Program-made: the position numbers and the translations under genes
The notes under the pieces: model-generated
Database searches by the model: none
What the model saw: the letters and a program-made list of their open reading frames with translations, nothing else
Told to the model about the DNA's origin: nothing
Source: an uncultured Chromatiaceae bacterium
GTDB lineage: Bacteria > Pseudomonadota > Gammaproteobacteria > Tenderiales > Tenderiaceae
DNA length: 64,000 nt
Assembly (NCBI GenBank): GCA_945787785.1
Contig: CALZIO010000007.1
Location: forward strand, 1-64,000
Reading direction: 5' to 3'
Shown: positions 1-64,000 of the stretch, in pieces
How the letters are laid out: each line of letters starts with the position of its first letter
Position numbering within the stretch: the stretch's first letter is position 1

Positions 1-1778
1 CGGTAATCGCTGTGACTGCAAATGTGCTTGTGGGTGAGCGCAAGCGTTGCATTGATTCAGGGATGGATGACTATATCTCCAAGCCTGTTGATATTGAGGT
101 GTTGGGCCATACGCTGAATCACTGGTTGGGACAGACTGCGGTTGAGTCGGTGGTGATACATGAATTAAAAGATGCTGTTTCGCAGATGTCACATCAGGTT
201 GTTGATTTGAATCTGGCCAGGCTGGGGGCTTTGGTTGGCGGTGATGTTAAACAGCAGAAAGCGATAATTAATAATTATTTTGAGACATTGCCTGACACGC
301 TTGAGGAAATACATTCTGCATTTAAGGCATCAGATGCTGCACAGCTAAGTTTTTGGGCGCATCGTTTCAAATCATCAGCTTTGACTGTTGGTGCGGAATC
401 CCTTGCGCAGGCCTGTCAGAAAATTGAAGATTTTGCAAAAGATCAGAAGTTGATTGTAATGGGCTCTCTCATTGGTGAGCTTGATAGCCTTGTTCAACGC
501 ACAGTTAAAGCATTAAAAGAAGCAGTTGTAGCGTTCGAAAAGAAAGAAGCCGACCAGTCATCAGCTGATGCTATTGAGCACAATGTTGCTGTGGCGCTTG
601 TTCTTGATGATGATCCGGTTGTGCTTCATGCACTGGTTGCTGCGCTCAAGGAGTTTGGTGTTCCCAACGTATTGTCCGCAACATCTGGAAGTGATGCCTT
701 GGCACTTATGGATAAGGCCAAGGGTGAAATAGATTTGGTTCTGTGTGACCTTAACATGCCGGTGATGGATGGGGTTGAATATTTAAGACACCTTGTTGCT
801 CGTAAATACCGCGGTGGAATTATTTTGCTAAGTGGTGAAGATCACCGCATATTAAATTCGGCCAGGCAGCTGGCAGACGCGCATAGTTTTCATTATGTTG
901 CAGCCTTGCAAAAACCAATTGAGAAAGATCAGTTGGCATCTCACTTGGCTAAAGTTCCGCCTAAGTATGTTGACGTTGTTTGGCAGGCTGGTGATGAGGT
1001 GACCGCTCATGATCTGCAACGGGCAATAGAGAACGATGAGTTTGTTGTTTATTACCAGCCTAAAATTGATTCCGTGAGCAAGGCGTTAGTTGGGGTTGAA
1101 TCACTGGTTCGCTGGCATCATCCGGAAAAGAATTTCGTTATGCCGGATCAGTTTATACCGTTAGCAGAAGAGAATGGCATGATTGATGGACTGACGGATC
1201 TCGTGATTAAAAAGGTGTTCTCGCAGTTGAGTCGATGGCGTAAGCAAGGGCTTAATATTGGCGTGTCGATAAATATTGCGGTTGGAACAATCGGTAGGCG
1301 CATCGATTTTCCGGAACGTTTGATGGAATTTCTTGAGCGTTATCAGTTAGAGCCACAAGATATAATACTTGAGCTGACGGAAGGTGGCCTGATGAAAGAT
1401 ATCGCAACTACCCTAGATGCATTGGTGCGCTTAAGGCTGAAAGGGGTGACCTTGTCCATTGATGACTTCGGGACTGGTTATTCAACATTCAAACAGCTAC
1501 AGGGTATCCCTTTTTCAGAATTAAAGATTGATAAAGAGTTTGTCATGAATGCGGGGGCAGATCCGTCCAGTCGTGCGATTCTGGAATCCAGTGTGCTGTT
1601 GGGTCAGAAGCTAGGTATGAATCTCGTGGCTGAAGGGGTGGAATCGAAAGACGACTGGATGCTGCTCAAAAAGCTGGGTTGTCAGACTGTTCAAGGCTTT
1701 TATATATCCCGGCCCATGCCTGGTGAGCAATTGATTAGCTGGTTGCACCAGTGGCGAGCTGATTCGGCTAATCAATAA
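1..1778 (+). CDS. Hybrid two-component regulator with REC, HPT, REC and EAL domains (5' end outside window)
   Basis: The reading frame is open to the left edge, so the N-terminus, probably with a sensor kinase core, is missing. The visible part begins in the C-terminal end of a receiver domain (MDDYISKPVD). It continues with an HPT domain (bases ~200-530, WAHRFKSSAL with the phosphorylatable His), a second receiver (~590-940; Asp in LVLCDLNMP; Lys in QKPIEKD) and an EAL domain (~1020-1760). The EAL domain keeps the residues expected of an active c-di-GMP phosphodiesterase: ESL in place of EAL, Asn in SINIAV, Glu in ELTEGG, DDFGTGYS, LKIDKEF and AEGVES. Phosphotransfer through HPT to the second receiver probably controls c-di-GMP breakdown. 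The domain calls are firm; the physiological input is unknown. Confidence 0.88.
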   Translation, partial: VIAVTANVLVGERKRCIDSGMDDYISKPVDIEVLGHTLNHWLGQTAVESVVIHELKDAVSQMSHQVVDLNLARLGALVGGDVKQQKAIINNYFETLPDTLEEIHSAFKASDAAQLSFWAHRFKSSALTVGAESLAQACQKIEDFAKDQKLIVMGSLIGELDSLVQRTVKALKEAVVAFEKKEADQSSADAIEHNVAVALVLDDDPVVLHALVAALKEFGVPNVLSATSGSDALALMDKAKGEIDLVLCDLNMPVMDGVEYLRHLVARKYRGGIILLSGEDHRILNSARQLADAHSFHYVAALQKPIEKDQLASHLAKVPPKYVDVVWQAGDEVTAHDLQRAIENDEFVVYYQPKIDSVSKALVGVESLVRWHHPEKNFVMPDQFIPLAEENGMIDGLTDLVIKKVFSQLSRWRKQGLNIGVSINIAVGTIGRRIDFPERLMEFLERYQLEPQDIILELTEGGLMKDIATTLDALVRLRLKGVTLSIDDFGTGYSTFKQLQGIPFSELKIDKEFVMNAGADPSSRAILESSVLLGQKLGMNLVAEGVESKDDWMLLKKLGCQTVQGFYISRPMPGEQLISWLHQWRADSANQ

Positions 1779-1949
1779 TCTACTTAATAAGTTTTAGCTA
1801 GCCTTAGCTTAAATTCTCTGCTTTTCCATTCAGGCTATATAGTCTGTGCGTTGAGATTATTTGGTCTCAGATGTTCGCAATTCAAATCTTTCTCAATATT
1901 TTAAAACAATAGTAAGATGGTGCTTTCTACTATTTGACTGCTTAGGCTG

Positions 1950-4094
1950 ATGATTCTACTAACTCGGTATTTTTTTAACATGCTGTTTGTTGGGTTTTTT
2001 CTGGCGTGCTTATCAACTTCGATTGGGGCATCAGAAACAGGCTTTTTGCATCACGATATTACTGTCACTATTCTGCCTGATAAGCATCGGCTTGAAGTGA
2101 CGGATAACCTCACGCTCGTACCTAAGGCGCAAAATTATCAGCAGCGAAGTTTTCTACTGAATGCAAATTTGCATGTTACCGAGGGTGCTCAATTGAGTGC
2201 AGACCAAAGTGGTTTGAAAGGACTGCCGGTGCCGGTGCGGCGTTATGAGTTGCCAGAGGGTACACGGCAGGTCATTGTCAAATATTCGGGCGAGATTGTT
2301 GATCAGGTCACTACCTTTGGTAATGAATTTACCGCTACGGTTGATGATAGTGCCGGATTGATTAGTAATGAAGGTGTGTATCTTACCCCGGCAACATTCT
2401 GGTATCCCGCACTGGCTGATGAGTTTGTCACTTTCTCGCTCGATATAGATCTGCCTCAAGGTTGGCAGGGCGTAAGTCAGGGGGCAAGAAAGAAATCCGG
2501 AAATCGCGCCGTATGGGTTGAGGATAAACCGCAACAAGAAATTTACCTGATTGCGGCTCCTTTTGTTGAATACAATAAAGCGCAGGATGATTTGGAAGCA
2601 ATGGTGTTTTTGCGTCAGCCTGATCCGGCGTTGGCGCAAACCTATCTCGATATCACTGCACAATACATCGATATGTACCAAAATCTGATCGGTTCTTATC
2701 CCTATCAAAAATTCGCCTTGGTAGAGAATTTCTGGGAGACCGGCTTTGGTATGCCTTCTTTTACCCTGCTTGGCCCAGAAGTTATACGACTGCCATTTAT
2801 TCCATATACCTCTTACCCTCATGAAATTTTACATAACTGGTGGGGTAATGGTGTCTATGTAGATTTCCAGCAGGGTAATTGGTCGGAAGGACTAACCTCT
2901 TATCTGGCGGATCATTCGCTCAAGGAGATGCGTGGGGCGGGGGTGGAATACCGCCGCAGCGTTCTGCAAAACTATGCCAACTTTGTTAATGACAACAAAG
3001 AGTTTTCGCTGGCAGCGTTTCGTTCGCGCCACGGTTCCAGTAGTCAGGCGATTGGTTATGGCAAGGGGATGATGCTGTTTCATATGCTACGCCAGAAACT
3101 TGGCGATGAACTGTTTGTGAAGGCACTGCAGCAGTTTTATCAAAACAACAAATTTAAAGTGGCTGGTTATGATGACTGGTTAAAGGTATTTGAGCAGGTC
3201 AGTGGCCAACAGCTGGATACATATTTTGAGCAATGGCTAATGCGCACAGGCGCCCCGATGCTCGAAGTTTTAGAGCTCAGTCGCGAACAGCAGAAAGATA
3301 GCTGGATTTCACATGGCGTTATAAAACAGACACAAGCTGGAAAAGCTTATCGTTTATCAGTACCTCTGTTCTTCACCTTGGAAGGACATGAGCAGGCTTA
3401 TGGGGTGATAGTAGAAATGAATGAAGCCAAACAAGACTTCTCAATTAAACTGCCTGCGAAGCCGCTCAGGCTTGATGTTGATCCAGAGTATGATCTGTTT
3501 CGCCGTGTTGATCAGGGCGAGATACCTGCAGCCTTGTCATTATTATTTGGTGCCGAGAAAGCACTGATAGTTTTACCCGCATCAGCGAATCAAACACTCA
3601 GGCAGAGTTATCAACAGATTGGCGAGTACTGGCGTCAGGCATATCCGGCGGGTGCAGAAATTGCGCTAGATAGTGATTTGAAACAACTGCCGAAGGATCG
3701 GGCAATTTGGTTGCTGGGCAAGGGGAATCGCTTTGCCGCTGAATTTATGCAATCGACTGCATCTGAGATCAGGCTTGACTCTGGTGATATTGAATTTAAC
3801 CAGCAATCGTTTCAAACCACTGAGCATACTCTTGTCTTCACGGCGCGTAATCCAGGTACGACCCGACAAGGCGTTGCCTGGCTTGTGGCTGAACGCCAGG
3901 CAGCAATTCCTGGTTTGTTACGCAAGTTGCCGCATTACAGCAAATACAGTTATTTAATGTTCGAAGGTGATGCGCCACAGAATGTGCTCAAGGGACAGTG
4001 GTTGGTGATGGATTCACCCCTGAGTGTGATGTTTGATGAGTCTGCGGCAGCAATTAAACCGCAGTTTCCGAAACGACCTGCCTTGTTGCAGTAA
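1950..4094 (+). CDS. Secreted M1-family-like zinc metallopeptidase
   Basis: A 714-residue protein with an N-terminal hydrophobic signal (residues ~8-30, cleavage plausible after SIGA). An alternative start is the in-frame ATG at 1983. Residues 291-295 are HEILH, followed by NWWGN and a Glu at ~313 in NWSEG, the zinc-ligand pattern of M1 (gluzincin) aminopeptidases. The usual GAMEN exopeptidase motif is not evident; the equivalent stretch reads GFGMPSF, so strict aminopeptidase activity is not assured. The C-terminal ~250 residues have no motif I recognise. It probably acts in the periplasm or outside the cell on peptides. It stands alone, with ~170 bp upstream and hisC 70 bp downstream. Confidence 0.85.
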   Translation: MILLTRYFFNMLFVGFFLACLSTSIGASETGFLHHDITVTILPDKHRLEVTDNLTLVPKAQNYQQRSFLLNANLHVTEGAQLSADQSGLKGLPVPVRRYELPEGTRQVIVKYSGEIVDQVTTFGNEFTATVDDSAGLISNEGVYLTPATFWYPALADEFVTFSLDIDLPQGWQGVSQGARKKSGNRAVWVEDKPQQEIYLIAAPFVEYNKAQDDLEAMVFLRQPDPALAQTYLDITAQYIDMYQNLIGSYPYQKFALVENFWETGFGMPSFTLLGPEVIRLPFIPYTSYPHEILHNWWGNGVYVDFQQGNWSEGLTSYLADHSLKEMRGAGVEYRRSVLQNYANFVNDNKEFSLAAFRSRHGSSSQAIGYGKGMMLFHMLRQKLGDELFVKALQQFYQNNKFKVAGYDDWLKVFEQVSGQQLDTYFEQWLMRTGAPMLEVLELSREQQKDSWISHGVIKQTQAGKAYRLSVPLFFTLEGHEQAYGVIVEMNEAKQDFSIKLPAKPLRLDVDPEYDLFRRVDQGEIPAALSLLFGAEKALIVLPASANQTLRQSYQQIGEYWRQAYPAGAEIALDSDLKQLPKDRAIWLLGKGNRFAAEFMQSTASEIRLDSGDIEFNQQSFQTTEHTLVFTARNPGTTRQGVAWLVAERQAAIPGLLRKLPHYSKYSYLMFEGDAPQNVLKGQWLVMDSPLSVMFDESAAAIKPQFPKRPALLQ

Positions 4095-4164
4095 ATCTGT
4101 CGGAGCCCGCTTGGCCTGGTGTATCATAAGGGCAATAAATTCAGCTGTCAGATGAGATCGAATT

Positions 4165-5223
4165 GTGAGCAAGTATTGGAGCGAATTGACTAAAGGTTTG
4201 GTGCCATATGTGCCGGGTGAACAGCCCAAGGTGCAGAATCTTATAAAACTTAATACCAATGAAAATCCTTATCCGCCGTCACCAAAAGTGGTTGAAGCGA
4301 TTGATGGTTTCGATAAACAGCGTCTGCGGCTTTATCCAGATCCAAATAGCGATGTCCTGAAACAGGCTTTGGCTGACTATCATGAGGTAAATAAAAATCA
4401 GGTCTTTGTTGGTAATGGTTCAGACGAGGTGCTGGCGCTGGCGTTTATGGCCGTGTTCAAACAGGCCGAGCCAATTTTATTTCCAGATATCAGTTACAGC
4501 TTTTATCCGGTCTATTGCACTCTGTTTGAGATTGACTACCAACAGCTGCCGTTGAATGAGGCGTTTGAAATTGATCTGGCTGGTTATCCAGCAGAAAATG
4601 GTGGCGTTATTTTTCCTAACCCAAATGCGCCAACCGGGCGACTATTGAGTCTGGATCAGCTGCGCAATTTATTGCAGCGAAATACCGAGTCGGTAGTGAT
4701 TGTGGATGAGGCCTATATCGATTTTGGTGGTGAGTCAGCGATCGCCTTGGTGGATCAATTCCCTAATTTATTAGTCACCCAGACATTTTCAAAGTCGCGC
4801 AGCCTGGCAGGTTCGCGCGTTGGCTTTGCAATTGGACACGAGGAATTGATTGAAGGATTGGAGCGGGTTAAGAATTCCTTTAATTCCTATCCGTTGGATA
4901 TGTTGGCGGTGACAGCTGCCGTTGCTGCGCTGCAGGATGAAGAATATTTCGAAACGACACGGAAAAAAATTGTCGATTCTCGTGACTGGTTAACCGCAGA
5001 GCTACAACAGCTTGGCTTTGAGGTGTTACCTTCGGCGGCCAACTTTGTGTTTACCCGTCATCCATCATACGATGCGGCTGAATTGTTTGCCAAGTTACGG
5101 GAACGAGCGATATTGGTAAGATATTTTTCCGCGATCAGGATTGATCAATTTCTGCGAATCACTATCGGTACGCAGGCTGAGATTGAGGCGCTGGTTTCTG
5201 CGCTTAATGAGATTATAGGCTAG
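4165..5223 (+). CDS. hisC: Histidinol-phosphate aminotransferase
   Basis: A 352-residue fold-type I PLP aminotransferase that converts imidazole acetol phosphate and glutamate to histidinol phosphate in histidine biosynthesis. Visible signatures are [13 protein letters not shown] at the N-terminus, NPNAPTGR, the Asp/Tyr pair in VDEAYIDF, and the PLP-binding Lys in [12 protein letters not shown]. Length is normal for HisC2-type enzymes. The start is GTG with only a weak ribosome-binding site. It is separated from the rest of the his pathway, as often seen for this paralogue. A role with aromatic or other amino-acid substrates cannot be excluded from sequence. Confidence 0.93.
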
Positions 5224-5268
5224 GCTTGCCGCACACTCGCTTGGTTCAGTAAAACGGCAGTTATGTCC

Positions 5269-5703
5269 TTAATTCCTTTTTTTGAGTTGCTTAAGGAGGG
5301 TTAGATATAGGGTCTCATCCGGAGCTACTCCCTGGCGTTGTGCTTGCCACATCATTTCCGCTAGGCATTCTATCATCTGATGTTCGGTTTCATGAGAATC
5401 GCCAGTTTTTGTATTTAACTTCTGGTAAATGTCTCGAATCCCGATAGGGCGGTTACTGTTCAGTTGTTCGTGAATAGCGATATGCATACCCATATGCATA
5501 AAGGGATTGCTTTCGCCTGACTCAGGCAGGTATTCCTTACCCAGGGCTTTGTCTTGGTCGGTGAGAATGCCCTGATATTCAGGGTGCTGATTGATGACAT
5601 CGGCAATGATTTTTTCCAGCGGCTCAAGTGGCTGGTTGTTCTGTGCTTTATGCCAGACGTCGATGTAGTACTGGCGTAGTTGATTGCGATCATTACCAAA
5701 CAT
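5269..5703 (-). CDS. DUF1841 family protein
   Basis: A 144-residue soluble protein that matches the gammaproteobacterial DUF1841 family by its opening MFGNDRNQLR, a central HMGMHIAIHEQ stretch rich in His/Met, and the HETEHQMIECLAEMMW segment. The conserved His/Glu residues could bind metal, but no function is established. It starts 2 bp after nth and is probably co-transcribed with it, an arrangement common in related genomes. Confidence 0.88.
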   Translation of the reverse strand: MFGNDRNQLRQYYIDVWHKAQNNQPLEPLEKIIADVINQHPEYQGILTDQDKALGKEYLPESGESNPFMHMGMHIAIHEQLNSNRPIGIRDIYQKLNTKTGDSHETEHQMIECLAEMMWQAQRQGVAPDETLYLTLLKQLKKRN

Positions 5704-5705
5704 GA

Positions 5706-6341
5706 TTAATTATAGACCTTGTCCTTGTATTCACACAGATCCTCAATTATACATGCATCACATTTCGGTTTGCGTGCGACGCAGATATATCGGCCGTGCA
5801 GGATTAGCCAGTGATGTGCATCAAGCTTGAACTCATCCGGAATAAATTTCTCCAGCTTCTTTTCCACTTCCAATACATTTTTGCCAGGTGCAACTTTAGT
5901 GCGGTTAGAGACGCGGAAGATATGGGTGTCTACCGCGATGGTGGGGTGGCCAAATGCTGTGTTCAATACCACATTGGCCGTTTTGCGGCCTACCCCAGGC
6001 AGTGCTTCCAGTGCTTCACGGTTTTGTGGGACCTGGCTGTTGTGTTTGTCGATCAGCATCTTGCAGGTTTTAATAACATTGGCTGCCTTGCTGTTATAAA
6101 GGCCAATGGTTTTAATATATTTCTTCAGGCCAGTTTCGCCTAGCGCCAGAATTTTTTCTGGTGTGTTTGCCACGGGAAACAATTTTGCCGTTGCCTTGTT
6201 AACGCCCTTGTCAGTAGCCTGTGCGGACAACGTTACTGCGACCAATAGCTCAAAGGGGGTTTTGTAATTCAGCTCAGTCGTCGGTGTTGGGTTTTCGGCC
6301 CGCAGACGTGTGAAGATTTCAATACGTTTCTGTTTGTTCAT
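5706..6341 (-). CDS. nth: Endonuclease III (DNA glycosylase/AP lyase)
   Basis: A 211-residue base-excision repair enzyme that removes oxidised pyrimidines. It has the helix-hairpin-helix LEALPGVGRKTANV with the catalytic Lys, the catalytic Asp in VDTHIFRVSNR, and a C-terminal 4Fe-4S loop of four Cys with spacing C-x6-C-x2-C-x5-C. Length is normal. It lies downstream of rnfE by ~100 bp in the same direction, the classic rnf(rsx)-nth order, and is followed almost directly by the DUF1841 gene. Confidence 0.97.
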   Translation of the reverse strand: MNKQKRIEIFTRLRAENPTPTTELNYKTPFELLVAVTLSAQATDKGVNKATAKLFPVANTPEKILALGETGLKKYIKTIGLYNSKAANVIKTCKMLIDKHNSQVPQNREALEALPGVGRKTANVVLNTAFGHPTIAVDTHIFRVSNRTKVAPGKNVLEVEKKLEKFIPDEFKLDAHHWLILHGRYICVARKPKCDACIIEDLCEYKDKVYN

Positions 6342-6442
6342 AAAAGAGTTACAGTACTGCCGTGGCTACAGGCGGGTAATAGTGCCCGTTAGAATTTTTG
6401 AGAGCAAGGCTAGAACTTTTGCTTGTTCAGAAAGAGTTTATT

Positions 6443-7141
6443 TCAACCCGTAGCCACTGATTGTTCTATTTTCGTCACAGGTATTATTTTTTTAGCATCC
6501 CGCTTCTTGCCGCGCTCATCAATCACATTCTTCACTGCAATTAATAAACCCAAGCCGATAAATGCACCGGGTGGCAATATCGCCAATAGAAAACCCCGGT
6601 AATCTTCAACCAGTGTGATCGTCATCATTCTGCCGATTTCGCCAAACATTAAATGAGCCTGGGCGAAGAAAGTTCCCTGGCCGAGAATTTCACGCATTGC
6701 GCCAAGCACAATCAGAACGGCAGCAAAGCCAATCCCCATCATAAAGCCATCCATCGCTGCTTTGCCGGGTGTGTTTTTGAAGGCAAAGGCCTCAGCGCGG
6801 CCGAGAATAGCGCAGTTGGTAACAATCAGCGGCACAAAGATGCCGAGTATTTTATACAGTTCATGGAAGTAGGCATTCATTGCCAGTTCGATCGCAGTGA
6901 CGACTGAGGCTATGATCATGACAAACACTGGTATACGTACTTCCTGTTTAACGTAGTGGCGAATCAGCGACACGATCAGACTGGATAAGACGAGTGTCAT
7001 CGTGGTGGCTATGCCCAGGCCCAGTCCATTAATGGTGGTGGAGGTGACCGCCAGCAGGGGGCAGAGACCAAGGATTTGCACCAGGGCAACATTGTTGGTC
7101 CACAGGCCTTCGCGGTTAATTTCGCTGTAGGATTTATCCAC
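6443..7141 (-). CDS. rnfE: RNF electron transport complex subunit E
   Basis: A 232-residue integral membrane subunit of the ion-translocating ferredoxin:NAD oxidoreductase (RNF/RSX). It has about six hydrophobic helices and family stretches such as [16 protein letters not shown] and [13 protein letters not shown]. RnfA and RnfE are homologous and face opposite sides of the membrane; the same TNCA signature is in RnfA here. It overlaps rnfG by 8 bp and closes the rnfABCDGE block. Confidence 0.95.
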
Positions 7142-7805
7142 GGCTATTGCCTCCTGATTTGTTCGGGATTGGAACTTCGATTATTGAATCAGCGGGTGCA
7201 AATAATGCTTCTCTGTTTAGATAATAGAATATTAACGCCCTATAGACGGCCTTGACGATAGCCCTTGGTGTAATCGTGGCGCCAGTGAACTGATCGAAGA
7301 TGCCGCCGTCTTTTTTTACACGCCAGCCTTGTTTGTCTGGGGCGTTGAGTGAGTGACCATAAAAGTTATTTATCCAGGGGGAGCGTTCCACTTCGATGCC
7401 ATCCCCGAGGCCGGGTGTCTCTTTATGGGCCAGTACACGTACCCCACCAATCTGTCCGGCTAGGTCGACGGCGACTAGGAGCTTAATGGTACCGTTGTAG
7501 CCATCAGGTGCGTGGGCAGTAATGATCGCTGCAACCGGACTATTGTTTAAGCGCGCGCGGTAGATAGTGAGGGGCTCTTTACTGCCGAGCAGTTGTTTTG
7601 AGGTGACATTGATGGTGTCATTATAAATGTCATTGTCGTATGCCTCGGCAGGCACCATTTCATTCAATGAACGTAACAGAAACTCACGTTCGTTGGCTGC
7701 AATTCGATCTTTGGTACCTTCAAAGGTCATACCCACCAAGCCAGCACCGATCATGGCAAAGGTGCCTAAAATGGCAGCAGCAATCAACATATTCTTGCCA
7801 AGCAT
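7134..7805 (-). CDS. rnfG: RNF electron transport complex subunit G (covalent FMN protein)
   Basis: A 223-residue protein with an N-terminal membrane anchor (residues ~7-28) and a periplasmic FMN-binding domain. The motif FTGATITP (~residue 175) contains the Thr to which FMN is attached through a phosphoester, as in NqrC. It passes electrons inside the RNF complex. It overlaps rnfE by 8 bp and abuts rnfD by 1 bp, so translation is probably coupled. Confidence 0.95.
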
Positions 7806-8845
7806 TAGTTGCCGCCTCCATGTCCGAATACGCGAGGCCGGGTGTAGTAATCAATGGTGGGGGCCGCCATGTTCATTAACAATACGGAAAATGCCACGGC
7901 ATCGGGATAGCCGCCCCAGCTACGAATAATATATGTGAGCACGCCTACCCCTGCGCCAAAGTAGAGACGCCCTTTGGGTGTGGTTGCGCCGCTTACCGGA
8001 TCAGTCGCGATAAAAAATGCACCGAGAATTGCGCCACCGCTGAACAGATGGAACAGCGGGGAGGCATAGGCTCCTGGCTTGATGATAAAAAACAGAAAAG
8101 AGATTAGCGCCAGGCTGCCAAGCATGGCGATTGGTACATGCCAGCTAATAATTTTTTTATGGATTAGCCATAAGCCACCGGCCAAAAAGGCAATATTGAT
8201 CCATTCCCAACCCGTACCGCCAAGCATGCCGAAGATCGGGCTGGCTGTAATCTCCTGCATGGCCTTGTTTAGCCCTAGCTCGGTCTTGAGCGAGTCGAGT
8301 GGCGTGGCCATGGTCAGTGCATCCAGTGATAGTCCTGCTGGCAAACTGCCACTAAAGACAAAAGACAGTGATTGGCCCAGGCTTAAGTTTTGTTCACCCA
8401 GAGAAAGTGGCGCAAGCCAGCTGGTCATCTCACGCGGAAATGAAATCAGCAACATGACATAGCCGACCATGGCCGGGTTGAAAGGATTAAATCCCAAGCC
8501 GCCATAAAGATGTTTGGCAAAAATGATGGCAAAGGCGCTACCGATGACAACTAGCCACCACGGCGCCAGCGGAGGCAGGGCGAGAGCGAGTAGCATTGCG
8601 GTTACCAGGGCACTGCCATCAAATAAATACATCATGACTGGGCGTTGCCGCATACGCAGCATTAACGCCTCGGTTGCCAAGGCTGTGATGCTGGCCAGTA
8701 CAATATTGATGATGACGCCCCAGCCGAACATCCAGGCGTAAATGAGAATACCGGGCAACAGTGCAAGCATTACCTTCAGCATGACCGTGGTCACGGTTGA
8801 CGGACCATGAAAATGAGGCGAGCTGGGAGTGTTGAGCTTAATCAT
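7805..8845 (-). CDS. rnfD: RNF electron transport complex subunit D
   Basis: A 346-residue polytopic membrane protein of the NqrB/RnfD family. The SGATTPKG motif (~residue 280) carries the Thr for covalent FMN. Other family features are GGLGFNPFNPAMVGY and a C-terminal run ending in a short soluble tail. It overlaps rnfC by 4 bp upstream and rnfG by 1 bp downstream. Length is normal. Confidence 0.95.
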   Translation of the reverse strand: MIKLNTPSSPHFHGPSTVTTVMLKVMLALLPGILIYAWMFGWGVIINIVLASITALATEALMLRMRQRPVMMYLFDGSALVTAMLLALALPPLAPWWLVVIGSAFAIIFAKHLYGGLGFNPFNPAMVGYVMLLISFPREMTSWLAPLSLGEQNLSLGQSLSFVFSGSLPAGLSLDALTMATPLDSLKTELGLNKAMQEITASPIFGMLGGTGWEWINIAFLAGGLWLIHKKIISWHVPIAMLGSLALISFLFFIIKPGAYASPLFHLFSGGAILGAFFIATDPVSGATTPKGRLYFGAGVGVLTYIIRSWGGYPDAVAFSVLLMNMAAPTIDYYTRPRVFGHGGGN

Positions 8846-10470
8846 GATTCTTGTTCGCTCGTATCTGTCTGCTGGCGCCGCGCATTGGCATCGTCAATTT
8901 GTTTTTGTTGCGCGGGCGTCATATTTTCAATGTTTTTCGGCTCAACTCCCTGAGCCTCTTTTTTGGCTTTTGCTCTATCCAGCGCTGCCTGGATAGCTGC
9001 CTGTTTATCATCCTTTTCACCATCAGCCGGTTTTTTAACCGCTGCTTTTTTCTTAGCCAGTCGCGCTGCCTTTTCGGCCTTTTCACGCTCAATACGAGAC
9101 TGTCGAAATTCATGGCGTTGCCGCGCAATATCGGCCTTTTCCTTTTCGCGTTCCTGGGCCCAGATTTCGGTCTTGGCATATCGATAATAATGCACCAAGG
9201 GAATATTGCTGGGGCAGACATAGGCGCAGCAGCCGCACTCGATACAATCAAACAGATTATGTTCCTGAGCACGTTCGAATTCCTTGCTACGTGCATACCA
9301 CTGCAGTTGTTGTGGCAGTAGATCGACCGGGCAAACATCGGCGCAAGCGCCACAGCGAATACATGGCATGACATCAGAGGGCGCTGTGACGTTGCTTTCG
9401 GTTGCGGCCAGAATACAGTTGGTAGTTTTTATTACCGGGATTTCTGTGCTGTGCATGGCAAAGCCCATCATTGGCCCACCCATAATGATTCGATCGACAT
9501 CGCTATTGAGCCCGCCGCATTGGTCCAGCAGTGCCTGCATTGGTGTGCCAAGCAATACTTCAAGGTTACAGGGTTCTGCGACGCCATCACCAGTCACGGT
9601 TACAATGCGTGATATGAGTGGTTCGCCAAGATTGATGGCGTTATGAACTGCAGCAGCAGTGCCGACATTGTGGACCACAATGCCAATCTGGAAGGGAAGG
9701 CCATTGCTGGGGCACTCCTTGCCTGTCAGAACCTTGATGAGCTGTTTTTCACTGCCCTGCGGATAAAGCGTGGGCACCTGCACCACCTCGATGTCTTCAT
9801 CTTTACAGGCCTCGATCATGGCGGTGTAGGCTTCAGGTTTGTTGTCTTCAATCGCGATCAGACACTGCCTGGCGTTTAAGGCGTGCCGCATGATTTTGGC
9901 GCCGGCGATGATGTTTTCCGGCCGTTCACGCATTAGCATGTCATCACAGGTGATATAGGGCTCACACTCGACACCATTGAGTATCAACGTATCAATTTTG
10001 GATCCCGCTGGGTTGAGTTTGATGGAGGAAGGGAAGCCAGCACCGCCCAGACCGACTATGCCTGATGTACGGATCAGATTGCGCAGATGGCTGACATCCA
10101 TTTCGGTATATGGAATATCTTCCGGGCCGTGCTCGATCCAGCGGTCTTCACCGTCGGTGTCGATGACGATGCAGCTCGCGCTCAGGCCAGAGGGATGGGG
10201 TATTGGCAGCTCTTCAATGGCAGTGATGGTGCCTGAGCTTGATGCATGCACTGAAGCGCTGACGTAGCCGGATGCACGAGCTATCTTTTGTCCCTTCAGT
10301 ACATGGTCACCAACAGCAACGATCGGTTCGCCCGATTCGCCGATGTGTTGGTGTAACGGCAGGATCAGTTGTTTAGGCAACCATGCAGCCTGAATCGGGC
10401 TTCTTGTCGATCTGTCTTTGTGCTGCGGCGGATGAATGCCACCCTTAAATCTGAAGAGCTGGCGGATCAT
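8842..10470 (-). CDS. rnfC: RNF electron transport complex subunit C (NADH-binding, 4Fe-4S)
   Basis: A 542-residue peripheral subunit. The N-terminal half has the NQO1-like NAD/FMN fold ([12 protein letters not shown]). Around residues 365-430 two 4Fe-4S motifs are visible, [12 protein letters not shown] and [12 protein letters not shown]. The C-terminal ~90 residues are a charged Lys/Ala/Glu-rich extension of the type common in gammaproteobacterial RnfC, which varies in length. It overlaps rnfB and rnfD by 4 bp each. It is the likely NADH entry or exit point of the complex. Confidence 0.96.
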
Positions 10471-11021
10471 AGCTTGGCCTCCTCATCAGTCTGTTCCGGA
10501 TATGGCCATTTCCAATGAAAGATATCTTCCTTGATTGGGACCATGTCGATACAGTCGACCGGACAAGGTTCAACGCAGAGTTCACAACCGGTGCATTCAA
10601 CTTCAATAATGGTATGCATCTGTTTCGCTGCCCCGAGAATGGCGTCAACCGGGCATGCCTGTATACATAGGGTACAACCGATGCAGGTCTCTTCATCAAT
10701 AATGGCCACCATTTTTGGTTTTTCCTCACCCACTTCAGCATCAAGTGGGATCGGGTCTTTACCAAGCAGGTCTGCCAGGGCAATGATGGTGGTTTCCCCG
10801 CCCGGTGGGCAGCGATTGATGTCGGCTTCGTTATTGGCGATAGCTGTGGCATAGGGTTTACAACCGGGGTAGCCGCATTGACCACACTGAGTTTGTGGCA
10901 GGATCGCATCTATCTGATCTACTAGTGGATCGCCTTCCACCTTGAAGCGTACGGCAGCAAAGCCCAGCAGTAGGCCGAAAATGATTGCTATAGCGGTTAG
11001 CGCGAGAACTGCAGTCAACAT
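10467..11021 (-). CDS. rnfB: RNF electron transport complex subunit B (ferredoxin-like)
   Basis: A 184-residue protein with one N-terminal membrane helix, a CGQCGYPGC cluster motif (~residues 48-56) and two ferredoxin-type motifs, [12 protein letters not shown] and [12 protein letters not shown]. It exchanges electrons with soluble ferredoxin. It lies 14 bp after rnfA and overlaps rnfC by 4 bp. Confidence 0.96.
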
Positions 11022-11035
11022 AATCTAATCTGGAT

Positions 11036-11617
11036 TTAACCTTTGACCAAGCCGGAAAAACCCATAAAGGCCATCGACATCAAACCAGCTGTTATCAGGG
11101 CAATGGCAGGGCCGCGGAAAGCAACGGGCACATCAGCAACGGTAATTCTTTCTCGCATTGCTGCGAACAGAATTAGCACCATTGAGAAGCCGGCCGCGGC
11201 ACCAAATCCGTAGATTGCGGATTCTAGGAAGCCATGTTCTTCCTGTACATTGAGCAAGGCAACACCTAAAACAGCGCAGTTGGTCGTGATTAACGGCAGG
11301 AATATACCCAGCACCTTATATAGAAGGGGGCTGGTTTTGTGTACGACCATTTCCGTGAATTGTACAACTACGGCAATCACCAGGATAAAAGTGATAGTGC
11401 GCAGATATTCCAGCCCAAGAGGTGCCAGCAGGAATTCATTGGCCAGATAACTGCAAACTGATGAGAGGGTAAGGACAAAGGTGGTAGCCAGCGCCATACC
11501 TGTGGCTGTTTCCAATTTTTTGGAGACACCCATAAAGGGGCACAGGCCAAGAAACTTGACCAGGACAAAATTATTTACCAGCACAGTGCTGATAAGGATG
11601 AGGGCATATTCGGTCAT
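11036..11617 (-). CDS. rnfA: RNF electron transport complex subunit A
   Basis: A 193-residue six-helix membrane subunit and first gene of the rnfABCDGE operon. It has [14 protein letters not shown] and [13 protein letters not shown], matching its paralogue RnfE at the other end of the operon. The ~180 bp between metG and this gene are AT-rich and should hold the operon promoter, though I cannot place a convincing -35/-10 pair. Confidence 0.96.
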
Positions 11618-11799
11618 ATCTTTAATAAATCAATGGGTTGAGCTTGTCCTGCGGTATTGCTGCTGACAGTATGTTGGCAGGTAAACTGCAAAAAAATACT
11701 AGCGTATAGTAGGTGTCCTTTATCACAAAATCAACACTCAAATTGTATATGTTATAACTATAAATTATAAAGAGCGGTTTAGTCAGGCTTGTTTTGCCG

Positions 11800-13860
11800 T
11801 TATTTGACCTTCATACCCGGTTGTGCACCTTCATGAGGCTCCAAAATCCAAAGTTCTTTGCCGCCTGGACCTGCCGCCAGCACCATGCCTTCTGAAATCC
11901 CGAAACGCATTTTACGTGGTGCCAGGTTGGCCACCATAACGGTTAATTTGTCTTGCAGTTCTTCCGGGGCGTAGGCTGACTTGATACCGGCAAATACATT
12001 GCGGGTGTTCTGCTCGCCGATGTCCAGTGTCAGTTGTAACAACTTGTCGGCTCCTTCAACATGATCGGCTTTGACGATGCGGGCGATGCGCAGGTCTACC
12101 TTGGCAAAATCCTCGTAGCTGATATGTTCCATTACATCCTCTTTGTTCTGTTGTGCCTGGCCATGGCGGGTGGGTGAGTGTTCTGTCTTTTTCAGGTTCT
12201 CGGTACTTTCTGCCATCATGGACTCGATCTGTTTTGCTTCAATTCGAGTGATCATGTGTTTATACGGTTTGATTTCATGATCAAGCACAAGGTGGCCGTT
12301 GTCTGCCCACACAAGTGGTTTAATGTTAAGGAACTCCTCAACCTGTTGCGCCAATTGCGGCAAGACTGGTTTGAGATAGATGGTTAACAAGCGAAAGGCG
12401 TTAACAATTGAGGTGCAGATCTGATGTAGATTTTCATCCTGGCCTTCCTCTTTGGCGAGTACCCATGGTTTTGTCTCATCGACATATTCATTGGCAATAT
12501 CTGCCAGTGCCATGATTTCACGCATCGCTTCGCTGAACTGACGTCCTTCGTAGAGGATCGCAATTTCTGCCTGTTTCGCTTGAATCGTCTGCAACATGGT
12601 GTGCCCGGCAGAGTCGAGTGTTGCACTCAATTTGTTGTCGTAGCGCTTTTTAATAAATCCTGCTGATCGTGAAGCGATATTGATATATTTGCCCACCAGG
12701 TTGCTGTTAACGCGGGCGACAAAGTCCTCAAGGTTGAGATCGATGTCTTCTATTCGATCGCTGAGTTTGGCGGCGAAATAGTAACGCAGGTATTCCGGTT
12801 TCAAATGATTGAGATAGGTGCGCGCCATGATGAAGGTACCGCGAGATTTGGACATCTTCTGTCCGTTTACGGTCAGAAAGCCATGAACGCAGATCTTGTT
12901 CGGGGTGCGATAGCCTGAAAATTTCAGCGTTGCCGGCCAGAACAGGGCGTGAAAATAGAGAATATCCTTGCCAATGAAGTGATAAATCTCGGCATCGCTT
13001 TCTGGTTTCCAGTACGCATCGAAATCAAGGCCTTTCTGTTTGCACAGATTTTTGAAGCTGGCCATGTAACCGATGGGCGCATCGAGCCAAACATAGAAAT
13101 ATTTACCCGGTGCATCGGGGATCTCAAATCCAAAATAGGGCGCGTCGCGTGAGATATCCCAGTCTTTTAAGCCGGATTCAAACCACTCGCTGATTTTATT
13201 GGTCGCTTCAGCCTGTAACGGGGCTTGGTCTCCGCTTTCCAGAAGCCACTGCTTTAAAAATTCCTCGCATTCGCCCAACTTGAAAAAATGGTGTTCTGAT
13301 TCCTTGAGCACAGGTTTGGCGCCGGAGACAGCTGAATATGGGGCGATCAGATCTGTCGGGCCATAGGTGGCGCCACAAACTTCACACGAATCTCCATATT
13401 GATCTTCCGCCTTGCAATTAGGACAGCTACCCTTGATGAATCTGTCGGGTAAGAACATTTTTTTCTGTGGATCGTAAAGTTGCTCAATGGTGCGGATGTC
13501 AATCAGTCCATTGGTCTTTAATTCACGATATATACCCTGTGATAATTCACGGTTTTCATCTGAGTTTGTCGAATAATAATTATTAAACGCTATATGGAAA
13601 TCAGTGAAGTCGCCTAGATGTTCTCCGTGAACACGTTCAATCAGAGCTTCAGGTGTAATCCCTTCTTGCTGCGCGCGCAACATAATGGGAGTGCCGTGGG
13701 TGTCGTCTGCACAAACGTAGTAGCAGTCGTGGCCAGCCATTTTTTGAAATCGAACCCAGATGTCGGTTTGAATGTATTCAACTAAATGGCCTATATGTAT
13801 CGAACCATTAGCATAGGGTAGTGCACTGGTGACAAGTATTTTTCTTGGTTTTGATGACAT
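11800..13860 (-). CDS. metG: Methionyl-tRNA synthetase
   Basis: A 686-residue class I synthetase that charges tRNA-Met. It has the HIGH motif ([10 protein letters not shown], ~residue 21), a zinc knuckle with CPNC and CEVC (~residues 145-160), and the KMSKS loop (~residue 335). A C-terminal EMAPII-like tRNA-binding domain (~residues 580-686) is joined by a charged linker. Length is normal for the dimeric bacterial type. The ATG sits at the normal distance from the first conserved segment. Upstream on the other strand, after one extra gene, comes apbC, its usual divergent neighbour. Confidence 0.97.
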
Positions 13861-13989
13861 CTTGCTAGTCAGATCCGTTACAAAGGCAAAGGCAAGAATT
13901 ATAGCCTAAATAACTGATTTAGAGTGACTGCAGAGTTGGATGAGTTGTTCTTTTGGTGGAGTGCAATAGGTATTGGAAAAGTCAGGGTA

Positions 13990-14017
13990 AAATAAAACGG
14001 GAAGCGATTGCTTCCCG
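13990..14017 (-). terminator. Rho-independent terminator of the secreted-protein gene
   Basis: A perfect 8-bp stem (CGGGAAGC / GCTTCCCG) with a GATT loop lies at 13998-14017. On the minus strand it is followed by TTTTATTTT. It lies ~60 bp past the stop codon of the minus-strand gene at 14076, so it separates that gene from metG. Confidence 0.8.
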
Positions 14018-14075
14018 ATTCAGTTCAGTCCCATTTTTAATCTACGAGCTTGTCGTATCTCACCAGTCCTAAGAA

Positions 14076-15095
14076 CTAAGGAAATATCGGCTCAGGTCCA
14101 AAGGTTGGTTCATCCCAGTCAAAGGGTGATAGTGGTGCCGTAAGCCCGCCAGTGGAAAGCTCTGTGGCTTCATCACCAGAGGTCTGGCTGATCACATTTT
14201 GTACTGATACAGCTATGATGTCAGCATCTACAATATCAGATTGCACCAGCCAATTGGTTGAAACTGTGTCGGCTTCATCCCAGGAAACTGTATCACCGCC
14301 TAGTGTCATGCTGCCTGCTGGAGTTAACGGAGCCGATACATAATAGTTGGTCGGGAAGAGCGGTGGGCTAGAAGTGTTGCCCATCACGCCAGAAGATGCT
14401 CGATGCTCAAATTGTTGGCGTGCATTTGGGTCGACGTCATTACTACCAGTGGGATCAATAGGAATGATCTGAGAGATGCTCATTCTAGAGCCAATGACAT
14501 CATTTGTATCAGGAGTGGCAGCCGGAAAAAATGTCATCTGAGTATAATTGATATAATCAAATGTGGATTGCATGTCATCGCGATCGAAAACCTGTGTCAG
14601 GTGTATAGAAAACATTTCCTCTGCCGGAGTTGGTGGCAAATTATTAATATCGCCGACGCTTACTATGCCAGGATCCCGAAATCGCATCATGCTGCGCTGA
14701 AGCACGACTTGGTCAGTAAAACCCTCGACTTCATCCCTAACGTTTTGCTTGGCAGCCACGCCTTGGGAAATGCCTTGGCCGACAAAGGCGAACGGTACAA
14801 AGCTTTCAGATGTGAATGTTTGTGCGTCAGCAGCGCCATCAGCGTTAGGGTCCGTCACGATCAGCTGTATATAAGCGTAGTCATCGACGATGATTTCTTG
14901 TTGAATAAAGCCGTTATCTTCAGCCAGGGTTCTACATGAACTGACGCCAGCTGCACTACAGGCAGCGGTGGTGTTGATTGCGCCACTGTCGGCCGACCAT
15001 TGGTCGTAATTGATTGGTGCTGCTGCGAAGGACACGCTTGGTAATACAACTGCGGATAATCCCAATAACTTCAGGGCTTTGTACTTTGTTGTCAT
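14076..15095 (-). CDS. Secreted protein of unknown function
   Basis: A 339-residue protein with a clear signal peptide (basic start, then LLGLSAVVLPSVSFA, cleavage after SFA). The mature part is acidic, rich in Asp, Thr, Ser and Gly, and has two Cys near the start (residues ~47 and 54) that could form a disulfide. I do not recognise the family and no catalytic motif stands out. It has its own terminator and sits between metG and apbC, which are normally adjacent, so it is probably a lineage-specific insertion into a conserved neighbourhood. Tandem 11-bp repeats lie ~80 bp upstream. Expression as a single gene is likely. Confidence 0.75.
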   Translation of the reverse strand: MTTKYKALKLLGLSAVVLPSVSFAAAPINYDQWSADSGAINTTAACSAAGVSSCRTLAEDNGFIQQEIIVDDYAYIQLIVTDPNADGAADAQTFTSESFVPFAFVGQGISQGVAAKQNVRDEVEGFTDQVVLQRSMMRFRDPGIVSVGDINNLPPTPAEEMFSIHLTQVFDRDDMQSTFDYINYTQMTFFPAATPDTNDVIGSRMSISQIIPIDPTGSNDVDPNARQQFEHRASSGVMGNTSSPPLFPTNYYVSAPLTPAGSMTLGGDTVSWDEADTVSTNWLVQSDIVDADIIAVSVQNVISQTSGDEATELSTGGLTAPLSPFDWDEPTFGPEPIFP

Positions 15096-15176
15096 TGTCT
15101 TCCTCCCAAACTACATTTATAAAGACTTTGTTCTAACAGATGATATAGCCAAAAGGTGGTATATGTCCAAAACTTT

Positions 15177-15209
15177 TTGTTAGGCATTTGTTAGGCATTG
15201 TTTTGCATT
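15177..15209. promoter_or_regulatory. Tandem 11-bp direct repeats in a divergent intergenic region
   Basis: Two perfect copies of TTGTTAGGCAT (15177-15187 and 15188-15198) are followed by a degenerate third, TGTTTTGCATT (15199-15209). An 11-bp period puts each copy on the same face of the helix, the pattern of OmpR/PhoB-type response-regulator operators. It lies in the 327-bp gap between the secreted-protein gene (start 15095, minus) and apbC (start 15423, plus), nearer the former. The rest of the gap is AT-rich with no gene visible. Similar arrays occur at 24444 and 36901. Operator function is inferred. Confidence 0.5.
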
Positions 15210-15422
15210 AGAATTTGCTAGTTAATGAATCGAAAGGTTTGAATAAGAATTAAGCAAAAACTGTCCTATTGATGTGAGCATTAATAATGCTCGTAGGATA
15301 TTCTCAAATATAAATTCAGCCAAAATGTTTTAATTTACTGTGTGTGAATCTGGCCAAGCTAATTTGTGGTAGATTAAGATTAGATAATTTTAGAAGTGTT
15401 AGATTTTAAAGGGAGATTTGTA

Positions 15423-16514
15423 ATGTCTGAATTAACCAATTCGACAGTAGAGGGTGTTTTGAGTCAGGTTGTCGATCCCCATTCAGCGCTTGATTTGGTC
15501 GCCAGTAAATCAGTTAAGAGCATAGAGGTCGCTGACGACAAAGTTTCAGTCAAAATTGTGTTGGGTTATCCCGCAGATGGTTACATTGCTGTATTACAGC
15601 AGGAAGTTGAAGAAAAGCTGCGGCAGCTCGGTGCTTCCATTGAGCTGAGCCTTGATATCGGCTGGGAAGTCACTACCAGATCAGTCCAGCCCGGCGTGAA
15701 GGTTTTTGACACTATAAAAAATATAGTTGCGATCGCGTCTGGAAAAGGTGGTGTAGGTAAGTCAACCACCACGGTCAATTTGGCCCTTGCACTGGTCAAA
15801 GAGGGTGCCAAGGTAGGTATTTTGGATGCCGACATCTATGGTCCCAGTCAACCTCGTATGCTTGGCATAGATGCCCGGCCGGAGTCCACCGACGGCAAAA
15901 CCATGGAGCCGCTCGAGGCCTACGGGGTAGAGGCCATGTCAATTGGTTTTCTGATCGATGAAGAGACACCGATGGTCTGGCGCGGTCCGATGGTGACCCA
16001 GGCGTTGGAACAATTGTTGCGCGATACGAACTGGCGCGACCTTGATTACCTGCTTATCGATATGCCACCTGGCACCGGTGATGTACAGCTTACTCTGTCA
16101 CAGAAAATTCCGGTCAGTGGTGCAGTGATTGTCACCACGCCTCAGGATATTGCCCTGCTTGATGCGCGTAAAGGCTTGAAAATGTTTGAGAAGGTTAATG
16201 TAAAGGTGCTGGGTATTGTGGAGAATATGAGCACTCACATCTGTAGTCAGTGCGGCCATGAAGAGCATATTTTCGGTGCCGGTGGCGGCGAGACAATGGC
16301 GCGGGACTACGATGTTGATTTACTTGGCTCCTTACCACTTGATATCACGATCCGCGAGAATGCTGATGGCGGCAAACCCAGTGTTACGGCAGATCCAGAG
16401 GGTGCAATTGCCAAGGCTTATGGCGAGATCGCTCGCAAGGTAGCGGCCAAGTTGGCACTGCAGGCCAAGGATTTTAGTGGCAAGTTTCCCAATATTGTTA
16501 TTCAAAACACCTAA
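15423..16514 (+). CDS. apbC: Iron-sulfur cluster carrier ATPase ApbC/Mrp
   Basis: A 363-residue P-loop protein of the Mrp/NBP35 family that carries and transfers Fe-S clusters. The N-terminal ~90 residues are the MIP18-like (DUF59) domain. The deviant Walker A GKGGVGKS is at residues 107-114, and the cluster-binding CSQC pair is at residues 274-277. The ATG at 15423 is chosen over an upstream in-frame codon at 15396 because GGGAG lies 8 bp before it and the protein then begins in the family style. dcd follows 77 bp later, the usual partner order. Confidence 0.95.
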   Translation: MSELTNSTVEGVLSQVVDPHSALDLVASKSVKSIEVADDKVSVKIVLGYPADGYIAVLQQEVEEKLRQLGASIELSLDIGWEVTTRSVQPGVKVFDTIKNIVAIASGKGGVGKSTTTVNLALALVKEGAKVGILDADIYGPSQPRMLGIDARPESTDGKTMEPLEAYGVEAMSIGFLIDEETPMVWRGPMVTQALEQLLRDTNWRDLDYLLIDMPPGTGDVQLTLSQKIPVSGAVIVTTPQDIALLDARKGLKMFEKVNVKVLGIVENMSTHICSQCGHEEHIFGAGGGETMARDYDVDLLGSLPLDITIRENADGGKPSVTADPEGAIAKAYGEIARKVAAKLALQAKDFSGKFPNIVIQNT

Positions 16515-16591
16515 TCAGGTGACTGTTGCAGGTGATGTCTCTACAATATGCCGCTTGATAAAACAATCAGAATTGTTAGGCGGGATTAGGA

Positions 16592-17158
16592 ATGAGTATT
16601 AAGTCGGATAAGTGGATTCGCCGCATGGTGGAGCAACAGGGAATGATCGATCCGTTTGAACCAAGACAGGTGCGTGAATCGGATGGTGGGCGAATCATTT
16701 CATACGGAACCTCGAGTTATGGCTATGACATTCGCTGTTCTGACGAATTCAAGATTTTTACTAATATCAATTCTGCCATCGTCGATCCCAAAGATTTTGA
16801 TGACAACAGTTTTGTCGATGTGAAATCAGATGTTTGTATCATTCCCCCGAATTCATTTGCCCTGGCGCGCACAGTCGAATACTTCCGTATCCCGCGCAGT
16901 GTCTTGACCATCTGTCTGGGCAAATCGACCTACGCCCGCTGCGGCATTATCGTCAATGTGACGCCCTTGGAACCGGAATGGGAAGGGCATGTGACACTGG
17001 AGTTTTCCAACACCACGCCATTGCCGGCCAAGATTTACGCCAATGAAGGCGTCGCCCAGGTGTTGTTCCTTGAGTCTGACGAGATATGTGAAACCTCGTA
17101 TGGGGATCGTGCTGGAAAATATCAGGGGCAAACAGGAGTCACTCTGCCGCGCGCTTGA
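16592..17158 (+). CDS. dcd: dCTP deaminase
   Basis: A 188-residue trimeric enzyme that deaminates dCTP to dUTP for thymidylate synthesis. Visible signatures are [12 protein letters not shown], the nucleotide-binding GKSTYARCG, and the catalytic Glu in [12 protein letters not shown]. Length fits the monofunctional enzyme. It follows apbC in the same direction and converges on the DUF3108 gene. Confidence 0.96.
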
Positions 17159-17175
17159 TAATCTCGGGATAGTGC

Positions 17176-17931
17176 CTAAAGATTCTTTTGGAGGGTTAGG
17201 CCGGTGAATGATTCCAGTTTCAGGTCAAGCTCTCTGCCATCTTCAACCTGAACTATCCTGACGGGCAGATATCCCAATTCTTTGGCGTACCAGAGGGTGG
17301 TGTCGCGTTTGCCGGGAAGTAAAAGTTTGACGGTATTTAAATTGCCAAACTTTGTCTTGATTGTCTCTTCCCCCAGATTACTGAACTCATACGTTTTTAA
17401 TGTGCCACCATCGGCAACCTTGTAAACCAGCGCTGATTTACCTTCCCTCAGATCGTACATCACCGCTAAGTGATAGAGCAGCTTGTCCAGTGTGCGCACA
17501 GGAATTTTCATGCTCCAGGAATCATTGTTGATCACATTGGTGACGCGCATTTTGTCCCAGTCAAACTTGAGTTTGACATGCCGTTCTTGCTTGCTGCTGG
17601 TACGATCGTAGCTGTAGTTGATGGGCCTCAGGTGTTGCTCATTAAACACCCACTCACTTTTTTCCAGCAATTGGGAATCGGTAAACCAGCGTGCATAACC
17701 GGTGGCCTGTGAAAAAGACTCGTATATATAATTACCATCGCCATTCTTATAAAGTCTGCGGGTCGTTTCTCCCAGCGTCAACGGACCCATGGTCAGTTTA
17801 TAGGTCACAGTAAACAATTCCGGCTGCATAGCTTCAGTCTCTGCCTGTGCAATATTGGTTAGCAACATGCAAAACATTAGCAAGCCAGTAAAAGTAACAA
17901 TGATTCGTTGAGATTGCAGATTCCGCATCAT
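17176..17931 (-). CDS. DUF3108 family periplasmic protein
   Basis: A 251-residue protein with a signal peptide (hydrophobic stretch IVTFTGLLMFCMLLT, cleavage after AQA). It has the DUF3108 pattern of a beta-rich domain that begins with a FTVTYKLTMGPLTLGE segment and ends with ELGYLPVRI. A longer frame runs upstream into purN, but the ATG at 17931, one base after the purN stop, gives a proper signal peptide and is preferred. No biochemical function is established. Translational coupling to purN is likely. Confidence 0.85.
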   Translation of the reverse strand: MMRNLQSQRIIVTFTGLLMFCMLLTNIAQAETEAMQPELFTVTYKLTMGPLTLGETTRRLYKNGDGNYIYESFSQATGYARWFTDSQLLEKSEWVFNEQHLRPINYSYDRTSSKQERHVKLKFDWDKMRVTNVINNDSWSMKIPVRTLDKLLYHLAVMYDLREGKSALVYKVADGGTLKTYEFSNLGEETIKTKFGNLNTVKLLLPGKRDTTLWYAKELGYLPVRIVQVEDGRELDLKLESFTGLTLQKNL

Positions 17932-17932
17932 G

Positions 17933-18586
17933 CTAATGTTTTTCAAGCTGTGGTACAGGTTCTCCATCGAGCATTGCTAGATCATTGGCCAGCTTCAAAC
18001 GACCCTCGGCAAACCAGCCAATCGCCTCAGGATAAATCCGATGTTCCTGCTGCAATACACGTTGCGCTAATAGTTCGGGTGTATCACCCGGCTCGATTGC
18101 TACAGTGGCACGATTGACCACGGGTCCGCCATCAAGCTCCGGTGTAACAAAATGAACACTCACGCCATGTTGATTCGAGCCTGACTCAATGGCACGTTTA
18201 TGGGTATTCAAGCCTTGAAAATTGGGCAACAAGGAGGGATGAATGTTCAACATGCGCCCAAGATAATGATTTACAAATTCTTCGGTCAGTATGCGCATAA
18301 AACCGGCGAGCACTACCAGGCCAGGCTGGTAATGATCAATTTGTTGACTTAGGGCCTGGTCGAACGCTCGACGATCGCTAAACTGAGTGTGATCCAGCAC
18401 GTGGGTTGGGATGCCGGCCTGTTCGGCCCGGTTCAGGCCAAAGGCGTCGGCACGGTTGCTGATAACTGCCTTGATGTCCGCATTAATCTGACCACTGGCG
18501 CAGGCATCAATTATCGCTTGCAGATTACTGCCGCTGCCGGAGATCAGCACCACCAATGCCAGGGGTGATTGCTGTGATTGCGCCAT
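17933..18586 (-). CDS. purN: Phosphoribosylglycinamide formyltransferase
   Basis: A 217-residue enzyme that formylates GAR with 10-formyl-tetrahydrofolate in purine synthesis. It shows the phosphate loop SGSGSNLQAI near the N-terminus, the catalytic NIHPSLLPNF (Asn, His) and the catalytic Asp in VTPELDGGPVV. It lies 3 bp after purM, the standard purMN order. Confidence 0.96.
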   Translation of the reverse strand: MAQSQQSPLALVVLISGSGSNLQAIIDACASGQINADIKAVISNRADAFGLNRAEQAGIPTHVLDHTQFSDRRAFDQALSQQIDHYQPGLVVLAGFMRILTEEFVNHYLGRMLNIHPSLLPNFQGLNTHKRAIESGSNQHGVSVHFVTPELDGGPVVNRATVAIEPGDTPELLAQRVLQQEHRIYPEAIGWFAEGRLKLANDLAMLDGEPVPQLEKH

Positions 18587-18589
18587 AGC

Positions 18590-19648
18590 TTACTTTTTTA
18601 GGACGACAGCTTCGTCAGCGGCGCTCGAGTTATGAATAGTGCCAATATGCCAGGCGGTTTCGCCGTGGCTGCGCAGGCATTCGAGTGCGCTGTCCAAGTC
18701 TTCCGCAGCAACAATCACTGTCATGCCTACGCCACAGTTAAAGGTGCGATGCATCTCTTTTTCTTCAACATTGCCTTGTTGTTGCAGCCAGTCGAAAATG
18801 GCGGGACGCTGCCAGGATTGGATTGAAATCTGTGCCTGACATCCTTCAGTCATTACACGAGGCAGGTTTTCCAGCAGACCGCCACCTGTGATGTGGGCAA
18901 GGGCGTGGACGTCTACTTTACTGAACAAATCCAGTAGTGATTTGATGTAAAGACGGGTCGGTGCCAATAGTGTTTCGCCCAGGGTGCTGTCTTCGAACGT
19001 GTCATCCAGTTTGGCGCCACTGACTTCGATTATTTTGCGGATCAGGGAATAACCATTCGAGTGGGGGCCGGATGATGCCAGGCCGACGATGACATCGCCT
19101 GCGTTGACCTTGCTGCCATCGATGATTTTGTCTTTTTCCACCACACCAACACAGAATCCAGCCAGGTCGTAGTCTTCGCCATCGTACATACCGGGCATCT
19201 CAGCGGTTTCACCGCCGATCAGGGCGCAACCCGCCTGTTCGCAACCAGCGCCGATGCCTGTTACGACAGCAGCAGCGGTGTCGATGCTTAGTTTTCCAGT
19301 GGCATAGTAGTCGAGAAAAAACAGTGGTTCAGCACCTTGCACGATCAGATCGTTGGCGCACATGGCAACCAGGTCGATACCAATGGTGTCATGCTTGCCC
19401 ATCTCCATGGCTAGTTTCAGCTTGGTGCCGACGCCATCGGTGCCTGAGACCAGAACCGGCTGTTTGTATTGCTCGGGAATTTCAAACATAGCGCCAAAGC
19501 CGCCAAGGCCGGCTATCACGCCGGGTCGGCGTGTCCGCGCTGCAATTGGCTTGATGATATCTACCAGGTTGTTGCCTGCTTCAATATCCACTCCAGCATC
19601 GCGGTAGCTCAGGGAGTTTGGTTTTTGTGGGTCCTGGGAGTTACTCAT
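18590..19648 (-). CDS. purM: Phosphoribosylformylglycinamidine cyclo-ligase
   Basis: A 352-residue AIR synthetase with [13 protein letters not shown] at the N-terminus, [26 protein letters not shown] and [13 protein letters not shown]. The frame extends upstream to a TTG at 19687, but the ATG at 19648 gives normal length. Its only visible ribosome-binding sequence, GAAAGAG, is rather distant. It heads a purM-purN-DUF3108 unit transcribed away from the divergent DUF2066 gene. Confidence 0.96.
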
Positions 19649-19785
19649 AGATGTGATTCGCTCTTTCAAAATATCCGATGGCGCCAAGAAAGTGTATTAT
19701 TTTAAATGATCTTGTCAGGAACAGCGACATATAATCAGCGACTTAGATAATTACAACGAAACTGCTGCTAGAGTTGGGCGGTTAA

Positions 19786-20925
19786 GTGTTTTGGAGTTTA
19801 CTTTTGACGAATTACTGGAAAACGCGGTTCATCGGGCTGATGCTTGTTATTCAAGCGCTATTTATTTTGCCCGAACTGAATGCCGCAGAGGTTAAAGGGC
19901 TGTATCAGGCCAAGGTGCCGGTAGCTAATCAAACCCGTGAACAGCGCCTGGAGGTTTATCCCGATGCGTTGGCTCAGGTGGTTGTAAAACTGACGGGTGA
20001 TCAAGCTGTGGCTGATCTGGCTGAATTATCGGGTCTCATGAAGCGGGCGCGAACGCTGGTACAACAGTTTCATTACGAGGAGTTAGCGCCTGATAGTGAA
20101 GCTTTGATCGAGGAGGGTTTTACGCGCCTGCTGGTGGTTAGTTTTGATGATCAGGCAATTACCCAGGCATTAATTGAGGCAAATGTGCCGCTTTGGGGGC
20201 ATACGCGCCCCGAAGTGTTGCTGTGGTTGGCGATTGAAGACCGGGAAACGCGCTATATTCTGGCTGCAAATGCCTCAGCTGAATTAGAGACTTATTTGGC
20301 AAATCACGCAAAGGTGCGTGGTCTGCCCCTCATTTTGCCCTTGGTGGATCTTGAGGATCAGGCGCAGCTGAGCTTTGCCGATGTCTGGGGAGATTTCCGC
20401 CCGAATCTTGTTCAGGCTTCTCAGCGTTATGGTGTTAAAGCGATTCTGGTCGGTCGTTTGATTCGTTCCAGTCGAGGGATGTGGCAGGCGCGTTGGAGTT
20501 TGCATTACAACAACGACGTTACCACGCCATCTGAATATTGGCATGCAGAGGTGAATTTGCAGCAGGAGGCACTGATTGTTGGTGTTGATGGTGCCGCCGA
20601 CAGGATTGCGCAACGCTATGCTCAGCTCTACAGCATAGGTTCTGCCGACTCCGTTGGCATAAAGATTAAAGGCGTAAATGATCTGGCCAGCTATGCCCGT
20701 TCGATGAAATATCTTGAGTCACTGGACATTGTGACGGATGTCAATGTAGTCACTGTCAGGGCAGATGAAGTACAGTTCTTGCTGGATATCCGCGGTGACA
20801 GTCGCGGCTTGGAACAGGCTATCGCACTGGGGGGCACGCTGGTTCAAATTGGTGATGAAGATGCACTGTTGATTGAGAATGGAACAGCCTCTACAAGGGC
20901 GTTTGTGTATCAGCTTTTACCATGA
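19786..20925 (+). CDS. DUF2066 domain-containing protein
   Basis: A 379-residue exported protein; a hydrophobic signal (FIGLMLVIQALFILP) precedes NAAEVKGLYQAKVPV, the opening of the DUF2066 domain, which spans most of the protein. The GTG at 19786 has no obvious ribosome-binding site. The in-frame TTG at 19804 is preceded by GGAG at 7 bp and may be the true start. It heads a run of five tightly spaced plus-strand genes to nadC, in the conserved purM / DUF2066 / PerM / hda neighbourhood. Function unknown. Confidence 0.85.
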   Translation: MFWSLLLTNYWKTRFIGLMLVIQALFILPELNAAEVKGLYQAKVPVANQTREQRLEVYPDALAQVVVKLTGDQAVADLAELSGLMKRARTLVQQFHYEELAPDSEALIEEGFTRLLVVSFDDQAITQALIEANVPLWGHTRPEVLLWLAIEDRETRYILAANASAELETYLANHAKVRGLPLILPLVDLEDQAQLSFADVWGDFRPNLVQASQRYGVKAILVGRLIRSSRGMWQARWSLHYNNDVTTPSEYWHAEVNLQQEALIVGVDGAADRIAQRYAQLYSIGSADSVGIKIKGVNDLASYARSMKYLESLDIVTDVNVVTVRADEVQFLLDIRGDSRGLEQAIALGGTLVQIGDEDALLIENGTASTRAFVYQLLP

Positions 20926-21485
20926 GTTTTGGCCTGAAAGATATCCCCAATCTGATTAGTATTGCCCGGATCCTGCTAAGTCTGCCGGTTGCCTATCTGT
21001 TACTGGAAGAGCGATTTAGCGAGGCGCTGTTACTTTTTTTCATTGCTGGCGTATCCGATGCACTTGATGGATTTCTGGCCAAGCGTTTTGGTTGGCACAG
21101 CAGATTAGGCTCGATTTTAGATCCCCTGGCCGACAAGATGTTGCTGGTGACATCTTACTTATGTTTGGCATGGGTAGAGGTGATCCCGCTCTGGCTACTC
21201 TTGATGGTGTTTGGCCGGGATCTGATTATTATTATAGGTGGCTTGGCGTTTCACTGGTTGATCGGCCGTTTTGAGATGGCGCCAACCTGGATCAGCAAGA
21301 TTAATACGGCCCTGCAAATTGCTTTGGTACTGGCGCTGGTGTTATCAAACGGTTTATATCCATTACCAGGAGGGCTGCTGACCTGGTTGGTTTATGGCGT
21401 TTCAGTGACCACCGTATTGAGTGGGCTGGATTATATCTGGACCTGGGGGCGCAAGGCCTATCTGATCCGAAAAAAGAATCGCTAA
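20922..21485 (+). CDS. CDP-alcohol phosphatidyltransferase family protein
   Basis: A 187-residue membrane enzyme. The family signature is present near residue 50 as DG-x2-A-K-x8-G-x3-D-x3-D (with Lys in place of the usual Arg), the metal- and CDP-binding site. Four to five hydrophobic helices follow. It resembles phosphatidylglycerophosphate synthase, but I cannot tell whether it makes PGP or another CDP-diacylglycerol-derived lipid. It overlaps the DUF2066 gene by 4 bp, which implies coupled translation. Confidence 0.87.
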   Translation: MSFGLKDIPNLISIARILLSLPVAYLLLEERFSEALLLFFIAGVSDALDGFLAKRFGWHSRLGSILDPLADKMLLVTSYLCLAWVEVIPLWLLLMVFGRDLIIIIGGLAFHWLIGRFEMAPTWISKINTALQIALVLALVLSNGLYPLPGGLLTWLVYGVSVTTVLSGLDYIWTWGRKAYLIRKKNR

Positions 21486-21498
21486 TGGAATTCGCATC

Positions 21499-22701
21499 AT
21501 GCTGTTGACTGATTCACAAAAATGGTTGTTATTGATCGGGGCTGCATTAGTTTTGCTGCTGCTCTATCTGTTGGCACCGGTGTTGTTCCCATTTCTGGTG
21601 GCGGCAGCACTGGCCTATCTGGGGGATCCCTTAGTTGACAGGCTCGAAGCACGCAAACTTTCACGCAGTCTCTCAGTCGTGATTGTTTTCTGTGGGCTGT
21701 TGCTTGGCGTGTTTATTGTTTTTGCCTTTGTTGTGCCTGTTTTGCAACAAGAGTTGGTGGCGTTGATAAAAAAACTACCGGCATATATCGACTGGGTACA
21801 GAACACGGTGTTGCCCTGGTTACAGGCACAATTATCACTGGATATGCCTGGCTGGAATCTGGACAACCTCAAGCAGGCCGTTATTAGTCACTGGAAATCT
21901 GTGGGTGATGTTGCCGCAGGTGTGGTGGGGTCGGTGTCACGATCAGGTTTGGCCTTGTTGGGTTGGTTCGCCAACTTGGTGTTGATTCCGGTGCTGACAT
22001 TTTATCTGCTGCGAGACTGGGATCTGTTGGTGGCACGGGTACGTGAGCTGATTCCGCGTCGGTATGAACAGTCTGTCGTTCAAATTGCCAGAGAGTGTGA
22101 TGAAATGCTAGGCGCGTTCATGAATGGACAGTTGATGGTTATGCTGTCACTTGGCACTGTCTATTCTGTTGGTTTATGGATGGTAGGTCTGGACATGGCC
22201 TTTCTGATTGGCATGCTGGCAGGCCTGGTTAGTTTTGTGCCTTATCTTGGATTTATTCTGGGGATGTTAGTGGCAGGTATTGCCGCATTGGTGCAATTTC
22301 AGGATGCCATTCATCTGTTTTATGTTCTGCTGGTGTTTGGTGTAGGTCAAATGCTCGAATCGTTTCTGCTGACACCATACCTGTTGGGTGATCGCATTGG
22401 CTTGCATCCGGTGGCAGTGATTTTTGCCGTCATGGCAGGTGGTCAATTGTTCGGCTTTGTTGGCATCCTGTTAGCTTTACCTGTAACAGCAGTGATTATG
22501 GTGTTGTTAAACCATGCCCACGATCAGTATGTGAATAGTCAGCTGTATGCTGCTGGTGACATGGTGGCGGTACCTGCACCGGATGATCCGGGAATAGAAG
22601 TGCCAGTAGAAGAAACCGCGATGTCAGACTTGGAGTCAATCGACGCGGCCGTGAGTGAAAATGTTGATGAGTCAGTTTCTGATTCGGACAAACCAGCGTA
22701 A
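21499..22701 (+). CDS. AI-2E family transporter (PerM-like)
   Basis: A 400-residue polytopic membrane protein with the family layout: two N-terminal helices, an extracytoplasmic amphipathic region (~residues 85-145) and a C-terminal helix bundle with SFVPYLGFILGM and GDRIGLHPVAVIFAVMAGG. The last ~50 residues form an acidic tail. Members are proposed to export small molecules or act as sodium/proton antiporters; the substrate here is unknown. It lies 13 bp after the phosphatidyltransferase gene and just before hda. Confidence 0.9.
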   Translation: MLLTDSQKWLLLIGAALVLLLLYLLAPVLFPFLVAAALAYLGDPLVDRLEARKLSRSLSVVIVFCGLLLGVFIVFAFVVPVLQQELVALIKKLPAYIDWVQNTVLPWLQAQLSLDMPGWNLDNLKQAVISHWKSVGDVAAGVVGSVSRSGLALLGWFANLVLIPVLTFYLLRDWDLLVARVRELIPRRYEQSVVQIARECDEMLGAFMNGQLMVMLSLGTVYSVGLWMVGLDMAFLIGMLAGLVSFVPYLGFILGMLVAGIAALVQFQDAIHLFYVLLVFGVGQMLESFLLTPYLLGDRIGLHPVAVIFAVMAGGQLFGFVGILLALPVTAVIMVLLNHAHDQYVNSQLYAAGDMVAVPAPDDPGIEVPVEETAMSDLESIDAAVSENVDESVSDSDKPA

Positions 22702-22716
22702 TGCTTGAATCGAGCC

Positions 22717-23448
22717 ATGTCAGCGAACACTAGTATTAAACAATTGCCATTAAGCATGTGGTTGCGCCAAGGCGCCACTTTTGACAGCTATGTAAGTGCA
22801 GCAAATCAGCAGCTGCTAGATAACATTCGCAACGTTGCTGCTCTTGGTGAGGAACATTTTATTTTTATCTGGGGTGCCGAAGGAGTCGGTAAGACCCATT
22901 TACTTCAGGCGGCTTGTCATGCTGCCACAAATGCCGGAAATAGCAGTGTCTATCTGCCTATGCAAGAAGCAGCTCAATTTGCCCCCGAGATGTTAGAAGA
23001 CCTGGAGCAGATGACATTAGTTACGATAGACAATATTGATGCCGTTGCGGGTGATCAGGCGTGGGAGACAGCGTTATTTAATCTTTATAATCGCGTGCGT
23101 GATAACGGTGAATGCCGTTTGATCGTTTCTGCGCACCAGCCTCTAGCCAGTCTCGGACTGCGCTTGCCTGACTTGTTGTCACGGCTAAGCTGGGGCCTGG
23201 TTTACCAAGTGCAGGCGATGACGGACGAAGAGAAACTGCAGGCCCTTAAACAAGGTGCTGACAGTCGTGGTTTTGAATTGCCGGATGAAGTGGCCAATTA
23301 TTTGTTGCGGCATTACCAGCGCCAAACGGCTGCGCTGTTTGATCTGTTGGAACGGCTTGATCAGCGCTCGCTGGCTGAGCAACGCCGCCTGACCATTCCA
23401 TTCGTAAAACAAGTGATCGAGACCGATTTCAGATCCAGCAAAGAGTAG
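22717..23448 (+). CDS. hda: DnaA regulatory inactivator Hda
   Basis: A 243-residue single AAA+ domain related to DnaA domain III, with Walker A GAEGVGKT at residues 53-60, Walker B-like [10 protein letters not shown], and sensor regions SAHQPLASL and the LSRLSWG box. With the beta clamp it stimulates ATP hydrolysis by DnaA after initiation; QLPLSMWL near the N-terminus looks like the clamp-binding motif (QLxLxxx). The frame begins at a TTG at 22705, but the ATG at 22717 is chosen. It lacks the DNA-binding domain of DnaA. Confidence 0.94.
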
Positions 23449-23455
23449 AGCCCAA

Positions 23456-24283
23456 TTGGATATAGCAAATATAGTGACTGAAAATGTCCGCGCCGCCTTG
23501 GCCGAAGATATTGGCAGTGGTGATCTGACTGCCGCATTAATCCCGGTAGATGCAATGGCGCAGGCCACGGTGATCAGCCGGGAATCGGCGGTGATCTGTG
23601 GCCGCCCCTGGGTTGATGAAGTGTTTCAGCAACTCGATAGTCGCGTCGAGATCGAATGGCGAGTGGCAGAGGGTGAGCAGGTTGAATCAAATCAGGAGCT
23701 ATTTCGTCTCCAAGGCAGTGCCCGTGCATTGCTAACCGGTGAACGCACTGCCCTGAATTTTTTACAAACTTTTTCCGGAACCGCGACTGAGGCGCGTCGC
23801 TATGCCGATGCAGTCGCTGGCCTCCAGGTTAAAATTCTCGATACGCGCAAGACTATTCCCGGTCTGCGCGCAGCACAAAAATATGCGGTGAAGTGTGGTG
23901 GTTGCCACAATCATCGTCACGGACTCTATGATGGGGTCCTGATCAAGGAAAACCACATTCTTGCTGCTGGTTCGATCACGGCGGCGGTTAATAATGTACG
24001 CCCCTATGCTCAGGGCAAACCGGTTGAGGTGGAGGTCGAGACCCTGGCGGAGCTACGTGAGGCTGTCGCAGCAGGGGCTGACATCGTCATGCTCGATAAT
24101 TTCACTCTGGAGCAGATCAGCGAAGCTGTCGCAGTCAATCAGGGTCAGGCTAAGCTCGAGGTCTCGGGCAATGTGTCGCTGGGGGGATTGAGAGCCCTGG
24201 CCGAGACGGGGGTGGATTATATTTCGACAGGGGCCCTGACCAAGCACTTGCGTGCCATAGATCTGTCCATGCGATTTCTTTAA
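23456..24283 (+). CDS. nadC: Quinolinate phosphoribosyltransferase
   Basis: A 275-residue enzyme that makes nicotinate mononucleotide from quinolinate and PRPP in NAD synthesis. It has [56 protein letters not shown] and the C-terminal [13 protein letters not shown]. The start is uncertain: TTG at 23456 with AGAG 8 bp before, or GTG at 23474. It follows hda by 7 bp. A second start would shorten the protein by six residues. Confidence 0.95.
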
Positions 24284-24443
24284 TGGCCTTTCATATTGAA
24301 GAAAGCAGGCTATATTTAAAAGGACGTTCTGAATTACCCAGGTCTATCTTGTCGTTTTAAGTAGCATTTATAGTAACGAAGCGGAATTAAATTAGATTTT
24401 TCTTCGGTTTAATACTTGCTTGATTAAACGATGCCTATTATAT

Positions 24444-24475
24444 TGTTATACATATGTTAGACAATGTTATACAAA
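24444..24475. promoter_or_regulatory. Array of three 10-11 bp direct repeats
   Basis: Three direct repeats lie in register: TGTTATACATA (24444), TGTTAGACAA (24455) and TGTTATACAAA (24465). The two outer TGTTATACA copies are exactly 21 bp apart, two helical turns. The array is 17 bp upstream of the GTG of the small gene at 24492, so it overlaps or touches its core promoter. The 160 bp before it, after nadC, show nothing else. Related arrays are at 15177 and 36901. A winged-helix response regulator is the likely binder, by inference. Confidence 0.5.
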
Positions 24476-24491
24476 TAAAAAGGGGTGTCTC

Positions 24492-24656
24492 GTGGCTTGT
24501 GATCGGATGGAACGTAAAATTGCACGCGCACAAAATCAAATCTGTAGTCAACTCGGTTATCTAACTGACCGCGAGCTGGTGCAACATCTCCTGAAACTGG
24601 AAAGAGAGCGGGAAGCCGAGGCCAGGCGGGCACAATTTCATCTGGTTAAAGGCTGA
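24492..24656 (+). CDS. Small charged protein, unknown function
   Basis: A predicted 54-residue protein, strongly charged, with the C-terminal half a likely amphipathic helix (LVQHLLKLEREREAEARR). The GTG at 24492 is chosen because AAGGGG lies 6 bp before it; the frame is open further upstream but runs through the repeat array and encodes a Cys/Tyr-rich stretch that looks non-coding. I do not recognise it. Its 3' end overlaps by 11 bp the small minus-strand gene at 24646. Confidence 0.5.
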   Translation: MACDRMERKIARAQNQICSQLGYLTDRELVQHLLKLEREREAEARRAQFHLVKG

Positions 24657-24792
24657 GACAATCTGCTGTGATTCTCTGATTTGGGTGAACGTGTTCACAC
24701 ACGCTCATTGATCCTTCAGTCAGATCGAATTCAACACCCAGGTTAATTAGCACAATCTTCATCGGTGGCGGTTCAGCGCTGGAAAGATGCAT
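24646..24792 (-). CDS. Candidate 48-residue protein with strong ribosome-binding site
   Basis: On the minus strand an ATG at 24792 is preceded by AAGGAG with a 7-bp spacer, an ideal Shine-Dalgarno arrangement. The frame runs 48 codons to a TAA at 24646-24648. The product starts MHLSSAEPPPMKIVLINLGV and continues with FDLTEGSMSVCEHV. It is not membrane-like and I know no homologue. It is convergent with, and overlaps, the small gene at 24492, so at least one of the two may be spurious; its ribosome-binding site is the better one. Confidence 0.4.
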   Translation of the reverse strand: MHLSSAEPPPMKIVLINLGVEFDLTEGSMSVCEHVHPNQRITADCLSL

Positions 24793-24952
24793 ATAGCCAC
24801 TCCTTCCCAAAGCTTCGTTTAAGAGTTTTTAATTAAGAGAAAGTTGTTTATTAACTGCGGCTTATTTGCCTAATTTAATTTTTTGTCTAAAATAGCCATT
24901 AGAGCAGGGCATTAGGAAGAGCATTGGGTCTAATAAACTAATAGGGAATGCT

Positions 24953-25138
24953 ATGTCTTGTGAAAGTTATGTGCGTAAAAGGGCTGTTTTTCACGTCAGG
25001 TTTGATAGAAATGAACACCATGACGAAGATCCGCTTATTTTTAAGGATGATCATGAGTTGCTTGCCTACTTGCTTCATCAAGAGCAGATAGCCGAGAACA
25101 GCGAGATTGTTTCATTCGAGTCTGTCACTAGCGACTAA
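24953..25138 (+). CDS. Small acidic protein, unknown function
   Basis: A 61-residue protein rich in His, Asp and Glu (RFDRNEHHDEDPLIFKDDHELL) with a GGGA ribosome-binding sequence 5 bp before the ATG. Composition and the amphipathic middle (HELLAYLLHQEQI) suggest a small folded cytoplasmic protein, perhaps a regulator or adaptor. No family recognised. The ~160 bp upstream are AT-rich and should hold its promoter. Confidence 0.55.
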   Translation: MSCESYVRKRAVFHVRFDRNEHHDEDPLIFKDDHELLAYLLHQEQIAENSEIVSFESVTSD

Positions 25139-25228
25139 CACTGGTTTAAGCTGTTTCGTCGTCAAGATTCGATGTTTTTTTCGGTCTTGAGAGGTCCAAA
25201 TGCTATTCGCATCTAAAGACGTGGGGGG

Positions 25229-26042
25229 CTAATCTCCCCCACAACCTCCACCGCAGCCATCTGAACCACCGAAACCATCAAAAAATCCACCATCACCGCC
25301 GCTGTCACTGGACAAGGCACCGGAGTCGCCGGCGCAGCCTGATGAACAACCGATGTGCGAGGCGCAGTAACCACTGCCGTAGTTAGGAGAGTTAGAATTG
25401 CGGCAATCAGGCGCGTATCTAAATCCATTTTCAATATTCAGCTGGGCATCGATAGCAAACAACAGCGGCAAAATTATGGGTGCACGCGGATCGGTCTCAT
25501 CTTTGGCGCAGGCTAGGCGCCAGGCGCGTTTAATCTCTGAGGGTGTAATTCCCCGTGGCTTGCCACGTGAGAACAATATTGTTGCGATGGGAATCGAAAG
25601 ATTCCCGGGCAACTCCTTAGCAATACCCCGTCAGCTTGCTGCGGGGTAGTTTATTGCCTTCCTGGGCAATGGTGGGGGAGTCCATCGCTTCGGCCGGGGT
25701 GTGGTGTAGGTAGCGCCCCAAGGCCTTGTTGCAATACTGCTGATAGGCGCGGGTAAAGAGGATGAATTCATGCCAGGCGTCGTCCACCACTTGCGAAGGC
25801 ATGGAAACCATTTTCCTGTTCGCCTGGTTACAGATATGAAAATAATCGCGCAATCCATCGAAGACCAGATCCAATTGGCTATCATTTAATTGCGGATGCC
25901 TGGCCGCCACTTTTTTACGAATCGCCGGATGAAACTGGTAGTTGTCGATAAATGCCTGTTGTCTATTTTAGCCACCGCGGCGCATGACTTTGGTAATGAT
26001 GGCGATGCTTATAATGGTAATGATGATGTATAACCAGGTCAT
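25229..26042 (-). pseudogene. Broken glycine-rich domain-containing protein (nonsense plus 121-bp insertion)
   Basis: Three pieces together rebuild one protein. From the ATG at 26042 (AAGGA just upstream) a membrane segment MTWLYIIITIISIAIITKVM runs to an in-frame TAA at 25968-25970. The same frame resumes with FIDNYQFHPAIRKK and the conserved MPSQVVDDAWHEFILFTR and LGRYLHHTPAEAM. It then enters an inserted element at 25655-25535. Past the element, in another frame, IKRAWRLACA and a Gly/Ser/Cys-rich tail (GGDGGFFDGF..CGGGCGGD) complete the family pattern. The insertion length, 121 bp, is not a multiple of three, so the frame is broken twice. The intact family has unknown function. Confidence 0.75.
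25535..25655. repeat. 121-bp multi-hairpin palindromic element inserted in a gene
   Basis: The element holds, in order on the plus strand: a decayed hairpin (CCCCGTGGC TT GCCACG, 25551-25567), the perfect palindrome AACAATATTGTT (25572-25583), a perfect hairpin GGGAATC-GAAA-GATTCCC (25589-25606), and a long hairpin TACCCCGTCAGC TT GCTGCGGGGTA (25624-25648, one bulged T). The two end hairpins face each other like a paired REP/BIME unit. The surrounding gene reads straight through if the 121 bp are removed. No transposase is encoded, so it would be moved in trans. Confidence 0.7.
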
Positions 26043-26164
26043 GGAATCCTTAAGCTTGTTTTTTCCTCCTAATGTGTCGGCAGCAGCGCGTGCTTCTTTC
26101 GGCTGGTATCAAGGCCTTTGCCCCGCTAGAATTGCCATTCTTTAACTTCGAATAAGATTAAACT

Positions 26165-27874
26165 ATGCGCACATCCCAGTTTTTGTTGTCCACCCTGAGA
26201 GAAACCCCATCTGACGCCGAAGTGGTCAGCCATCAACTGATGCTGCGCGCCGGCATGATCCGCAAATTGGCGGCGGGTCTGTACACCTGGTTGCCGATGG
26301 GGCTGCGGGTATTACGCAAGGTAGAGGCCGTGGTGCGTGAGGAGATGAACCGCGCCGGCGCCCAGGAGGTGCTGATGCCGGCAATCCAGCCCGCCGAGCT
26401 GTGGCAGGAATCAGGCCGCTGGGATCAGATGGGCGAAGAGATGCTGCGCCTGCAGGACCGGCATGAGCGTGATTTCTGTTTCGGCCCCACCCATGAAGAG
26501 GTGATTACCGACCTGATTCGTAACGAGATTCGCAGCTACAAACAGCTGCCGGCCAATTTTTACCAGATTCAGACCAAGTTTCGCGATGAGCGTCGGCCCC
26601 GCTTTGGTGTGATGCGGGCGCGTGAGTTTTTGATGAAAGATGCCTATTCATTTCATGTCGACGATGCCAGTCTGCAACAAACCTATGAAGTGATGTATGA
26701 CACTTATTCGCGGATATTCAGCCGCCTGGGGCTCGAGTTCCGTTCCGTGCTGGCCGACACTGGTGCGATTGGTGGCAGTGCCTCGCATGAATTTCATGTG
26801 TTGGCTGATTCAGGCGAAGATGCCATCGCTTTCAGCAGCGAGAGTGAATATGCCGCCAATGTTGAGTTGGCTGAGGCGCTGACGCCCGCAGGGGAACGCC
26901 CAGCGCCAACGGCCGAGATGACTAGCGTGGATACGCCCAATCAGCACAGTATCGAAGAGGTGAGTGCTTTTTTACAGATCGACGCCAGTCAAACGGCCAA
27001 GACTTTGTTGGTTCAAGGTGTCGAAGAGGGTGGCGTGGTCGCCTTGGTATTGCGCGGCGACCATGAACTGAACGAGCTCAAGGCTGTGAAATTGGAGCAG
27101 GTGGCGTCGCCGTTTGCGTTTGCTACTGCAGAACAGGTGAAGTCAGCAGCGGGTTGTGAGCCCGGCTCGGTAGGCCCGGTTGGGCTGACTATTGCGGTGA
27201 TTGTAGATCGCAGTGCCGCCCATCTGGCTGATTTTGTCTGCGGCGCCAATCAGGACGGTAAGCACCTCACTGGCGTGAATTGGGGGCGAGACCTGCCTGA
27301 GGGTGTCCTCGTCGATATCCGCAATGTGGTGGAGGGTGATCCAAGCCCCGACGGCAAAGGTACGCTACAGATCAAGCGCGGCATTGAGGTGGGGCATATT
27401 TTCCAGCTGGGGCGGAAATACAGCGATGCCATGAAGGCACTGGTACAGGACGAAGGTGGCAAGGCGGTGGTGATGACCATGGGCTGTTACGGAATCGGTG
27501 TCTCACGCGTGGTGGCCTCTGCCATCGAGCAGAATCACGATGATCGCGGCATTATCTGGCCTGAGGCTATTGCGCCCTTCCAGATCGCTCTGTTGCCCCT
27601 GAATGCGCATAAATCACAGCGGTTACGTGAGGCGGCCGAGAAATTGTATGAAGAGTTGCAGGCAGCGGGTTTCGAGGTGTTGCTGGATGATCGCAAGGAG
27701 CGCCCGGGAGTGATGTTTGCCGATATGGAGTTGATTGGCATACCGCATCGGGTGGTTTTTAGTGAAAAAGGGCTGGACAAGGGGGAGGTTGAATACAAGG
27801 GGCGCCGTGACAGCGAAAATCAGTATATTCCGTTGGAACAGATCGTCACTTTCCTCAAGCAACAGTTCGATTAG
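26165..27874 (+). CDS. proS: Prolyl-tRNA synthetase (bacterial type with editing domain)
   Basis: A 569-residue class II synthetase. It opens [20 protein letters not shown], with motif 2 in [17 protein letters not shown] and motif 3 near [15 protein letters not shown]. The YbaK-like INS editing domain, which clears mischarged Ala-tRNA-Pro, is inserted at about residues 225-400 ([12 protein letters not shown] through GVNWGRDL). The C-terminal anticodon-binding domain follows. Length is normal. It is followed 38 bp later by a lytic transglycosylase gene in the same direction. Confidence 0.97.
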
Positions 27875-27912
27875 GCCGATTTATAATAGAGGGAGTTATT
27901 AAATATTAAGTC

Positions 27913-28479
27913 ATGCGCTGGATTTTCGTTTTATCTCTATTTTTGCTATTGATGCAGCCACTGCAGGCGGCGGTTCCAGAGCCGCCTGATGATAGGCTGC
28001 GTGAGTTATTGCGCGAAGCCGTAAACAGCAGTGACAGTTTTGCTGATCGTTTTGAAGCTGAGGTCTGGCTATTGGATATGTCGCGGCGTTTGGAGAAAAC
28101 GCTGCCGGATAATGGGCAACGGCTCAGTTTACTAAAAGAAATCCATTACGAGGCAAGCCGGGCAGATCTGCCGCCTGAGTTGGTATTGGCAGTGATTCAG
28201 GTCGAAAGTTATTTTGACCGATGGGCTATCTCTGTCGCGGGTGCGCAGGGCTTAATGCAGATCATGCCATTTTGGTTGGATGAAATTGGCCTGCCTGAGG
28301 ACAACCTGTTTCACGTCCAGACTAATCTGCGTATGGGTTGTACTATTCTGAAATATTATCTCGATATGGAGCGCGGCGATCTTACCCGTGCACTTGGCCG
28401 TTATAACGGCAGTCTGGGCAAGTTTAAGTATCCTAATAAAGTGTATGAAGCGTTAAGGACACGCTGGTACCGGCAGTAA
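27913..28479 (+). CDS. Lytic transglycosylase (SLT domain)
   Basis: A 188-residue periplasmic muramidase-type enzyme with a signal peptide (FVLSLFLLLMQPLQAA). The SLT fold is seen from ~residue 75: VLAVIQVESYFDRWAIS holds the catalytic Glu, AGAQGLMQIMPFW is the conserved substrate-binding segment, and ALGRYNGS closes the domain. It is short and lacks a LysM or other cell-wall anchor. It cleaves peptidoglycan to 1,6-anhydromuropeptides. It sits behind proS and may share its transcript. Confidence 0.92.
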   Translation: MRWIFVLSLFLLLMQPLQAAVPEPPDDRLRELLREAVNSSDSFADRFEAEVWLLDMSRRLEKTLPDNGQRLSLLKEIHYEASRADLPPELVLAVIQVESYFDRWAISVAGAQGLMQIMPFWLDEIGLPEDNLFHVQTNLRMGCTILKYYLDMERGDLTRALGRYNGSLGKFKYPNKVYEALRTRWYRQ

Positions 28480-28647
28480 TCATTTCTATTGCTATCTGTT
28501 ACAAGATAGAATTTATATAACAATTTCCCACCTTAAAAAAACTCAGCCATCGCTGATTTATTCATTTTCATTTCATCTTGCAGGGTTACTATTTTTTCCA
28601 GGCCAAGGAAGGCCGTTTATCTTTCACTAAATAGTAAGGAGACAGAA

Positions 28648-29040
28648 ATGAAATCTTTTATGCGTAAGTTAATAATGGTAGTAAGTTTAACTGCTTTAAG
28701 TTCAATGGCATTGGCTGATACGCCGCCATCGCTTGAAGTGCCTGATACCCACTCGATAGAGTCAAAAGGTAAGGTCACGCTTTATCGTGTGCAGGTGCAG
28801 GGCCTTGAGTTTGGACGTTTGAATGAACGCGTCGATGCAGAGGTGTTAGTGACGCTTGATAGCAAACCGGATATGGTCTTCACTTTGCGGATGCATGAAG
28901 ATTCACCGCCAGTCAACAAGATTATCGCTGATACTCTGCGTGAAGCCTATATTAATGATACGCCGATTACCCTTTATCACCAGATCGCACCGCTTAATCG
29001 CAAAAACGTGAAGATCCATATGGTGCAGTTTGACAGTTAA
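28648..29040 (+). CDS. Small periplasmic protein, unknown function
   Basis: A 130-residue protein with a signal peptide (KLIMVVSLTALSSMALA) and an AAGGAG ribosome-binding site. The mature part is a compact alternating beta-type domain (KVTLYRVQVQGLEF, AEVLVTLDSKPDMVFTL, ITLYHQIAP) without Cys. I do not recognise the family. It has a private terminator directly after it, so it is probably a single-gene unit. Confidence 0.75.
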   Translation: MKSFMRKLIMVVSLTALSSMALADTPPSLEVPDTHSIESKGKVTLYRVQVQGLEFGRLNERVDAEVLVTLDSKPDMVFTLRMHEDSPPVNKIIADTLREAYINDTPITLYHQIAPLNRKNVKIHMVQFDS

Positions 29041-29049
29041 AAATGTAAA

Positions 29050-29088
29050 GGTGTCACGCCAGCAAGCTCGGCGTGACACCTTATATTT
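29050..29088 (+). terminator. Rho-independent terminator
   Basis: A perfect 11-bp stem (GGTGTCACGCC / GGCGTGACACC) with a 9-base loop, followed by TTATATTT, starts 10 bp after the stop codon of the periplasmic protein gene. Confidence 0.88.
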
Positions 29089-29118
29089 AAGTTATTTGGA
29101 TTAGATTTTTTTATAAAA

Positions 29119-29454
29119 CTAGCTTTTTCCGTGATGGCCATAGCCATCTTTCATGCGTTGCTGGGCATCTTCCCACATCTCTTCGTGCGTCTTCATCATC
29201 TCGTTTAGTTGTTTGATCATCTCATTCAGGCGTTCTTTTTCTTTGGCAGATGGCATGTGATTGAGATTGCTCAGAATGGTCATGGTCTCAGATAACATCT
29301 GCATCATATCCATATTCATCTGATGACGTTTCATATAATGCTCTTTGTAGTCTTTCTTTTTATCCTTCATATCGTTATGACTGCTGGCAAAGGCCGGCGT
29401 AATTATAAGCGCACCAACTAATGCAGAAGAGAGTAGAAGGCCGGTTTTTTTCAT
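29119..29454 (-). CDS. Small Met/His-rich periplasmic protein
   Basis: A 111-residue protein with a signal peptide (LLLSSALVGALIITPAFA). The mature part is highly charged and helical, with many Met and His (YMKRHQMNMDMMQML, MKTHEEMWEDAQQRMK, ending GYGHHGKS). This composition resembles Spy/CpxP-like or metal-binding periplasmic proteins, but the LTxxQ motifs of that family are not present. Metal binding is an inference from composition only. A GGAG-type site (AAGGAG) precedes the ATG. Confidence 0.75.
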   Translation of the reverse strand: MKKTGLLLSSALVGALIITPAFASSHNDMKDKKKDYKEHYMKRHQMNMDMMQMLSETMTILSNLNHMPSAKEKERLNEMIKQLNEMMKTHEEMWEDAQQRMKDGYGHHGKS

Positions 29455-29484
29455 GGTAAAGCTCCTTATTGTTGTTTCCGTTTG

Positions 29485-29754
29485 TTAGGCAGTATCGAAT
29501 GAGTTGAGTTCACGAAATTGAACTTCTTCAGTGATCACATCCGTAACCTGAGCGTTGCCTGGGCCCTGCCACAACCAGGACTCTAAATCAGCAAGCTTGT
29601 CATCTGGACCGCAAGCAAGTACTTCGACACTACCATCAGGCCGGTTACGGGCGTAGCCACTTATTCCTAGTGCTTGTGCTTGTTGTTGCGTCGAGGCCCG
29701 GTACCAAACCCCTTGAACACGGCCTGAGATTATAAATTGTTTACAGATAGCCAT
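29485..29754 (-). CDS. acyP: Acylphosphatase
   Basis: An 89-residue enzyme that hydrolyses acyl phosphates. The signature SGRVQGVWYRAST carries the phosphate loop and catalytic Arg, and GYARNRPDGSVEV carries the catalytic Asn. Length is normal. It lies 30 bp upstream of the Met/His-rich protein gene in the same direction. Confidence 0.95.
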   Translation of the reverse strand: MAICKQFIISGRVQGVWYRASTQQQAQALGISGYARNRPDGSVEVLACGPDDKLADLESWLWQGPGNAQVTDVITEEVQFRELNSFDTA

Positions 29755-29896
29755 GCTATGCCCCCACTGTAAGATTTCTGATGATAAACCTTAGATGATT
29801 TCGCAACGGCTGCCAATCCATGGTGTTGTTTTGGTGAGTCACGCCGATGGTTTACACTGTAGGGATTTTATGAGTGTTAATTCGTGGAGGCATTTT

Positions 29897-31297
29897 GTGA
29901 GCGACAATAAACAGTTTCGGATTGAGAAGGATAGCCTGGGCGAGATCCAGGTGCCAGCTGACGCCTGGTATGGTGCGCAGACTGCCAGGGCAATTATCAA
30001 TTTTCCTATCAGTGGACGTCGTCCCGATCCCGATTTTGTTATGTCGCATGTGCGTATCAAACGCGCTGCTGCCGTGGCCAATAATCAGCCCGGCTGGTTG
30101 GACGATCAGCAGACAACAGCGATTATCGACGCCTGTGACAAGATTCTGGCTGGTGAGTTTCTGGACCAGTTTGTTGTTGACCGCTTTCAGGCCGGTGCTG
30201 GAACCAGTCACAATATGAATAGTAACGAGGTGGTTGCTAATCTGGCCAATGTATCGCTCGGTGGTGAAAAGGGTACCTATACACCGGTGAATCCCAATGA
30301 TCACGTCAACATGGGCCAAAGCACTAATGACACGATTCCTACGGCAATTCGTTTGACGGCGCTGACCAAATTACCTCGTCTGATCGCGGCCATTAACACC
30401 ATGGCCGATGAGTATGCCCGGATTGGTGATGCTGAAGAGGATACGGTCAAGAGTGGACGTACCCACTTGCAGGATGCGGTGCCCACCACCATAGGGCGTG
30501 AGTTTAATGGTTATGCCTGGACCCTGCGCCGTGCAGCCAAATCCTTAGAGGCATGTCGTGATCCATTGTGTCAGCTAGGCTTGGGCGGTAGTGCGGCCGG
30601 CACAGGATTAAACACGTCACCTGATTATGCGCAACGCGTTGCCGATGAGTTAGCTCGATTGATGGGGGAAAATATTCGCCCCGCAGATGACCTGGCTGCG
30701 CAAATGCAATCCATGCATGATGTACAGCGACTCTCATCTGCCATTCGTGATGTGACTTTAGAGTTGACACGCATCAGTAATGATATGCGCCTACTAGCCT
30801 CCGGCCCTCGGACTGGTTTGGGCGAGATTCAGTTGCCACCAGTACAACCTGGGTCAAGTATCATGCCGGGTAAGGTCAATCCAGTCATGTTTGAGATGCT
30901 GAATCAAACGTGTTATCAGGTGTTGGGTCAGGATGCCGCGATCGGTTTTATGACTCAGGCGGGCCAGTTGGAATTGAATGTCATGATGCCGGCAATGGGC
31001 TCCGCCCTGTTTGATGCTATGGAGTGGCTCACCAATGCCGTGAATGCAGCGACTGAGCGTAATCTTAAAGGATTAAAGATTGATCGCGAACGTTGTAAAG
31101 AGTTCCTGCATGCCAGTGTGGGTCTGGCGACCTTGCTCAACACAGAGATCGGTTACACGGCGGCAGCCGAAGTGGCCAAAGAATCTGAGAAAAGTGGTCG
31201 TCCGGTGCGAGACATTGTCGAGGAGCGTGGTTTTATGAGTGGTGATGCCTTTGATGCTTTGGTATTAAAGGCTGCGCGTGATGGTAAGATCGACTGA
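29897..31297 (+). CDS. aspA: Aspartate ammonia-lyase / class II fumarase family enzyme
   Basis: A 466-residue lyase. The frame is open from 29795, but the GTG at 29897 has GGAGG 6 bp before it and gives the family N-terminus (LGEIQVPADAWYGAQT). The signature GSSIMPGKVNPV belongs to the aspartase/fumarase superfamily. The following MFEMLNQTCYQVLGQD and AGQLELNVMMP look more like aspartase than fumarase, which normally has GKVNPTQ. It would interconvert aspartate and fumarate plus ammonia; fumarase activity is the main alternative. It is monocistronic, with a terminator behind it. Confidence 0.8.
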   Translation: MSDNKQFRIEKDSLGEIQVPADAWYGAQTARAIINFPISGRRPDPDFVMSHVRIKRAAAVANNQPGWLDDQQTTAIIDACDKILAGEFLDQFVVDRFQAGAGTSHNMNSNEVVANLANVSLGGEKGTYTPVNPNDHVNMGQSTNDTIPTAIRLTALTKLPRLIAAINTMADEYARIGDAEEDTVKSGRTHLQDAVPTTIGREFNGYAWTLRRAAKSLEACRDPLCQLGLGGSAAGTGLNTSPDYAQRVADELARLMGENIRPADDLAAQMQSMHDVQRLSSAIRDVTLELTRISNDMRLLASGPRTGLGEIQLPPVQPGSSIMPGKVNPVMFEMLNQTCYQVLGQDAAIGFMTQAGQLELNVMMPAMGSALFDAMEWLTNAVNAATERNLKGLKIDRERCKEFLHASVGLATLLNTEIGYTAAAEVAKESEKSGRPVRDIVEERGFMSGDAFDALVLKAARDGKID

Positions 31298-31343
31298 TTT
31301 AACTATTCAACTTGCTCGTAGCAAGGGCTAACAAAAAATTTGA

Positions 31344-31366
31344 AACCACCTGACGGTGGTTTTTTA
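31344..31366 (+). terminator. Rho-independent terminator after the aspartase gene
   Basis: Stem AACCACC / GGTGGTT with a TGAC loop and a following T run (31361-31365). It lies 47 bp past the stop codon. The complementary strand has A-rich flanks too, so it may also serve the converging yqhA-type gene. Confidence 0.85.
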
Positions 31367-31377
31367 TGGAATGCTAT

Positions 31378-31923
31378 CTAGTGTTTCTCCTTTCCATCTT
31401 CATGTTCTCCAGCATGAGATAAATACAATGCCAGCCCGATGAAGGCGATTCCAGCTGCTAAATATAACAGGTCAAGTGCGCTATGAAATTTCATTGCGAT
31501 GGCGTATTCAAAAAATTTGACGATCAGTATCATTAAAATAACTTTTGCCAGCCTGCTTTTTAGGTCGTCGAGGCTTTCTATTAACAATACGTTTGATGAT
31601 GTTTCAAATTCTTCCGCCATTTGGATCTTGCCGATAAAGAGTTCGTACAGACCTAAAGAAAAAATCAGCAAGATGGTAGCGAGCAGATAACCATCGACTA
31701 TCTCAACAACATGAGTGACGGTGCTGGCGCGCAGCACGCTACGTGCTTCTTGACTAATATCTGTAGCGACATAATCACCCAGGTGGCTAATCATAAAATA
31801 TGCATCTGCCGTGGCGACAAAAAACATGACCAGGCTGGAGAGTAAGCTGGTTATTACAGCGGCAATGACGATAAAGCGACTATTCCAGAGGAATGATTCA
31901 AAGGCGTGTGCAAGTGCTTTCAT
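31378..31923 (-). CDS. YqhA/UPF0114 family membrane protein
   Basis: A 181-residue inner-membrane protein with four hydrophobic helices (e.g. FIVIAAVITSLLSSLVMFFVA and LATILLIFSLGLYELFIGKI). The latter and the LKSRLAKVILMILIVKFFEYA stretch are typical of UPF0114. Function is not established. It lies 29 bp downstream of the YihY gene and may form a unit with it. Confidence 0.9.
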   Translation of the reverse strand: MKALAHAFESFLWNSRFIVIAAVITSLLSSLVMFFVATADAYFMISHLGDYVATDISQEARSVLRASTVTHVVEIVDGYLLATILLIFSLGLYELFIGKIQMAEEFETSSNVLLIESLDDLKSRLAKVILMILIVKFFEYAIAMKFHSALDLLYLAAGIAFIGLALYLSHAGEHEDGKEKH

Positions 31924-31952
31924 CTCTTTAATTATCCCTGTTTTACGCGAGA

Positions 31953-33263
31953 TTATAGCTCGATCGTTGGTTCGATGCGTCGTTTTTCTTCCGTTGTTCC
32001 AGGCTGAATTTCGCTTATGTTTTGTGGCGGGCTGGTTTTTTGTAATGCATCTTGATAAATAGGTTGTAAGCGAATTGAATACGCCTCGTTGATATAGTTG
32101 TTAGAGTGGGACAAAGCCTTTGCTAAGGCATGTGCAAGGGGATCTTGATTGATTAAGTCAGGATCTAGTTCAGGTAGTGTGTTTGCCTGAGCACGATAGA
32201 GGTCAGCCAGGGTCAGCCTGGAGCTGTCTTTTGAGAGCGCCCATTGGCCATCAATTGTCTGGTGAATTAGTCCGCTTTCTTGTAAGCGTGATATCGCGGT
32301 GAGAATCTCAATTTTGCCCAATGAGTCGTCTTGAATCAGTTCCTCTTCGGATAACAATTTGTCCTTTAATTGTGCTTGCCACATCAAACCGATGAGTTTG
32401 AAGTCATTGAGTAAAATCTGCCCCGTGCTGAATTGGTTAGAAAGTTTGTCGCCTTGGCGATGGTGGAGGCAATAGCTGATTTGTGCGCCAAGTAAGACGA
32501 CCATCCAGGACAAATAAAGCCAAACCAGAAATACCGGGATTGTTGCCAGGGCGCCATAAATTAATTGGTAGGTTGGGAAAGCAGTTATATAAAGGGCAAA
32601 TCCCTTTTTCGCAAATTCAAATAGCACGGCCGCAATAACTGCGCCTACAAAGGCATGACGCACAGGCACATAAGTGTTAGGGACCACTGCGTAAAGCAGT
32701 GTACAAGCAAGCGTTGTTGAGAAAAAAGGTAACAAGCCAAGCAGACTTGTTTTGATATCTACAATTAGGGCTGTTTCAGTAAAAAGCGGTAATGATGTTA
32801 GGTAAGAGCTAACCGCAAGACTGGCACCAACCAGGATCGGGCCGAGTGTTAACATTGCCCAGTAAACCATGAATTTTGAGAGGATTTTTCGGCCGTTGCT
32901 TAAATGCCAGATGTCATTTATAGCACCTTCAATCGTATTCATCATCAACAGGGCGGATAAAATCAGAAATACCGTGCCGATAGCAGTTAGTCTTGTTGTT
33001 TTGGAGGAAAATTCTTCAAGGTATTGCTGGATTGCTTCGCCTGATGTGGGGACAAAATTTTCAAAGACAAAGGTTTGTATTTGCACAGCAAATGTGTCAA
33101 ACATCGGGAAAGCTGAAAATACAGAAAATATGACGGTTGAGAGTGGTACCAGTGATAATAGTGTCGTGTATGTCAGTGCGGCAGAGCTACGCAGGCAGCG
33201 ATCAGCATAGAATGTATCAGCAACATATCGGATAAAAGAAAAGAGTTTCTTTAAACTATCCAT
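31953..33263 (-). CDS. YihY/virulence factor BrkB family inner-membrane protein
   Basis: A 436-residue protein whose first ~290 residues carry the six-helix YihY/BrkB domain (LRSSAALTYTTLLSLVPLSTVIFS near the N-terminus; VFLVWLYLSWMVVLLGAQISY at its end). The C-terminal ~140 residues are soluble and include a winged-helix-like stretch. Members were once called RNase BN, wrongly. The function is unknown, possibly transport or envelope assembly. Confidence 0.9.
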   Translation of the reverse strand: MDSLKKLFSFIRYVADTFYADRCLRSSAALTYTTLLSLVPLSTVIFSVFSAFPMFDTFAVQIQTFVFENFVPTSGEAIQQYLEEFSSKTTRLTAIGTVFLILSALLMMNTIEGAINDIWHLSNGRKILSKFMVYWAMLTLGPILVGASLAVSSYLTSLPLFTETALIVDIKTSLLGLLPFFSTTLACTLLYAVVPNTYVPVRHAFVGAVIAAVLFEFAKKGFALYITAFPTYQLIYGALATIPVFLVWLYLSWMVVLLGAQISYCLHHRQGDKLSNQFSTGQILLNDFKLIGLMWQAQLKDKLLSEEELIQDDSLGKIEILTAISRLQESGLIHQTIDGQWALSKDSSRLTLADLYRAQANTLPELDPDLINQDPLAHALAKALSHSNNYINEAYSIRLQPIYQDALQKTSPPQNISEIQPGTTEEKRRIEPTIEL

Positions 33264-33301
33264 TATTGGCGCACGTGCAGGGCCAGATTGACATCGGGCA
33301 G

Positions 33302-33970
33302 CTAGCGTAGCCCGAATTGACGCAGATAGGAAGCGTCTTGTTCTTTACGTGTTGTTATGCCGCGAAATTTAGCATGTTGTCTGGCAGCATCTTTATCGCT
33401 ATCTGAAGGGTTTGGTGTGATTGTTAGCACCATGTCTGGTTTGATTAAATCTGCATCATGAATTAGTTCCGGATTAGCTTTTAAGATCAGTGGCCAGAGA
33501 AAAGGATCGCCATAAATTGATTCTTTGGCAGAGATTTGCCAGAGGGTATCTAATTTGTTCACTTTGTATACAGTCGGCTCGGGTTCCGCTGGTAGTGTAG
33601 GCACAAAAATAGGCGCATCAGGTTCTTCGACAACCACGATTTGTTCTGCTTCTGTCTCTTCGGTAACTTGTTTAGCTTGGGAGATAGCTACGGCCTGGTG
33701 TGCTGCTTCACGTGCTGCCAAGGCTTCTTTTTGTGCTTCTTCGTAATCACCTGCCTGGAGATCGTCTTCAGCTTTCGAAAGTAGCATCTGTGCGCTATCA
33801 AGAGCAGCTGGTGCGTGTTTTTCAGCGCCAACACTTTCGGCGGCTTCTACGCTTTGGCGGGCATCACTCATTTCTTGTGTCGGAGGCGCGATGGCACAAC
33901 CGCCAATCAGACCAGAGATGAAGAGAATGATCCCGTGTTTAATCAAGAAATGTGACACAGGGAGTTTCAC
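33302..33970 (-). CDS. Lipoprotein with DUF4398-like and LysM domains
   Basis: A 222-residue protein with a lipobox at ISGLIGGC, so it is lipidated on that Cys. Residues ~30-95 are an Ala/Glu-rich helical region (ARQSVEAAESVGAEKHAPAAL) typical of DUF4398. A Pro/Glu linker follows, then a LysM domain (YKVNKLDTLWQISAKESIYGDP) that should bind peptidoglycan. It probably tethers the envelope to the wall. It sits 38 bp upstream of the YihY gene. Confidence 0.87.
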   Translation of the reverse strand: MKLPVSHFLIKHGIILFISGLIGGCAIAPPTQEMSDARQSVEAAESVGAEKHAPAALDSAQMLLSKAEDDLQAGDYEEAQKEALAAREAAHQAVAISQAKQVTEETEAEQIVVVEEPDAPIFVPTLPAEPEPTVYKVNKLDTLWQISAKESIYGDPFLWPLILKANPELIHDADLIKPDMVLTITPNPSDSDKDAARQHAKFRGITTRKEQDASYLRQFGLR

Positions 33971-34027
33971 AATAGTGGCTAGACCTTGTCTTTTTCACTC
34001 AATTGTAAGAATAGGCTTATACTTTAA

Positions 34028-36849
<2,822 letters not shown>

Positions 36850-36900
36850 GCCTAGCCTTTTATAATATTTGAGATGATACTGAAATCGAATTAACAATAA

Positions 36901-36955
36901 TGTTATACGAAATTAACGAAATGTTAAACATAATTGCTCAACATGTTATACAAAT
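36901..36955. promoter_or_regulatory. Long array of ~11-bp direct repeats upstream of the beta-helix gene
   Basis: TGTTATACGAA (36901), TGTTAAACATA (36922) and TGTTATACAAA (36944) are spaced 21 and 22 bp apart. Weaker half-repeats, ATTAACGAAA and ATTGCTCAACA, fill the gaps, so the period is ~11 bp over five units. It lies 52-106 bp before the start of the minus-strand surface-protein gene, where an activator would bind. The array shares TGTTATACA with the one at 24444. Confidence 0.55.
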
Positions 36956-37534
36956 GCAGTTGCCCAAGTCAATATGACACTTACATATATATACATCGGC
37001 AGATTTGGTGAAAAATTCAGGGTAAAAACAAAATAGTGATGTTGATTCAATGAGATACATAGAACTCACTGTTTGTGAATGCATGCTAAGTTAATTTAAT
37101 TAATTTTTTGTGAATTCCGTCACAAATTTTGCGTGATATTGGGGTTGTGGTCAGTCTTTTAATGATTTTTCTGTCAATAATTTTCTGCGGCAATTTATAT
37201 AAAACCTGCGTATCGTCCGGCTGCACCGAAGTTTTCAGGGTGGAAATTAGACTATTGAGAGGTGTTCTTGACCACGATTTCTCGAGTGTTTACCAGAAAC
37301 TGTGCGGCAGACCTACATTTTGGTGGCAGAGCATTCAGTAATCTCTTGCCCTAAACTTGACGCTGCTTTCTTAAAGCAATGTCTGGTCATGTTTTGGAAT
37401 AGTAAGGTCACGTCACTACAGAAATTTGTTAAGTTGTCGAAAACTAAAACATTGATAATGTTATGTATCTTGTAACTTGATCCTAATTGAATCAATATTA
37501 CAAAAATACTCACTTGGAAAAATGAGAGACCAAA
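36956..37534. other. AT-rich intergenic region without a convincing gene
   Basis: About 580 bp between the surface-protein promoter array and the DUF1538 operon. It contains a CRP-like palindrome at 37109. A 70-codon frame opens with a TTG at 37129 but has no ribosome-binding site and no protein-like composition beyond a short hydrophobic start, so it is not called. The operon promoter presumably lies in the right half. Confidence 0.5.
37109..37124. promoter_or_regulatory. CRP/Vfr-like binding site
   Basis: TGTGA-ATTCCG-TCACA is a perfect TGTGA-N6-TCACA palindrome, flanked by further symmetric T/A (TTT..AAA). This matches the core of the CRP consensus. It lies ~260 bp upstream of the surface-protein gene and ~410 bp upstream of the DUF1538 operon, so which one it serves is unclear. 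Confidence 0.5.
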
Positions 37535-38257
37535 TTGCTCAGTTATCTCAAACCGTTATTTGACAGTTTTCGGGATTTGGCGCCAATCGTGGTCGTTATC
37601 GCTTTTTTTCAAATTTTTGTATTACAGCAACCCATTCCCAATTTAGTCGATATCCTGTTTGGCCTGCTCTTTGTTGTACTAGGTTTAACCCTGTTTATTA
37701 AGGGACTGGAAATGGGCTTGTTTCCGATTGGCGAAACTATGGCCTACGCATTTGCACGCAAGGGTAGTGCTGTCTGGTTATTAGTATTTGCGTTTGCCTT
37801 GGGATTTGGCACCACAGTTGCTGAACCAGCCCTGATTGCAGTGGCAAGTGAAGCTGCCGCTGTGGCCGCAGGCGCGGGGGTGATTCAAGATGTGGTTGAG
37901 GCAAAGCAAAGCTATGCATTTGGCCTGCGTATGACGGTTGCGTTTTCTGTCGGTGTAGCGATTGTGGTGGGGGTGTTGCGAATAATTAAAGGCTGGCCGG
38001 TTCAATACCTGATCATCGGCGGTTATATCGGTGTCGTGATCATGACCATGTTTGCGCCTAAAGAAATTATTGGTATAGCCTACGATTCCGGTGGTGTAAC
38101 CACATCAACTATCACCGTGCCGTTAGTGACGGCTTTGGGTGTCGGTTTAGCCTCGAGTATTAAAGGCCGTAATCCCATGTTGGATGGATTCGGCCTGATC
38201 GCATTTGCATCGCTGACGCCCATGATTTTTGTCATGGCTTACGGGATGACCTTCTGA
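37535..38257 (+). CDS. DUF1538 membrane protein (first copy)
   Basis: A 240-residue protein with about six or seven hydrophobic helices. DUF1538 hallmarks are [13 protein letters not shown] near the N-terminus, [17 protein letters not shown], and [23 protein letters not shown]. The last resembles a conserved substrate or ion site. The family is thought to be a transporter with no assigned substrate. The start is TTG with GAGAG a few bases before; no better start is visible. Its stop overlaps the ATG of the second copy, so the two are co-translated and may form a heteromer. Confidence 0.88.
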
Positions 38258-39057
38258 TGGATTGGTTACAACTTACATGGGACACCCTGCTGGCCACCAT
38301 TAAGGATGTGTTGCCTATTGTCGCCATAATCTTCGGTTTTCAACTCTTCGTTATTCGCCGTCCTGTTCCCAACCTTAGTAAGGTACTGGTGGGTTTTGTA
38401 TGTGTGCTGGTTGGGCTGGCGCTGTTCCTGGTCGGTCTTGAAACGGCCCTGTTTCCCTTAGGAAAATTGATGGCTGAACAACTTACTGCCCCGGAATTTA
38501 TCGCTGGCATTACTCAGCATGCTGCGGCTGGCCTGCATTGGACGGATTATTACTGGGTCTATATTTTTGCCGCTGCTATTGGCTTTTCCACAGCCATAGC
38601 CGAGCCAGCCCTGATTGCTGTCGCTATGAAGGCCAGTGAGGTGTCGGGTGGCGCGATTGGTGTCTGGGGCCTGCGTATAGCAGTCGCTATGGGTGTGGCG
38701 GTCGGTATTGCGCTGGGAACCTTTCGCATAGTGACCGGCCTGCCATTACATTATTTTATAATTGCCGGTTATGTAATCGTCATTATTCAAACAGCTATAG
38801 CACCACGTATGATCATCCCGCTTGCTTATGATTCAGGTGGCGTTAGTACATCGACGGTTACGGTACCACTAGTGGCAGCATTAGGTTTAGGGCTGGCCGG
38901 AACAGTGCCAGGTCGTAGCGTGTTGTTGGATGGTTTTGGCTTAATTGCCTTTGCCTGTCTGTTCCCCATTATCTCTGTGATGGGTTATGCCCAGTTGAGT
39001 GAGTGGCGTGCCCAAAGAAAGCGGGAAATTTCTGCTAATGAAAAAGAGCCAGAATAG
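38257..39057 (+). CDS. DUF1538 membrane protein (second copy)
   Basis: A 266-residue paralogue of the preceding protein, aligned along its whole length: [54 protein letters not shown] and [16 protein letters not shown] match the first copy. It has a slightly longer loop at ~residues 75-95 and a charged C-terminal tail (RAQRKREISANEKEPE). The ATGA overlap with the first copy implies coupled expression of two half-sized units of one membrane complex. Substrate unknown. Confidence 0.88.
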   Translation: MDWLQLTWDTLLATIKDVLPIVAIIFGFQLFVIRRPVPNLSKVLVGFVCVLVGLALFLVGLETALFPLGKLMAEQLTAPEFIAGITQHAAAGLHWTDYYWVYIFAAAIGFSTAIAEPALIAVAMKASEVSGGAIGVWGLRIAVAMGVAVGIALGTFRIVTGLPLHYFIIAGYVIVIIQTAIAPRMIIPLAYDSGGVSTSTVTVPLVAALGLGLAGTVPGRSVLLDGFGLIAFACLFPIISVMGYAQLSEWRAQRKREISANEKEPE

Positions 39058-39089
39058 ATGTTTGCAAATATCCTCAGAGGAGGTTTGAT

Positions 39090-39440
39090 ATGCATTTTAA
39101 ATTGATAATTGCCCTGGTTGAAGACGATAAGACCGATGACGTAATGAAGGCGGCGCGTGAGGCAGGCGCGACCGGGGCGACTGTGATCAATCATGCTCGC
39201 GGAGAAGGCTTGAAACAGAGTAAAACCTTCTTTGGCCTTTCTCTCGAAACCCAACGCGACATGTTGCTGTTTTTGGTGGAAGAGCATATGAGTCGCAAGA
39301 TACTTGAAAATATTGCCCAAGTAGGAGAATTCGAAAGCAAACCGGGTACGGGTATAGCTTTTCAAATAGACATTGAAGATGCGGTAGGGGTCACCCATCA
39401 GGTTCAACAATTAACCGAAGCGGTGGAGGACGAAATATGA
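39090..39440 (+). CDS. PII-like regulatory protein
   Basis: A 116-residue protein of the PII/GlnB fold class. It starts FKLIIALVEDDKTDDVMKAARE and has ATGATVINHARGEG where PII has its second strand and T-loop base. The T-loop region (LKQSKTFFGLSLETQ) lacks the Tyr context used for uridylylation, so it is not classical GlnB/GlnK. It ends with an acidic tail. A strong AGAGGAGG site precedes the ATG. The 4-bp overlap with the CBS gene and the tight position after two DUF1538 genes suggest it senses a nucleotide or metabolite and gates that transporter. Confidence 0.8.
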   Translation: MHFKLIIALVEDDKTDDVMKAAREAGATGATVINHARGEGLKQSKTFFGLSLETQRDMLLFLVEEHMSRKILENIAQVGEFESKPGTGIAFQIDIEDAVGVTHQVQQLTEAVEDEI

Positions 39441-39841
39441 GCGATCGAAAAGTTGTTCGCGTCAGGGATGTGATGAAATCAAATTACGATATTGTTGACG
39501 GCATGGCCACCGTCAAAGAAGCCTTGCAGGCAATGAATCACATCGATACCAAGGCACTAATTATAGATAAACGCCATGAAGATGATGAATACGGAATCGT
39601 ATTATTGTCGGATATCGCACGTCATGTGTTGGCAAAAGACAAATCACCTGAACGAGTCAATGTCTATGAAATAATGGCTAAACCCGTAGTATGTGTAGAC
39701 CCACAAATGGACATTCGCTACTGCGCACGTATGTTTGATCGCTTTGGTCTTTCACGTGCTCCGGTGGTGGATAAAGGTAAGGTGGTTGGTATGGTCAGTT
39801 ATACCGACATGGTATTAAAAGGCTTGTTCCCGAATCTCTAA
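39437..39841 (+). CDS. CBS-domain pair protein
   Basis: A 134-residue protein made of two CBS motifs: VRDVMKSNYDIVDGMATVKEAL..YGIVLLSDIARHVL and VYEIMAKPVVCVDPQMDIRYC..VVGMVSYTDMVL. Such Bateman modules bind adenosine nucleotides and act as energy sensors. It is the last gene of the DUF1538 operon, starts inside the end of the PII-like gene, and is a second likely sensor of the same membrane system. No catalytic domain is attached. Confidence 0.9.
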   Translation: MSDRKVVRVRDVMKSNYDIVDGMATVKEALQAMNHIDTKALIIDKRHEDDEYGIVLLSDIARHVLAKDKSPERVNVYEIMAKPVVCVDPQMDIRYCARMFDRFGLSRAPVVDKGKVVGMVSYTDMVLKGLFPNL

Positions 39842-39857
39842 GGACACTTTGATTAAT

Positions 39858-39965
39858 TCGTCGTTCCGGGCGAAGCGTAGCGTAGACCCGGAATCCAGCG
39901 ATTCTAATTCAATGCCTTAGTGGATTCCGGCCCTTGTGCCCTTTGGATCTGTGCCGGAATGACGA
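39858..39965. repeat. Palindromic MITE/REP-type element
   Basis: Outer inverted repeats TCGTCGTTCCGG (39858-39869) and CCGGAATGACGA (39954-39965) differ at one base. A second, inner perfect pair, CCGGAATCCA (39888-39897) and TGGATTCCGG (39921-39930), is nested inside. This architecture and sequence style are those of the small palindromic repeats scattered in many proteobacterial intergenic regions. It lies just after the DUF1538 operon. Confidence 0.75.
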
Positions 39966-40013
39966 GAAACGAGTGAATCAGAGCGTCCCTAAATTGTTGC
40001 TGCTTCGAAATAT

Positions 40014-40040
40014 GCGCTGCCGATAAGGCAGCGCTTCTTT
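40014..40040. terminator. Terminator-like hairpin
   Basis: Perfect 8-bp stem GCGCTGCC / GGCAGCGC with a GATAA loop, followed on the plus strand by TTCTTT. It could end transcripts of the DUF1538 operon that read through the repeat element; on the minus strand it lies 11 bp past the end of the pgaD remnant. Confidence 0.55.
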
Positions 40041-40051
40041 ACCGACTAACT

Positions 40052-40409
40052 CTATGTTCGGACGAGTCGAATCACGCCGTGATCATTGAGATGGATAACC
40101 AGTAATTGGGTTCTGTGCCAAAGCGCAAGCTCTCCGGGATGGACTTGAAAGTGTTTTGCCAGGGCGGCAAGCCCAACTTTAAACGAGATTGCGCTGTATT
40201 TGTGGCGTCGGTGGCGAAAAGCATTGTGCCTAGCCCAAAGCTCTGACCACACCACCAGGATTGTGACAACAAATAAGAACTAAACTGGTTAATTTAATCG
40301 CCATCGTTTCCATATCTAACTGGCTCGGTGCGTGCAGTTGTATACCAGCAGCGTTGGCTATGGGGATGAGTGCGGGTGATAGAAAATACAACCAAAGTGC
40401 CCAAAACAT
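40052..40409 (-). pseudogene. Remnant of a pgaD-like gene (poly-N-acetylglucosamine synthesis accessory protein)
   Basis: Two frames together resemble PgaD. From ~40409, LMFWALWLYFLSPALIP looks like the first membrane helix; a frame change near 40270-40285 then gives LFVVTILVVWSELWARHN, the second helix, and the soluble tail AALAKHFQVHPGELALW..LLVIHLNDHGVI. The N-terminal ~20 residues are lost behind a stop codon. No pgaA, pgaB or pgaC lies in the window, so the rest of the cluster was deleted or is elsewhere. Identification rests on remembered family features and is moderate. Confidence 0.5.
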
Positions 40410-40450
40410 TAACGTGATGCTGCCTTGGCATCTTCACTGAAGATGATTAC

Positions 40451-40480
40451 ATGAGGCGCTACCAGATGGCAGCGCCTCAT
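40451..40480 (-). terminator. Hairpin downstream of the DUF4382-type lipoprotein gene
   Basis: A perfect 10-bp inverted repeat ATGAGGCGCT / AGCGCCTCAT with a 10-base loop lies 17 bp past the stop of the minus-strand gene. The T tract after it is poor, so it may be a weak terminator or an mRNA 3' stabiliser. Confidence 0.55.
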
Positions 40481-40497
40481 GAGTTATAAAGGCAGAG

Positions 40498-41925
40498 TTA
40501 GGATAAGTCTGAGTCTAGATCGTCGTCTGAATCATCATCATCGTCGAAATCGAAATCGTCATTATCATCTGACTCGGCACTGCTGCCATTGCAGCCCCTT
40601 TCAATTTCGATTTTGTTAGCGGTCATGCTGGTGGCATCTGTCATAGGTCCCTTGGCTTCAATTATTGCACCCACGGTCAGGCAGCTGGCGTTACCGTGTT
40701 CTATCCAACTGATGCCGCTATCAACCGTAATGGAATCGCCAGAGTTAATGTTGCTGACATGTTCGTGTTCCTGTACAGCAATAGTTAACTGATTGCCGTC
40801 AACAGAACTTATTTGCCCCTCGATCTCAGCATAGTCATCGAGATAATTGCTTGAATCATTACCATTGCGCGAGGCGCCTTCAACTTCAATAACTGCGGCA
40901 GTAAAGGTGTTGCCATCCCAGTTCCCTTTAATTTCTACTTTCTGCCCCGCATCTAACAGGCTCAAACTGCCATGACTAAAAACGGCATTGCTGATATTGG
41001 CAACGTTAACTTCATTGGTGGGGGGCGCGAAGTTGGCTTCTTTAACATCCAGGCTCATACTAGAACCATCCCAGTCGACAACAATCCCTTCGATCTCATG
41101 GCTAATCGAAATAATAGTGCTGTTATCAATTTGTACATCTGAAGCAGTAATGGTTAGAGTGTTGGCATCATAGTTGCCGGAGACGCTGACATTCATGCCG
41201 GCTTGTAGGCCAGTTGTGTCAACTGAAATCACACCAGTAGCGGTATTGGTGACGGTTGCGTTGTTATGCAGGTCAACAGTCATATTGGCGCCACCATTGG
41301 CGGGAGTGACGACTAGCTGCGTGGCGCCATTGATCGCTTGAACATCACCTTGTGTAGTAGTAACGGTCTGATTTAACAGATTAGGATCTTTTTGCACAAT
41401 TACCGGTGTGACGGTATTGCTGGTCACATCATAAGTAAATTGCGCTAGATCAAAGTCTAATGCCAGTGTTGTCGCTTGACCGGCATCAACAGTTAGCGTG
41501 CCTGTAACGTTGGTTGTAAAAATAGGGTTGCCGCTGTTATCAAAGGTGGCATTGATGACATTGCCATTCAGGTCAACTAACTTGATGTCATTTACCATCA
41601 CTATATCGAAAGAGCTATATGTTCCAGCTGCGATGGCCTGGGCATCAACTAATGCGCCGACATTGACCAGTTGGCTAAGGTTGTGAGTTTGACCTGTAGT
41701 GTTTTCATATAAGGTAACTGTTTGACCATTATTGTCTGTCGCAGTGATCGACTGAATATTGATCCATACTTCTGAATAATCGAGTGTCAGGTTGTCAGTC
41801 ACAAGTACTGATACAGTGCCTGCGCTCAATGATGAATCACTCAGCGGTGTGGTCGAGGTGCCACTGCCGCCACATGCAGCAAGGCTGGCAATTAAGGGAA
41901 CAAGGGGTAAAAGTTTAACGTTCAT
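40498..41925 (-). CDS. DUF4382/DUF5666-type lipoprotein with acidic tail
   Basis: A 475-residue protein with a lipobox (IASLAAC) near residue 18. An N-terminal DUF4382-like domain (VLVTDNLTLDYSEVWINIQSI, ~residues 37-175) is followed by repeated beta domains of the DUF5666 type (GDVQAINGATQLVV, ITASDVQIDN, EIEGQISSVDGNQLTI). The last ~25 residues are almost all Asp, Glu and Ser, a possible calcium-binding or electrostatic surface tail. It is probably an outer-membrane lipoprotein. Function unknown. Confidence 0.85.
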   Translation of the reverse strand: MNVKLLPLVPLIASLAACGGSGTSTTPLSDSSLSAGTVSVLVTDNLTLDYSEVWINIQSITATDNNGQTVTLYENTTGQTHNLSQLVNVGALVDAQAIAAGTYSSFDIVMVNDIKLVDLNGNVINATFDNSGNPIFTTNVTGTLTVDAGQATTLALDFDLAQFTYDVTSNTVTPVIVQKDPNLLNQTVTTTQGDVQAINGATQLVVTPANGGANMTVDLHNNATVTNTATGVISVDTTGLQAGMNVSVSGNYDANTLTITASDVQIDNSTIISISHEIEGIVVDWDGSSMSLDVKEANFAPPTNEVNVANISNAVFSHGSLSLLDAGQKVEIKGNWDGNTFTAAVIEVEGASRNGNDSSNYLDDYAEIEGQISSVDGNQLTIAVQEHEHVSNINSGDSITVDSGISWIEHGNASCLTVGAIIEAKGPMTDATSMTANKIEIERGCNGSSAESDDNDDFDFDDDDDSDDDLDSDLS

Positions 41926-42097
41926 AATGTCATCTCCTGATTAGTTTGCTTACGTTTATCTAAAACGTTTATTTGGCTCGGTTGGTTCCGCTATACTTAA
42001 AAAATAGTTTTTAGGTTTCGCAACCATGGTGGCTAAGATATCGGTGTTTGCTGAAATCAAACTTAAATCCAGGTGCTAGATGTTTTTGATGATGGGG

Positions 42098-42126
42098 CTT
42101 GAAATTTCGAGAACTGGCCTTATTTA
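42098..42126 (+). promoter_or_regulatory. Possible heat-shock (sigma-32) promoter of clpB
   Basis: CTTGAAA at 42098-42104 is a perfect sigma-32 -35 element. About 12 bp further the sequence GGCCTTATT stands where CCCCATnT is expected, so the -10 match is poor. Its position, ~60 bp before the clpB start codon, and the known heat-shock control of clpB support the call. Confidence 0.4.
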
Positions 42127-42162
42127 TTGAACAGAACTTTTAATGCTTCAGAGGAATCAAGC

Positions 42163-44766
42163 ATGAGAATGGATAAACTAACCAGTAAATTTCAGATGGC
42201 CCTGGCCGATGCCCAGAGTTTGGCGGTTGGGCGTGATCACCAGTTTATAGAACCGTTGCATGTCATGTTGGCGATGCTGGATCAAGATGGTGGTACGGTA
42301 CGTCAGTTACTGACCATGGCCGATGTTAACGTGCATAGTCTACGTTCACAGCTGGGCGATGCCCTTGATCATCTGGCCCGGGTTGAGGGTACGGCTGGTG
42401 ATATTCGCATTAGTAATGACTTGGCCCGTATTCTTAATGTAACTGACAAACTGGCACAGCAGAGAAAAGATGAATACATCTCCAGCGAACTGTTTGTGTT
42501 GGCATGCGTGACAGAGAAAAGTCAGATCGGTGACATATTGCGCAAGGCGGGTGCCAGTAAGGGTGGTATTGAAAAAGCTATTGATGATATTCGTGGTGGA
42601 CAGAATGTTAATGATCCTAATGCAGAAGAACAGCGTCAAGCTTTGGAAAAATACACCATTGATCTAACCGAACGCGCTGAGCAAGGTAAACTTGACCCGG
42701 TCATTGGGCGTGATGATGAGATACGCCGCACCATACAGGTATTACAACGTCGTACTAAAAACAATCCGGTTTTGATTGGCGAACCTGGTGTCGGTAAAAC
42801 TGCGATTGTTGAAGGTCTGGCACAGCGAATAATTAACAGCGAAGTACCGGAAGGCTTGAAAGGCAAGCGTGTGCTGTCACTCGACATGGGTGCCCTGATC
42901 GCTGGGGCAAAGTTTCGTGGCGAGTTTGAAGAGCGTCTCAAGGCTGTATTGAAAGACCTGAGCAAACAGGAAGGTCAGATTATTCTCTTCATCGATGAAA
43001 TTCACACCATGGTCGGTGCCGGTAAAGCAGAGGGGTCAATGGATGCTGGCAATATGCTCAAGCCAGCCCTGGCTAGAGGTGAATTGCACTGTGTTGGCGC
43101 AACCACTTTAAATGAATATCGCGAATACGTTGAAAAAGACGCTGCACTGGAGCGCCGTTTTCAGAAGGTGGTGGTGGAAGAGCCAAGCGTGGAAGATACA
43201 ATCGCAATATTACGTGGCTTGAAGCAGCGCTATGAAGTGCATCATGGTGTTGATATTACCGATCCGGCAATCATCGCTGCGGTAACGCTGTCACATCGAT
43301 ACATTACTGATAGGCAGTTACCAGACAAGGCAATCGATCTGGTTGATGAGGCGGCGAGTCGTATACGTATGGAGATCGATTCCATGCCGGAAGATATGGA
43401 TCGTCTTGACCGGCGTCTGATCCAGCTCAAAATGGAAAGAGAAGCGCTTAATAAAGAGACAGACGAGGCGTCGAAAAAGCGGCTTCATGCTTTGCAAGAT
43501 GAGATCAGCAAACTGGAACGCGAATACTCCGACCTGGAAGAGGTATGGAAATCAGAAAAGTCTGCCCTGATGGGTACCCAGCACATTAAGGAGGAATTGG
43601 AACGCGCTCGCAACGAACTGGAAACTGCGCGCCGTGCTGGTGACCTGGCGCGCATGTCTGAAATCCAATATGGCCGTATTCCCGATTTGGAAAAATCTCT
43701 GCAGATGGCAACCGACGCAGAATTGCATAAGCCCACGCTCTTGCGTAATCATGTCACCGAAGAGGAGATTGCTGAGGTGGTGTCCAAATGGACCGGCATT
43801 CCTGTAGCCAAAATGCTCGAAGGTGAGCGTGAAAAACTGTTACGCATGGAAGATGAATTACAGAAACGAGTTGTGGGCCAGAGTGAAGCGGTGAAAGCAG
43901 TGTCGGATGCGATTCGTCGATCACGCGCGGGCCTGGCTGATCCCAATCGTCCCAATGGCTCCTTCCTGTTTCTCGGGCCGACCGGGGTGGGTAAAACCGA
44001 GCTGACCAAAGCCCTGGCTGATTTTCTGTTTGATACTGAAGACGCCATGGTACGTATCGATATGTCCGAGTTTATGGAAAAACACTCGGTGGCACGATTG
44101 ATTGGCGCGCCACCAGGTTATGTGGGTTATGAAGAAGGTGGTTATCTCACTGAACATGTGCGGCGTAAACCCTATTCCGTCATCTTGATGGATGAGGTGG
44201 AAAAGGCTCACCCGGATGTGTTCAATATTTTGCTGCAAGTGCTGGATGATGGCCGTCTCACTGATGGTCATGGCCGTACGGTTGATTTTCGCAATACCGT
44301 CATTGTCATGACTTCAAACTTGGGCTCCCATGTGATTCAGGAATTGGCAGGGGAAGAAAACTATGACCAGATGAAAAGTTCGGTTATGGAAATTGTCGGT
44401 CAACACTTCCGTCCCGAGTTCATCAATCGTGTTGATGATGTGGTGGTGTTTCATCCCTTGCAACAAGCGCAGATACGCCGCATCGCTGATATTCAGATTG
44501 ATTACCTGCGCAAGCGTCTTGCTGATCGCGAGCTTGGTTTGGAATTAACAGATGCCGCCCTGGACAAACTGGGTGAGGCGGGGTTCGATCCGGTCTATGG
44601 TGCTCGGCCGTTGAAACGGGCTATTCAGCATATGATTGAAAATCCGTTGGCGCAGGAAATTCTGGCGGGTAAGTATCCACCCGGGGCTATGATTAAAGTG
44701 GATGCGGAGGGGGATCAACTGGTGTTTCGATCTGAGACAGTACCCAATGAAGTCAGTGTTGCCTAG
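42163..44766 (+). CDS. clpB: ATP-dependent chaperone ClpB
   Basis: An 867-residue hexameric disaggregase that works with DnaK. It has an N-terminal Clp repeat domain (residues ~5-145), the first AAA+ domain with GEPGVGKT at residues 206-213, the coiled-coil M domain (~410-525) and the second AAA+ domain with GPTGVGKT at ~605-612. The C-terminal D2-small domain follows. The ATG at 42163 is chosen since GAGGAA lies 6 bp before it; the open frame starts 12 codons earlier. A strong terminator follows. Confidence 0.98.
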
Positions 44767-44787
44767 GTCCAGATGGTAGATTAAACA

Positions 44788-44813
44788 AGCCCCGCATAGC
44801 GGGGCTTTTTTTA
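44788..44813 (+). terminator. Rho-independent terminator of clpB
   Basis: Perfect 8-bp GC-rich stem AGCCCCGC / GCGGGGCT with ATA loop, followed by a run of seven T. It lies 22 bp after the stop codon. Confidence 0.95.
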
Positions 44814-44900
44814 TCCTGGCTAAAATACATTTTTAGTCAGGATTTCAACTGTTTATTCTGAGTGTGTAGTTTTTCAAACGTTTGAAGATCTGGGTTGGCG

Positions 44901-44927
44901 TTAATTAAACAACCTGCCTGTCGATAA
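44901..44927 (+). promoter_or_regulatory. Flagellar-type (sigma-28/FliA) promoter of the chemoreceptor
   Basis: TTAA (44901-44904), a 15-bp spacer, and GTCGATAA (44920-44927) match the TAAA-N15-GCCGATAA consensus with one difference in each box. It lies ~70 bp before the chemoreceptor ATG and points the right way, and such genes are commonly FliA-dependent. Confidence 0.6.
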
Positions 44928-44998
44928 TAAATATTGATCAATACTTATATATGAAGCCAAAAACTAAATAACAACAAGCAAGCAGTCTGGAGCAGCAA

Positions 44999-46672
44999 AT
45001 GAAAATCAGCCTGAAAATGAATCTACTGTTGGTCATTAACGTGATCATGATGGCCGCAGTAGTGGGCTACGGATTGACCAAGATGCAAATCATAGGAACT
45101 GAGCTGGCCGAAATTGCGCATGAGGACATCCCGTTGGTGGAGTCATTGACGACTATTACCGTCGACCAGTTGGAGCAGGATATCGCCATGGAGCGGGCAT
45201 TGAGGGCCGGTGGTGTGATGTCACACAATCAAGATGGGTTGAAACTCGTCAAAGAGATGCATCAACGCTTTGAACAGTTGAATGAAGAAATCAACGCCTC
45301 TCTGTTGGAAGGTGAAGAGCTAGCTGAACATGGCATAAGCATTGCCCATACCGCCGAGTCCAAACAGGAGTTTGAGCATGTGTTGCAGCAACTCAAAACA
45401 ATCGAGGAAGAGCACAAGGATTACGAGCGCCACGTGATGGAAATATTCAAGCTGATTGAATCTGGTCGTGCCGCAGAAGCTGAAGCAACAGCACTCAAGG
45501 CAGAGCACGAGGCCGAACAACTTGAGCATGAACTTGAAGCGCTACTGAAGCAAGTAGAGAAGTTTACCGAGCAGTCAATGTTGACAGTCGAGGCAGAAGA
45601 ACATGACGCAATGATCGGCATGATCATCATCGCCATTGCCAGCTTGCTGATCGGTGGCAGTCTGGGAGTCTGGATTACCCTGGGTATAAAAAAATCCATT
45701 GCCAATACCAATAACGTGATCGGAGATATAGCCCAAAACAAGGATCTAAACTTGCGTGTAGATGAAGGAACAGATGAGATTGGAGAAATGGGGGCACATT
45801 TCAATAGCATGCTCTCCAGTATCCAGATGGTGGTGCATCAGGTGGCTGCCGCTTCTTCACAATTGGCCGCAGCTGCTGAGGAGTTGTCAGCCGTGACCAA
45901 CCAATCACAGTCTGCCGTGCATAATCAGAAAATAGAAACCGAACAGGTTTCCACTGCAATGAACGAGATGACTGCCTCCATGCATGAGGTGGCGAAGAAC
46001 GCCGCCAATGCCGCCCAGGCTGTGCTTGAAGCAGACAAGGAAGCGACAGATAGTCAGCATGTAGTCGCTAGCACCATCAATTCCATCAATGCCCTGGCGC
46101 AGGAGGTTGAAAAGGTATCAGGTGTTATTGAAACCCTTGCATCTGATAGTGAGAGTATTGGAACAGTATTGGATGTTATTAAGGATATTGCGGAACAGAC
46201 TAATTTATTGGCACTGAATGCAGCTATCGAAGCTGCCCGGGCAGGTGAGCAGGGACGTGGATTTGCAGTGGTGGCCGATGAGGTGCGCACCCTGGCGCAA
46301 CGTACCCAGCAGTCCACCAATGAAATTCAGAATACTATCGAGAAACTGCAAGGCCGTGCCCAACAAGCGGTGCAGGTGATGGGGCAGGGTCGTAGCCAGG
46401 CAGAAAGCAGTGTCGAGCAGGCAAGCAGGGCCAACACTTCGCTTGCGTCGATTGTTCAATCTGTCGAGACAATTAGCGATATGACTACCCAGATTGCGAG
46501 TGCCTCTGAGGAACAATGTGCGGTGTCGGAAGAAATCAATCGCAGTATTGTATCCATTAATGAGGTCGCAGCTGACGTTAGCGACGGTTCTGCGCAAACG
46601 GATCAGGCCAGTCATGACATCGCCAAGCTGGCGGTTAATCTACAAAGCATGGTGTCACAGTTCAGGGCTTAG
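44999..46672 (+). CDS. Methyl-accepting chemotaxis protein with four-helix periplasmic domain
   Basis: A 557-residue transmembrane chemoreceptor. TM1 is at residues ~7-28. A long helical Glu-rich sensing region (~30-200) is of the 4HB_MCP kind, unusually acidic and rich in HAE/EHE runs. TM2 is at ~204-226, a HAMP domain follows to ~280, and the signalling domain contains [20 protein letters not shown] (~398-417), the CheA/CheW-contact hairpin. No C-terminal CheR pentapeptide is seen. GGAG precedes the ATG. It is a single-gene unit between a FliA-type promoter and a terminator. Confidence 0.95.
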
Positions 46673-46692
46673 CCGCTTTGCTATTAGTGTCA

Positions 46693-46725
46693 GAAAAAGC
46701 CCCGCCACAAAGGCGGGGCTTTTTT
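46693..46725 (+). terminator. Rho-independent terminator of the chemoreceptor gene
   Basis: Stem AGCCCCGCC / GGCGGGGCT with ACAAA loop, flanked by A and T runs on both sides, so it could act in both directions. A diverged look-alike is at 50741. Confidence 0.93.
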
Positions 46726-46783
46726 ATGTTCCGAATGTTCCCGCGATGAGCCGAGCCTGAGCCAGCACAGTGTGATGAGAGAG

Positions 46784-47311
46784 TTAGTTTATAGGTGACG
46801 CTGTTTTTTCAGTCAACAACAAAACACCATAGGCGGCAACGGTACCGAGAAAGATTGATGCCAGGTCAATTGGATCGTAGCGGCCATTTTGGAAATAGTT
46901 AACGGCGTGACTCAGTATGGGTAATTCGACAATATAGGGCGGAAGGTTTGATGCAATGTGAGAGCTGATGGTGCCATGCTGACCTAGTTCAAACAAAATA
47001 TCTATCATTAACCAGATGCCACAAATGAATAAGTATGACGAACGTCTGGCCGAAGTTAATGCGGCAGTTATCAAAATGAATGCAAATACGTGGCTAAACG
47101 TAGGCAGGTGATTTCCAATCGTGCCAAAAAGTGGCGCAATCCTGTCGAACAGGCTTATTGAATCAGAAATGAGATAGGTTTTGTTTGCTGGGCGGTCTAT
47201 CAAATAAACCAGTGAGCCTAGACTCAACGCAAAAATTCCGAGTACTAGCCTCAGGAATTGCCGTCCTTCATTAACATTGTATGCGTATTTGATGTTGTTT
47301 TTATGGCTCAT
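46784..47311 (-). CDS. VanZ-like integral membrane protein
   Basis: A 175-residue protein with about four hydrophobic helices. The segments LPTFSHVFAFILITAAL, IWLMIDILFELGQ and DPIDLASIFLGTVAAYGVLL follow the VanZ/VanZ-like pattern (conserved H in the second helix, FExxQ, and D.xDLxxNxxG-like end). Function unknown. It lies divergent to the large secreted-protein gene, 175 bp apart. Confidence 0.65.
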   Translation of the reverse strand: MSHKNNIKYAYNVNEGRQFLRLVLGIFALSLGSLVYLIDRPANKTYLISDSISLFDRIAPLFGTIGNHLPTFSHVFAFILITAALTSARRSSYLFICGIWLMIDILFELGQHGTISSHIASNLPPYIVELPILSHAVNYFQNGRYDPIDLASIFLGTVAAYGVLLLTEKTASPIN

Positions 47312-47486
47312 ATTTGCAACTACGTGCGTTTTATAAAATCATTGTAATTATTAAGCTGGACCAACAAAAATATCATGCTAAATTGATAAGTGTGGGCTGT
47401 TGATATTACAAATATAAATCAACCACTGGCTCTGCCCATTAATTTAAAAATTGAAAGCTGTGGTTGGCTGACAGGGAGTAAGGGAG

Positions 47487-50400
47487 ATGACCAAGAATAA
47501 CACGAGCATTCATTGGCTTCGTAAAGTTGGAATCACACTTGTATTTGTGTTTGGGCTGATTAGTATCATCGCGACAGGTGGGGGGGTGACTCAACGCCAG
47601 ATAGCGGGCCGATTGGACCCCAGGCTCAAGATACCGTCACGATAAATGGTTCCGTCACCGGCAGCGGTGGAATCGCTAATGTGCAAGTAAGTGCGGGTGG
47701 CCGCTCCGTGACCTCGGATCTGAATGGGTTCTACAACCTTAGCGATGTTCCTGTCCCCAGTAGTGGCTTACTGGTTTTGACCTACGAGAAAGATGGTTAC
47801 GCCACTTTTCAACGCACCATCCCGGTTGCAGCCAATGAAACCTATTCGGTCACTGCTAAACTGCTTCAGTATCATTATTCAGAGCCAGTCGATGCGACCA
47901 ACGAACAAAATCTTGTTGTAGGTGATCCGAACAATCCCGGCGGTAATCCTTTGGCCCAACTCTCTTTCCCGGCGGGAAGCCTTGGCAGCGGCAATGTCAC
48001 TGTTAATGTTGCAGTTGGTGATCCGACCACTGAGGAAGGTCGTCCGACCTTCCCCGGCGATTATATGGCGGCATCCACGCAAGGTGGTGATGCAGATACG
48101 CCACTGGAAAGTGTAGTATTTACCGAAATCACAATTAATGATGCCGCTGGCAATGAGATCACCCAGGTGAGTGAGGCGGTTAGTGTAACCCTGCGCTTGC
48201 CCGACAGCCTCCAGAGTGTCTACTCCGCCGGCGATACCATCGAGTGGTGGTCCTATGACGAAGTCAATGGCAGCTGGATTCGTGAAGATGCTGATCCCGC
48301 GACGCCGGATTTTGTCGATGACGCATTAGTTATCAATCAGGGCAGTGTGCTTTATGCTCAGGCCAAGGTAACTCACTTTACCTGGTGGAATGTCGACGCA
48401 CCGATGGATCAACATGCCTGCGTGTGCACTATAGTAGTGGGTACGGATGACCTGCCGCTGGCGGGTGAGCAATTGATCGCGGAGGGAATTACCTACAATG
48501 GCCGCTCCCGTCCTGCCAGCACTGGTGCTGATGGTAGGGCTTGTGTCACCGTGAAACGGAGCAGCGATAGCGTTACTGAGCAGATTCGTTTGTTCGTTGA
48601 ATCGGGCTCGGTGAAGTTTCATTACGATGTCATTGATTCTGCTGAGGGTGATGTAGGTAGCAATGCTATTTTTACGCCTACAATCGAGGGCAGCACGATC
48701 TTCAATACCGGTCAATGTGTGGATCTTGCCAATAATATTGCCTTGCGATACGACGGGCGCGTGACCGGTCAGGTTACTCTTAAAAGCACCGGTGCCCCCG
48801 TCGCCGGATATTTGATTAACTCCGATTTTGGTCCTGCCGCGACTACCAACAATGATGGTAACTATGAATTGGAAGTGCCGTTGGGTGTGCCGGTTACACT
48901 CTTCGCCGTCGGTCAGGTGGCGCAGACCGTTACCGTCCAGGATGCGAACACGCCGCAGGTGGTGAACTTCACTATCGATAATCGCAATCCGGTGATCGAC
49001 AGTGTTAACCGTGTTCCGGAAGGCAGCGTGACCAATAACCAGGCTGTGAATCTCACCGCCGCAGCCCATGACGATGATGGCGATGCCGTTACATTTAGCT
49101 GGAGCGCGGATCAGGGCAGTTTCAATACCACCAGCGGTTCATCCGTAACCTGGACAGCACCTGCGGCCGGTGCCGGGACGGCCACGCTAACCCTGACGGT
49201 AGCAGACGGCAACGGCGGCATAGCCACCCAGAACATTTCTATCGTCTATGCCGGTGGAGTACCCAGCGGCAATTCGCTGAGCTTTATCTTCAAAGATGAC
49301 GTCAGAGGTGATCAGCCCGTCGCTGGTGTGGTGGTGGCGCTGTACAATACCGATAATGTCACCATTGCCCAGACCAAGACCAGTGGCGTCAACGGCGTCG
49401 TGGATTTCGGTGATATTGGCCGCTCACGGGCCAGCTTTACAATTGTGTATGAATTGTCCACTACGTTTGGTTCTGCCGGCATGATCGATTCGTTTATGGA
49501 TATGCCAGCTGCCGATAACATCGTCTACTACACTGAAGAGGATTTTGGTGAGGAGACGGGCACAAGCGTCGCAACAGTCAATTACGCTTTGAGCGCTGCG
49601 CCGGCCAATGCAGGTCTGACATCGATCGAGCCCGGATTAGCATGGTGGAGTTTTCCATTAAATGCCGGTCAGCTTACCAACCAGACCGTACTTGACGGCT
49701 ATCTGCAAGACGATGGCAAACTAAGTTTATTAGCAATGGTCAACAGCGCCACTAATACTGATCAGTTGATTGGCTACGGTTATCTGTTGGATCAAACTGT
49801 CACCAATGGCGCGACATACGATATTGCGCTAGACACCGCGCCGGTAACGACTGGTTGGACTACCCAACCCGCCACTAACTTGAATATGATCGAAATCGAA
49901 GCGGCTCGTGGCGGTATTGATTACTACAGTGTCGGGGGGATAGCTGAGTTTTTTAGTGGTCTTGGCAGTTCAGGCAATATGCCAGTCGCCACCGAATTTC
50001 CAGCAGACTATTATTGGGTGTTTGGCGGAGCCGGGACAGAAGCGTCCGGATTCGAAAGCTCCAAACTTTACAACACCCTGCCGCAGTCGGTGGAATTACC
50101 CATCCCTGACTACAACTTCAGCAACGTTGTGTTTAATGATGCCTCTAACACCCTGAGTTGGAATCTTTCTGGTTCCACATCTCGTGATCTGGTTAATATC
50201 AATATTGAGGCTTTTGTTATAGGCGCAGGTGAGCAGTTTGTAAATTGGTCTGTTGTGATGTCGCCGTTGGGTACGACCTGGCAAGTAATGCAGTTACCGG
50301 CGCCTGCCAACACCTGGATTGATACGGCAACAATGGATAATGTTGTCGCGGCGCAGATCATGGCAGTTGATTTCGACTTTCTCTCCGGCATGGACCAAAC

Positions 50401-50599
50401 CTGGCAATTCTTCATCAGTGGTGGCTCTTTCGATAAAACTGCTAATCAGATCTTAACAGGTTGGACTATGGTGCCAGACCAGGGCGTACCGGCTGCTCTG
50501 ACACAAGCTGCAGCATCGCTACGCAAAACTGAGCCTAAAGCGTCAGTTGAGAAAAAACGTAATATGACACCAGGGTTGTCTAACCTGCGTAGACAGTAA
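47487..50599 (+). CDS. Large secreted multidomain protein, frameshifted in a poly-G tract
   Basis: An ATG at 47487 with GGGAG just before it starts an export signal (VGITLVFVFGLISIIATGG) that enters a run of seven G at 47580-47586. The frame then ends at 47643-47645. One more G would join it to the 972-residue frame from 47681 through DSTPDSGPIGPQ, giving ~1040 residues. The body shows a carboxypeptidase-regulatory-like repeat (GSVTGSGGIANVQVSAGGRS), a second similar repeat (~residue 365), a PKD/Ig-like domain (NRNPVIDSVNRVPEGSVTN), and C-terminal beta domains. Likely a surface or extracellular protein. As sequenced it would not be exported. Confidence 0.75.
47580..47586 (+). repeat. Poly-G tract (G7) at the frameshift
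   Basis: Seven consecutive G (GGTGGGGGGGTGAC context) lie just after the signal-peptide codons. Eight G keep the secreted-protein gene in frame; seven put it out; six create an immediate TGA. Such tracts slip readily in replication and can also be misread in sequencing. Confidence 0.85.
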
Positions 50600-50606
50600 G
50601 TAATAG

Positions 50607-50634
50607 AGGGTGGGCATGATTTTATGCCCACCCT
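50607..50634 (+). terminator. Rho-independent terminator of the large secreted-protein gene
   Basis: Perfect 11-bp stem AGGGTGGGCAT / ATGCCCACCCT with a GATTTT loop, starting 8 bp after the stop codon. The T tract is short (TTT), but the stem is strong. Confidence 0.75.
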
Positions 50635-50740
50635 TTAACCTGAAATGCGGTTTTATTCCCAGCGTAAAATCAATTATTGCGATACAAATTAAATCTCCCT
50701 TAGTTCTTGGTTGCTCTTAATTCAAAGAGGAGGGATAAAA

Positions 50741-50780
50741 CAAAAAAGCCGCGCCATAAAGGCAGGGCTTTTTGTTTTTC
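50741..50780 (+). terminator. Second, decayed terminator-like hairpin
   Basis: AAAAAAGCCGCGCC-ATAAA-GGCAGGGCTTTTTG resembles the perfect terminator at 46693 with two stem mismatches. It lies between the secreted-protein gene and the acnB remnant and could serve either strand. Confidence 0.5.
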
Positions 50781-50814
50781 GAGTTATTTCCGGAGGAACT
50801 CGAGTCGGCGAGTA

Positions 50815-51108
50815 TTAGGCGGCGTAGATGGGAATCACCTTCTCTGCTTCCTTCTGATACTCCTCAATCTCATTGAAGTTGAGATAGCGGTAGATATCAT
50901 CCGCCATAGTGTCGAGTATTTTCACTGCATCAATGTATTCTGCGACACTGGGGTTTTTGCCCAGCTGGGCGCACACAGCTGCCAGCTCGACCGAGCCGAG
51001 ATAAACGTTGGCGTCAATCCACAAGCAGTTAGAAAAGTTGCGTGTAGAGGTTGAGATCACAGTAATGCAGACAGTCAAGCAGTCGGTGAAACGAGTTTGG
51101 TTGCCCAA
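50815..51108 (-). pseudogene. Duplicated 3' fragment of aconitase B
   Basis: A 97-codon frame that aligns with the last ~93 residues of the full AcnB encoded at 53324: [35 protein letters not shown] and EKVIPI-AA match nearly exactly. The N-terminal part is scrambled (TDCLTVCITVISTSTRNF against [13 protein letters not shown]), and there is no start for a complete enzyme. Identity is clearly below that of a fresh duplicate. It begins within 25 bp of the amylosucrase stop codon and has the same orientation as acnB, so the amylosucrase gene is bracketed by direct repeats of the acnB end. Confidence 0.85.
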
Positions 51109-51132
51109 TCAGAAAGATCCGCGGTTACTTGG

Positions 51133-53085
51133 TCAGGCGACGCGCGCGAGTACCATAAGCTGGTAGGGTTCAATCACGAGTTCCTGAGTCGCGGTGATTA
51201 CACGCCCAGCATAGAGATCAACCATAGTTTTACGCATGCCCATCTGCCGTAGGCGCCGGGCCTCGAGACGTTGCTCCAGTTCACTGAAGTTGGCCAGCAC
51301 AAAGACCATGTGCTGCCCGTTACTTCTAAAGAAGCCGAACACCTGCTTATTGCCGGTCTGTACGAACTCCGTTTCGCCACGGGCGAAAGCCAAATTTTGG
51401 CCGCGGAGCTGAATGAGGCGCAGCAGCCCCTGATAGACGTGCCCGGCGGGTGATTCAAGTTCGCGGCGCTGTTCAGCCCGTTCCCAGTCGAATTGCGTGC
51501 GGTGCAGCCAACGTGAGTCGCCCACCTTGGCAGGATCCTTGTCATAGCCATATTCATTGAGCGTAGCAATCTCGTCGCTGAGATAGATAAGAGGAATCCC
51601 CCCCATTGTGATTATTACGCCGTGGATGAGCAGGGTGCGCCTCACTGCAAGCTCCAGCCCGGTGTCATCCTGCTCCGCGAGTGCCTTCTCGATGCCCGTG
51701 AGTGAGGAGCAGGTGCCAGAGACACGGGCTTGTCCAGTGCGGGGGTCTTCCTGGAAGGGTGCGCCATGGGCGAAGCTGCCATCGAAGTGTCCAGTGTAGA
51801 AATGCGTCAGGAAGCGGCGGTGCTCGTCTGGATCGAAACCGAAGGCCTGCACATCATCATTGGCAAATGTCCAGCCAATGTCATCGTGGCAACGTACATA
51901 ATTCACCCAGCAGCAGCCTTCCGGAATGGTGTAGCGGTGCCCCATGGCGTAATGAAGCACACGCGTGTCCCGGGTAGCAAGTGCCTCCCACAGCAAGGCC
52001 ATTAGTTGTGGATTATAAGAGAGCTGGCATTCACCCATGTCGATATATTTATTCACTTCGTCTGGGTGCACGATGGCCTCGGATTTAAACACCATTGCTG
52101 GTGCAGCGATACTAGCAATGGCGTTGAATGCCTGGATGATCCAGTGGGCCTCTGGCAGATTTTGCGAATTGGTTCCAAGCCGCTTCCAGATGAAGGCAAC
52201 GGCGTCCAGGCGCAAAATCTCTACCCCTTGATTGGCGAGGAATAGCATCTCCTCCAGCATGCGGTTGAACACCTGCGGGTTCTCATAGTTAAGGTCCCAC
52301 TGATAGGTGTGGAAGGTGGTCCATATCCATTTTTTAATGCGGGTTCGATAAGTGAACGCTCCGGGATGATCCTCGGTGAATACCTCCGGCATAGTGCGCT
52401 CGAATGCGTCAGGCATCTCCCGGTCGGGATACATGCGATAAAAGGCTTGGTACTCCTTGTCACCGGCCAGGGCCTGCTGTGCCCACTCGTGTTCATCCGA
52501 GGTGTGGTTGAAGATAAAATCAAGAACCAGGGAAATGCCGTGGTGACGTAGTTCCGTGGCGAGCGCCGCCAGGTCTTCAGTAGTGCCCAGTCGTGGGTCT
52601 ATCTCGCGGTAGCTGCTGACCGCATAACCGCCGTCGTTATCGCCGGCTGGGACTTTGAATGGCGGCATAAGGTGCAGATAGGTAATGCCGAGTTCAGTAA
52701 GTTAGGGTATGCGCTCACGCAGTCCCTTAAGGTTTGTTGCGAAAAGATCTACATAGCACATGGCTCCCACCATGCGATTCGAGTGATACCAGTTCGGATC
52801 TGCTTCTCTCAGAGCATCCAGCGCTTTTAGCTCGGCCGGGCGTTCCAGCCACATCTCGGTCGCGGAAGCCAGCATGCTCTCCAGATGATAGTAGAAGTCG
52901 TAGTGCGTGCCGTAGAGGCCATGAAGGCGCTCGAACAGACGCGGGAAGTGTCGTTTAATCCGTTGTGTATAGGCCTGCCATTCAACAGCATCCGTTCTGT
53001 CTTTAAAGCGGGTCTCTATCCGCGGCAAGAGTCGCTTAAGGGCTGTGGCGCTATGTTCTTGCAGCCAGTCTTGGCTATTGGCCAT
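51133..53085 (-). pseudogene. Amylosucrase-like glucosyltransferase (GH13) with one in-frame stop codon
   Basis: The ATG at 53085 has AGGAGG before it. The frame reads NSQDWLQEHSATALKRLLPR, the amylosucrase N-domain, to GLRERIP, then a TAA (52702-52704), then LTELGITYLHLMPPFKVPAGDNDGGYAV in the same frame. A single base change from a Tyr codon explains it. Downstream the catalytic machinery is complete: nucleophile Asp in RLDAVAF, acid/base Glu in FKSEAIVHPDEV, and the transition-state Asp in CHDDIGW. Such enzymes make alpha-1,4-glucan from sucrose. Without readthrough the product is inactive. No sucrose-synthesis genes are nearby. Confidence 0.85.
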
Positions 53086-53323
53086 TGATCCTCCTGTTTG
53101 GGTTTTCATGATGCAGCATTGCGCGTGCATAGAGCAAGTTACGTGGTGTTAGGGTTGCTCGTGTTTCGGCCCACTGGCTAGGGATATGGCTAAAATGTGA
53201 TTGGTGCGTTGCGCGTCGCGCAAATAATAATTGTTACTTATGTATTTGGACTAAACCCACAGTGGGTGATATTTAACACCTCACCTTGCCCTCTCCTCTT
53301 CAAGAAGAAAGGGCATAAAGGCG

Positions 53324-55888
53324 CTAAGCCGCAACGATCGGAATTACCTTCTCTGCCACTTTTTGATACGACTCAATCTCATTGAAGTTGAGATAGCGGT
53401 AGATATCATCGGCCATGGTGTCGAGCATTTTCACCGCATCCATGTACTCAGCCACAGTGGGTATCTTGCCCATCTGGGCACAGACCGCGGCCAACTCGGC
53501 TGAGCCGAGATAAACGTTGGCATCTTTACCCAGACGATTGGGGAAGTTACGCGTCGAAGTGGACATGACAGTAGAACCATCTGCTACACGTGCCTGGTTG
53601 CCCATGCACAGCGAACAACCTGGCATTTCGGTACGGGCACCCGCTTTGCCGTAGATGCTGTAGTAGCCTTCTTCGGTGAGTTGATGGGTGTCCATTTTGG
53701 TCGGTGGGGCAATCCATAAACGTGTTGGCACGGAGCCACCAAAGGCTTCCAAGACTTTGCCTGCCGCACGGTAGTGACCGATGTTGGTCATGCAGCTGCC
53801 TATGAAGACTTCATCGATCTTGGTGTTGGCCACTTCAGACAACAACTTCACATCGTCCGGATCATTGGGGCAGGCGACGATGGGTTCCTTGATGTCAGCC
53901 AGGTCGATCTCGATGATCTCGGCGTATTCGGCGTCGGCATCGGCTTCCAGCAATTCAGGCTTGGCCAACCAGGCTTCCATGGCCTCGATACGACGGCTAA
54001 TCGTACGCTTGTCTTCATAGCCGTTGGCGATCATCCACTTCAGCAGAGTGATATTTGAATTCAGGAATTCAATGATGGGTTCTTTACTCAGCTTGACGGT
54101 GCAGCCGTTGGCGGAGCGTTCGGCCGAGGCGTCTGACAATTCAAAGGCCTGTTCGACCTTGAGATGTTCCAGCCCTTCGATCTCCAACACGCGACCTGAG
54201 AAGACGTTTTTCTTGCCCGCCTTTTCAACCGTCAACAGACCTTTCTGGATCGCGGCGTAAGGAATGGCGTTGACCAGATCACGCAGGGTGACGCCGGGCT
54301 GCATCTCGCCTTTAAAGCGCACCAGCACCGACTCAGGCATATCCAGCGGCATGACGCCCAGGGCGGCACCGAACGCCACCAGACCGGAACCGGCCGGAAA
54401 ACTGATACCAATCGGGAAACGGGTGTGTGAGTCACCGCCAGTACCAACGGTATCAGGCATCACCATGCGATTGAGCCAGGAGTGAATCACGCCATCACCA
54501 GGACGCAGGCTGACGCCGCCGCGATTTTGGATGAATTCGGGCAGTTCGTGCTGCAGATTGATGTCTACCGGCTTAGGATAGGCGGCGGTATGACAGAAAG
54601 ACTGCATCACCAGGTCCGCCGAGAAACCCAGGCAAGCCAGCTCTTTAAGTTCATCACGGGTCATGGCGCCAGTGGTGTCTTGTGAGCCGACCGTGGTCAT
54701 GCGTGGTTCGCAATAGGTGCCGGGACGCACGCCCGCAATACCACAGGCCTTGCCGACCATCTTTTGTGCCAGGGTGAATCCCTTGCCGGTATCAGCGGGA
54801 ACGTCGGGACGCATAAATGTTTCTGAAGGTTTCAGACCCAGGGCTTCGCGAGTTTTGTCGGTTAGTGAACGACCAATAATCAGCGGGATTCGGCCACCGG
54901 CGCGGATTTCGTCCGGCATGGTGGAGGGTTTCAGATCAAAGCTGGAAATCACTTCGCCGGCTTCATTTTCGATCACGCCATCATAAGGTTTGATCGTAAT
55001 CACATCGCCCATATTGAGTTTGCTCACATCGCACTCAATGGGCAGGGCGCCGGAGTCTTCGGCAGTATTAAAAAAGATCGGGGCGATCTTGCCACCCAAT
55101 ATTACGCCACCCTGGTGTTTGTTGGGTACGTAAGGGATCTCGTGGCCCATGTGCCACAGCACGGAGTTAATAGCAGATTTACGCGAAGATCCGGTGCCGA
55201 CCACATCGCCGACATAGGCCATTGGGTGGCCTTTCTGTTTCAGTTCTTCGATCTTGTTTAAACCATCAGGCATCTTACTGATCAGCATGGCCTTGGCGTG
55301 CAGAGGAATGTCGGGGCGGCTCCAAGCTTCAGAGGCAGGTGACAAGTCATCGGTATTGGTTTCACCCTCGACCTTGAAGACGGTGATCTTGATCTCTTGG
55401 GGCATCTCGGCTTTGTTTGTAAACCAGTCGGCATTGGCCCAGGCATCAGCGACCTGTTTGGCGAACTCATTACCAGCCTTGGCTTTTTCGATGACATCGT
55501 TAAAGGCATCGAACATCAATAGGGTCTTGGACAGGGCCGTCACAGCAATGGGTGCCAGCTCGCCATCGTCGAGCAGTGAAATCAGTGGTTGGATGTTGTA
55601 GCCGCCCAGCATGGTGCCAAGCAGTTCAGCAGCCTGTTTTTTGTCGATTAGAGGCGAGTTAGCCTCGCCCTTGGTAATGGCAGCGAGAAAACCGGCTTTA
55701 ACGTAGGCGGCCTGATCAACACCGGGTGGAACGCGATGTGTGAACAGCTCGACAAGTGCTTCTTCTTCACCTGTAGGCGGGGTCTTGAGCAACTCAATTA
55801 AATCAGCAGTTTGCTGGGCATCCAGGGCGAGGGGCGGCAGCCCCTCATTGGCGCGTTCTTGTACGTGTTGGCGGTATGTTTCTAACAC
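53324..55888 (-). CDS. acnB: Aconitate hydratase B
   Basis: An 854-residue TCA-cycle enzyme that interconverts citrate and isocitrate, with an N-terminal HEAT-like domain (~1-160) peculiar to AcnB. The 4Fe-4S ligands are in the C-terminal half ([17 protein letters not shown]). GTG start at 55888 with GAGG ~7 bp before. Full length for the family. Its last ~93 codons occur a second time, diverged, at 50815. The 190 bp to the divergent response-regulator gene should hold its promoter. Confidence 0.97.
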
Positions 55889-56080
55889 TTAAACACCTCT
55901 ATTCTAAATATTTTTTAAATCGAGAATCGGGCGATTTTACCCTATTTGTGAAGGAAGCACTAAATCGAGGGTATCTGTCTCGAAATGTGAGTATTTGTTA
56001 ATTGCAGCTATTGAAGGGTTCGGTTTTCGTTGAGGTGTGTCGATATCTCATGAGTTAACTATTAAGACAGGGAATTTCTC

Positions 56081-56473
56081 ATGGCAAAAGTGCGATTTAT
56101 GGTGGTGGATGATCAGAAATCAATTCGCTTCTTATTGAGGTCAATCATTGAAAGTCTCAGTGCTGAAGTGATAGATGAAGCGGAAGACGGCGAGCAGGCA
56201 GTTGCAAAGTATGCCGAGCATCGGCCTCATATCACCTTGATGGATATCAATATGCCAAAGAAAGATGGGGTGGCTGCGCTGAAAGAAATAATGGCAATCA
56301 ATAAAGATGCGATGGTCATCATGTTGACATCCCAGAACTCCATGGAAGTAGTCAAAGAGTGTTTAAGCATAGGGGCGCGCAATTTTCTACTCAAGGACAA
56401 TCCTCCAGAAGAACTACTCAAGGAGATCAAAAGCAGCTGGGAACAATATAAGAACGAAATTTCTGCTGTTTAG
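56081..56473 (+). CDS. Single-domain CheY-like response regulator
   Basis: A 130-residue receiver with the acidic pocket VVDDQKS, phospho-acceptor Asp in ITLMDINMPKKDG, Thr in VIMLTSQNS and Lys in FLLKDNPPEE. No output domain. It starts a three-gene unit with a zinc-ribbon protein and a secretion-type ATPase, so it probably regulates that machinery rather than the flagellar motor. Confidence 0.92.
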   Translation: MAKVRFMVVDDQKSIRFLLRSIIESLSAEVIDEAEDGEQAVAKYAEHRPHITLMDINMPKKDGVAALKEIMAINKDAMVIMLTSQNSMEVVKECLSIGARNFLLKDNPPEELLKEIKSSWEQYKNEISAV

Positions 56474-56481
56474 GATCGAAT

Positions 56482-56799
56482 ATGGCCTGTAATCATAAAA
56501 ATCCACCGGGAGTGGCGTTTTGTGTAGTTTGCGGGTGTTCCCGGCCTCACCAACGCTGTGACCGTTGTGGTGCCGTGTGTGATGAGCGTTTCCTTTATTG
56601 CGGTCAGTGTGGTTTTGCTCTTGCTGATCAAGTGCAGCCAACACAGCGTGCCCTTGTGTCCGGCAGCAATACCTACGACCTAGCTACTCTGATGGGCGCC
56701 GTGGGTAAGAAGGATGAAGTGGCCAAGATCGAGTCCAAGAGTAAGGCCAGTCAGGACGATATCAAGGCCCTGTTGGCTGCCAAGAAAAAAGGGAAATAA
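56482..56799 (+). CDS. Double zinc-ribbon protein
   Basis: A 105-residue protein whose first ~52 residues hold four CxxC-type knuckles (ACNHKNPPGVAFCVVCGC, RCDRCGAVCDERFLYCGQCG), enough for two zinc ribbons. The C-terminal half is a Lys-rich helix (KSKASQDDIKALLAAKKKGK). No enzymatic domain. It lies 8 bp after the response regulator and 5 bp before the ATPase gene, which suggests a structural or adaptor role between the two. Confidence 0.8.
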   Translation: MACNHKNPPGVAFCVVCGCSRPHQRCDRCGAVCDERFLYCGQCGFALADQVQPTQRALVSGSNTYDLATLMGAVGKKDEVAKIESKSKASQDDIKALLAAKKKGK

Positions 56800-56804
56800 A
56801 TACC

Positions 56805-58478
56805 ATGTTGCTTACGGACAAGCTGGTTGCTGATTTCCGCGAACGGGGTGGTCTGTGCGATGAGGATTTAGCTTCTGCCCGTTCCGAAGCAGGCCAGAAT
56901 GCCTTTGATTTTGCTGTTTGCCTGATTCGCCAGGGAATGATGTCTCGCGATGAAGTTGGCATGGTCATGGGAGATTCACTTGGTTGTGCCTACATGAACC
57001 TGGAGAAGACCCTGTTTCAGCAAGATATAGTCAAAATGCTGCCGCACCGGGATGCTGAACGCCTCGAGGCGATTCCAATATATAAACTTGGTGAGGCGAT
57101 TACGCTCGCGACCGTACATCCTGAGGACATCATGGCAAGCAATGAAATCCGTGATCGCCTTGGCGAGGTGGATATACTTTTCACACTGCCCGATGAGTTG
57201 GCCGCGGCCATTTCAGTGCAATACGAATCCAGGAGCCATGTTGATGGCCTGTTCAAGGGCTTGGATTTCTCGGTGTTGGAGAAAATGGAGGAAGGTGTCC
57301 GATCTGACCAGCAATCAGTGGTTCATGCCTCTGATGCCCTGATTATGCTGGCGCTCAAGGAGGGTGTGTCAGATATTCATATTGAACCAAAGGCAAACCG
57401 GTGCGTGGTGCGTTTTCGTGTTGATGGTGCCCTGGCGGAGCGCATGGTGCTGGACATCAATATCTCGCATACCCTGATTTCACGTTACAAAGTGCTGGCG
57501 CAGATGGATATATCAGAGCGGCGCAAGCCACAGGATGGGCGCATAAATTTCAAGACGCCAATTAAGCAGATTGATATTCGTGTAAATACCCTGCCGACAA
57601 TTCATGGTGAAACCATGGTCATGCGTCTGCTTGGTTCCCTGTTTGGTGGTGTGGAACTGAATTTGGATGAAATGGGGATCTCTGCACAGGTGCTTGATCG
57701 CTTTAAAGCGGCGTTAAAGCGCCCCAATGGTTTGGTTCTGGTAACTGGTCCTACTGGTTCTGGAAAGTCAACAACACTGTATGCAGGTCTGAATTATATT
57801 GATAAGCCTGATATCAAGATTATGACAATCGAAGACCCGGTAGAGTATGAAATGCCCAACTTCACCCAGTCGCAGGTGAACGTCAAGGTAGGTCGTACTT
57901 TTGAATCGGTGTTGCGCGCAGCCTTGCGCCAGGATCCGGATGTCTTATTGATAGGCGAAACTCGTGATGCTGAAACAGCCAGAATTGCTGCGGAGGCGGC
58001 GCTGACAGGACATTTGGTAATGAGCACGCTGCACACCAATAATGCATTGCAGGCTTTGACGCGATTGTTAGACATGGGGGTGGAGTCCTATGTGATTGCG
58101 CCAGCGTTGGCCGGGGTGCTAGCGCAGCGTCTACCTCGAAAGATATGTGAACACTGTAAAGCTGCTTATCAATCTACTGAAGATGAACTGAAGCTGTATT
58201 TTCACTGGGCTGAAGACGTCAATCTGCCAACACTTTATCGTGGCAAGGGTTGTGAAAAATGTGATGGCAGTGGTTACAAAGGGCGTATCGGAATTCACGA
58301 ATTTGTTGAAATTGATCTGGGATTGCGTGAACTCATTATTCAGAATGCCGGTTATGCAGAATTGCGTGATTATGCCTTTGGACATGGCTATCGGGAGATG
58401 CGTTACGACGGTTTCATCAAGGTATTACAGGGGTTGACGACAATCGAGGAAGTGGTCAGGGTAACCTCAACTGATTAG
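56805..58478 (+). CDS. GspE/PilB-family secretion/pilus ATPase
   Basis: A 557-residue hexameric traffic ATPase. An N-terminal MshE/GspE-type domain (~1-150) may bind c-di-GMP or a partner. The core has Walker A GPTGSGKST at ~315-323, the Asp box MTIEDPVEYE, the Walker B LLIGETRDAETA and the His box STLHTNNAL. A zinc motif of four Cys (CEHC..CEKC) at ~450-485 is as in type II/IV assembly ATPases. No GspF, pilin or prepilin peptidase lies nearby, so it is an orphan assembly ATPase here. Confidence 0.93.
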   Translation: MLLTDKLVADFRERGGLCDEDLASARSEAGQNAFDFAVCLIRQGMMSRDEVGMVMGDSLGCAYMNLEKTLFQQDIVKMLPHRDAERLEAIPIYKLGEAITLATVHPEDIMASNEIRDRLGEVDILFTLPDELAAAISVQYESRSHVDGLFKGLDFSVLEKMEEGVRSDQQSVVHASDALIMLALKEGVSDIHIEPKANRCVVRFRVDGALAERMVLDINISHTLISRYKVLAQMDISERRKPQDGRINFKTPIKQIDIRVNTLPTIHGETMVMRLLGSLFGGVELNLDEMGISAQVLDRFKAALKRPNGLVLVTGPTGSGKSTTLYAGLNYIDKPDIKIMTIEDPVEYEMPNFTQSQVNVKVGRTFESVLRAALRQDPDVLLIGETRDAETARIAAEAALTGHLVMSTLHTNNALQALTRLLDMGVESYVIAPALAGVLAQRLPRKICEHCKAAYQSTEDELKLYFHWAEDVNLPTLYRGKGCEKCDGSGYKGRIGIHEFVEIDLGLRELIIQNAGYAELRDYAFGHGYREMRYDGFIKVLQGLTTIEEVVRVTSTD

Positions 58479-58483
58479 CGCTA

Positions 58484-59341
58484 CTATTTATTTTCTGCTG
58501 CGCTTGCTTTTAGCAGGATTTTATCCAATAAAGACGTTGGCAAAGACCGCCGTAATACACTCGCAATATAGGTAGGCGTGGTAACGTAGTAACGCGTTTT
58601 GGGCCGCGGGGATTCCAATGCATGGATGACTTTTTTCAGAACTGCCTCGGGGGGCAGGGTGAAGGGCTGGGCATGGCCTTTTTTGCTGAGCCGTTTTTCC
58701 ACGCCTGCATAATAATCACGGTGGGCGCTGTGTTCGCGGTCGATGTTTTGTTTGAACATGGCGAAGGCATTGGCACGAAATTGACTCTCGATCGGGCCTG
58801 GCTCTATCAGCGAGACATACACGCCGCTGTTGTTCAGCTCTAGCCGTAAGGTATCGGTTAATCCTTCCATGGCAAACTTGCTGGCGTTGTAGGCGCCCCG
58901 ATAAGGCAATGCCACAAGTCCAAGAATGGAGCTGTTCTGAATAATGCGGCCATAACCCTGGTTGCGCATCACTGGAATAACACGATTGGTGAGTTCATGC
59001 GTGCCGAACAGGTTGGTCTCAAACTGTTCTCTCAAAACATCACGGCTTAAATCCTCGACTGCACCAGGCTGGCCATAGGCGCCATTATTAAACAAGGAGA
59101 ATAGTTCACCCTGAGTCTCGTATAAAACAGCATCTACCGCGATATTGATTGAGTTTGAATCAGTCAGGTCGAGCTGGAAACTTTCCAATCCCTGGTTACT
59201 TAACTTTTCCACATCTTCAGATTTGCGGGCGGTGGCAAAAACGCGATAGCCACGCTGTTTTAGCCCCAAGGCGGTACACAGGCCAATGCCGCTGGAGCAG
59301 CCGGTGATCAGGATCGGTTTTGATGCATTAATGTGGGGCAT
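58484..59341 (-). CDS. Short-chain dehydrogenase/reductase
   Basis: A 285-residue classical SDR. The nucleotide-binding motif is TGCSSGIG (residues ~13-20), followed by NNGAYG, catalytic Ser in NSSILG and YNASKFA (Tyr and Lys). The Arg-rich ATARKSE after the second strand favours NADP(H). The substrate is unknown. It ends 6 bp from the converging ATPase gene. Confidence 0.92.
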   Translation of the reverse strand: MPHINASKPILITGCSSGIGLCTALGLKQRGYRVFATARKSEDVEKLSNQGLESFQLDLTDSNSINIAVDAVLYETQGELFSLFNNGAYGQPGAVEDLSRDVLREQFETNLFGTHELTNRVIPVMRNQGYGRIIQNSSILGLVALPYRGAYNASKFAMEGLTDTLRLELNNSGVYVSLIEPGPIESQFRANAFAMFKQNIDREHSAHRDYYAGVEKRLSKKGHAQPFTLPPEAVLKKVIHALESPRPKTRYYVTTPTYIASVLRRSLPTSLLDKILLKASAAENK

Positions 59342-59427
59342 AAACGTACTAAAGCTGCTGTATTAAGCGTCGTTAATATATTTGTCAGATACCTGGCAGA
59401 TATGTGCCTGTAAATGATGTTGATTAT

Positions 59428-59442
59428 TGTTAGATTCTAACA
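59428..59442. promoter_or_regulatory. Perfect 15-bp palindrome before the PAS gene
   Basis: TGTTAGA-T-TCTAACA is a perfect inverted repeat 23 bp before the likely ATG at 59465 of the PAS gene, and 1 bp before an alternative GTG. It could be a repressor site over the promoter or an mRNA hairpin. Confidence 0.4.
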
Positions 59443-59464
59443 GGTGGGGGAATTAACTTGGACC

Positions 59465-59992
59465 ATGAAAGATAAATCTATCATCCCGACGGACCGGGAA
59501 CGGGTCATGCGAGAAAACGATTTTATTGTCTCGAAAACTGATCTCACGGGGAAAATCACCTACGCCAATCGCATATTTCAGGAATTTGCCGGTTATACAG
59601 AAAGCGAATTACTCGGAACGCAACACAATATTGTACGCCACCCTGATATGCCAAGAGCGGCATTCAAATTGGTTTGGGACACCATCAAAGCGAAGCAGGA
59701 ATTTTTCGGTTTTGTAAAGAATATGGCCAGTGACGGTTCTTACTACTGGGTGTTTACCCATATCACACCGTCTTACAATCGTGAGGGTAAAGTCATTGGC
59801 TATCTTTCTGTCCGTAGAAAGCCTAGGGTTGAAGCGGTCAACACGATTACGGGCTTGTATCAACAGATGCTAAGTATCGAGAAGCGGAATAGCCCTAATC
59901 AAGGGATGGATTCTTCGACAAAATTCTTATTGGATTTTCTGACTGAAAAAGGGGCTTCGTATGAAGAGCTTATTCTCGCTCTCCAGGGCTAG
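59465..59992 (+). CDS. Aer-like PAS domain redox/energy sensor
   Basis: A 175-residue cytoplasmic protein with one PAS domain (~residues 15-130). The stretch [20 protein letters not shown], and [10 protein letters not shown] with [11 protein letters not shown], matches the FAD-binding PAS of the aerotaxis receptor Aer. There is no membrane anchor or signalling domain in this polypeptide. The start is uncertain: ATG at 59465 or GTG at 59444, neither with an ideal ribosome-binding site. It overlaps the next gene, a chemoreceptor without a PAS domain, by 32 bp, so the two probably form a split Aer receptor. Confidence 0.85.
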
Positions 59993-61421
59993 TGTCGTCA
60001 TTGGCTTAACCATGCTCGCGGTGGCGATGGCTGCTTATGTCAGCTTTGTGTTTGGGCTGGATTGGTGGATTATGGGCATGGCCTTGGCTGCAGTGGTTTT
60101 TGCGCTGATGTTTGGTTTCTCAAATGATCAAAAAGATCATGAAGAGCTGCTCAACAAAGTTGACGAGGTCATCAAGCAGGTGGCCGCCGGCGAGGTAAAT
60201 AATCGGGTTGTGAATATTCATGATGGCAAGCTGGGAGAAGTGGCGTGGCATCTTAATGACATGCTCGATCAGTTGGAAACTTTTTTTCATGAAGTCAAAA
60301 CCTCTTTTGATCATGTGAGTCAAGGTAAATATTATCGCCGCCCAATCTCGGCTGGTTTACATGGCGACTTTGAAACAGTCTTGGATCAGCTTGATGGTTC
60401 GCTGGGCCTTATTGTTGAAAGTAAAAAAGAGGGTGGCAAAAATCAGCTTTTGAGTCGTCTGGGTCAATTGAATACAGAAAACTTATTGGTCAATCTAAAG
60501 CATGCACAAACTGACCTGGCCGATGTGAACGGTCAGATGGAAAATGTGCAGGGCATTGCCCAGAATACTGCGGAACGTGCCGGGCAAAGCAGTCGGCAAA
60601 TCGGCAATGTACTCGGTAACCTCGGTGAGCTGAGTAAAATTATTAATGCGACTGATGACACTGTGGCCGTGCTAAGTGAACGTACTGGAGAAATATCAAA
60701 AGTAATCAAAGTGATCACCGAAATCGCAGAACAGACCAACTTGTTGGCATTGAATGCAGCGATTGAAGCTGCCAGGGCGGGTGAACAAGGACGTGGTTTT
60801 GCTGTGGTGGCGGATGAAGTGCGCGCGCTGGCAAAAAATACCAAAAAGGCGACGCAGGAAATTAGTCCAGTGATTGAAGCCTTCACTGATGAGGCAGAGC
60901 TTATGTTGAAAAATGCCGCTGCGATGAAACAAATCGCTGAAGAATCTTCGGGAGTGATTGGTGAATTCGAGGCGGATTTGACTGAGTTTGCCGCCTCAGC
61001 GCAGGAATCAGCTGTGCAGTTGACTCAAGCTCGTGATCGTAGTTTTGCCACACTGATCAAAATGGATCATGTCATCTATAAACAAAATACCTATCGCTCA
61101 ATTGAAGCAGGGCTGGAATCGCCTGAAGGTCAGGCTGTGTCAGTCGATCATCATAACTGCCGCCTTGGCCGTTGGTATGAAGATGGTCATGGCCACGAGC
61201 AGTTTGGAAACATGCCCTCATACCAAAGATTGGAAGCGCCGCATGCACGTGTTCATGACCGTGCCCATGAAGTGCTCGATCTGATTAATACTGACTGGGC
61301 TAACAATAGAGATTCTATAAACACAATTGTGGTAGCGTTTGAAGATATTGAATCCGCGAGCGGCGAGCTGATGGTGTTGATGCAGAACCTGGTAGAAGAG
61401 AAGGTTTCAGGACGCGGCTAA
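59961..61421 (+). CDS. Chemoreceptor with C-terminal CZB zinc-binding domain
   Basis: A 486-residue receptor. Two close hydrophobic helices (~8-55) form a hairpin anchor with no real periplasmic domain. A HAMP-like helical region follows, then the signalling domain with [20 protein letters not shown] at ~256-275. At ~365-450 is a CZB domain, with [11 protein letters not shown] holding the His/Cys zinc ligands and HARVHDRAH the others. CZB domains sense zinc or hypochlorous acid in other systems. Translation is coupled to the PAS protein. Confidence 0.92.
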
Positions 61422-61439
61422 GCATTTTTGTTTGATTGC

Positions 61440-62102
61440 CTAAGCAAGAAGCACTGCAACTATTCCCGTTATAAAAATCCCATCAAATGTACCTGCACCT
61501 CCAATCGAGGCGATTGGGGTGCCCATCTTGCGGATGTCTTTCAAGCGCAACATATCCGCACCAATCAAAACGCCCAGTGTGCCGCAAATATAAGCGAGCG
61601 GTGCACTGAAGTTTGGATTAATCATCAAGGCGACAGCGGCCGCAATCAGTGGTGCGAAAAGAAATGGCATACCAATGCCGACACCCGGAATCGGTCGGCT
61701 GGCGAAATAACTGGCCAGGGTGACAATTGATACGGCCAACAACAAATCAAATACCGATAACGGATTGTGATAAATAAGATAGAGGCTGAAACAGACGGGA
61801 ATGAGACAGCCGCCGACATTCATGGCAATGGTGGTGTAGCCAGTAAAGGGTGGCATTACTCGTTTCAGCAGACTAAGCATGTGTGGGGTGTCAACCGGAT
61901 GTGGTGGTTGTTCCGCTTTGATCTTGAACAAAGGCATGTTAATACCACTGCCTATTAATGAAATTAGTAGCAGTAATAATGCTGAATCGGGTGACAAGCC
62001 AAGTTTGGCAAAGCTGATGGTAAGAATGCCCAGCTGGATAAAAGCCAGTAACAGGCTCAACAGAAACAGCAGGGCCAGTAGAACTAGTGGTGAAAATGGC
62101 AT
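61440..62102 (-). CDS. DUF1614 membrane protein
   Basis: A 220-residue protein with about six hydrophobic helices. DUF1614 features are INMPLFKIK, the GVGIGMPFLFAPL region and the C-terminal IASIGGAGTFDGIFITGIVA. Function unknown. Its GAGG ribosome-binding site (spacer 7 bp) lies inside the end of the MITE-like element at 62106. It follows the PRPP synthetase gene in the same direction. Confidence 0.85.
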   Translation of the reverse strand: MPFSPLVLLALLFLLSLLLAFIQLGILTISFAKLGLSPDSALLLLLISLIGSGINMPLFKIKAEQPPHPVDTPHMLSLLKRVMPPFTGYTTIAMNVGGCLIPVCFSLYLIYHNPLSVFDLLLAVSIVTLASYFASRPIPGVGIGMPFLFAPLIAAAVALMINPNFSAPLAYICGTLGVLIGADMLRLKDIRKMGTPIASIGGAGTFDGIFITGIVAVLLA

Positions 62103-62105
62103 ATT

Positions 62106-62334
62106 GGTACCTCTAAAAACCCACTAAAGGCGCGCTGGCAGCGGTTACCCTCAAGGGGTACCAAGGGAAAACAAGCTCAAAATGCTCATTTACTACCTGT
62201 AAACTCGGCAATTGCTCCCGGCATTGCCCTACCTCCTGCATCCATGCAGTCGTCCGCTTTCTTGAGCCCGTTCTTTGGGTTTTCACTTGTTTTCGCCTTG
62301 CCATCATCACCTTGATTGGATTTTTTGAGGTACC
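62106..62334. mobile_element. MITE-like element with terminal inverted repeats
   Basis: GGTACCTCTAAAAA at 62106 and TTTTTTGAGGTACC at 62321 are inverted copies with one mismatch in 14. The 229-bp unit has an internal near-palindrome GGTTACCCTCAAGGGGTACC. It fits exactly between the prs stop codon and the DUF1614 start. A 74-codon minus-strand frame spans it but has a GTG start inside the repeat and odd basic composition, so it is not called as a gene. No transposase. No target-site duplication is obvious. Confidence 0.6.
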
Positions 62335-62337
62335 CAC

Positions 62338-63207
62338 TTAGTGTTTAATTGCGTCGGCGATTAACTGGTCTAGATGTATGACATTGGTGTTGTGACTGAT
62401 GCTGTCACAACTCCATACATGTGAAATACAGGCATTAGCCAGAACCTGTTCGGTGTCATCGGCAAATAGTGGGTGGGTTATCAGGCAATCAACGGTTTGG
62501 GCGCCGGCCTTTTTTAACTCCTTGGCGGCTTGGGCGATGGTACGGCCGGTGCTGGCGACATCATCGACAATGATAACAATCCTGTCACTAAAATCCTGTT
62601 CGGGTAACTTGATGTGAACGATATGATCACCAACACGCTCCTTCTTAGCTACCACCCATTCAAGCTCATTCTGCCTGGCGATCTTTTTGACCCATTGTTC
62701 CGATTCACTGTCTGGTCCCAACAGTAAAGGCGGGTGAGGCCGTTTGTTCAAAAACTCAGCCATCAAGCCGGTCGCAGAAAGGGTAATGGTTTCTGTGTTG
62801 AGGATGACCTGACCCAAATTATCGATACGGTGAAGATGTGGGTCGACGGTGATAACAGTATCAAACAGCTCGCCTAGCCAATGGCCGATGATTCTTTGGC
62901 TCACTGCTTCGCCGGGATGGAAATCTGTGTCCTGACGCATATAGCAGAGATAGGGTGCAACCAGCGTGATATGTTTTACCCCTTGCTGCCGGGCCACATG
63001 GCAACTGAGAAAAAGCTCAATTAATTTGTTGTTGGGGTAATCAAGGCTGCGGCAAAATATGATGTCATCATCCAGCTCAGCCGGTAGCGTGACTTTACTC
63101 TCGCCATCGGGAAAGTGATGCACAGCCACTTCAGCATAATCAATGGCCAGTGCTTTGGCCAGGCGTTGTGCCTGGTCACGGTAATCGTGAAAACCCAGTA
63201 GTAACAT
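62338..63207 (-). CDS. prs: Ribose-phosphate pyrophosphokinase (short, archaeal-like type)
   Basis: A 289-residue PRPP synthetase that makes PRPP from ribose 5-phosphate and ATP. It has FPDGESKV near residue 30, the flag-region CYMRQDTDFHPGEAVS, the metal site DPHLHR and the PRPP-binding loop VDDVASTGRTIAQAA. It is ~25 residues shorter than the housekeeping class I enzyme and closer in style to archaeal forms, so a separate essential prs probably exists elsewhere. It starts 2 bp after the phosphorylase gene. Confidence 0.88.
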   Translation of the reverse strand: MLLLGFHDYRDQAQRLAKALAIDYAEVAVHHFPDGESKVTLPAELDDDIIFCRSLDYPNNKLIELFLSCHVARQQGVKHITLVAPYLCYMRQDTDFHPGEAVSQRIIGHWLGELFDTVITVDPHLHRIDNLGQVILNTETITLSATGLMAEFLNKRPHPPLLLGPDSESEQWVKKIARQNELEWVVAKKERVGDHIVHIKLPEQDFSDRIVIIVDDVASTGRTIAQAAKELKKAGAQTVDCLITHPLFADDTEQVLANACISHVWSCDSISHNTNVIHLDQLIADAIKH

Positions 63208-63209
63208 GG

Positions 63210-64000
63210 TTAAAACTCCACATAGGCCTTGGGTAACTGGTCAGCGTCACCGGTGTTGTAACCACTGCCGTGTTGTGAGGTCAGGTTTTGGGCGAAATCA
63301 TAATCACTCTTGAATTCGGCATGCACACGATAGAGAACATCGCCCTTTGTTACAGTATCTCCCAGCTTTTTCAGTAGCTCTACACCGGCACCTTTATCCA
63401 TGGGGGCGCCTGCAAAACGGGCTAGCTTGGCCATATGATAGTTGTTAATTCCAATAACGCTACCATCTGTTTCGGTTTTAACCTCAAAATTCAGTTTTCC
63501 CAGGGTGGGTTGTTCTGCGCATCGTCCTTGGCTGTCGATGATGTTATTCATCTTGGCCAGGGCGCGGCCCGATTCAAGAATGTCGCGGGCGATGGTGTAA
63601 CCCTGGCCGCCACGCACATCCGGATCAAACTCCAGTACGCGTCCGGCTAACCTTAGTGATTTCTGACGCAGATCGTCAGGCGCGTCAGGATCGTTATTGA
63701 GAATCTGCATGACATCGCGTGCTTCCAGCACGGGGCCAATGCCACGACCGATAGGTTGACGGCCATCAGTAATTACAACTTCAAGGTGAATGTTCAGGCG
63801 ATCGCCGACAAATTCAAACAATTTGCGCAACGCCAAGGCCTCGCGCATGTGACGTACTTTGGCAGTGGGGCCAACCGGAATATCTATAAGTAAATGTGTT
63901 GACCCGGCGGAGAGCTTTTTCGACAAAATAGAAGCGACCATTTGCCCTTGTGAATCGATGCTTAGCGGGCGTTCCACCGAGATCAGCACGTCGTCAACTG
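63210..64000 (-). CDS. Thymidine/AMP phosphorylase family enzyme (N-terminal part outside window)
   Basis: The minus-strand frame is open to the right edge; ~263 C-terminal residues are visible. The stretch [20 protein letters not shown], then [20 protein letters not shown], and the C-terminal [20 protein letters not shown] place it in the pyrimidine-nucleoside phosphorylase superfamily, in the branch with archaeal AMP phosphorylase. That branch cleaves NMPs with phosphate to a base and ribose 1,5-bisphosphate. It is coupled to prs (2 bp apart). Whether the substrate is AMP or thymidine cannot be read from this half. Confidence 0.85.

Follow-up and report, generated by a model that had tools for sequence, protein, structure and literature searches.

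Architecture of the locus

The window, a 64-kb stretch of DNA from a MAG of an uncultured environmental gammaproteobacterium (3.06 Mb in 135 contigs, 83% complete), contains on its forward strand a short ORF of 52 codons (47487..47645) that encodes a signal peptide, MTKNNTSIHWLRKVGITLVFVFGLISIIATGGG, followed by an out-of-frame tail that ends at TAA 47643-47645. A Shine-Dalgarno-like AGGGAG (47473..47478, same strand), recognized from the sequence, lies 8 nt upstream of the ATG at 47487, and the signal peptide matches the N-terminus of the orthologue L017, MIHNNLQRNWLQRVGLVLVFTVGLLSILATGGG. A G7 run (47580..47586, forward strand) encodes the Gly linker that follows the signal peptide, and it is at this tract that the frame changes: the frame of the signal peptide and that of a large downstream body (47588..50599, forward strand; 1,003 aa) are offset by one nucleotide. 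In the body frame, no stop intervenes between 47564, just past a TAG, and 50599. The tract is placed as in a contingency locus, in that an indel would toggle the frame of the body downstream.

The ORF coordinates thus bear out the original prediction that signal peptide and body lie in different frames at the G7 run, and the orthologues described below are fused in one frame. The body had also been put at about 970 residues; a large out-of-frame body is indeed present, but the length does not hold, as the value of 972 assumed a start at GTG 47681..47683 (forward strand), whereas the orthologues give ~1,003. This GTG is the first possible start codon in the body frame and, because it lies inside the conserved first domain, is unlikely to be the native start.

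The conserved part of the body starts immediately past the tract (INGSV.GSGGIA... in the orthologue alignment). Pfam identifies two domains, an N-terminal CarboxypepD_reg-like one and a Big_9/PKD-like one at 465-552, and a basic tail forms the C-terminus; NCBIfam returned PKD-like repeat matches only. An all-β AlphaFold model of the body, built from a six-sequence alignment, had low confidence (mean pLDDT 58) and was set aside. The protein is best viewed as a multi-domain, exported β protein of lipoprotein ancestry, and it may have served as an adhesin or in another surface role.

The frame change might be bypassed if ribosomes or RNA polymerase slipped on the G run, where a -1 shift would join the two frames, or if translation began internally at GTG 47681. 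An open and conserved body would be compatible with expression by either route, but we regard this as very improbable. Slippage would have to occur on a zero-frame T GGG GGG GTG, which is non-canonical relative to the X XXY YYZ heptamer, and no stable structure was found 3' of the run (z = +1.1 to +1.2); a programmed frameshift was rejected on the absence of this downstream structure. Internal initiation would begin within the first domain and yield a protein that lacks an export signal. Moreover, the orthologues need no shift at all.

Orthologues and past selection

One genome scan identified five orthologues (L013-L017) in gammaproteobacterial MAGs, each 51-67% identical to the window protein over nearly the whole length, although one is cut by its contig end. 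They share domain order and the basic C-terminal tail with the window protein. All five carry an N-terminal signal peptide or lipobox in one frame with the body, whereas the window gene is split; based on this comparison, what was once one gene appears to be genuinely disrupted in the window. The tail itself (GLSxLRRQ or SLGHLRRR; window 50540-50599) is conserved at the ends of L013, L014, L015, and L017.

The signal-peptide end varies within the family. The lipobox Cys (SGCGG; VVSGCGG) is kept in L013-L015, while AT[GN] is found instead in L016, L017, and the window protein, so that lipidation appears to have been lost within this one family. In L017 the signal peptide ends in ATGGG, lacking the Cys, as it does in the window protein.

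The G7 run by itself is unremarkable: two G/C runs of at least 7 are seen in the 64-kb window against 1.27 +/- 1.26 expected from second-order Markov simulations, a chance-level occurrence. It is the broken frame that goes beyond chance, because five orthologues are fused at that site. The nearest of them, L017, has an in-frame G6 (...LLSILATGGGSDDDGDD..., coded GGC GGG GGG AGT), and in the other four the Gly codons are broken up or there is no Gly run, so that G6 is the longest run seen at the tract site in any of the five. Judged from these alignments, the G tract is not a conserved device.

These observations bear on the possibility of phase variation raised in the original prediction, in which slippage on the G run would switch a surface protein on and off; at this locus, a very short run would toggle export of a large adhesin-like protein in the population. 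The layout on which it was based stands, in that the tract occupies the 5' coding region directly past the signal peptide of an exported protein, the parent gene was intact, and the body has been retained although out of frame. Short tracts can vary, as shown by C6 in bvgS of B. pertussis (PMC1891110) and by the A7/A6 frameshift alleles of the 5' homopolymer in inlA of Listeria monocytogenes, for which population alleles and reversion rates were measured (PMC2831843). However, G7 is shorter than the minimum of 9 applied to poly-G tracts in Neisseria phasome screens (PMC5953494) and does not reach the Bordetella threshold of more than 8 (PMC1891110), and a run that is at chance frequency and unconserved among orthologues argues against a selected switch. 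We therefore consider a phase-variable locus unlikely, and the switching part of the prediction gains no support other than from the layout.

Codon comparison of the body with L017 gave dS ~1.5, which is near saturation, and dN ~0.24, with dN less than dS in every segment; the body was therefore under purifying selection until recently. The frame of the 1,003-codon body is fully open, with no second lesion. Since 2.9% of possible substitutions would create a stop, ~100 neutral substitutions (3.3% of the length) would make a stop 95% likely. Purifying selection together with the lack of any further stop therefore indicates that the lesion is recent, fluctuating, or not real. A frame broken relative to intact orthologues and past purifying selection with no further lesion are the features of a recent frameshift pseudogene; an artefact or a switch would explain the absence of a second lesion just as well as recent loss.

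Other G/C tracts in the genome

We examined 63 G/C tracts of at least 7 on contigs C1 to C47, among many such runs in the MAG. Forty-five lie within long uninterrupted ORFs, 13 have no long ORF across them, and 5 fall at the edges of ORFs; some of those read in detail are intergenic, and others share the frame of a start codon (L042). A comparable break, with a signal peptide out of frame with its body, was seen in none of the other 62. Neither an excess of runs in the window nor several such loci among the 63 tracts, as would be expected of contingency loci, was found, and the window tract being a single case also speaks against phase variation.

The same survey bears on a slip in the assembly or consensus, in which the organism would be in frame and the MAG consensus would have miscounted the run or taken a minority read path. 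A genome in 135 contigs and 83% complete, a body that is otherwise pristine, and a family that is intact elsewhere would all be consistent with such an error. However, the other homopolymers examined give no sign of the same error: 45 of the 63 tracts, a G11 among them, lie in uninterrupted ORFs, which indicates that runs of this kind are as a rule counted correctly in the assembly. We consider a slip doubtful on balance, though a better prospect than phase variation. Widespread assembly frameshifts were considered and rejected, as codon-model segmentation of the window gave no other obvious mid-gene frame switch; its extension to all survey stretches is a rough check, chance start codons being common.

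The longest tract is the in-frame G11 (L028 1496-1506; contig C2:129195-129205 of the same genome), which lies in the gene of an exported protein and encodes the Gly linker that follows its signal peptide. At the position of the G11, the nearest two relatives, loci in G002 and G009, have PRAPGGG or PSAPGGG instead. Judged by length, this is the best phase-variation candidate seen in the genome.

A poly-G linker as a recurring N-terminal switch was also rejected: a codon search for I-x-[TS]-G-G-G in the same genome and 94 relatives gave unrelated genes (e.g., murA) or noncoding frames. That the motif is not repeated at other N-termini in these genomes is a further point against phase variation at the window locus.

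The clpB-acnB interval

The gene lies between clpB and acnB, an interval whose length and content vary between congeners, and the locus is therefore accessory. A search of six congener genomes, five of them incomplete MAGs, did not reveal the gene. The adjacent amylosucrase gene (51133-53091, reverse strand) is broken by an in-frame TAA (52702..52704); both pieces flanking the TAA match well to solved amylosucrases, and congener G005 has an intact copy, 83% identical. This break is a substitution-type stop and not a homopolymer error, which weighs against an assembly slip. Two adjacent single-lesion genes would fit relaxed selection on the interval.

A complete acnB is located at 53324-55888, and a remnant copy of its 3' end occurs at 50815..51108 (reverse strand), a 79% nucleotide repeat of 53324-53573 with a 76% amino acid match. 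The remnant suggests acquisition of DNA at the acnB 3' end. It flanks the amylosucrase gene and, together with the differences between congeners, suggests that the clpB-acnB interval is an insertion hotspot.

Proposed loss of the exported protein

We propose that the window locus reflects recent inactivation, by a single indel, of an accessory exported β-domain protein that was formerly a lipoprotein, a reading to which we give about an even chance. An indel of the one-nucleotide class would have hit the Gly-codon run that links signal peptide and body, within an accessory region where the adjacent gene is broken too. Translation from 47487 would then pass through the signal peptide, leave the frame at the G7, and terminate at 47645, so that the body would not be produced from the G7 allele. 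The tract itself would be a by-product of GGG codons in a low-constraint poly-Gly linker and not a selected switch. G7 is presumably the true majority allele, and its loss of function recent and unselected; a single indel in G7 is revertible in principle. A recent null mutation or, as the second choice, a slip in the assembly or consensus accounts for the data at least as well as phase variation.

Relation to known systems

The locus resembles the poly-G contingency loci of Neisseria, Campylobacter, Helicobacter, and Bordetella (for example, tcfA and bapC in B. pertussis) in having a 5' G tract in a surface or exported gene whose remainder is intact but out of frame. It differs in that the tract is only a G7, is unconserved, is a single case among the tracts examined, and comes from the consensus of an environmental MAG. 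In inlA of Listeria monocytogenes (PMC2831843), a short 5' homopolymer in a surface protein gene likewise gives rise to a recent, revertible null allele, although that tract is poly-A and the one in the window poly-G. The locus is also similar to recent frameshift pseudogenes of accessory regions, with one lesion, a conserved body, a broken neighbour, and a gene undetected in congeners, and here it is known from one MAG consensus.

The main lesson so far is caution against inferring phase variation from one MAG consensus. Phase variation here, if it occurs, would widen the known range of contingency loci to include an uncultured environmental lineage. If the disruption is real, it would be another example of Gly-codon runs at the linker between signal peptide and body acting as fragile points for loss or switching.
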